Positions 1 through 32,407 of a stretch of 32,407 nt of DNA are shown here, piece by piece. A program made the position numbers and the translations under genes. Numbering within the stretch: position 1 is the stretch's first letter; every line of letters starts with the position of its first letter. The notes under the pieces are model-generated. The model worked only from the letters and a program-made list of their open reading frames with translations. It had not been told where the DNA came from and did no database searches. The stretch comes from an uncultured Porphyromonadaceae bacterium (GTDB lineage Bacteria > Bacteroidota > Bacteroidia > Bacteroidales > Muribaculaceae), in contig CAMWUY010000007.1 in the NCBI GenBank assembly GCA_947177615.1, positions 1 through 32,407 on the forward strand, in the 5' to 3' direction.

Positions 1-32
1 GTCCTTTGCTCTACCAACTGAGCTATGGCACC
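1..32 (-). tRNA. partial tRNA, 5' half only (probably tRNA-Phe)
   Basis: On the minus strand the window starts inside a tRNA. Reading leftwards from position 32, the acceptor arm is GGTGCCA, followed by TA, a standard D arm (GCTC-AGTTGGTA-GAGC) and the first side of the anticodon stem (AAGGA). The anticodon and 3' half lie outside the window. The amino acid is therefore not readable; Phe is my guess, because this acceptor/D-arm/AAGGA combination resembles Bacteroidales tRNA-Phe as I remember it. A good promoter sits about 40 bp upstream (74-105, minus). Confidence 0.85.
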
Positions 33-73
33 TTATAGGGGTTGCTCCGGGGATTGTTTCCCGTTTGCGTTTG

Positions 74-105
74 CAAAGTTAATACTAATTTTTTATTTGA
101 CCAAA
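74..105 (-). promoter_or_regulatory. Bacteroidota-type promoter for the tRNA
   Basis: On the minus strand TTTG (105-102) is followed after 20 nt by TAACTTTG (81-74). This matches the -33 TTTG / -7 TAnnTTTG layout known from Bacteroides. Transcription would start near 67-70, about 35-40 nt before the tRNA 5' end at 32. The two other clear promoters of the window (30420 and 32182) have the same 20-nt spacer. Confidence 0.75.
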
Positions 106-223
106 TGTTTTGGCTCTTTTTTATTTTATTTTTTTGTTTAGAACTTTTTCGGACTGATTTTTGTCTTTTATTTAGGTGAAAATGGGGGAGGGGGATGGGG
201 TCATAACCTAATTTATTTTGATT

Positions 224-1201
224 ATGGATGTCGTGTGGCTTGTTGTCGGGTTGGTGATGATACTGGTGGGAGCTAATATGTTGACGGATGGGGCTACATC
301 GTTAGCTCGTCGTTGGGGTATGTCAGATCTGATGGTTGGTCTTACTGTCGTAGCCTTTGGCACATCAGCCCCGGAGCTGGTGATCAGTATTTCATCAGCC
401 TTGGCAGACAATCCGGGTATTGCTGTCGGTAATGTGGTGGGGAGCAATATATTCAATGTTTTTGTGATCCTTGGCGTTACGGCAATGGTCCGTCCGGTGA
501 TGGTGGAGCGTTCGGTATTGAGCGTAGATATTCCGCTGGTGATATTGTCGTCAGTGGCTTTGGTGGCTATAGGTCTGTCGCAATGGTTGGATGGGACGGC
601 TCCGGTTGTGACTCGTGTAGACGGTATATTGTTGTTGCTCTTCTTTTGCATCTTTATGTATCATACTCTGCATTCGGCTCAGTCGCTGCCTGAGCAGGAT
701 GCCGTGACCGATCCATCGGCTGTAGAGGCATCGCGTCAGCGTGTTATGCCTTTGTGGAAGGGGATATTGTGGACGGTGCTCGGACTCGCCGGCCTTATCA
801 TAGGTGGCGACCTGTTTGTAGATGGAGCGTCGGGGATAGCTCGCGCATTGGGTGTCAGTGATGCGGTGATCGGTCTGACAATAGTGGCAGCCGGCACATC
901 GTTGCCCGAGCTTGCGACATCGGTTACGGCTGCTGTCAAGGGGAATCAGGGCATCGCGATCGGTAATGTCATAGGCAGCAATATCTTCAATATTTTCATG
1001 GTATTGGGTTGTTCGGCGGTGGTGAGAGAATTGCCTTTTGCCGGCATTGATAGTTTCGATCTGCTGACGTTGATGGTGTCAGCGGTATTATTTTGGCTCT
1101 TTGCCAGAGTTTATGGTCAGCGTACGATCACGCGTCCGGAGGGCACCCTGTTGCTGCTCTGTTATCTGGCATACATCACAGTCCGTCTGATACAATTGTG
1201 A
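224..1201 (+). CDS. calcium/sodium antiporter (CaCA family, YrbG-like)
   Basis: Inner-membrane cation exchanger that would expel Ca2+ in exchange for Na+ (or H+). The protein is almost entirely hydrophobic and shows the two inverted alpha repeats of the CaCA family: GLTVVAFGTSAPEL with GNVVGSNIFN in the first half, and GLTIVAAGTSLPEL with GNVIGSNIFN in the second half. The acidic residues in the two TSxPEL motifs are the ion ligands in this family. About ten membrane segments and 325 residues are normal for YrbG-type members. The ORF track starts at a TTG (218); I prefer the ATG two codons later (224), which begins directly at the first hydrophobic segment. It stands alone between the divergent tRNA and a long AT-rich gap. 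The exact ion coupling cannot be read from sequence. Confidence 0.92.
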   Translation: MDVVWLVVGLVMILVGANMLTDGATSLARRWGMSDLMVGLTVVAFGTSAPELVISISSALADNPGIAVGNVVGSNIFNVFVILGVTAMVRPVMVERSVLSVDIPLVILSSVALVAIGLSQWLDGTAPVVTRVDGILLLLFFCIFMYHTLHSAQSLPEQDAVTDPSAVEASRQRVMPLWKGILWTVLGLAGLIIGGDLFVDGASGIARALGVSDAVIGLTIVAAGTSLPELATSVTAAVKGNQGIAIGNVIGSNIFNIFMVLGCSAVVRELPFAGIDSFDLLTLMVSAVLFWLFARVYGQRTITRPEGTLLLLCYLAYITVRLIQL

Positions 1202-1537
1202 TAGAGACGGTTATCTCTTGATATATTTGCGTCCGTTGATGAAATATGTTTAATATTCAATACCGCCAGAGAGCATATAAAGATATATGTAAGATGCTTT
1301 TTAAGAAATAACATAATCAAAGGTCTTAGCGGTATCGAATGTTTATGATGTTGTTGTGCGTATTGAATTCGAATGGGATAATCCATGTAGAAAAGTATAT
1401 GTGTAAAAGGATGTTGCAGAGTTAGTGAACGCAAGGATAGCAAAAATATATGAAATTGGATTTCAATATAATATTAACTTGGTTATATACGTTTTAATAT
1501 TGTTGAAAATCAATTTTAATATATATTAACGGTTGAT
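1202..1537. other. AT-rich intergenic region, no gene seen
   Basis: About 336 bp between the exchanger and the hexapeptide acyltransferase. Directly after the exchanger is a small inverted repeat (AGAGA-cggtta-TCTCT, about 1203-1218) without a T tract, too weak to call a terminator. TATATTTG at 1222-1229 matches a -7 box but has no TTTG at a sensible distance. The ORF listed on the minus strand here (1162-1443) has no protein-like character. Confidence 0.5.
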
Positions 1538-1948
1538 ATGAGAGAATTTTTATGGTGTATTGTCACTAATATATATCCATGGATGCTGCGCAAGTGGTAT
1601 AAGATGAATATCGGTAATGGTTGCAGAATATCAATGAGTGCGCATTTGGATAAATCAATTAATCCTCAAGGTATACATGTCGGTGATAATACATGGGTTC
1701 TGAGGGAGGCAATGATTTTAGCTCATGATCATTGTCGCAGCCTGCGCACGGATACTAAAATCGGGCGCGACTGTGTTATAGGTGTCCGTAGTATTATCTT
1801 GCCCGGAGTGAATATTGGAGATGAGGTAGTTGTGGGTGCCGGCAGCGTTGTGACACATGACGTGCCTGATAGATGTGTTGTCGTAGGCAATCCCGCAAGG
1901 ATCATCAAGGAGGGTATAAACGTGAAAAATGGCAAAATTTTAAAATAG
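1538..1948 (+). CDS. hexapeptide-repeat acyltransferase (WcaF/LbH-like)
   Basis: Small O- or N-acetyltransferase of the left-handed beta-helix class, expected to move an acetyl group from acetyl-CoA to a sugar or another small acceptor in the cytoplasm. The 136 residues contain repeated [IV]-G-x-x hexads (IGNGCRIS, IHVGDNTWV, IGRDCVIGVRSIILPGVNIGDEVVVGAGSVV) and the family's usual ending VVGNPARII. A likely catalytic His lies in the AHDH segment. The N-terminus is short and lacks the helical domain of CysE. It sits 300 bp before the export genes and is separated from them by the promoter at 2190, so it may belong to the polysaccharide locus functionally without being in the same transcript. 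Substrate unknown. Confidence 0.8.
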   Translation: MREFLWCIVTNIYPWMLRKWYKMNIGNGCRISMSAHLDKSINPQGIHVGDNTWVLREAMILAHDHCRSLRTDTKIGRDCVIGVRSIILPGVNIGDEVVVGAGSVVTHDVPDRCVVVGNPARIIKEGINVKNGKILK

Positions 1949-2045
1949 TTGCATAATATTCGATTTTATATCTTAAAACTATCCAAACGCTTGGCAATGC
2001 TTGTGTATATAACATTTTTTTTATAATTTCGCGTTGCGACGTTTC

Positions 2046-2063
2046 AGATAATTACAATTATCT
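2046..2063. repeat. perfect palindrome upstream of the polysaccharide promoter
   Basis: AGATAATT-AC-AATTATCT is an 8-bp perfect inverted repeat with a 2-nt centre, about 125 bp before the -33 box at 2190. The form suits a dimeric DNA-binding protein. It is AT-rich, so chance is not excluded. Confidence 0.5.
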
Positions 2064-2087
2064 TTCGTGGCTATATTTTTAAGAATC

Positions 2088-2129
2088 TGACGTATAAGAA
2101 TATAATAGAGTTCTTATCTTGTCACGTCA
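2088..2129. repeat. nested inverted repeat upstream of the polysaccharide promoter
   Basis: Two nested inverted pairs: TGACG (2088-2092) with CGTCA (2125-2129), and TAAGAA (2095-2100) with TTCTTA (2111-2116). It lies about 60-100 bp before the promoter at 2190. It could be an operator or, if an earlier transcript crosses it, an RNA hairpin. There is no T tract directly after it. Confidence 0.45.
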
Positions 2130-2189
2130 ATTGATATATATAATCGTCCTCTTTGTTTGTAACTGCTTATGGTTGAGTAAAATACGATC

Positions 2190-2219
2190 TTTGGCAGGAC
2201 TCAGAGATATGTACTTTTG
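2190..2219 (+). promoter_or_regulatory. candidate promoter of the polysaccharide operon
   Basis: TTTG (2190-2193) and TACTTTTG (2212-2219) match the Bacteroidota -33/-7 consensus. The spacer is 18 nt, slightly shorter than the 20 nt of the other promoters in the window. Transcription would start near 2225, giving a leader of about 25 nt before the ATG at 2249. No flanking inverted repeats of the kind that allow promoter inversion are visible. Confidence 0.55.
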
Positions 2220-2248
2220 TCATCAATCCACAATACTATAATAACGGT

Positions 2249-3046
2249 ATGAAACTAAATAAAGTCCTCCTCGCGCTCGGCCTCGGACTATTGCTGACGT
2301 CCTGTAAGGTCCCGAAGGATATCACATATATGCAAGGTTTTGACAACAATCAGACCGAGGCTGTGGCTCCTCCGGTGCGTATCACTGTGCAACCGGATGA
2401 TAAACTCGCAATTATCGTGACCTCCAAGGATCCGGAGTTGGCCGTTGCCTTCAATCTTGCGATCGCTCAGTATCGTATCGGTACCGGCACCAACGGTTCG
2501 ACGATGGAATCAAAGGCAGCCGCGTATACTATCGATCCTGATGGCTATATAGACTTCCCGTTGATAGGCAAGCTGAAAGTGGCCGGTCTGAACAGATATG
2601 GTGTCTCCGAGCTTATCAAAAATGAGATACTGGCCCGTGGTCTGGTAAAGGATCCTGTAGTGACGGTAGAGTATCTTAACGCCAAGATTTCAGTCTTAGG
2701 AGATGTCAAGGATCCCGGACAATATTCGATAGAGCGTGACAATATGACCCTATTGCAGGCTATCGCGATGGCCGGGGATCTGAATATCACCGGCAACCGT
2801 ACCAATATCCTCGTTGTCCGCGAAGATAGTGGCAAGGATATAGCATACCGTGTAGACCTGACTGACACCAAATCTCTTATGGAGAGCCCGGCATACTATC
2901 TGCGTCAGAATGACGTTGTATATGTCGAGCCTAACAACACCCGCAAGCGTCAGGCCACAGAGACAGCCAACGTCTTCTACAACCCTACCATCTGGGTGTC
3001 TGTCGCCAGTGTGCTCACTTCAATAGCGGTGATTATCTTTAGATAA
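2249..3046 (+). CDS. wza: polysaccharide export lipoprotein (OPX, Wza-like)
   Basis: Outer-membrane polysaccharide export protein that forms or gates the exit path for the polymer together with the co-polymerase encoded next. The N-terminus is a lipoprotein signal: basic MKLNK, a Leu/Gly-rich core and lipobox LTSC with the acylated Cys at residue 19. A Poly_export domain follows (VTVQPDDKLAIIV-type start, then YTIDPDGYIDFPLIGKLKVAGL), then an SLBB domain (ISVLGDVKDPGQY... LLQAIAMAGDL). A hydrophobic C-terminal segment (IWVSVASVLTSIAVIIF) is typical of Bacteroidota OPX proteins and may take the role of the C-terminal outer-membrane helix. Length 265 aa is normal for the phylum and shorter than E. 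coli Wza. First gene after the promoter at 2190, 73 bp before the kinase gene. Confidence 0.93.
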   Translation: MKLNKVLLALGLGLLLTSCKVPKDITYMQGFDNNQTEAVAPPVRITVQPDDKLAIIVTSKDPELAVAFNLAIAQYRIGTGTNGSTMESKAAAYTIDPDGYIDFPLIGKLKVAGLNRYGVSELIKNEILARGLVKDPVVTVEYLNAKISVLGDVKDPGQYSIERDNMTLLQAIAMAGDLNITGNRTNILVVREDSGKDIAYRVDLTDTKSLMESPAYYLRQNDVVYVEPNNTRKRQATETANVFYNPTIWVSVASVLTSIAVIIFR

Positions 3047-3119
3047 TGCAGCTTTTTACTATACAAGAATATAACATACACATTAACTCAATCTCAAGTC
3101 CGATAGTGGCATCTCAGTC

Positions 3120-5495
3120 ATGAGAAAGAATGAAGATAAAGAAGAAAAAAAGACAGTCAAACTCTCTGACGTAATCGTGTTGACAATGCGCCACTGGCCG
3201 TGGGTTGTGGTCTCTGTAATAGTGTGTGTGTGTTTAGGTGTGTTGTACGTCATGCATCTTCCGCCCCTGTATTCCAGAGATGCAGCGGTGGTTATAAAGG
3301 ATGAAAACCAATCCGGCAGTGCTCTGAGCTCTCAATTCTCAGCGTTTGCCAGCATGGGTATGTTTGGCAATGGCATGAATATTAGGGATGAGGTCAATAA
3401 ATTGCAGAGTCCTGATTTGATGTCCGAGGTCGTAAGGCGTCTGGAACTCAATAATACCTACGAGATCCCCGGCCGTATGCGCGATAATGTGTGTTACGGT
3501 GACTCACTCCCCATTAAAATCACACTGCCGGATCTCAAAGATCTGTCGTCTGTCAAGATGGAGCTTCACGTTGCTCCCAATGGTGATGTCACCATCGAAG
3601 AGATGACCAGCAAGGATAAGCAATTGCCGGTAAACAGTGATCAAATTATTAAATTCGACAGGCCTGTCAAGACACCTTTAGGTCAAATGGTCGTATCCAA
3701 GGGACCTAATTACAAGCCGGGGAAAGACTATATAATCAAATGGTCGCACATACCTGTGTTTAAGGCTGCCTCTGACTTCGGCAATGAGGTCAATATCCAG
3801 CTACAGGATATTTATGGCAATACAATTCAGATGTCTTTGCTAGATCCCAGCATTCAGCGTGCCGAGGATATTCTGAATACGATCATAGAGGTTTACAACG
3901 AGAATTGGATAGCAAACAAGAATCTGTCAGCGTTGGCCACTACCAAGTTTATCAATGAGCGCCTTGTGTCACTCGAACAGGAACTTGGTGGTGTGGACAA
4001 GGATATCGCAGACTTTCAGTCTGCCAATCTGATGCCCGATGTCGGACAGACTGCATCCATGTATATCCGCAACAATCAGGTGGCCGAGCAGGCTATATTC
4101 GATCTGACCAATAGGCTTCAGGTGGCACAATACATGCGTCAGTTTGTAACCGATGCGGCCAACAAACATCAGATTTTACCCAATAATGTAGGTCTTGAAA
4201 ATTCTACATTGACCCAGCAGATCTCAGAGTATAATAAAAAGCTGATGGAGTTCAACAGGCTGTCAGTCAATTCCTCTGAAAGTCATCCGATGATTACGGC
4301 TCTCGACAATGATCTGGATGGTATGAGAGTCGCCATCATAGCAGCCCTTAACAATACGGTGCAGAGCTTGACGGCACAATTGCGTAATGCCCAGGGTGAG
4401 AAAGATAAAGCACAGGCACGTTTGGCCGGGACACCGGGTCAGGCTACCCATCTGTTGGGTATCGGCCGTGAGCAGAAAGTAAAGGAAAATCTATATCTCT
4501 TCCTGCTTCAGAAACGTGAGGAAAATGAATTGACCCGTGCATTTACTGCATACAATACTGAGGTCATAGCTCACCCGTACGGTGATAATAATCCTGTAGC
4601 ACCCCGCAAGGTCGTAATTTGCGCAGTCGCATTCCTGGTCGGTCTGTTATTGCCGTTCTTTGTGACATTTATGATCAAGGTGCTCAATACTAAGGTGCGC
4701 ACCAAGAGTGATCTCGAGCCCCTCGGCCTGCCGCTGCTCGGTGAGATACCGTCATGGCATCCGAGTAAGAAATATCGCAAAGAGCTCGAGGAGGAGGGTC
4801 TGCCCGAGAATATCGCCGTACGGCCGGGCAACCGTAATGTCATCAACGATGCATTCCGTGTCTTGCGTGCCAACCTGCGCTTCATGTTGGGCGACCGCAA
4901 GCACCATGATGGCGCATCTGTATTGATGATGACCTCGTTGGTGCCGGGTAGCGGTAAGTCATTTATTTCTGCCAATCTGGCAGTGTCCTTGGCGCTGCGT
5001 CATGGTAAGGTGTTGGTCATAGATGGTGACTTGCGACATGGCAGTTTGTCGGAGATAGTCAAATCCCCGTCTCGTGGTATCAGTAATTACCTCAACGGTG
5101 GATTAGATGATATCAATTCAGTCATGGTGCGTGATGTGGACGGATTGGGTATTGATGTGCTCCCGGTAGGCCACTTCCCGCCTAATCCCACGGAGCTGCT
5201 GGAAGGTGAGCGTTTCAAACAGCTTGTTGACAAATTGCGTCATGAGTACGACTATATCATCATCGACTGTCCTCCATACGCCAATATGGCTGATGCCAAG
5301 ATTATCAATACTGTTTCCGACTGCTGTCTGTTCGTAGTACGAGCCGGCCTCTTCCGACTCGATGATCTGGATATTCTGAAACAATTGTATACAGATAAGG
5401 AGTTAAATAACATGTCACTTATTCTGAATGGTACGACCGACGGCAATACCGAGCGTTACGGATATGCCGACAATTATCACAAGAACGACGATTGA
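3120..5495 (+). CDS. wzc: polysaccharide co-polymerase / BY-kinase (Wzc-like)
   Basis: Inner-membrane protein that controls polymer length and export and autophosphorylates on tyrosine. The N-terminal Wzz domain starts after a TM segment at about 29-50 (WVVVSVIVCVCLGVLYV). A long periplasmic coiled region follows, then a second TM at about 495-516 and the cytosolic kinase. Kinase motifs are complete: the EX2RX2R-like oligomerisation stretch (DAFRVLRANLRF), Walker A VPGSGKS (608-614), Walker A' VLVIDGD (631-637) and Walker B YIIIDCPP (712-719). The C-terminal tyrosine cluster is short: Y780, Y782 and Y786. Kinase and transmembrane parts are fused, as usual in Gram-negatives. No partner Wzb-type phosphatase gene is found in the window. 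It follows the OPX gene and precedes the flippase by 11 bp, so the three are very likely co-transcribed. Confidence 0.95.
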   Translation: MRKNEDKEEKKTVKLSDVIVLTMRHWPWVVVSVIVCVCLGVLYVMHLPPLYSRDAAVVIKDENQSGSALSSQFSAFASMGMFGNGMNIRDEVNKLQSPDLMSEVVRRLELNNTYEIPGRMRDNVCYGDSLPIKITLPDLKDLSSVKMELHVAPNGDVTIEEMTSKDKQLPVNSDQIIKFDRPVKTPLGQMVVSKGPNYKPGKDYIIKWSHIPVFKAASDFGNEVNIQLQDIYGNTIQMSLLDPSIQRAEDILNTIIEVYNENWIANKNLSALATTKFINERLVSLEQELGGVDKDIADFQSANLMPDVGQTASMYIRNNQVAEQAIFDLTNRLQVAQYMRQFVTDAANKHQILPNNVGLENSTLTQQISEYNKKLMEFNRLSVNSSESHPMITALDNDLDGMRVAIIAALNNTVQSLTAQLRNAQGEKDKAQARLAGTPGQATHLLGIGREQKVKENLYLFLLQKREENELTRAFTAYNTEVIAHPYGDNNPVAPRKVVICAVAFLVGLLLPFFVTFMIKVLNTKVRTKSDLEPLGLPLLGEIPSWHPSKKYRKELEEEGLPENIAVRPGNRNVINDAFRVLRANLRFMLGDRKHHDGASVLMMTSLVPGSGKSFISANLAVSLALRHGKVLVIDGDLRHGSLSEIVKSPSRGISNYLNGGLDDINSVMVRDVDGLGIDVLPVGHFPPNPTELLEGERFKQLVDKLRHEYDYIIIDCPPYANMADAKIINTVSDCCLFVVRAGLFRLDDLDILKQLYTDKELNNMSLILNGTTDGNTERYGYADNYHKNDD

Positions 5496-5506
5496 TGTAA
5501 TGAGTA

Positions 5507-6946
5507 ATGGCTGAGTCATTGAAGCGGCAGACTGTACGGGGCACAGTATGGAGCTTTGTAGAGAGTTTCTCTGTACAAACGGTGACGTTTATAGTACAGA
5601 TAATGATGGCCCGGGTTCTGACACCTGCCGACTATGGTCTGACCGGCATGATCGCCATATTTATTGCGATTTCACAATCTTTGGTCGATAGTGGTTTTTC
5701 GCAGGCCCTGATCAGAAAACAGGATCGTACTCAGGTAGACAATAGTACAGTTTTCTTCTTTAATATTTGCATAGGCGCGTTCCTATATTTGCTCCTTTTT
5801 ATATTTGCTCCTCTGATAGCGCGGTTCTATGGTGAGCCTCTCTTGGTCACTGTTACCCGCTTTATGTCGATAAGTCTTATTATCAATTCACTCATCGTTG
5901 TCCAGCGCGCTTTATTGTTTGCACGAGTAGACTTCAAGACAGTCACAAAGGCTTCTCTCACTTCTGTTATCATTTCTGGAGCAATCGGTATATATATGGC
6001 ATATACCAACTTCGGATACTGGTCTATTATAGTCTATTATCTGGCAAATCTGGGTATAAACATGATCCTGCTGTCTATATTGGCGAAGTGGCGACCGTCA
6101 TGGGTATTCTCCTGGCAGTCCTTCAAGGAATTATTTGGTTTTGGCTCAAAGCTGGCAGCTTCAGGTATTATTAATACTCTGTATAAAAATATATATTTAT
6201 TGGTAATAGGCAAAGTCTTCAGGGCGGCTGATCTGGGATATTATATACGCGCTCAACATTTTGCAGACTATCCATCGGCCAATATGACCACTGTAATGGA
6301 GCGCGTCACATATCCCATTTTATGCCGGATACAGGATGATACAGCTCGACTCCAGTCCGTGTACAGGCGGATCATACGAATATCTGCCTATGTTATATTC
6401 CCCATGATGACAGTCCTATCCGCATTGGCGACTCCCCTAATATTACTCTTTCTAAGGCAACAATGGCTGTTTACTGCAGAACTTTTATCAATACTCTGTT
6501 TTGCCATGATGTGGTATCCCATACATGCCATTAATCTTAATCTGCTGAAAGTCAAGGGTCGGAGTGATTTGTTCTTGAAACTTGAGATATATAAGAAAAT
6601 AATTAGTGTCGTTATACTGTGTATATCAGTCCCTTTTGGATTGGTGTTGATGTGTGTCGCCGCTATTATTAACTCTATCTTATCACTGATAATTAATACT
6701 TATTATACGGGCAAGATGATCAATGTAGGTTTCTGGCGCCAGATGCGCGACATTTTACCTATTCTTTTGCTTAGCCTTTTTACCGGTGCATCAGTCTATC
6801 TTACCATCCTATATTTTAATCTGCATCCTGCTCTCTCACTCGCCGTCGGTGCCGTTGAGGCAATCATAATATATCTGGGTCTCTCCAAGATGTTTAAATT
6901 TAATGAATTGGCAGAACTTATCAGCATGGTGCGTGAGAGAAAATAA
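5507..6946 (+). CDS. wzx: Wzx-type flippase (MOP superfamily)
   Basis: Integral membrane protein of 479 aa with about 12-14 hydrophobic segments, belonging to the polysaccharide transporter branch of the MOP superfamily (Polysacc_synt_3 type). The N-terminal part carries the family pattern: an amphipathic start (SLKRQTVRGTVWSFVE), then ARVLTPADYGLTGMIAIF and SGFSQALIRK. Its role would be to flip the undecaprenyl-diphosphate-linked repeat unit to the periplasm for polymerisation. It starts 11 bp after the kinase gene and ends 14 bp before the aminotransferase. A second MOP flippase lies at 24434 on the other strand, so which one serves this locus is inferred from the shared transcript. Confidence 0.92.
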   Translation: MAESLKRQTVRGTVWSFVESFSVQTVTFIVQIMMARVLTPADYGLTGMIAIFIAISQSLVDSGFSQALIRKQDRTQVDNSTVFFFNICIGAFLYLLLFIFAPLIARFYGEPLLVTVTRFMSISLIINSLIVVQRALLFARVDFKTVTKASLTSVIISGAIGIYMAYTNFGYWSIIVYYLANLGINMILLSILAKWRPSWVFSWQSFKELFGFGSKLAASGIINTLYKNIYLLVIGKVFRAADLGYYIRAQHFADYPSANMTTVMERVTYPILCRIQDDTARLQSVYRRIIRISAYVIFPMMTVLSALATPLILLFLRQQWLFTAELLSILCFAMMWYPIHAINLNLLKVKGRSDLFLKLEIYKKIISVVILCISVPFGLVLMCVAAIINSILSLIINTYYTGKMINVGFWRQMRDILPILLLSLFTGASVYLTILYFNLHPALSLAVGAVEAIIIYLGLSKMFKFNELAELISMVRERK

Positions 6947-6960
6947 AATAACATTATGCT

Positions 6961-8085
6961 ATGAATACAGAAAAGACCAATATAACCGTCACCTCACCGC
7001 TTCTCCCTCCGTTAGAGGAATTTCTACCCTATCTGCAGGATATCTGGGACAGGAAGTGGATCACCAACAATGGCAATTATCATAAAGAACTGGAGAAAAA
7101 GCTCTGTGAATATTTGGGCGTCGAGTACATAAGTCTTTTCACCAACGGCACTCTCCCCCTGATAACAGCTCTTCAGGCTCTCGGCATACGTGAGGGAGAG
7201 GTCATCACCACGCCCTATAGCTTTGTGGCCACCACTCATTCTATATGGTGGAATGGTCTCAAACCTGTATTTGTAGATGTGGATCCGGCTACGGGTAACA
7301 TAGATCCTGAGCGCATAGAGGAGGCGGTCACGCCCGCGACCAAGGCTATAATGCCTGTACACGTATATGGCAATCCATGTGATACGGAGCGCATACGTGA
7401 GATAGCGGACCGCCACGGATTGAAAGTAGTGTATGACGCTGCCCACGCATTCGGAGTTGAAGTGCAAGGAGAGTCGATACTCAATGCCGGAGATATCTCA
7501 ACACTCTCGTTCCACGCCACTAAGACGTACAATACCGTGGAAGGGGGTGCATTGGTATGTCATTCAGCCGAAATGAAGCAACATATCGATTATCTCAAAA
7601 ACTTCGGATTTGCCGGTGAAACCTCGGTCATGGCCCCCGGCATCAACTCCAAGATGGATGAGATACGTTCGGCATACGGTCTGCTCAATCTACAGTATGT
7701 GGATGCGGCCATAGCACATCGCAAGAATATATCAGACACATATCGTGAGGTCTTGAATGACGTAGAAGGTATATCTATGTTTGAGCCACGTCCCGATGTC
7801 AAATACAATTACAGTTATTTCCCTATCTTTATCGATGCAGGGAAATATGGTATGACACGTGACGAGCTTTACTTCAAGATGAAGGAGTCCGGAGTGCTTG
7901 GCCGCCGGTATTTCTATCCGCTCATATCAGACTTTGAGCCGTACAAGGAGTTGCCATCGGCCGATCCCGCCAATCTGCCTGTAGCAAAACGGATGGCTGA
8001 TAGTGTGATATGTCTGCCGATGCACCATGATCTGAGTGCCGCAGATGTAGAGCGTGTGTTGGAAATAGTGAGTCGAAAAAGATAA
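6961..8085 (+). CDS. DegT/DnrJ/EryC1/StrS sugar aminotransferase, VioA-like
   Basis: PLP-dependent aminotransferase acting on a nucleotide-bound keto sugar. The fold signatures are present: GTLPLITALQALGI, SFVATTHSIWWNG, IMPVHVYGNPCD, YDAAHAFG, and the PLP lysine in SFHATKTYNTVEGG (K188). The opening (TSPLLPPLEEFLPYL, WITNNG) resembles VioA, which converts dTDP-4-keto-6-deoxyglucose into dTDP-4-amino-4,6-dideoxyglucose (viosamine, Qui4N). I recognise this from memory, so the exact product is not certain; a 3-amino product of the FdtB/QdtB type is the main alternative. The precursor enzymes RmlA and RmlB are not in the window and must be elsewhere. Followed at 59 bp by the ATP-grasp gene and two more genes of one modification block. 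Confidence 0.88.
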   Translation: MNTEKTNITVTSPLLPPLEEFLPYLQDIWDRKWITNNGNYHKELEKKLCEYLGVEYISLFTNGTLPLITALQALGIREGEVITTPYSFVATTHSIWWNGLKPVFVDVDPATGNIDPERIEEAVTPATKAIMPVHVYGNPCDTERIREIADRHGLKVVYDAAHAFGVEVQGESILNAGDISTLSFHATKTYNTVEGGALVCHSAEMKQHIDYLKNFGFAGETSVMAPGINSKMDEIRSAYGLLNLQYVDAAIAHRKNISDTYREVLNDVEGISMFEPRPDVKYNYSYFPIFIDAGKYGMTRDELYFKMKESGVLGRRYFYPLISDFEPYKELPSADPANLPVAKRMADSVICLPMHHDLSAADVERVLEIVSRKR

Positions 8086-8144
8086 CGGCATTCTGAGTTA
8101 GTCTCAGGTAGTGTTACATCGTTGATATAGCGGATATATTACCT

Positions 8145-9356
8145 ATGATTGAGAAAAAAAAGATATTGATGTTGGGTGGTTCGGCTCAACAGGTTCCGGC
8201 CATAGAGAAAGCGAAGGAGATGGGCTATTATACAGTATTGATAGACTATCTGCCCGACAATCCCGGTCAATATGTGGCCGATAAATGGTATCAAGCCAGC
8301 ACTACTGATGTAGAGGCCGTAGCCGATATAGCAGTAAAAGAGGGTGTAAGCGGTATATTGCCGTATGCCTCGGATCCGGCGGCTTTGCCCGCAGCGATTG
8401 TCTGTGAGCGATTAGGATTGCCTGCCAATCCTGCTAAATCCGTTGAGGTGCTGGGAATAAAACATAAATTCAGGGAATATCTTCGTAATAATGGCTTTCC
8501 AAGTCCAAAGGCCGTCACATTCAGTCCGGACACACCGATAGAGGAGGTGATCAATAAGATTGAAACATTACATTTTCCCATTATTGTCAAACCGACAGAT
8601 TCTTCCGGTTCCAAAGGTGTATCATTTCTTACGGACACGGAAGGTATAGAGAATGCCATCGGATTTGCCATACCATATTCACGTAATAAGATACTGATTG
8701 CTGAGGAGTATATAGAGCGTAAGTATCCTTATGTAATAGGTGGAGATATATTTATTGATGACGGTAAGGTAGTGGTCTATGGTGATACCGATACGTTCAG
8801 ACATAATAACGGTCAAGGTCTTATCCCGTTAGGTGAATGTTTCCCCAATCATCTCAACACCGAACAACGTGCCAGATTGCATGCAGAGATACAACGTCTT
8901 GTGACGGCATTGGATCTTAAGGCAGGTCAGATGAATATTGAATTACTGATGGACAAGGATGACAATCCACATTTCCTGGAGCTTGGTCCTCGTGCAGGGG
9001 GTAATATGATACCATTTCAGATTTCAGATGCCTTTGGTGTTGATCTCATTGCAGCAAATGTTAATGCAGCCATGGGATTGCCAACCAATCTTGACCCCGT
9101 CACACCCGAAGAATGTTTCGCCACTTACGTACTCCATAGCCATCAGGACGGTACATTCAGGGAGGTAAAATATTCCGATGAGATCGAACAATATATCTAT
9201 CGGAAATTTTACTATAAACATCCGGGAGATGTGGTTGAGGAATTTGACGGTGCCGGAAAAGCTATCGGCATAGTCTTTCTTAAATATCCTGACATTGCTA
9301 CCATGGATCGCATGTGTGACGAGATCGATGACCATGTCAAAGTGATACTTGAGTAA
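8145..9356 (+). CDS. ATP-grasp ligase (carbamoyl-phosphate-synthase-like)
   Basis: ATP-dependent carboxylate-amine or carboxylate-thiol ligase of 403 aa. The N-terminal Rossmann-like domain begins ILMLGGSAQQVPAIEKAKEMG. The ATP-grasp domain has the nucleotide-binding loop VKPTDSSGSKGV (about 148-159) and the metal-binding strand MNIELLMDKDDNPHFLELGPRAGGN, which supplies the usual Glu and Asn ligands. It resembles the large-chain fold of carbamoyl phosphate synthase but is far too short to be one. In O-antigen loci such enzymes occur beside VioA-type aminotransferases where the 4-amino sugar carries an amino acid. I therefore infer that it couples an amino acid or other carboxylate to the sugar amine. 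It starts 59 bp after the aminotransferase and ends 17 bp before the next gene. Confidence 0.85.
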   Translation: MIEKKKILMLGGSAQQVPAIEKAKEMGYYTVLIDYLPDNPGQYVADKWYQASTTDVEAVADIAVKEGVSGILPYASDPAALPAAIVCERLGLPANPAKSVEVLGIKHKFREYLRNNGFPSPKAVTFSPDTPIEEVINKIETLHFPIIVKPTDSSGSKGVSFLTDTEGIENAIGFAIPYSRNKILIAEEYIERKYPYVIGGDIFIDDGKVVVYGDTDTFRHNNGQGLIPLGECFPNHLNTEQRARLHAEIQRLVTALDLKAGQMNIELLMDKDDNPHFLELGPRAGGNMIPFQISDAFGVDLIAANVNAAMGLPTNLDPVTPEECFATYVLHSHQDGTFREVKYSDEIEQYIYRKFYYKHPGDVVEEFDGAGKAIGIVFLKYPDIATMDRMCDEIDDHVKVILE

Positions 9357-9373
9357 AATCCGGTAGGTGACTT

Positions 9374-10345
9374 ATGAAAGAGATAGGAGCATATTTCGAA
9401 CTTGAATTGCCTCTTGATCCATCAGTGAAATCGCTTCACGATGACGGTGTGAGACTCAATTCGGCTCGTCATGCTCTGGAATATATACTCTCTCTCCAGT
9501 CAGATATCGACTCTGTCTGGCTCCCGACGTATACATGCGAAGTCGTCTATGAACCACTTAAACGCCGGGGAGTCAAGGTTCTGCGATATAATATAGATAG
9601 AAATCTTAAAATACCGCAGCTGCCACAGATTGGCCCTGAAGATATCATAATCCTAAATAATTATTATGGGATCCTGGATGCCTATATAAATAAGATAGCC
9701 CGGTTATACGGACAAAATGTAATCATAGATAATGCGCAGGCATGGTATGCAGATTCTGATAATGGTTTCAGAGCCTTTTATAGTCCGCGAAAATTCTTCG
9801 GTCTGCCCGATGGAGGGATAGCAGTCAACGTTCCGGAAGAGACAGGGATAATAGATAGAGATAAGTCGTACGACAGATGCTCTCATTTGTTAAAACGCAT
9901 AGATGTGTCAGCCTCGGCAGGTTATCATGACTTCACGGAAAATTCCGCAAAGTTGTCTGATATCGGGATGATGCGTATGTCTAATCTTACCGGGCGATTG
10001 CTCAATGTTATTGACTGTGAAAAGGCAAAGAATATTAGATTGAAAAATTTTGCATATCTCTCAGGAAACCTTGATTCTATAAATGAATTGGAGCTGCCCG
10101 GTGCTCAAACTTATGAATGTCCGATGGTATATCCGTTACTTGTTGAGAATGGTGCCCGTATCCGCAGACATTTGATCGAGAATAACATTTTTGTCGCGAC
10201 ATATTGGCCTAACGTGCTTGAGGAGTGCCCTAAACACTCAGATGAGTATTATCTGGCCGACAATCTTTTGGCTCTGCCGATTGATCAAAGATATGGTGAG
10301 GAGGATATGAAACGCATCGTTTCAGTAATTAAAGCAAAGTTATGA
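9374..10345 (+). CDS. small PLP-dependent aminotransferase-fold protein, function unknown
   Basis: A 323-aa protein with the outline of a DegT-like fold, but short and divergent. Visible landmarks are RLNSARHALEYIL (cofactor phosphate region), LPTYTCEVVYEPL, ILNNYYG, the Asp that would hold the pyridine nitrogen in IIDNAQAW (D119), and a lysine in the expected Schiff-base position in FYSPRKFFGLPDGG (K140). It therefore probably binds PLP. Similar proteins are common in Bacteroidales capsule loci, usually annotated as hypothetical. Position between an ATP-grasp ligase and a GNAT points to the same decoration step, for example making the amino acid or acting on a second amino sugar, but no substrate can be named. 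Its last codons overlap the start of the GNAT gene by 4 bp, indicating translational coupling. Confidence 0.7.
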   Translation: MKEIGAYFELELPLDPSVKSLHDDGVRLNSARHALEYILSLQSDIDSVWLPTYTCEVVYEPLKRRGVKVLRYNIDRNLKIPQLPQIGPEDIIILNNYYGILDAYINKIARLYGQNVIIDNAQAWYADSDNGFRAFYSPRKFFGLPDGGIAVNVPEETGIIDRDKSYDRCSHLLKRIDVSASAGYHDFTENSAKLSDIGMMRMSNLTGRLLNVIDCEKAKNIRLKNFAYLSGNLDSINELELPGAQTYECPMVYPLLVENGARIRRHLIENNIFVATYWPNVLEECPKHSDEYYLADNLLALPIDQRYGEEDMKRIVSVIKAKL

Positions 10346-10950
10346 GCGAATATTCATATAGTATATACTTACGAGGATTTAAGGAGTCGGATGTTGAGCA
10401 GATCAATCGCTGGCGCAATGACCCTGAGATACAGTCTCTGGTAAGTGCTCCTTTTAAATACGTGCCTGAAGCAATAGAACGCGAATGGGTACGCAGTAAA
10501 ATGCTCAGCAATCACCGTGACATATATCTCGCTATCTGTCTGAAGGAAAATGACAGGATGGTAGGCTATATATCCATCAATGATATAGACCATATCTCAC
10601 GCAAGGCCAATGTCGGTGGAATAGTGCTGGATAGGGAGGTGCATGACGGTATCGTGCGTCATGAGGCCGGCTTGTTGATACGCAAGCTTGCGTTTGACGA
10701 GCTAAATTTAAATCGTCTTGAAGGGAGTTGCCTCGCTGAACATATAGCCTCCAGGGTAGTGATGGAGGCGACAGGATATACTTTGGAAGGAATTTTAAGA
10801 GATAACGTATATAAAAATGGTAGTTATCACGATTCCTGTATATATTCTTTACTACGCAAGGAATATTATGAATGGATGGAGCGAGGTGACTATTCTTTAG
10901 CTTCTTTTGCACGCAAGGCCAAGGCCGTCCGTAAAAAATACAGAGGATGA
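10342..10950 (+). CDS. GNAT-family N-acetyltransferase (RimJ/RimL or PseH-like)
   Basis: Acetyl-CoA-dependent N-acyltransferase of 202 aa. The opening YLRGFKESDVEQINRWRNDPEI is the standard start of the Acetyltransf_3 group. The central MVGYISINDIDH...ANVGGIVLDREVHDGIVRHEAGLLIRKLAFDELNLNRLEGSCLAEHIASRVVMEATGYTLEGILRD layout matches the GNAT core, with the CoA loop replaced by the weaker GIVRHEA form common in sugar-related members. In context it may acetylate a 4-amino sugar or the amino acid joined to it by the ATP-grasp enzyme; 4-(N-acetyl-aminoacyl)amino sugars are known from several O-antigens. It overlaps the upstream gene (ATGA type) and overlaps the start of the serine hydrolase gene by 4 bp, so all are one transcript. 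Confidence 0.85.
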   Translation: MSEYSYSIYLRGFKESDVEQINRWRNDPEIQSLVSAPFKYVPEAIEREWVRSKMLSNHRDIYLAICLKENDRMVGYISINDIDHISRKANVGGIVLDREVHDGIVRHEAGLLIRKLAFDELNLNRLEGSCLAEHIASRVVMEATGYTLEGILRDNVYKNGSYHDSCIYSLLRKEYYEWMERGDYSLASFARKAKAVRKKYRG

Positions 10951-12116
10951 TACAGAAAAAAATCTTATTATCTTTTATAGCATTATTTTGTGCATTAGGT
11001 GTCAGAGGTTATACTGACGCTGATCTCCGGAATGCGAATGAAGAGATACAGAGATTGTTTGATGAGACCGGAATGTCAGCTTTAGGAATAGCTGTGACAA
11101 GGGGTGACTCTATCATATATGCGCAATCATTCGGATATAGAGTGTTGCCCGATGATAATCATCCCGGCGAATTATTGAGTAATGACGATTTATTTGTCAT
11201 CGCTTCTGTCTCCAAAACCTTTATCGCTACAGCTATAATGAAATTACAGGAGGATGGTATGCTTGATATTGATGAAGATGCACAAAAATATCTGCCATTC
11301 CCGTTGCGCAATCCTACTCATCCCGATAAAGTAATCACAATACGCCAGCTGATAAATCATACCTCCGGCATCAATGACAATCGTAGCTGGTGGAACATCG
11401 ACTATATAAATCCTGAGAGAGATAAGGAATATTACAAATGTTTCTCTGATGCAGAGCCCGGTAAGGAGTATGACTATTGTAATATGAACTATACCTTGCT
11501 CGGTGCCATACTGGAGATGGTTGCCGGCAAACGTTTTGATGAGGTCATTGATGAAACGATAATAAGGCCACTCAATATTGGCGGTAGTTTTAATGTAAAC
11601 TATATCAATCGCTCAAGGCTCACTAACCTTTATCATCATGATGATGAGAATGGTGGAGCAATGATAATGAATCCGGAGTATTATAAGCCCTATATCCCTC
11701 AGATAATGCGCAATTATGAACTCGGACGCTCACTCGGATTGGAATACCCTGCCAGTGGTATGAAGATCACTCCCTCCGATCTGACTGTTTTTATGCGTAT
11801 GCATAGCAATGATGGTGAGTATCGAGGTGTGAGGATAATCTCCAAAGAGAGTGAAGATGAGATGCGCCGCAACTATGTGGGATCACATAACTACGGACTT
11901 TCATTCAGACACTATCAGGACTTTATACCCGGTAAGTCAATGTATGGACAGACCGGAGGCAGTCAGGGAACCAAGACTGCGATGATATTTGATCCGGAGG
12001 AGCAAATCGGATTTGTAATATTCGAGAGTGGTGCGCGCACCAAGGATCGTGACGCGTATTCCGAAGTTCACAAGCCGATAGGCCAGATATTATATAAATA
12101 TCTGTTTAGTGAGTGA
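10947..12116 (+). CDS. secreted serine hydrolase, class C beta-lactamase fold
   Basis: Exported enzyme of the beta-lactamase/DD-peptidase/esterase superfamily (389 aa). A Sec signal peptide is visible (MIQKKILLSFIALFCALGVRG). The catalytic motifs are intact: SVSK (nucleophile S87, K90), the tyrosine motif YCN (177-179), and GQTGGSQG replacing the KTG motif near the C-terminus. The HTSGIND stretch is typical of the non-lactamase members. It would work in the periplasm or at the cell surface. A serine hydrolase between the GNAT and the polymerase suggests an esterase or amidase that edits acyl groups on the polysaccharide rather than antibiotic resistance, but this is inference. The start overlaps the GNAT stop by 4 bp. 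Confidence 0.88.
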   Translation: MIQKKILLSFIALFCALGVRGYTDADLRNANEEIQRLFDETGMSALGIAVTRGDSIIYAQSFGYRVLPDDNHPGELLSNDDLFVIASVSKTFIATAIMKLQEDGMLDIDEDAQKYLPFPLRNPTHPDKVITIRQLINHTSGINDNRSWWNIDYINPERDKEYYKCFSDAEPGKEYDYCNMNYTLLGAILEMVAGKRFDEVIDETIIRPLNIGGSFNVNYINRSRLTNLYHHDDENGGAMIMNPEYYKPYIPQIMRNYELGRSLGLEYPASGMKITPSDLTVFMRMHSNDGEYRGVRIISKESEDEMRRNYVGSHNYGLSFRHYQDFIPGKSMYGQTGGSQGTKTAMIFDPEEQIGFVIFESGARTKDRDAYSEVHKPIGQILYKYLFSE

Positions 12117-12156
12117 TCTTTCCGGTAATTGATGAGAGAATTAGATAAGCGCTGCG

Positions 12157-13464
12157 ATGTCGTCGTCCTCAATCAGAGATTTGTTCAAGGGTCAGAAGTA
12201 TGATGTCATTCTACTGGCATTCGGGGTCATACTTATGATGTTACGTTCCATGCGTATACTGTATGTACGACCCTTTCCGGAAATATTCACTCATAGTATT
12301 GGAATATGCTGTGTCACAGTGTATATTATAACCAATTATCGCAAACTTGAGAAGTTTACCTTATTCAGTCTCACTGTGACTTTCCTGTTGATTGTCATAT
12401 ATATATATGATATTCTGCGGGTTAATGCCTTCAATATTAAGAGTGTAATAGGATTGGCAGGAGTCCTCATGGGCGCAATTGTAATTGTGCAGGCACCTTT
12501 GGAAGACAAACGATTTATCTATCGCACATACAATCTCCTGATACAGTTGCTCGTTGGGATAGGTGTGATATGGTGGATACTCTATTTGTGCAATTTTCCT
12601 CTCACTTATATTGTTGATAATTCTGACAATTTTTATCAGTATCATGTATATACGTTCTTTAATATTGTTATCAATCCCAATTCGATAGAAATATTGCCTC
12701 GATTTGCGGGACCTTTCCTTGAGCCCGGCCATTTAGGTACGATGTGTATCTATTTATTGTATATCAATTCATTTAATCTCAAGAATATCGGTAATATCGC
12801 CTTATTGCTCGGTATTATTTTCTCTCTCTCATTAGCTGCCTACGGACTGTTGATTGGTGCGGTGTTGATATATCTGTTTAATAGACGCAAGTATTTCAGC
12901 ATAGGCATAATGGCCGCGATATTTGTAATTATAGGTATAGGATCACAATATTTTAACAATGGTGATAATCCGTTGTACCAGATAGTGTTTTCAAGATTGG
13001 AATTGACTGAGAATGGAGATGATATAGTGGGTAATAACCGAACCTCAGTGTTCTTTGACCTTGCGTATGCAAAGTATTTGAATTCTGACAAGACAATGTT
13101 CGGTGTCGGCACAAAGGCATTCGGCAAACAATCTGACGGATCAGACAATGTCACGATGGGTACGGCCGGATATAAACGATATTTTTATCTCAGAGGATAT
13201 TTCGGAATGATAATTATCTGTGCGTTTCTGTTGATATACACGTTGCGTTATAAGTCGAGGATGAGTATAGGATATTTGATAATATACATAATTGCCAATA
13301 TAATACGGGACTATCCTACTAAAGAGATATGGATGTATCTGTTCTTATTGTGTATTCCGTTATTATACTATTACGGGACACGCATCAATTACCCTGATGA
13401 AGAAGACGATATGGATGGTGACAGGAGTTTAGACTATAATCAGGGGAACGTGACAGAACAGTAG
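12157..13464 (+). CDS. Wzy-type O-antigen/capsule polymerase candidate
   Basis: A 435-aa polytopic membrane protein with about 10-11 hydrophobic segments and no enzyme domain other than a long extracytoplasmic loop. In Wzy-dependent loci this is the normal form of the polymerase, which joins repeat units on the periplasmic side. The loop before residue 200 carries RFAGPFLEPGHLG (182-194), a pattern I associate with Wzy/O-antigen ligase-type proteins of Bacteroidales. A second loop (SRLELTENGDDIVGNNRTSVF) is rich in polar residues and includes an Arg that could contact the polymer. The C-terminal tail is acidic (DEEDDMDGD). The gene is noticeably AT-rich and isoleucine-rich, as usual for wzy. 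No other Wzy candidate exists in the locus. WaaL-like ligase activity is a less likely alternative. Confidence 0.78.
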   Translation: MSSSSIRDLFKGQKYDVILLAFGVILMMLRSMRILYVRPFPEIFTHSIGICCVTVYIITNYRKLEKFTLFSLTVTFLLIVIYIYDILRVNAFNIKSVIGLAGVLMGAIVIVQAPLEDKRFIYRTYNLLIQLLVGIGVIWWILYLCNFPLTYIVDNSDNFYQYHVYTFFNIVINPNSIEILPRFAGPFLEPGHLGTMCIYLLYINSFNLKNIGNIALLLGIIFSLSLAAYGLLIGAVLIYLFNRRKYFSIGIMAAIFVIIGIGSQYFNNGDNPLYQIVFSRLELTENGDDIVGNNRTSVFFDLAYAKYLNSDKTMFGVGTKAFGKQSDGSDNVTMGTAGYKRYFYLRGYFGMIIICAFLLIYTLRYKSRMSIGYLIIYIIANIIRDYPTKEIWMYLFLLCIPLLYYYGTRINYPDEEDDMDGDRSLDYNQGNVTEQ

Positions 13465-13484
13465 GGTTGTAAGGTTAATATATA

Positions 13485-14627
13485 ATGGCTATGAAGGTAT
13501 TACATTTATGTATGGACCACAATTTTGTTGTGGATTCTCGCAAGAAATTTGAAGAATATTATCCGGGACAAAATATATTCATCCTTCACAAAGTTATTGA
13601 TCAATTCAGAATTGTAAAGGATACCACCGGATTTAAAATATATAATCTTCAGGATGAGGGGGATCAGGATAAGGTGGCGGAGTTGTGCAGCAGTGAGCAC
13701 GTCGACAAAATAGTGTTGCACGGGATGGTGCCCTATATGGCGAAGTTATTACCTAAAATCAAGGCAGTCAAAGATGTGAAGGTATATTGGCTGTTCTGGG
13801 GATACGAGCTTTATGAAAGCATAGCTTATAATAAGGGATATAAACTGATTGACGGGCATTTTAACCCATTCAATCCAAGTTCGTATTATAAACCTTTTTT
13901 TATTACCAAATGGATCAGAAAGGTGCTCGGCAAGTCAAGAGCTGATGATTATGAGCGGATCATGACTATGGTCGACTATTTCTGTTTCTGGAATTACAAG
14001 GATTTCCAACTTCTGAAGCACTATTATCCGCTTCCAATGGAATTTCGTTTCTTCGCATATAGTGCCACAGGCAAGACGGCACAGCCTCCATTTTTGTTTG
14101 ATCTTGAGAATAGGGCGGCAAAGCGTATCCTGATCAATCATCAGGCCACTGCATTTGGCAATCATATTCCCGTACTTCGCAAACTGGCTGAAATTGATAA
14201 AAATAATTTATTTGAGAAAGTAGTGCCTCTATCATACGGTTTTAATATTATAAGAAACGAAGTATTGCGCAAGGGTAAGAAGTATTTTGGAGAAAAATTT
14301 GTTCCCATTTTGGATTACATGACCCAGAATGAATATTTCGAAATGCTGCAAACCATAGATATTGCTATTTTTGGCCAGCACCGACAGGAGGCCTCAGGTA
14401 ATATAATACAACTGTTACGCAATGGTGTGAAGGTTTTTCTGAGAAATGATAACAATCTGTTATCATATTACAGGGAAAAAGGATATGTCATATTCTCATA
14501 CGAAGATGACTTGAATGATATATCAGCTCTAACATCTCTGACTTTGGAGCAAAAAAACCATAATCGTGATATAGCACTTCGGCATCAGTTACGCTATGAT
14601 GACTTTATGCCCTCTCTGTTAGATTAA
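13485..14627 (+). CDS. glycosyltransferase family 56-like (WecF/RffT-like)
   Basis: Related to WecF, which moves 4-acetamido-4,6-dideoxygalactose from its TDP carrier to undecaprenyl-linked lipid II in enterobacterial common antigen synthesis. Matching landmarks are the start VLHLCMDHNFV, the tryptophan-rich VYWLFWGYELYE, ILINHQATAFGNH, VVPLSYGF, the MTQNEYFEML stretch, and GQHRQEASGN (297-306) followed by LLRNGVKVFLRNDN. Length 380 aa is in the family range. The donor of this family is a dTDP-4-amino-4,6-dideoxyhexose, which fits the VioA-like enzyme of the same operon very well. It is the only glycosyltransferase I see in the locus apart from the phosphoglycosyl transferase at 19949. Start at 13485 or the second ATG two codons later (13491). 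Confidence 0.82.
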   Translation: MAMKVLHLCMDHNFVVDSRKKFEEYYPGQNIFILHKVIDQFRIVKDTTGFKIYNLQDEGDQDKVAELCSSEHVDKIVLHGMVPYMAKLLPKIKAVKDVKVYWLFWGYELYESIAYNKGYKLIDGHFNPFNPSSYYKPFFITKWIRKVLGKSRADDYERIMTMVDYFCFWNYKDFQLLKHYYPLPMEFRFFAYSATGKTAQPPFLFDLENRAAKRILINHQATAFGNHIPVLRKLAEIDKNNLFEKVVPLSYGFNIIRNEVLRKGKKYFGEKFVPILDYMTQNEYFEMLQTIDIAIFGQHRQEASGNIIQLLRNGVKVFLRNDNNLLSYYREKGYVIFSYEDDLNDISALTSLTLEQKNHNRDIALRHQLRYDDFMPSLLD

Positions 14628-14646
14628 TAATCCTTGTTAATACGAA

Positions 14647-15273
14647 ATGAAGCAGCTTGTCATAATCGGAGCCGGAGGTATGGGCCGCACGCTTTTCGAT
14701 ATAGCACGTGAGTCACTGGGTTATGGAACCGAGTTTGTCATAAAGGGATTTATCGATGACAATATCCACGCACTCGACGGATTTGAGAATTATCCTCCGG
14801 TTCTCTCTACCATCGACGGATATATGCCGCAACCCGATGAGGTATTTACATTCTCCATCGGGGGAGAAGCACGTAGAGCATGTATCACCAACCTTGTCGA
14901 AAAGGGAGCTGTATTTATCAATCTAATTCACCGCACAGCGCGTATCGGCACCAATGTACATATAGGTACCGGCAATATCATTGCCGCTTACACCACATTG
15001 GGCGCGGACTGCAGTCTCGGATCTTACAATATGATACAGTCCTATTCCGTTATAGGACATGATGCCACGATCGGAGACTTCAACCGTATCGATACACATG
15101 TCACATGTGTCGGCGGTATCAGGATACTGGATGAGTCCACGATACACACAGGTGCCGTCATCAATCATAATGTTACCGTAGGCTGTCATGCCAAGGTCGG
15201 AGCGCTCAGTTTCGTGATCAGGAATGTCCGTGATGGCGTCACCGTCTTCGGCTCACCGGCCCGCAAGATGTAA
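14647..15273 (+). CDS. PglD/NeuD-like sugar N- or O-acyltransferase
   Basis: Two-domain acyltransferase of 208 aa. The N-terminal Rossmann-like part (LVIIGAGGMGRTLFDIA, then GFIDDN) binds the nucleotide sugar, and the C-terminal left-handed beta-helix binds the acyl donor. The hexapeptide part reads IGTNVHIGTGNIIAAYTTLGADCSLGSYNMIQSYSVIGHDATIGDF; H138 in SVIGHD corresponds to the catalytic His of PglD. The ending GSPARKM is standard. PglD acetylates the 4-amino group of UDP-4-amino-4,6-dideoxy-GlcNAc, and PglE/PglF-like genes are present 6 kb downstream. Here, with an ACP gene 50 bp after it, the enzyme may use an acyl-ACP instead of acetyl-CoA. That donor is an inference from position only. 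Confidence 0.85.
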   Translation: MKQLVIIGAGGMGRTLFDIARESLGYGTEFVIKGFIDDNIHALDGFENYPPVLSTIDGYMPQPDEVFTFSIGGEARRACITNLVEKGAVFINLIHRTARIGTNVHIGTGNIIAAYTTLGADCSLGSYNMIQSYSVIGHDATIGDFNRIDTHVTCVGGIRILDESTIHTGAVINHNVTVGCHAKVGALSFVIRNVRDGVTVFGSPARKM

Positions 15274-15322
15274 TAACAACAGGGATAAGGCTTGGCCTAC
15301 CCTCTTAACGTAGATATAAAAT

Positions 15323-15547
15323 ATGACAGAATTTATCGAAAAGTTTGCAGAGATTTTTGACGATGTGGATCCGTCATCACTGAGTGCCGACACCAAGTTC
15401 AGAGATCTCGATGACTGGGACTCAATAGCAGGACTCTCAGTCATTGCTATGGCTGATGAGGAGTATGGTGTCACACTCAATGCCGATGACATGCGCTCTT
15501 CTCAGACTCTGGGCGATCTGTATGCCAAAATACAGAGCAAGAAATGA
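15323..15547 (+). CDS. acyl carrier protein 1
   Basis: Small acidic protein of 74 aa with the ACP pattern. The phosphopantetheine site is the serine of DDWDSIAGLSVI (S34), preceded by helix I (FIEKFAEIFDDV) and followed by the acidic helix II/III region (MADEEYGVTLNADDM). It would carry the growing or finished acyl chain as a thioester. It differs from a fatty-acid-synthesis AcpP, whose motif is DSLDTVE. It is therefore a dedicated carrier and not the housekeeping one. A 4'-phosphopantetheinyl transferase is needed from elsewhere in the genome. Its stop overlaps the start of the SDR gene (ATGA). Confidence 0.92.
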   Translation: MTEFIEKFAEIFDDVDPSSLSADTKFRDLDDWDSIAGLSVIAMADEEYGVTLNADDMRSSQTLGDLYAKIQSKK

Positions 15548-16293
15548 TGCAATCACCCTTTTCGCTCACTGATAAGACTATACTTGTCACCGGAGCATCG
15601 TCAGGTATCGGGCGTGCCACTGCCATCGAATGCTCACGGCTCGGAGCGCATCTCGTACTTACCGGACGCAATGTCGGACGACTTGAAGAGACTCTATCTA
15701 TGCTCGCCGGGGATGGCCATGTCGTCATCGCTGCCGATTTGACCGTAGAAGAGGATATTGATGCTCTCGTAGAGGCTCTGCAGCCAGTAGACGGACTCGT
15801 ATTATGTTCAGGTATGGGCATGATGACACCGGTACAGTTCTCCACACGTAAGAAACTGATGGAGGTGTTCGATACCAACTTCCTCTATCCTGTCGAATTG
15901 ATGCGTCGTATGCTCAAGAAGAAAAAGGTCGCATCACCGGCATCAATCGTGGCTGTCGCATCTATGGGAGGCACTCACTTCTTCACCGTCGGTAATGGCG
16001 CTTACGGAGCATCCAAGGCCGCTCTCGACTCTTTCATGAAGTTTGCTGCAAGAGAACTGGCATCAAAATCCATAAGGGTCAATACCGTTCTGCCGGCCAT
16101 GATTGACACTCCGCTCATACACCGCGGAGCCGTCTCTGACGAGGATCACGCGGCCGATGCGCTCACCTATCCGCTCAGACGGTACGGACGTCCAGAAGAG
16201 GTTGCATACGCCATCATATATCTACTCTCGGATGCTTCGGCATGGACCACAGGGTCATCTCTGATAATCGACGGAGGCAAAAGCCTTGTCTGA
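15544..16293 (+). CDS. SDR-family oxidoreductase 1 (FabG-like)
   Basis: Short-chain dehydrogenase/reductase of 249 aa with a Rossmann fold. The cofactor loop is TGASSGIG (16-23), and the RN pair in LTGRN suggests NADP(H). The catalytic set is S140, Y154 and K158 (YGASK). The usual NNAG motif is replaced by CSGMG, a mild departure from FabG. The C-terminal end TGSSLIIDGGKS is normal. Translationally coupled to the ACP before it and placed 32 bp before a second SDR, it most likely reduces a 3-oxoacyl-ACP to the 3-hydroxyacyl form. A sugar-nucleotide ketoreductase is the alternative, but the ACP linkage makes that less likely. Confidence 0.88.
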   Translation: MMQSPFSLTDKTILVTGASSGIGRATAIECSRLGAHLVLTGRNVGRLEETLSMLAGDGHVVIAADLTVEEDIDALVEALQPVDGLVLCSGMGMMTPVQFSTRKKLMEVFDTNFLYPVELMRRMLKKKKVASPASIVAVASMGGTHFFTVGNGAYGASKAALDSFMKFAARELASKSIRVNTVLPAMIDTPLIHRGAVSDEDHAADALTYPLRRYGRPEEVAYAIIYLLSDASAWTTGSSLIIDGGKSLV

Positions 16294-16325
16294 TATAGCA
16301 GGAATCTCTCTTACAGATTATCTAT

Positions 16326-17063
16326 ATGATACTTAAAGATAAAATATGTGTAGTCACCGGTGCCGCTCAGGGTATCGGCAAGGCCATCGCAGCCAATATG
16401 ATAGCCGAGGGTGCTGTCGTGTATGGATGTGACAGACAGACGGGCTCCATGGAAGATGTCGCCTCAGGATGTGCAGATTTCCACCCGCTCTATTTTGACG
16501 TAACTGATGCAGCCGCTGTCAAGGCAGCTATGATGCAGGTCAAGAAAGAGCAGGGGCGTATCGATGTTCTTGTCAATAATGCCGGAGTCGTCTTCAACAA
16601 GAAGATCGGAATGATCGTGCGCGAGGAGACCGAACTCATGTTCCGTGTCAATGTCATAGCTGTTATCGAATTGACTCAGCTCGTGTCGCGTATCATGGCA
16701 CGCACCGGTGGTGGCTCCATAGTCAATATCGCCTCAGTGACCGCAGTGCTCGGGAGCGCCGGGCAGTCCGCATACAGTGCTACAAAAGGAGCGATAATCG
16801 CCTTCACCAAATCTGCCGCCAAGGAGCTCGCACCGTCCGGGATCAGAGTCAATGCCGTAGCTCCGGGAATTGTCAAGACCGAGAGGTTCGAGGAACTCTA
16901 TGAGGCCTCGGGTGACAAGATCGATGCCCGTATCGGACGCATCGCGCTCGGTCGGCTCGGTGATCCGGATGATATCGCCAAGGCCTGTGCTTTCCTGGCC
17001 TCCGACAATGCCTCTTACATCTCGGGACAAATACTCGGCGTAGACGGTTGCGCTTCGATTTAG
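16326..17063 (+). CDS. SDR-family oxidoreductase 2 (FabG-like 3-oxoacyl-ACP reductase)
   Basis: A 245-aa classical SDR closer to FabG than its neighbour. Cofactor loop TGAAQGIG (11-18), NNAG (84-87), catalytic S137, Y150 and K154 (YSATK), followed by PSGIRVNAVAPG and the normal ending ISGQILGVDG. It would reduce beta-ketoacyl-ACP with NAD(P)H. Two SDRs with no dehydratase or enoyl reductase anywhere in the block mean that the product should keep its hydroxyl groups: either one reductase per elongation round, or two reductases with different chain position or stereochemistry. It is followed by a tandem-repeat spacer of 118 bp before the next gene, the longest gap inside this block. Confidence 0.9.
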   Translation: MILKDKICVVTGAAQGIGKAIAANMIAEGAVVYGCDRQTGSMEDVASGCADFHPLYFDVTDAAAVKAAMMQVKKEQGRIDVLVNNAGVVFNKKIGMIVREETELMFRVNVIAVIELTQLVSRIMARTGGGSIVNIASVTAVLGSAGQSAYSATKGAIIAFTKSAAKELAPSGIRVNAVAPGIVKTERFEELYEASGDKIDARIGRIALGRLGDPDDIAKACAFLASDNASYISGQILGVDGCASI

Positions 17064-17064
17064 G

Positions 17065-17128
17065 TATTAGTTATTAGTGATTAGTTATTAGTGATTAGTT
17101 ATTAGTTATTAGTGATTAGTTATTAGTT
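17065..17128. repeat. short tandem repeat TTATTAGTGATTAG in the operon spacer
   Basis: A run of TTAGTTATTAGTGA-type units (mixed 7- and 14-nt periods, units TTAGTTA and TTAGTGA) between the second SDR and the ligase gene, inside an otherwise compact operon. The sequence has no dyad symmetry. It could vary in length by slippage and so change the distance between the two genes. No promoter consensus is visible within it. Confidence 0.8.
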
Positions 17129-17181
17129 GTTAATGACCGGTTATTTGTGGGATAAGTTTCTCTTGTATTCGTTATATTCTG

Positions 17182-18573
17182 ATGTTGTTAGATATAGATA
17201 AAAAAGCTCCTGAGGCGTTCGCTGCTATTGATTCTTGCGGAAACCGTATTACTTACGGTGATATTATCGCGCTCTCCCAGGCTCTCAGTCAGACTCTCCC
17301 GGAGCGTTCGCTGATGTTTGTTCTCACCGAGAACAATGTCGGGGGAATAGCATGGGTCATGGCTGCAATCATCTCCGGTAATGTGCCACTGATACTCAAT
17401 GCCCACACTGATGAAGCTCTTCTCCATACACTTCTCGACACTTATCGACCGCAATACATCATCGCACCGGCAGAGGGAGAGAATGCTGACGGGCTGCTGA
17501 CTCATTACGGATACACAATCACTAATCTCGACAATGAGCCGGTGGAACTTAATCCGATGCTCAGCCATCTGCTCCCCACATCTGGCTCGACAGGGAGTCC
17601 AAAACTCGTACGTCACAAGTATGAAAACATCGAGGCTGCCGGTCTGAATATCAGCACATTCTTCCGACTCACTCCGGAGGATCGGGCCTTTATGGTTCTC
17701 CCGCTCTATTACACTATGGGCCTCTCCATGGTGTTCAGCCATTTCAAGGTCGGTGCCACCATACTAATCACCGATCTCAAGATGACCGATCCGGGATTTT
17801 GGAAATTCCTCAAGGAGCAGGAGGCTACAAGCTTTACCGGAGTGCCGTTCAGTTACGAGGTGCTTGATAAATTGCGGTTTACCAGGATGAAACTCCCTCA
17901 CCTTACACTTCTGACACAGGGAGGGGGCAAGATGTCGGCCGAACTCAATATGAAGTTTGCAGAATATTGCCGAGACAACGGCAAACGGTGGATCGCCACA
18001 TACGGCCAGTCCGAGGGTACGGCGCGTATGGCGTGGTTGCCCGAGGAGTATGCCCTCAGCAGAATGGGAAGCATCGGTATTGCCGTCCCCAACGGAGAAC
18101 TATCCCTGCGCGATACCGAGGGTAATGTCATCACTGAGTCACCCGCCACCGGAGAAATGTGCTATCGAGGACGCAACGTCACCATGGGATATGCCCGCTG
18201 CCGTGAGGATCTTGCCGCAGGCGATGAGCGGCACGGATTTCTCCCCACAGGTGATATCGCCTATCGCGACGAGGATGGGTTCTATTATATCAAGGGGCGT
18301 ATGGGCCGGTTTCTCAAGATATTTGGCAATCGTATCGGTCTCGACGAGTGCGACCATATTCTGAAGTCGGCCGTGACGTGTGAATGTGCCACGACCGGTA
18401 CCGATGAGAAGATATTGGTCTATCTGACCGATATTGAGCAGAGTGAGACGGCACTCCAGGCATTGCTCAGAGCCATCAAGGTTCCGGCAAGTGTGATCGA
18501 GATCCGCCATATAGAGACTCTCCCCAAGAATGATGCCGGTAAAGTCCTCTACGCCCGTCTCCCCAAGGAATAA
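17182..18573 (+). CDS. AMP-forming acyl-CoA/acyl-ACP ligase (ANL superfamily)
   Basis: Adenylating enzyme that activates a carboxylic acid as acyl-AMP and passes it to CoA or to a carrier-protein thiol. Core motifs are present: the P-loop TSGSTGSPK (133-141), the aromatic/Glu motif ATYGQSEGTARM, the ribose-binding GDIAYRDEDGFYYIKGR and the catalytic lysine in NDAGKVLYARL (K454). At 463 aa it is shorter than most acyl-CoA synthetases, and the short C-terminal domain resembles carrier-loading ligases. The ACP gene starts 69 bp downstream, so loading of a starter acid onto ACP2 is the natural proposal. Which acid is unknown. The start ATG lies shortly after the tandem-repeat spacer. Confidence 0.88.
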   Translation: MLLDIDKKAPEAFAAIDSCGNRITYGDIIALSQALSQTLPERSLMFVLTENNVGGIAWVMAAIISGNVPLILNAHTDEALLHTLLDTYRPQYIIAPAEGENADGLLTHYGYTITNLDNEPVELNPMLSHLLPTSGSTGSPKLVRHKYENIEAAGLNISTFFRLTPEDRAFMVLPLYYTMGLSMVFSHFKVGATILITDLKMTDPGFWKFLKEQEATSFTGVPFSYEVLDKLRFTRMKLPHLTLLTQGGGKMSAELNMKFAEYCRDNGKRWIATYGQSEGTARMAWLPEEYALSRMGSIGIAVPNGELSLRDTEGNVITESPATGEMCYRGRNVTMGYARCREDLAAGDERHGFLPTGDIAYRDEDGFYYIKGRMGRFLKIFGNRIGLDECDHILKSAVTCECATTGTDEKILVYLTDIEQSETALQALLRAIKVPASVIEIRHIETLPKNDAGKVLYARLPKE

Positions 18574-18642
18574 CATCACGTGCAGATCATCATATACAGA
18601 TAACTCCGGGTATGCCGGTAACTCCGATAAAATAACACTACT

Positions 18643-18885
18643 ATGACTAATTTAGAGAAATATAACAATTTTTTCACCGAGGTTTTCGGTGTAAGCGTTG
18701 ATGCGCTTGGCGCAGATTTCAATAAGGAGAATGTGGCAGAATGGGACTCCGTCCATCAGCTCAATCTCGTGTCACTCGCCGAGGAAACCTTCGACATTAT
18801 GCTCGATCCCGAGGAGATAATGGGCTTTACCTCATACGAGAAAGGTAAGGAGATAATGGCCGCTCAGGGTGTAGACCTCAACTGA
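18643..18885 (+). CDS. acyl carrier protein 2
   Basis: An 80-aa ACP with the phosphopantetheine serine in AEWDSVHQLNLV (S36). Helix I is NLEKYNNFFTEVFGV, and the acidic segment LAEETFDIMLDPEEIMGF provides the partner-docking face. Sequence identity to ACP1 is visibly low beyond the WDS core, so the two are not a recent duplication and may serve different partners. It sits between the ligase (69 bp) and the KAS III gene (5 bp), which suggests that it carries the primer or the extender seen by those enzymes. Confidence 0.92.
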   Translation: MTNLEKYNNFFTEVFGVSVDALGADFNKENVAEWDSVHQLNLVSLAEETFDIMLDPEEIMGFTSYEKGKEIMAAQGVDLN

Positions 18886-18890
18886 ATATT

Positions 18891-19949
18891 ATGGCAAAAT
18901 GGAGAATTAAGAATGTCCGTATGGCCGGTGTGTCAGCATGTGTGCCCGAAAGGGTAGTGTCCACCGAGGAACTCGGCATTCTCACACCCGAAGAGTCTGA
19001 AACCTTCAATAAGACTGTCGGTATCCGCCAACGTCACTTGGCTGATGACTCTGTTTGCGCTTCAGACATGTGTCAGAAGGCAGCGGAGAAACTTCTGGAA
19101 GATCTTGGCTGGGAACGCGAATCTATCGATGTGCTGATCTTCGAATCGGTGACAGGTGATTATCGTACGCCACCGACCTCTTGTCTCCTGCAGGACAGAC
19201 TCGGACTCCCCGACACGACATTCTGTCTGGATATGCCGATGGGGTGTTGCGGTTGTCTGTATGCTATCACTGTGGGTGGTAATATGTTGACAACCGGCAA
19301 TGTGCGCCGCGCTCTGTTGCTGATCGGCGACACTGCATTGCGGATGGGCTCGATGAAGGACAAAAGTCGTGTTCCCCTTTTCGGCGATGCAGGGACAGCC
19401 ATTGCTCTCGAATATGACCCGGAGGCGCCCGAGATAGTGGTCGATTTCCATACATACGGCAAGGGATATGAAGCTCTGATGACACCGCACGGAGGTTTCC
19501 GTCATCCCGCCACACCGGAGTCATTTGTCGAAGAGGATTTCGGCAACGGTATAATCCGCGCGCCCTACCATACGCTCATCAATGGAATGAATGTATTCTC
19601 GTTCGCCATATCCAAACCCCCTAAGTCAGTCGAACAATTTCTCGAGACTGAGGGTATAGACCGTAATACGGATGTGGATTACTTCCTGATACACCAGGCT
19701 AACAAGATGATAGTGGATCGTGTCGTCAAGAAATTGAAGCTGCCGGTAGAGAAGGTGCCGTACAATATTGAGGAGTTCGGTAATCTGGGTGGTGCCTCCA
19801 TCCCGTCCCTGATGGTCACACGCCTGCGAGACCGGCTCAGCGAGCATCCGGTCCGGCTATTGATGTCATCATTCGGCTTAGGTTTGTCATGGGCCACTAT
19901 GAGCGCTACATTCGGACCTATGGTGATACCCGAGTTACAATATATATAA
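18891..19949 (+). CDS. 3-oxoacyl-ACP synthase III-like (KAS III/FabH-type) condensing enzyme
   Basis: Thiolase-fold enzyme of 352 aa that would condense a primer thioester with malonyl-ACP. The Cys-His-Asn triad is readable: C119 in MGCCGC (FabH: ACAGF position; C120 is the neighbour), H268 in FLIHQANKMI and N298 in FGNLGGAS. Asn being kept supports condensation rather than simple acyl transfer, though KAS III-like acyltransferases such as CerJ-type enzymes also exist. The GNLGGASIPS ending differs from the FabH GNTSAAS form, marking a specialised branch. The start is 5 bp after ACP2, and the stop overlaps the ATG of the phosphoglycosyl transferase (TAATG). Acts in the cytosol as the chain-building step of the acyl block. 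Confidence 0.9.
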   Translation: MAKWRIKNVRMAGVSACVPERVVSTEELGILTPEESETFNKTVGIRQRHLADDSVCASDMCQKAAEKLLEDLGWERESIDVLIFESVTGDYRTPPTSCLLQDRLGLPDTTFCLDMPMGCCGCLYAITVGGNMLTTGNVRRALLLIGDTALRMGSMKDKSRVPLFGDAGTAIALEYDPEAPEIVVDFHTYGKGYEALMTPHGGFRHPATPESFVEEDFGNGIIRAPYHTLINGMNVFSFAISKPPKSVEQFLETEGIDRNTDVDYFLIHQANKMIVDRVVKKLKLPVEKVPYNIEEFGNLGGASIPSLMVTRLRDRLSEHPVRLLMSSFGLGLSWATMSATFGPMVIPELQYI

Positions 19950-20563
19950 TGCAGCTGTACCGTCGTTTTTTCAAACGCATCATCGATGTCACACTCTCCG
20001 GTGTGGCATTGCTGATTTTGGCCATACCGCTGGCACTGATTACGGTATGGCTTCATTTTGCCAACAAGGGAGCCGGCGCGTTCTTTCGACAGGAGCGCCC
20101 GGGACGGGACGGCAGGATTTTTAAGGTTATCAAATATAAGACAATGACCGATGAGCGCGATGCCGAGGGCAATCTCTTGCCCGATAAGGATCGTCTCACC
20201 GGGGTTGGTAGGTTCGTGCGCTCCACCTCGATAGATGAACTGCCGCAGCTCTGGAATGTCTTCAAGGGTGATATGTCGCTGATAGGCCCGCGTCCGTTGC
20301 TGGTCTCATATCTTCCATTGTATTCCCCGCAGCAGAGGCGCCGTCATGAGGTCAGACCCGGCATCACGGGGTGGGCTCAATGTCACGGACGCAATAATAT
20401 CTCCTGGGCACAGAAGTTTGAATATGATGTATGGTATGTTGATCATCTTTCGTTTGCTACGGATATTAAGGTGATCCTCACCACGATACGCAAGGTTGTA
20501 AAACGGGAGGATATCTCGGCCGAAGGTCAGGCTACAGTCGAGGCTTTCGACGGAACGAATTAA
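19949..20563 (+). CDS. small phosphoglycosyl transferase (PglC-type, Bac_transf)
   Basis: Monotopic initiating transferase that loads a sugar-1-phosphate from a UDP-sugar onto undecaprenyl phosphate. The 204-aa form has only the catalytic core: a re-entrant membrane helix at the N-terminus (RIIDVTLSGVALLILAIPLALI), KVIKYKTM, GRFVRSTSIDELPQLWNVFKGDMSLIGPRPL with the Asp-Glu dyad (D96-E97), then RHEVRPGITGWAQCHGRNNISW. The size and motif order match PglC, which uses UDP-diNAc-bacillosamine, more than the larger WbaP/WcaJ. This agrees with PglE- and PglF-like genes downstream. The ORF track starts earlier (19889), but the ATG at 19949 overlaps the KAS III stop and begins right at the basic MQLYRRFFKRIID head, so I use it. 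Confidence 0.93.
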   Translation: MQLYRRFFKRIIDVTLSGVALLILAIPLALITVWLHFANKGAGAFFRQERPGRDGRIFKVIKYKTMTDERDAEGNLLPDKDRLTGVGRFVRSTSIDELPQLWNVFKGDMSLIGPRPLLVSYLPLYSPQQRRRHEVRPGITGWAQCHGRNNISWAQKFEYDVWYVDHLSFATDIKVILTTIRKVVKREDISAEGQATVEAFDGTN

Positions 20564-20589
20564 GGAACGCGCTCTAACAGAATTGAGAA

Positions 20590-21186
20590 TTGAAAATCAA
20601 ACAATTTGTCAACAACGTATTCACCTCCAATTCCTTTGTGGTGCATGATGACCGCAATGCAGTCATCATCGATGTAGGTGATTTCACGCCGATACAGGAA
20701 TATCTCGTCTCTCAGGGCCTCGCTCTGAGAGCTGTTTTTATTACCCATACCCATTATGACCACATCTATGGTGTCGGCGATCTGATGGCGGCTTATCCGG
20801 AGGTGCCTGTATATACCTCGGAGTTTGGCAAGAGAGCTTTTGGCGAGCCCGGATGGAATTTTTCACGTTATCATGACACTCATATTTGCATAATTTCGGA
20901 TAAAATTATATCTTTACAAGATAATGTACAGGTTTCGGCATTCGAGGGTGTAAGTATTCTTGCCATACGCACTCCGGGACATGATGAGAGTTGTATGAGT
21001 TATCTGTGTGACAACGCTTTATTCACCGGAGACTCTTATATACCGGATGTCAAGGTCATCGCGACATTCCCGCGCAGTGACAAGACGTTGGCCCGGCACT
21101 GGTATGACAGGCTCTCTGCAATGTCCGACAAATATGATATTTATCCGGGACATGGTCCTGTCAGAATAATAGATCCTGACCAATGA
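20590..21186 (+). CDS. MBL-fold metallo-hydrolase
   Basis: A 198-aa metallo-beta-lactamase-fold protein of the glyoxalase-II-like group. All metal ligands are present: THTHYDH (H53, H55, D57, H58), TPGHDE (H131), TGDSY (D148) and YPGHGP (H188). No signal peptide, so cytosolic. The only usable start is a TTG at 20590 (in-frame stop just upstream, no ATG before the metal site). Members of this fold hydrolyse thioesters (glyoxalase II acts on S-lactoylglutathione), so it could release or proof-read acyl-ACP/acyl-CoA from the acyl block, a role known for similar enzymes in some polyketide clusters. This is inference from location. Its stop overlaps the aminotransferase start (ATGA). Confidence 0.88.
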   Translation: MKIKQFVNNVFTSNSFVVHDDRNAVIIDVGDFTPIQEYLVSQGLALRAVFITHTHYDHIYGVGDLMAAYPEVPVYTSEFGKRAFGEPGWNFSRYHDTHICIISDKIISLQDNVQVSAFEGVSILAIRTPGHDESCMSYLCDNALFTGDSYIPDVKVIATFPRSDKTLARHWYDRLSAMSDKYDIYPGHGPVRIIDPDQ

Positions 21187-22448
21187 GAGATAGAATATTG
21201 TTATGTCTTGCCCACATGAGTGGCAAAGAGATGGACTACATCAAGGAGGCATTTGATGCCAATTGGGTCGTGCCGATGGGTCCAAATGTCAATGGTTTCG
21301 AGGAGGATCTCGAGAAGTTTGTCAATCGACGTGACAATCAGCCGCCGTTGCATAAATCGGTTGTAGGACTCAGTGCCGGCACGGCAGCCGTTCACCTCGC
21401 GCTGATAGCCTGCGGTGTCGGTCCGGGCGATGAGGTGCTTGTACAATCATTCACCTTCTGCGCATCAAGCCATCCCATCACTTACCTGGGCGCTACGCCG
21501 GTCTTTGTTGACTCGGAGCGTGAGACCTGGAATATGGATCCCGATCTGCTCGAGGAGGCTATCAGGGACCGTATCGAAAAGACGGGGAGGAAACCCAAAG
21601 CCATCATACCTGTCGCTCTGTACGGTATGCCCTATCAGATAGACCGCATCATGGAGATTGCCGACCGTTACGACATTCCGGTCATCGAAGATGCAGCCGA
21701 GGGGTTCGGCTCAAAATTCGACGGACAAATACTCGGCACATTCGGACGCTACGGCGTGCTCTCGTTCAATGGCAACAAGATTATCACCACTTCCGGAGGG
21801 GGTGCCCTGATATGTCCTGATAAGGAGGCAAAGAATGAGATACTCTTCTATGCCACACAGGCGCGCGAGAGTTATCCCTATTATCAGCATGAACATATAG
21901 GCTACAATTATCGTATGAGCAATATCTGCGCCGGCATAGGACGCGGCCAGATGACAATACTTGACGAGCATATAGCTCATCACAAGCATGTCCAACAGCT
22001 GTACACAGAGTTGCTCGGAGACCTGCAGGGCTTCACGATGCATCAGAATCCCGGTCCGGAATATGACTCCAACTTCTGGCTCTGTGCAGCCATCCTTGAC
22101 AAGGATATCCGCATCAAGGGTCAGGATGAGGCCTACAAGTCAGTGATCACAGGCGCAGTCGGCGGAGCGGCGGGAGTCACACACGCAGCTGCGACGGCTG
22201 TCACGGACTGTCAGCCCGATGCCAATGTCGAGGCGCTCCGTGTATTTCTTGACAAGGCCAACATCGAGGCCCGTCCGTTGTGGAAACCGATGCACCGCCA
22301 GCCCGTATACCGCAATGCTCCCGCTTACGTCAATGGTGTCAGCGAAGATCTGTTCCATTCAGGAATATGTCTCCCCGCCGGTCCGTTCGTCTCAGATGAT
22401 GATGTCAGATATATAGCCGACCACATCAGGGCGGCAATTGATGATTAG
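21183..22448 (+). CDS. DegT-family UDP-sugar 4-aminotransferase (PglE-like)
   Basis: PLP enzyme of 421 aa that would convert the 4-keto product of the dehydratase encoded next into a UDP-4-amino-4,6-dideoxy-HexNAc. It begins RILLCLAHMSGKEMDYIKEAFDANWVVPMGP, typical of the PglE group in Bacteroidota. Further landmarks are GLSAGTAAVHLALI, FTFCASSHPITYLGATPVFVDSE, VIEDAAEGFGSKFDG and the PLP lysine in LSFNGNKIITTSGGG (K199). The substrate assignment follows from pairing with the PglF-like gene 3' of it. Compared with the VioA-like aminotransferase at 6961 it is longer and clearly from another branch, so the two act on different nucleotide sugars. Confidence 0.9.
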   Translation: MRDRILLCLAHMSGKEMDYIKEAFDANWVVPMGPNVNGFEEDLEKFVNRRDNQPPLHKSVVGLSAGTAAVHLALIACGVGPGDEVLVQSFTFCASSHPITYLGATPVFVDSERETWNMDPDLLEEAIRDRIEKTGRKPKAIIPVALYGMPYQIDRIMEIADRYDIPVIEDAAEGFGSKFDGQILGTFGRYGVLSFNGNKIITTSGGGALICPDKEAKNEILFYATQARESYPYYQHEHIGYNYRMSNICAGIGRGQMTILDEHIAHHKHVQQLYTELLGDLQGFTMHQNPGPEYDSNFWLCAAILDKDIRIKGQDEAYKSVITGAVGGAAGVTHAAATAVTDCQPDANVEALRVFLDKANIEARPLWKPMHRQPVYRNAPAYVNGVSEDLFHSGICLPAGPFVSDDDVRYIADHIRAAIDD

Positions 22449-22516
22449 TGCTGCGATACACATTATCAAGTAACGGAATTATTCAGGTCACAGGTTATTG
22501 TATCAGTAGAAGAGTG

Positions 22517-24427
22517 ATGAAGTCATTAAAGAACACGATCAGATGGTATTTCACCCGGGATGCACTTCCATTCTGGGGTATGATAATTCTTGACAGTATT
22601 TTCGTCATCGTCTCCGGTCTGTTGGCCTTTCTGTTGCACCATTGGCACGAACCGATGTCCGGTGTCTTCTGGCCTCTGTTGCGAACACTTTTAATATTTC
22701 TCCCCTGTTTCTGGGTGTCCTTCAAGATATTCCATACATACGTCGGGGTCATAAAATTCTCCTCTTTCAACGACCTGGTGAGTATATTCCAGTCCGTTCT
22801 CGTGGCGATGGCGCTTGTGGTCATACTGCAGGAGTCGCTCCGTGGCACACGGCTGATCCTGCACTTCGGCGGAGCCAATATGGTGCTTTTCGGACTCCTT
22901 GTCGTCACCTTTATGGTCTTGACACGTATATGGGTCAAGACTCTGTATGAAGAATATCTGCACCGCAATATCCAGCAGAAAGCATACATCCTCGGAGTCC
23001 GCTCCGGAGCGGTATCCCTGGCCAAGAATATCAATACCTCGGCGACGTCTCAATATCGTCTGGCCGGGTTTATTACCAACGAGCCCAACATGGTTCATCA
23101 CATGTTGATGGGTAAGGAGATATTCCTGTTTGATCGTAGTCTGATAGACAAGATGCTCAGGCGTAAGGTGCATTATATCATCGTGTCGCCCCTGATGATG
23201 AGCGCATTGCATGAATATTCGGAGCTGACGGGTGAGTTTGTTGATGCCGGCATCAAGTTTCTGGTGCTTCCCAATGCTACGGAATGGGACGGCAAGTCTG
23301 ATATACAGGTGGCTAATCTGAAGCCTGTAGATGTCGAGGATCTGTTGCCGCGTGAGAAGATTGAAGTGGACATGAAGGCTGCGGCTGAATTATTGACCGG
23401 TCATGTAGTGATGATAACTGGTGCAGCCGGCAGTATAGGTTCGGAGATGGTCCGTCAGATAGCCACCTACGATCCGAAGATACTGGTGCTCGTGGATCAG
23501 GCTGAAACACCGATGCACGACATACGTCTGATGATGAGCAAGGAGTATCCTAATCTGCGTGCCGAGACCATTGTGGCCGATATCTCGGATAGGCGCATGA
23601 TGGAGCGTCTCTTCAACAGGTACAGACCCGGGTACGTCTTTCATGCAGCTGCCTACAAGCATGTGCCGATGATGGAGAATAATCCATACGAGAGTGTGGT
23701 TAACAATATCTTAGGAACCAAGATAATAGCTGATTTGGCTGTCAAATATGGCACTCGCAAGTTTGTCATGGTCTCTACCGACAAGGCTGTCAATCCGACC
23801 AATGTCATGGGATGCTCCAAGCGTATATGTGAGATATATGTCCAGAGTCTTGACAAGGCTATCAAGGATGGTGAGGTGAAGGGTGTCACACAGTTTGTAA
23901 CTACACGTTTCGGAAATGTCCTTGGGTCTAACGGCTCTGTTATCCCTCTCTTCCAGAAGCAGATACAGTCGGGAGGACCATTGACTGTGACCCATCCCGA
24001 TATCATACGCTATTTCATGCTCATACCTGAGGCGTGCAAGCTGGTCATCGAGGCCGGCACTATCGGCAAGGGGGGAGAGATTTTCGTATTTGATATGGGT
24101 GAGCCTGTCCGGATTGCCGATCTTGCCAAGCGTATGATCCAACTTAGCGGCGCGGTCAATGTGGATATCATTTATACCGGTCTGCGCGATGGTGAGAAAC
24201 TGTATGAAGAGGTCCTTAATGACAAGGAGATAACCCTTCCGACATTCCATCCCAAGATCAAGATCGCCAAGGTGAGGGAATACGATTTTGATGCAGTCAG
24301 TCGCAAGATCGATGATCTGATCGATACCAGCGCGGATATTGATGACATGCAGATAGTAGCTAAGATGAAGGCTATCGTGCCCGAATACAAGAGCGCCAAT
24401 TCCAAATATTCCTCACTCGATCAGTAG
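22517..24427 (+). CDS. membrane-bound UDP-GlcNAc 4,6-dehydratase (PglF/CapD/WbpM-like)
   Basis: Large extended-SDR dehydratase. The N-terminal 160 residues hold four hydrophobic segments, then comes a first Rossmann-like domain (KAYILGVRSGAVSLA) and the catalytic domain with NAD+ loop GAAGSIG (302-308), VFHAAAYKHVPMMENNP, VSTDKAVNPTNVMGCSKR and VTTRFGNVLGSNGSVIPLF. In this group Tyr of YxxxK is replaced by Met, seen here as M431 and K435, which marks the inverting/retaining 4,6-dehydratases rather than simple epimerases. It makes the UDP-4-keto-6-deoxy-HexNAc used by the PglE-like enzyme. The ORF track starts with GTG at 22448; I prefer ATG 22517, which leads straight into the usual start (KNTIRWYFTRDALPFW). 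Last gene of the locus, ending 6 bp from the convergent flippase. Confidence 0.92.
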   Translation: MKSLKNTIRWYFTRDALPFWGMIILDSIFVIVSGLLAFLLHHWHEPMSGVFWPLLRTLLIFLPCFWVSFKIFHTYVGVIKFSSFNDLVSIFQSVLVAMALVVILQESLRGTRLILHFGGANMVLFGLLVVTFMVLTRIWVKTLYEEYLHRNIQQKAYILGVRSGAVSLAKNINTSATSQYRLAGFITNEPNMVHHMLMGKEIFLFDRSLIDKMLRRKVHYIIVSPLMMSALHEYSELTGEFVDAGIKFLVLPNATEWDGKSDIQVANLKPVDVEDLLPREKIEVDMKAAAELLTGHVVMITGAAGSIGSEMVRQIATYDPKILVLVDQAETPMHDIRLMMSKEYPNLRAETIVADISDRRMMERLFNRYRPGYVFHAAAYKHVPMMENNPYESVVNNILGTKIIADLAVKYGTRKFVMVSTDKAVNPTNVMGCSKRICEIYVQSLDKAIKDGEVKGVTQFVTTRFGNVLGSNGSVIPLFQKQIQSGGPLTVTHPDIIRYFMLIPEACKLVIEAGTIGKGGEIFVFDMGEPVRIADLAKRMIQLSGAVNVDIIYTGLRDGEKLYEEVLNDKEITLPTFHPKIKIAKVREYDFDAVSRKIDDLIDTSADIDDMQIVAKMKAIVPEYKSANSKYSSLDQ

Positions 24428-24433
24428 TAGTCC

Positions 24434-25906
24434 TTATTTTCTATTCTTGATATAGCTCAGTGTTTCGTCAAGCTCCGGCAGCCCGAGGAGTCGTGAGGTG
24501 AAGATATATGCGGCAATACCGCACAGCGCTTGCGTGGCGAATATAGCTGTCGCGTTGATATGTAGTGATACGTTCTCCGGGAGTATCAGATGCAGCCCGT
24601 ATCCCACGATTATGGCAGTCAGGGCCATCGCTGTCGCAGGCAGGATAAAGGGCATATAGGGCTTGACCAGCTCCGTGACGGAGCAATGCAGCCCGTGAGC
24701 GGTGACAAACAGTAATATCAACCATGTTATCAATGTGGCTGCGAGCAGTCCCCATACCAGTGCGGGAACCGTATGCCACCATATTGTAGCGGCGATGGCG
24801 GCAAAGAGCAATATATCTTTGACACTCTCCGAAACGACCAGATGACGCGCCTTCCCGAGTGATAGCAGAAAATTGGAATAGAGCGAGATCAGAACGACAA
24901 AGATCCCCCGCAGACAGAGTATCTGAAACAGAATTATCGCGTCATCCCATTTGTCTGCAAAGAGGAGATGAAAGAGATTGGGAGCCGTTGCGGTCAGCAG
25001 TATCATAGCCGGCAGCAGAATAAACGCAGTGAATCGTCCCGTTTTTATACAATATCGTTTGAATGCCTCCGCCGAATCCTGTACTCCCGACAGCAGTGGC
25101 ACAAATGAGGCTGTGAGTATCTGCGATATGGAGGCGGTACACATTTTACTATATTTGTCAGCCTGTGTGTAGACACCTAATGAGGCCAGTCCATACCACA
25201 CTCCGATTACAAAGTTGTAAACGTTCTGTGAGATCGTATTGAGCATAGATGTCGTTAAGACACTCACCCCTACGCGACGTATCTTGCGCAGTGACTCCCT
25301 GCTGAATGTCATTGACGGCCACCACCCTCCGGTGCACCATAGTATCAGCGTCTTGACAGCCGCCATTATTACCGAGTACCATACCATTGCCCAGGCGCCA
25401 TATCCGGCAAAGGCCATCCATACACCGGCTATACCCGATATGATGATTGCCACAGTATTGGATACGGCTATCATCTTGACCTCCATCGACTTCATCATGC
25501 GATTGGTCTGAACGATGGCCAGACCGTTTATGACAAAGGTCAGGAACATAACCTTGGACATCGGTATCAAAGCCTCGTTGTCACCGAACAAAGAGGCTAT
25601 CCACGGAGCGGAGAGATACAGTATGATGTATATCGCTACAGAGACCGCCAGGTTAAACCAGAATACAGTCGAATAATCCCTCTGATCGGGTTGCTTCTCA
25701 CGCAGCAGTGCGGCTCCGAAACCACTGTCTACAAATATGATGGCAAAGGCCTGAAATATAGCCAATGCCCCTACAAGGCCAAATTCCTCCTTGGAGAGAA
25801 TATTGGCCAGTATGACCCCCACAACGGCATACAGCACCTGAGTGGAGAGCCTGTCGATGGTATTCCACTTCAGAGTTCTGGCTGTGCTTTGTTTCAGGTC
25901 GGACAT
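24434..25906 (-). CDS. second Wzx-type flippase (MOP superfamily)
   Basis: A 490-aa membrane protein of the same family as the flippase at 5507 but clearly different in sequence. It begins DLKQSTARTLKWNTIDRLSTQ, then ANILSKEEFGLVGALAIFQAFAIIFVDSGFGAALLREKQPDQRDYSTVFW, the family pattern. About 12-14 hydrophobic segments follow. It is the last gene of the leftward rpoN operon, 4 bp after the GIN-domain gene, and converges with the dehydratase gene with a gap of only 6 bp and no visible terminator between them. It may export the same polysaccharide intermediate, a different glycolipid made elsewhere, or be a leftover of an older locus. No sign of truncation. Confidence 0.9.
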   Translation of the reverse strand: MSDLKQSTARTLKWNTIDRLSTQVLYAVVGVILANILSKEEFGLVGALAIFQAFAIIFVDSGFGAALLREKQPDQRDYSTVFWFNLAVSVAIYIILYLSAPWIASLFGDNEALIPMSKVMFLTFVINGLAIVQTNRMMKSMEVKMIAVSNTVAIIISGIAGVWMAFAGYGAWAMVWYSVIMAAVKTLILWCTGGWWPSMTFSRESLRKIRRVGVSVLTTSMLNTISQNVYNFVIGVWYGLASLGVYTQADKYSKMCTASISQILTASFVPLLSGVQDSAEAFKRYCIKTGRFTAFILLPAMILLTATAPNLFHLLFADKWDDAIILFQILCLRGIFVVLISLYSNFLLSLGKARHLVVSESVKDILLFAAIAATIWWHTVPALVWGLLAATLITWLILLFVTAHGLHCSVTELVKPYMPFILPATAMALTAIIVGYGLHLILPENVSLHINATAIFATQALCGIAAYIFTSRLLGLPELDETLSYIKNRK

Positions 25907-25910
25907 AGTG

Positions 25911-26636
25911 TTACGGGAGCGGGATCAGCTTACCTCCCCCTTTATGAGAGATTTTCGGGTTGCCGCTATAATATATTTTGGTCGAGCCGATACCCTTGAC
26001 ATACAGTTCTTCGGATGGTGAGCACCCGATGGTGCCGCCACCGAATATCTTGCATGATATGGATTGGGCCTTCAGTTCATCTGCCTGAATTGTGCCTGTG
26101 CCGGTCATACGGAATGTCGCCTTGTCGCAATGGCCGGAGAGCGTGACCGTACCCATACCGGCAGTGATCTTGGAGTATACTTCAGTAGCGTCAATGCCCG
26201 AGACATTGATTATACCGTTACCGATCAGCGAGATCTCGATTTTAGGACATTTCGCCGGCGATTCCACTATGATCCTGGCATCTGAATAATTGAGTATCTT
26301 ATTCAGAAAATCAGAATATACATATAGTGTAGGACAGTCCGGGTAGAGAGCTGTGTCCGAATCGTCAAAGTCATCGGTCGATACCTGTATCTTTAATGTC
26401 CCGTTGTTATTGTTGATGATCAGAGGAGCATCCACCTCATTATCTCCGGATACCCATCTGACAGTGCCGTTCAATTGAGGATCATTGCGATATACGACAT
26501 TGACACTGTCCTGCACCAGCAAGGTGGTGAACTGACCTACATTCCTCACCTTTTCGACACCATCCTGCGCAGTCATCTGCAGCAATGAGACCAATGTCAT
26601 TATTACGACCGGTATCAGTCTTGTATATTGATTCAT
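25911..26636 (-). CDS. GIN-domain (DUF2807) secreted protein
   Basis: A 241-aa exported protein with a signal peptide (TRLIPVVIMTLVSLLQMTAQ) and a beta-helix of the type called head GIN domain / putative auto-transporter adhesin. The repeated short strands are visible (ARIIVESPAKCPKIEISLIGNGIINVSGIDATEVYSKITAGMGTVTLSGHCDKATFRMTGTGTIQADELK), with the family's G-x-G-x-[IV] turns. Cell-envelope location is expected, but a molecular function is not established for this family in general. It sits between dusB and the second flippase in one operon; the flippase start is only 4 bp away. Confidence 0.82.
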   Translation of the reverse strand: MNQYTRLIPVVIMTLVSLLQMTAQDGVEKVRNVGQFTTLLVQDSVNVVYRNDPQLNGTVRWVSGDNEVDAPLIINNNNGTLKIQVSTDDFDDSDTALYPDCPTLYVYSDFLNKILNYSDARIIVESPAKCPKIEISLIGNGIINVSGIDATEVYSKITAGMGTVTLSGHCDKATFRMTGTGTIQADELKAQSISCKIFGGGTIGCSPSEELYVKGIGSTKIYYSGNPKISHKGGGKLIPLP

Positions 26637-26702
26637 GTATCTGTTATATTTGATTTCCCATCAGTCCGTGTCTCATATAAAATGTCAGACATGGGCTCAT
26701 GG

Positions 26703-27725
26703 TTACGGATTTAACGAACTTTCATGCTGCTTTATTTCACCTTGCCCGCTCTTTAGCAGATTTTCTGTTTTATCCAGTATCGGCATCAACTCATCGAGGG
26801 TGCATGCCCGCAGCATGGCGATGCGTGTCTCTCTGAAATTGGGTATACCCTTGAATAGGGGAGAGGCGGCCAGATGACGTCTGATGTGCAGGATACCCCT
26901 GTATTCATCAATACGTTGCACGCTCTCCTCGACCTGACGGCGGAGCAACGCGAAACGTCTCTCCAGTGTCATCGGTGTGTAAGAGCCGGTATCGAGCAGT
27001 TCACGCACCTCATGAAATATCCATGGAGCGCCGAATGATGCTCGTCCTATCATTATGCCATCCACCCCATACGTCTCGAAGGCCTGCCGAGCCTCGTCGG
27101 GAGTAGTGATGTCACCGTTGCCTATGACCGGTATTTCCATGCGTGGATCCTGTTTTAGCTCGCCTATCAGTGTCCAGTCGGCCTGACCGGTATACATCTG
27201 GGAGCGTGTGCGTCCATGCACGGTCAGGGCCTTGATGCCGCAGTCTTGCAGACGTGGGCCCAAGTCCGTGATGATCTTGTTTTCACAATCCCAGCCCAAG
27301 CGGGTCTTGACAGTCACCGGTATGGAGACCGCATCGACGACGGCCTTGGTGATGGAGAGCAATTTGGGAATGTCGCGCAGCATACCCGCGCCGGCACCCT
27401 TGTGAGCAACCTTCTTGACCGGGCATCCGAAGTTTATATCCAGTATGTCCGGCTGAGCCTGCTCGACGATGCGGGCGGCCTCGACCATGGCATCCGGCTC
27501 GCGGCCATATATCTGTATCGCCACCGGCCGTTCACGATTGTCAATATGCAGCTTGCGCGTCGTCGACGCGATATTTCTGATCAGTGCCTCTGCCGAGACA
27601 AACTCCGTATATACCATCGAGGCCCCCTGTTCGCGACATATCAGTCGGAAGGATGGATCCGTGACATCCTCCATCGGAGCCAACATTACAGGGCGGTCCC
27701 CAAGATCTATATCTGCTATCTTCAT
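26703..27725 (-). CDS. dusB: tRNA-dihydrouridine synthase (DusB family)
   Basis: FMN enzyme that reduces uridines in the tRNA D loop with NAD(P)H. TIM-barrel signatures in order: LAPMEDVTDPSFR, YTEFVSAEAL, VAIQIYGREPDAM, ILDINFGCPVKKVAHKGAGAGML with the catalytic proton donor C101, VTVKTRLGWD, LTVHGRTRSQMYTG, VIGNGDITTPDEA and GIMIGRASFGAPWIF for FMN phosphate binding. A short C-terminal helical domain for tRNA follows. Length of 340 aa is usual. Its start overlaps the stop of the M16 peptidase gene by 4 bp. The DusB-like subfamily is judged by overall pattern; the modified position was not derivable. Confidence 0.94.
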   Translation of the reverse strand: MKIADIDLGDRPVMLAPMEDVTDPSFRLICREQGASMVYTEFVSAEALIRNIASTTRKLHIDNRERPVAIQIYGREPDAMVEAARIVEQAQPDILDINFGCPVKKVAHKGAGAGMLRDIPKLLSITKAVVDAVSIPVTVKTRLGWDCENKIITDLGPRLQDCGIKALTVHGRTRSQMYTGQADWTLIGELKQDPRMEIPVIGNGDITTPDEARQAFETYGVDGIMIGRASFGAPWIFHEVRELLDTGSYTPMTLERRFALLRRQVEESVQRIDEYRGILHIRRHLAASPLFKGIPNFRETRIAMLRACTLDELMPILDKTENLLKSGQGEIKQHESSLNP

Positions 27726-28948
27726 TGTAACGTTAATCGGTTGAGCGGATGAGAGGCGATGAGACGTGCCATCTCAAGCAGATCTTCACGCGTCACCTGC
27801 ATGATACGATCGGCAGTATAGGCGGCATCATACACCTCATTATAATATAACAGGCTTTTGCCCAACGACATCGCTGCCGCCTCGCGATGGTCGGTACTCA
27901 CCAGTAGTTGTCCGCGGTATTGTTCGCGGATACGGTTGAAGAGCCGTTCGGACATAGGTGCCTGGGCCAGCCGGTCCAGTTCACGCCTCACGACTCCGGT
28001 ACACTTCTGCACCATCTCACGGTCAGAGCCGATGTATATGTTGAAAGTACCTGTATCGGAGAGCAAGGCGACATTGCTGTCCACGGTATATGCAAGGCCG
28101 CGGCGTTCGCGTATCTCCTGATTGAGACGGGAGTTCATACACGGACCGCCCAAATGGTTGTTGAGCAGGAAGAGGGCGTATCGACGGGGATCCTGCCTGC
28201 CGAACAGGCGTGTCCCCATGATGGTATGTGCCTGATGACCATTCTCATCTATAGTGCGATCAAATTGTTTCACGACCTCAGGCGGAACACGATTTAACCC
28301 CGATGATGTGAAATGCAATCTGCCGAAATATCGTTCCATCAGTCGTTCGATACGGGCGGGACTGCCGGGATCGACGGCATATATTACCATATTGTCCGGC
28401 GTATATCTTGTGTCCAGAAATCCGCGGCAGTCACTACCTCTGAGAGAGCGTACAGACTCGGGTGTGCCCAGGATGTTGTGAGCTAATGCCGAGCCGGCAT
28501 ATATCAGCTCCTCGTAGATATCAAACACCGCATCTGCCGGAGAGTCAAGATATGACTTTATCTCCTCTATCACGACGTCCTGCTCCTTGCGCAGTTCATG
28601 TTCCGGAAATATTGAGTCGGCGATTATGTCGGCAAGCAGTTCGATGGCGCGTTCGGCATTTCCGGCCGGCGAATTGGTGTATATAAGAGTCTCCTCCTTG
28701 GAGGTATAAGCATTAAGTTCGCCACCGATAGACTCGAGACGATTGGAGATATGCCAGGATTTGCGATGTTTGGTTCCCTTGAAGATGGTATGTTCCAGAA
28801 AGTGGGCCAATCCCTCACGATCAGCAGGGTCATCGCGGCTTCCGGCATTGACCGCCACGCCGATATAAGATACATTGCCGTCCGACTGACGGATCACAAT
28901 GCGCAGTCCGTTGGATAAAGTCAATATTATAGGTTTCTCTTTTTTCAT
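27722..28948 (-). CDS. M16-family zinc metallopeptidase (pitrilysin/processing-peptidase-like)
   Basis: Peptidase of 408 aa with the inverted zinc motif HFLEH (H49, E52 catalytic, H53) and the distal Glu ligand near E128-E129 in EQDVVIEEIKSYLDSP. The N-terminal half begins LSNGLRIVIRQ and VNAGSRDDPADREGLAHFLEH, standard for this family. The second, inactive half (LNNHLGGPCMNSRLNQEIRERRGLAYTVDSN) supplies the conserved R-x-Y substrate-binding pair, so both halves are in one chain. No signal peptide, so cytosolic. Substrate unknown. It lies 36 bp after rpoN and overlaps dusB by 4 bp, consistent with one housekeeping operon. Confidence 0.92.
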   Translation of the reverse strand: MKKEKPIILTLSNGLRIVIRQSDGNVSYIGVAVNAGSRDDPADREGLAHFLEHTIFKGTKHRKSWHISNRLESIGGELNAYTSKEETLIYTNSPAGNAERAIELLADIIADSIFPEHELRKEQDVVIEEIKSYLDSPADAVFDIYEELIYAGSALAHNILGTPESVRSLRGSDCRGFLDTRYTPDNMVIYAVDPGSPARIERLMERYFGRLHFTSSGLNRVPPEVVKQFDRTIDENGHQAHTIMGTRLFGRQDPRRYALFLLNNHLGGPCMNSRLNQEIRERRGLAYTVDSNVALLSDTGTFNIYIGSDREMVQKCTGVVRRELDRLAQAPMSERLFNRIREQYRGQLLVSTDHREAAAMSLGKSLLYYNEVYDAAYTADRIMQVTREDLLEMARLIASHPLNRLTLQ

Positions 28949-28983
28949 ATATAAACGATCCTCAACTCCCCGGTTGTTAATTC

Positions 28984-30366
28984 CTATATATGTTTCCTCA
29001 GTCGAGCCACCGGGATCTGCTTGGCATCACGATACTTGGCTATGGTGCGTCGTGAGAGCGTGTAGCCCCGTTTCTGCATCTCCTCACATATTTGAGCGTC
29101 ACTGAGCGGGTGTTTCTTATCCTCATCCTCTATAATAGCCTCTATCTGTGCCTCTATCTGCCGGTTGGTCAGCGTCTCCCCCTGCTCCTCATCACCCTTG
29201 ACGTTTGAGAACAGTTCGCGCAGAGGCTTGACTGCTCCCCACGGTGTCTCGACATACTTGTTGTTTGTGGCACGCGATATAACCGAGAGATCTTGACCTG
29301 TGATGGCGCTGATATCCTTAATCATCATCGGACGCAACGTGTAGACATCCCCGGTCTCGAAATATTCACGTTGCAGGCTTACGATTGCTGTCATGACTGT
29401 CAGAAGTGTCTTCTGGCGCTGACGCACATTCTCGATAAATTCCCGGGCATTATTGTATCCGGTCAGTGTGAAGGCCTTATCCCGTCGGACTCCACGCTTG
29501 CGCATCGCCGGGTCATTGACCGCATCTACATAGCTCTGCTCTATGCCGAGTGCCGGAAAGCGGTTGTTGACCGTCACGGAGAGAAGTCCCTCCTCATTGC
29601 TGACCGTGAAATCAGGATAGACGATGGCTGCCGCCGTCTCACGTTCGCTACCGTAAGCCGCCCCGGGTTTGGGATTGAGTGTGCGTATGAGCCTGCCCGC
29701 TGCCGTGACACGTTCTGGAGAAATCTTCAATCCGGATATAATCTTATGCGAATGCTTCTTTGTATAAGCGTCAAAATAGTCTCTCAATATATTGATGGCG
29801 TCATTGCGCTCGGTAGAGTCGGGCATTACGCCTAATTGCAGCAACAGACAGTCCTGCAGATCGACAGCACCGACTCCGGCGGGATCCAGACCGCGAACCA
29901 CCTCCATCGCCTGCTCAGCCACCTCCTCCGGTATCTCGACGCCTGTGTTAATGGCTAAGTCATCAAGTATATTGCGTAGCGGGCGTTGCAACCGTCCGTT
30001 TGAGTCAAGGTTGCCCACTATATACCGGGACATTTCAGTGACATCCTCCGGCAGACGTTGTTCTCCGATCTGTGTCAGCAGATGATCATAAAGCGTCTCG
30101 GACTCATCCGGAGCGGTAAAGTCATAATCGTTACCATCGGGAGATGAGTTGTTGATATGGCGCAGGTAATATGGGGTTTCGTCGTGTGTAGATGTGTTGT
30201 TGTCCTCATCGATACATAGAGCCGGATTTTCCTCAAGCTCGCTCTCGACTGTTTCGTCAAATTCGCGCGCATTGAGCTCCAGCAGTCTGACAAATCTCAG
30301 TTGCTGTTGCGACAGACGCAGACGTTGTGTCTGCTGCAATTCTGTTATAGCCTTCGGTCCTGCCAT
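28984..30366 (-). CDS. rpoN: RNA polymerase sigma-54 factor RpoN
   Basis: Sigma factor that directs transcription from -24/-12 promoters with AAA+ activators. The 460-aa form has the glutamine-rich N-terminal activator region (ITELQQTQRLRLSQQQLRFVRLLELNAREFDE), then the acidic linker (EDNNTSTHDETP), the core-binding domain with GLDPAGVGAVDLQDCLLLQL, and the C-terminal DNA-binding part ending in the RpoN box SRRTIAKYR (438-446). The ORF track start (30456) adds 30 hydrophobic residues not found in RpoN; I take the ATG at 30366. TAATTTTG at 30389-30382 on the minus strand is a possible -7 box just upstream, without a matching -33 box. First gene of the leftward operon. No sigma-54 activator gene is in the window. 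Confidence 0.95.
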   Translation of the reverse strand: MAGPKAITELQQTQRLRLSQQQLRFVRLLELNAREFDETVESELEENPALCIDEDNNTSTHDETPYYLRHINNSSPDGNDYDFTAPDESETLYDHLLTQIGEQRLPEDVTEMSRYIVGNLDSNGRLQRPLRNILDDLAINTGVEIPEEVAEQAMEVVRGLDPAGVGAVDLQDCLLLQLGVMPDSTERNDAINILRDYFDAYTKKHSHKIISGLKISPERVTAAGRLIRTLNPKPGAAYGSERETAAAIVYPDFTVSNEEGLLSVTVNNRFPALGIEQSYVDAVNDPAMRKRGVRRDKAFTLTGYNNAREFIENVRQRQKTLLTVMTAIVSLQREYFETGDVYTLRPMMIKDISAITGQDLSVISRATNNKYVETPWGAVKPLRELFSNVKGDEEQGETLTNRQIEAQIEAIIEDEDKKHPLSDAQICEEMQKRGYTLSRRTIAKYRDAKQIPVARLRKHI

Positions 30367-30381
30367 ATTATAATAATAGTG

Positions 30382-30389
30382 CAAAATTA
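30382..30389 (-). promoter_or_regulatory. possible -7 box for rpoN
   Basis: TAATTTTG on the minus strand, 16 bp before the rpoN ATG, matches TAnnTTTG. No TTTG is found 18-21 nt upstream (the nearest is 12 nt away), so the promoter is weak or uncertain. Confidence 0.35.
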
Positions 30390-30419
30390 GCAATTTTTTC
30401 ACAAAAACAGAGTGTGAAA

Positions 30420-30451
30420 TTTGGGTAAATGAGATAAAAGTATTACTTTTG
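30420..30451 (+). promoter_or_regulatory. Bacteroidota-type promoter of the TPR gene
   Basis: TTTG (30420-30423), a 20-nt spacer and TACTTTTG (30444-30451), a full match to the consensus. Transcription would start near 30457, leaving a leader of about 130 nt before the ATG at 30588. The leader contains two hairpins that exclude each other: CCGGA-tgtg-TCCGG, and a longer pairing of TGCCGG with CCGGCA. Confidence 0.75.
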
Positions 30452-30587
30452 CACATAAGTATGGAGGTCAGAGCGTCTGTCCGTCACATCGGCTTGAAAT
30501 ATGCCGGGGTGTATATCGATACCGGATGTGTCCGGCAGCGTTTTAAGACTCGAAATGTAATAATCAACAAGAAAAGTTTAAATTGCA

Positions 30588-31268
30588 ATGGCAGAAAACA
30601 ATAATCGTCAGGATGTCAATCCGATAGATGATATCAACGATCGTCTCACCAATGCCGGCCAGAAGGTGGCGGCCAATAAGAAAATCATCTACTGGACTCT
30701 CGGCGTTATAGTTGTAATCGCAGTATTTATCGGCTCCTATTTCTGGATTTATCGCAATCCGGGTCTCAACAACTCGTGGGCCGCTTACAATCAAGTAGAG
30801 CAGACAGCTCTCGGCAACGATACTGTCCGTGCGCGTGAGTATGCCAAAGTGGCTGACAAATACGGTCATTTCGATGCCGGCAATGTGGCGGCTCTCTCTG
30901 CAGCCGAGGCTTACTATTCTATCGGCAAGTATGACGAAACCGTCAAGTATCTTGGCAAGTTCAGCACCTCCGACGAGGTTCTCGAGTCGCAGGCTAAGAT
31001 GTTGCTCGGTGACTCATACGTCAATCTCAAGAAATATGACGATGCCATCAGCGCATACAATGCATGTATCCGCAAGGCTGCCGGCAACCCTCAGATCGTC
31101 CCCGTGGCTCTCTATAAGGAGGCGAATGTCTACGACGAGCAGAAAAATTATCAGGCTGCACTCGACTGCTATACCCGCATCAAGACCGAGTTCCCGACAT
31201 TCCAATTCGGCAATGGTATGGCCGTGGAGGCCTATATTGCTCGCGAAGAGGCTCGCCTCGGCAAGTAA
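30588..31268 (+). CDS. membrane-anchored TPR protein (YfgM-like)
   Basis: A 226-aa protein with a cytosolic N-terminal stretch, one TM helix at about 33-54 (IIYWTLGVIVVIAVFIGSYFWI) and a C-terminal tetratricopeptide solenoid. Repeats are visible in the pattern AAEAYYSIGKYDETVKYL, LGDSYVNLKKYDDAISAY and KEANVYDEQKNYQAALDCY. The layout resembles YfgM, a Sec-translocon/chaperone-associated protein, but TPR proteins diverge quickly and only the architecture is safe. Expressed from its own promoter (30420), divergent from rpoN, with a clear terminator 49 bp after the stop (31317). Confidence 0.85.
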   Translation: MAENNNRQDVNPIDDINDRLTNAGQKVAANKKIIYWTLGVIVVIAVFIGSYFWIYRNPGLNNSWAAYNQVEQTALGNDTVRAREYAKVADKYGHFDAGNVAALSAAEAYYSIGKYDETVKYLGKFSTSDEVLESQAKMLLGDSYVNLKKYDDAISAYNACIRKAAGNPQIVPVALYKEANVYDEQKNYQAALDCYTRIKTEFPTFQFGNGMAVEAYIAREEARLGK

Positions 31269-31316
31269 TCATCCCTTAGAAAAAACCATAAAATAATAAA
31301 ACATTGCTATTTTATG

Positions 31317-31348
31317 AAAGGGTCGTGGCTCGAGAGCCCCGGCCCTTT
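31317..31348 (+). terminator. hairpin terminator after the TPR gene
   Basis: Strong stem-loop: AAAGGGTCGTGGCT pairs with AGCCCCGGCCCTTT (one mismatch, one G-U), loop CGAG, followed by a T-rich stretch (TTTTCTCTAATTTCTT). It lies between the TPR gene and crcB, whose ATG is 17 bp further on. Read-through or a separate unrecognised promoter would be needed for crcB. Confidence 0.8.
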
Positions 31349-31364
31349 TCTCTAATTTCTTATT

Positions 31365-31748
31365 ATGATAGCTAAAATATTGGTTGTGTTCGGAAGTGGC
31401 GGCCTGGGAGCAGTCTGTCGCTATCTTATAGAGCTGGCGATGCGTCACTCCATGATGGGGCTCTCCACGTGGGTGATCAACTCTATAGGTTGCTTTCTGA
31501 TAGGCCTCTTTGCCGGCTGGCTGGTCAATAGCCATTGCGGCTGGAGTGTCAACGGCAAGGAGTTTTTCCTCTTAGCCTCCATGACAGGTTTCTGCGGTGG
31601 CTTCTCTACCTTCTCTTCATTTACGCTGGATTGTGTTCATTATTTCGAGAAGGGACAGGTTGAGATATGGGTGATATTTGCAGCGATGACTGTTTTCGTA
31701 GGTCTCTTCGGGTGTGCTCTGGGTTATTGGCTCGGACGCCACATTTGA
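31365..31748 (+). CDS. crcB: fluoride channel CrcB/Fluc
   Basis: Small dual-topology membrane protein (127 aa, four TM helices) that exports fluoride. Family motifs: GSGGLGAVCRYLIE at the N-terminus, WVINSIGCFLIGLFAG with the pore Asn, and GFCGGFSTFSSF with the phenylalanine box and sodium site, then a last TM ending LGYWLGRHI. Length is normal. A fluoride riboswitch is often found before crcB genes in other bacteria, but I see none in the 96 bp between the TPR gene and this one, which is mostly occupied by the terminator hairpin. Confidence 0.94.
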   Translation: MIAKILVVFGSGGLGAVCRYLIELAMRHSMMGLSTWVINSIGCFLIGLFAGWLVNSHCGWSVNGKEFFLLASMTGFCGGFSTFSSFTLDCVHYFEKGQVEIWVIFAAMTVFVGLFGCALGYWLGRHI

Positions 31749-31788
31749 TGCTCTGACACACCCTCTCCTCTCCACACGATAATCTTTG

Positions 31789-31832
31789 TTAGACCCTTTC
31801 CCACAATATATGTGTTGTGGAAAAGGGTCTAA
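31789..31832. repeat. long inverted repeat between crcB and the ncRNA
   Basis: TTAGACCCTTTCCCACAA (31789-31806) and TTGTGGAAAAGGGTCTAA (31815-31832) are complementary over 18 bp with one mismatch, loop 8 nt. It has no T tract at the 3' side in either direction (A7 follows on the plus strand), so it is not a standard terminator. It may act as a transcription or RNA-processing barrier between converging crcB and ncRNA transcripts. Confidence 0.75.
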
Positions 31833-31863
31833 AAAAACAGCCCTGCTTCACAGCAGAACTGTT
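31831..31863 (-). terminator. intrinsic terminator of the minus-strand ncRNA
   Basis: On the minus strand AACAGTTCTGCT-GTGA-AGCAGGGCTGTT forms a 12-bp stem (two G-U pairs) directly followed by five further T (seven in a row including the stem end). This is a textbook factor-independent terminator and ends the transcript from the promoter at 32151-32182. Confidence 0.85.
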
Positions 31864-32145
31864 CGAACTAATCAAGTTATTTCTACAAACCTAACATAAA
31901 CGATTAGTGATTACAACTAATACCTTTGATTTACACCTTTGCTACCTATGGATGCAATTCCCATAAACGGAGCTAATATCTTATCTTATTCCTATCCCTC
32001 ACGAGGGTTCTGAAAATGCTCCGGATTGCGATGATCTCTTAAAGCGGTTGAGAGATCTTGATCTGCATCCTTAACCTATATTTCTATTTTACCTTAATAT
32101 GAATTTTAGTTATACCAAAGAGTATGGTGTGCTATCTCTATTGCA
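31831..32145 (-). ncRNA. predicted structured small RNA, about 315 nt
   Basis: No reading frame is found here, but a full-consensus promoter (32182-32151) and a strong terminator (31863-31831) on the minus strand frame a transcript of about 315 nt. Its sequence folds: GATCTCT pairs with AGAGATC (plus coordinates 32051-32057 with 32033-32039), CCCTC with GAGGG (32007-31996), and GGATGCA with TGCATCC (32070-32064 with 31956-31950) as a long-range stem enclosing the other two. AUAACUAA near the 5' end can pair with UUAGUUGU near the 3' part. A long rod with an enclosed core recalls 6S-type RNAs, and a Bacteroidales-specific class (for example the Bacteroidales-1 motif) is another option; I cannot decide from memory. 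It is not tmRNA, RNase P RNA or SRP RNA by any motif I can recognise. Confidence 0.65.
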
Positions 32146-32150
32146 CATTG

Positions 32151-32182
32151 CAAAATTAGCATAACTTCTGTGATTTGTCAAA
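32151..32182 (-). promoter_or_regulatory. Bacteroidota-type promoter of the ncRNA
   Basis: On the minus strand TTTG (32182-32179), a 20-nt spacer and TAATTTTG (32158-32151). Full consensus with the same spacing as the tRNA and TPR promoters. The start would fall near 32144-32147. Confidence 0.75.
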
Positions 32183-32183
32183 T

Positions 32184-32303
32184 AGTATAAGATACAATAT
32201 AAGGTGTAATATAAGTATTTAGATTTTTAAACATCAGTAACACAGGATAATATAAAAATCTAATATAAGTCTTAATATAACATATTCAGAATGTTAATAT
32301 AAG
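32184..32303. repeat. AATATAAG direct-repeat array upstream of the ncRNA promoter
   Basis: Seven copies of AATATAAG or a one-base variant start at 32184 (AGTATAAG), 32196, 32208, 32249 (AATATAAA), 32262, 32274 (AATATAAC) and 32296. Spacing is 12, 12, 41, 13, 12 and 22 nt, so most steps are close to 12 nt or a near multiple. The first copy lies directly behind the -33 box of the ncRNA promoter. The sequence is very AT-rich, but the regular phase argues against pure composition. Confidence 0.7.
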
Positions 32304-32407
32304 ATTACGTTCCCGAATTTGTGTGAAATTTTGTGGTCAGTTGATGAGATTGAACAGGCGGAAACGGATGTCACGCATCAGAAGTAAGAAGGGTGAAAGG
32401 ATAGGGA
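32304..32407. other. right edge; possible end of a further minus-strand gene
   Basis: From the edge, the minus strand reads an open frame ending MRDIRFRLFNLIN and TGA (32337-32339), which could be the C-terminus of a gene outside the window. On the plus strand an ATG at 32345 opens a basic frame (MRLNRRKRMSRIRSKK) to the edge. Only one can be real, and about 70-100 bp is too short to choose; the minus frame looks slightly more protein-like. Confidence 0.3.

Follow-up and report, generated by a model that had tools for sequence, protein, structure and literature searches.

The window, as we call the whole stretch of 32,407 nucleotides analysed here, is an entire contig. Towards its end it carries a minus-strand rpoN-like gene (28984–30456, named by eye from its sequence), a plus-strand gene for a TPR protein (30588–31268) and plus-strand crcB (31365–31748; Pfam CRCB, 4.6e-21), which is convergent with the minus-strand element described here. 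Read along the minus strand, that element consists of a TTTG −33 element (32182–32179), 20 nt, the −7 box TAATTTTGCA (32158–32149), an inferred start at about 32146, roughly 316 nt free of open reading frames, a hairpin with a GUGA loop and a T run that ends at 31831. The first 8 nt of the −7 box are TAATTTTG (32158–32151), and the arrangement is that of the Bacteroidota promoter, TTTG-N20-TAATTTTG, as a first-pass annotation of this DNA had recognized. The pattern TTTG-N17-21-TAnnTTTG has four matches in the window on both strands against 0.27 expected from shuffles, and in a genome sample from the same genus no 6-mer is more strongly enriched before genes than TTTGCA (35 occurrences, with 6.1 expected). 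The TTG...TAATTTTGCA promoter is present in 50 of 50 aligned homologs, a set chosen for a recognizable TAnnTTTGCA box, and all 50 carry TTG at the position of the −33 element. No minus-strand open reading frame of at least 30 amino acids lies between promoter and terminator, in line with the ORF-free segment of about 315 nt noted in the first pass. From the promoter and terminator signals and their conservation we infer transcription of an RNA of about 316 nt (31831–32146, minus strand), with its 5' end placed by promoter spacing and its 3' end at the T run.

The arms of the intrinsic terminator, GAACAGTTCTGC-TGTGAAGCAGGGCTGTTTTTTT (31864–31831, minus strand), pair in the minimum-energy fold and are capped by a GUGA tetraloop of the GNRA type; nearly all homologs have either GUGA or GGGA as this loop. 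Across 45 homologs, compensatory changes occur at 11 of 11 pairs and 95.5% of cells are paired, a level that none of 500 shuffles and no slid version reached; the terminator with T run described earlier is thereby borne out. Directly past it, between the RNA and the convergent crcB, lies a long palindrome, AGACCCTTTTCCACAACACATATATTGTGGGAAAGGGTCT (31791–31834).

The three stems that the first-pass annotation had described are all present on the minus strand, namely GGATGCA (32070–32064) with TGCATCC (31956–31950), GATCTCT (32057–32051) with AGAGATC (32039–32033) and the stem-loop CCCTC-GTGA-GGG (32007–31996), and a further stem joins GGAGC with GCTCC. However, the domain closed by the long-range GGATGCA/TGCATCC stem (31950–32070) has no counterpart in the compact homologs L002 and L052, so this stem is a lineage-specific insert and not a conserved feature. 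Folding of the whole RNA, terminator included, is only a little more stable than that of shuffled sequences (z = −2.04; 4 of 100 shuffles as good), and our own rough estimate is that a 317-nt sequence should contain several 7-bp inverted repeats by chance; the stems alone are therefore weak evidence, and it is the conservation of the core described below, together with terminator covariation, that places the element far above chance. At the extreme 5' end the window RNA has the hairpin GTGC...GCAC (32129–32146), where homologs tend to carry a different 5' stem. Summed 5' pairing in homologs is 629.5 against 569 ± 18 in shuffles, which gives modest support for a hairpin at this end in many of them.

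Just before the terminator lies the core, AATCGTTTATGTTAGGTTTGTAGAAATAA (31877–31905, minus strand), with one match in the window where none is expected. When the core TATGTTAGGTTTGTAGAAA was searched as TATGTTAGGTTTGTAGNAA, allowing one mismatch, 64 of the 111 genomes of the genus proved to have it, usually once in each, against 4 matches for the reversed pattern across all genomes taken together. Aligned homologs share promoter, core and terminator, the core having the form AAATCGTTTATGTTAGGTTTGTAGAAATAATTTTGATTCGCA in most; letter-for-letter invariance of the core is partly a consequence of selecting homologs by its possession. Two homologs found without the exact motif illustrate this: the one in G085, at the syntenic place, has a diverged core but keeps the promoter, AGGU sites, GATTCGCA and a GUGA-capped hairpin, and the one in G042 reads GTGTTAGGTTTTGTAAAA. 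A DNA search of relatives recovered mainly the last third of the element and found no sequence similar to its body. Window-type RNAs also occur in tandem, in one genome of the genus (L055, 891–1004 and 1466–1578, plus strand) and in another genus (L180, 1198–1309, 2045–2157 and 2815–2925, minus strand).

Most named records that carry the motif are gut assemblies of the Muribaculaceae type, and the few from outside that type (L069, L074, L103 and L110) lack the flanking core letters and so look like chance matches. A covariance model of the 3' module (core plus terminator) matched, at E ≤ 0.01, 110 of 111 genomes of the genus, 96 of 247 of the family and 8 of 198 of the order, with both this RNA and the related class described below counted. 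This distribution favours the Bacteroidales-specific class that had been suggested, centred mainly on Muribaculaceae. The element itself has no Rfam match at gathering score, the Bacteroidales-1 model named in the first pass and the other models included, and at E ≤ 10 it has chance matches only, most of them owing to the palindrome past the terminator. Searches against phage and plasmid DNA gave no relevant match, and no earlier report of this RNA was found in the literature searched, a search whose reach excluded most subscription journals. By sequence comparison, then, the window element is a member of a conserved RNA family absent from Rfam, in which a fast-evolving body is followed by a nearly constant core of 20 letters and a terminator hairpin, a pattern typical of regulatory RNAs. 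Core conservation and terminator covariation argue, as had been proposed, for an unannotated RNA gene equipped with a promoter and a terminator of its own.

Most homologs lie 290–550 nt behind a same-strand gene for a DUF6377 regulator (PF19904, 1.5e-63), a placement that recurs in another genus, there with folP after the RNA. Downstream, crcB, the TPR gene and the rpoN-like gene are neighbours common to the window and many homologs: crcB stands beside several of them, the TPR gene near several, and an rpoN-like gene adjoins L063, L079 and L143. Only about 220 nt of the window remain beyond the promoter on its upstream side, and the coding end found there (32340–32407, minus strand, PILSPFLLLMRDIRFRLFNLIN) is unlike DUF6377, so either the RNA has another 5' neighbour in this genome or the usual one lies out of sight past the end of the contig. 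The sole DUF6377 gene found in the genome of the window is on another contig and is followed by a different gene. Outside the family, DUF6377 genes stand in other contexts, with no such RNA seen behind them.

Between promoter and core, homologs vary freely in sequence and in length (about 90–370 nt), and the body of the window RNA contains five AGGU sites on the minus strand (32091–32094, 32074–32077, 31944–31947, 31935–31938 and 31922–31925), the fourth within an AAAGGTGTAAA block common to many homologs; a sixth lies in the core (31892–31889). In homolog bodies no 4-mer is more enriched than AGGT (143 occurrences where 51 are expected, z = 15.6), an excess confined to the sense strand (reverse complement ACCT, 7), and it stays enriched when the block before the core is masked (79 against 32.4), although part of this enrichment is inherited because the homologs are not independent. 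Single bodies reach five sites where 1.1–1.4 are expected (L003, L007 and L049), and minimal homologs have only two before the core, some one or none. In predicted folds the sites are slightly less paired than 4-mers made of the same letters (0.48 versus 0.41, p = 0.001), and they are not presented in conserved hairpin loops. Folding predictions give no sign of a single-stranded core (its mean unpaired value is 0.32, that of the body 0.45), and no conserved pairing partner for it was found in the predicted homolog folds; a local hairpin between the core and the following stretch is strong in one clade only and is not kept elsewhere.

The same 3' model also finds a second, multi-copy class of RNA, present at five places in the genome of the window besides the window's own (L169, 1300–1413, minus; L170, 1300–1420, plus; L171, 419–532, minus; L172, 1–109, plus; L173, 380–492, minus), and as three tandem copies in L174 (1570–1953, plus). 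Its members consist of AGAAATCGTTTCATGATGTTAGGTTAGTTCGAAAAAGTATTATGGAAAACAC and a GNRA-capped hairpin, lack the TAnnTTTGCA promoter and have, by eye, a GAACTTTT...GTTNTAATATC (TAATATC) motif in front. The core of this class, ATCGTTTCATGATGTTAGGTTAGTT, resembles the window core plus CAUG, with about 22 letters shared, and CAUG holds an anti-start triplet, as does the R1' seed of FopS, a small RNA of Bacteroides. Against SusC-like starts its mean pairing energy is −13.7, compared with −10.9 ± 0.5 for shuffled cores, none of 200 of which did equally well; the signal against starts in general is weaker (94 strong pairs against 68 ± 13). The second class thus looks like a Muribaculaceae counterpart of FopS, judging by its core. 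Just past the hairpin in L170, L174 and L184, the other strand appears by eye to encode the end of an ECF-type sigma factor, and such a factor could control the second class. Separately, three relatives (L262, 710; L263, 775; L264, 744) have another stretch in common, in which GTTAGGTTTGTTAGTAGA is accompanied by a hairpin and a box resembling a TTTGC promoter; this may be a third class of RNA that carries the motif.

Pairing of the window core was assessed against 561 gene starts in about 0.8 Mb sampled from one relative (G087), some of them wrong since they were picked by a simple rule, and against 25 SusC-like starts of the genus. In neither set is the core clearly complementary to translation starts: for the 561 starts, mean energy gives z = −2.0 and strong pairs number 20 against 14.6 ± 6.4 in shuffles, and for the SusC-like starts the mean is −9.9 against −9.3. 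SusC starts were accordingly rejected as general targets of the window-type RNA (8% of shuffled cores pair as well), as was the start of the adjacent DUF6377 mRNA, for which pairing is not significant. ACCT, the complement of AGGU, and AACCTA are not enriched upstream of genes in the same-genus genome sample, and near-complement sites (ACAAACCTAACAT) in relatives belong mostly to the related RNA class, the rest being scattered matches with no recurrent orthologous target. On the protein side, a search of 16 genomes of the genus (G000 to G015), several of them incomplete, turned up no RRM_1 protein; among 10 other genomes of Bacteroidales, four encode one or two.

With its own promoter, its own intrinsic terminator and no conserved protein-coding frame, the element has the marks of a stand-alone intergenic sRNA and invites comparison with those of Bacteroides. 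Three of these, GibS, FopS and BatR, work through pairing at start regions (PMC7366714, PMC11697453, PMC10861873). FopS RNAs, which act together with the RRM protein RbpB, are 65–70 nt long, occur in 12–15 copies per genome and have a sigma-ABfr promoter and a single-stranded seed, with the anti-start CAU, followed by a terminator (PMC11697453). The window RNA resembles them in its sigma-ABfr-type promoter and in having a conserved stretch before the terminator, and the R1' consensus GTGTTTTTCATAGTATTAGATTTAAGGTTAACAAA contains AGATTTAAGGTTA, which is close to AGATTTTTAAGGTTAGTAAA-like blocks before the core in some homologs. It differs in its length of about 316 nt, in being usually present in one copy and in its core, CGTTTATGTTAGG, which lacks CAUG and does not pair convincingly with SusC starts; since it fails on seed, length and copy number, we do not file it as FopS. 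No FopS match was obtained at gathering score or at E ≤ 10, the presence of a FopS model in the scanned library being unconfirmed. GibS of B. thetaiotaomicron is likewise a stand-alone intergenic sRNA of a similar size class, with a long unstructured conserved seed and an intrinsic terminator, but it is 145 nt long, carries the seed towards its 5' end and has a promoter of the PM2 type (PMC7366714), whereas the window RNA is conserved at its 3' end and has the canonical promoter type. BatR, for which 5' processing has been shown, shares a structured 5' part, a functional region just before the terminator and a sigma-ABfr-type −7 box (PMC10861873); its sequence and neighbours differ from those of the window RNA.

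What the conserved parts do can be explained in several ways. The sponges CsrB, CsrC and RsmZ have bodies that evolve fast, differ in length and repeat one short motif many times. By analogy, the AGGU sites of the window RNA, the core strongest among them, may sequester an RNA-binding protein, with the body as a spacer; we hold this reading tentatively. The excess of AGGT expected of a CsrB-type RNA is found on the sense strand alone, the sites are less paired than their anagrams, the body varies freely as a spacer might, and the core has no clear complementarity to start regions. However, the motif is AGGU rather than the GGA that sponges present in hairpin loops, the sites lie outside conserved hairpin loops, one of them belongs to a near-invariant core, some homologs get by with two sites, one or none before it, no candidate protein emerged, and RRM proteins are absent from the 16 genomes of the genus inspected. 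An alternative interpretation, also tentative, is that the core is a classical seed that pairs with the starts of a limited set of mRNAs. This is the known mode of the three Bacteroides sRNAs, the core has much of its sequence in common with a class whose own seed matches SusC starts, and some single starts do pair well with it (L310, −16.8 kcal/mol). Against it, strong pairing does not exceed that of shuffled cores over the 561 starts, complements of AGGU are unenriched upstream of genes, and the anti-start CAUG of the related class is missing.

Three further explanations are much less probable. That the RNA is a 6S-like promoter mimic binding RNA polymerase, an identity raised in the first pass, would draw on the fit of UAGGUUUG, within the core, to the −7 consensus TAnnTTTG and on the failure of RF00013 to find any other 6S RNA in these genomes; the window RNA also resembles 6S RNA (RF00013) and 6S-Flavo (RF01685) in being intergenic and of a similar length range. 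We find it hardly credible because the window stretch has no 6S match even at E ≤ 10, it lacks their closing stem and central bubble architecture, no stem joins its 5' and 3' ends, minimum-energy folds of 16 homologs have no closing stem in common, length and spacing vary widely, and the related class reads UAGGUUAG, which breaks the consensus. RF00013 gave nothing over its cut-off in 31 relatives, a silence that says little since the model also misses the Bacteroides control. By inspection, the related class likewise breaks the consensus required of the core as an internal promoter (TAGGTTTG), and that candidate was rejected. Processing from the 3' UTR of the DUF6377 mRNA, or read-through from it, would suit the position directly behind that gene in most homologs, but we consider it very unlikely because the promoter box is consistently placed in all 50 aligned homologs (the box being their selection criterion), and because several homologs, and the window as far as it is visible, have another upstream gene. 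No more plausible than the 6S-like identity is that a mini-ORF in the core (AUG UUA GGU UUG UAG, encoding MLGL) is the product or a ribosome-stalling site: its letters are nearly invariant in the genus, and in genus g42 two copies have UAA for UAG, but the stop is lost in L181 and L188, the ORF is missing in G042 and G085, and no conserved reading frame surrounds MLGL.

We therefore regard the window RNA as probably a stand-alone, trans-acting regulatory sRNA that works through its core and AGGU sites, a reading that rests on comparative sequence evidence and upholds, as probable, the trans-acting RNA first proposed. Counting against it are the lack of clear complementarity between core and translation starts, the predicted pairing of the core, the partly inherited AGGU enrichment and the failure to find an RRM protein, a candidate partner of the RbpB kind, in 16 genomes of the genus. 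RNA polymerase would start at about 32146 from a sigma-ABfr-type promoter and run as far as the terminator with its covarying stem and GNRA cap. Function would reside in the 3' module, that is, the near-invariant core (U)UAUGUUAGGUUUGUAG with the terminator, aided by further AGGU sites, while the body would otherwise evolve freely and take up lineage-specific hairpins. We propose that the body can vary because partners recognize short sites singly. The core may engage a shared partner, either target mRNAs or an RNA-binding protein used by the related multi-copy RNAs as well, and post-transcriptional regulation in trans of the FopS/BatR kind appears the likeliest mode. That the window RNA acts in trans, and on what kind of partner, we infer from these patterns; within the regulatory-sRNA reading, protein titration and mRNA pairing are about equally likely. 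A more speculative and rather improbable extension is that Muribaculaceae lacking RRM proteins have a separate RNA network, in which the usually single-copy AGGU RNA, with its multiple sites, titrates a partner in common with the multi-copy short RNAs aimed at SusC starts; one RNA would thereby tune many repressors of polysaccharide uptake.

Although Muribaculaceae are the dominant bacteria of the mouse gut, no description of their sRNAs was found in the literature searched, and the RNA family reported here would supply a usually single-copy, syntenic and widely kept sRNA gene. Taken with the related multi-copy class, it suggests a Muribaculaceae counterpart of the sRNA control of SusC-type transporters in Bacteroides, in a genus of which 16 genomes yielded no RRM protein of the RbpB kind. 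Should AGGU be a site for protein binding, the family would point to a new RNA-binding protein of Bacteroidota.
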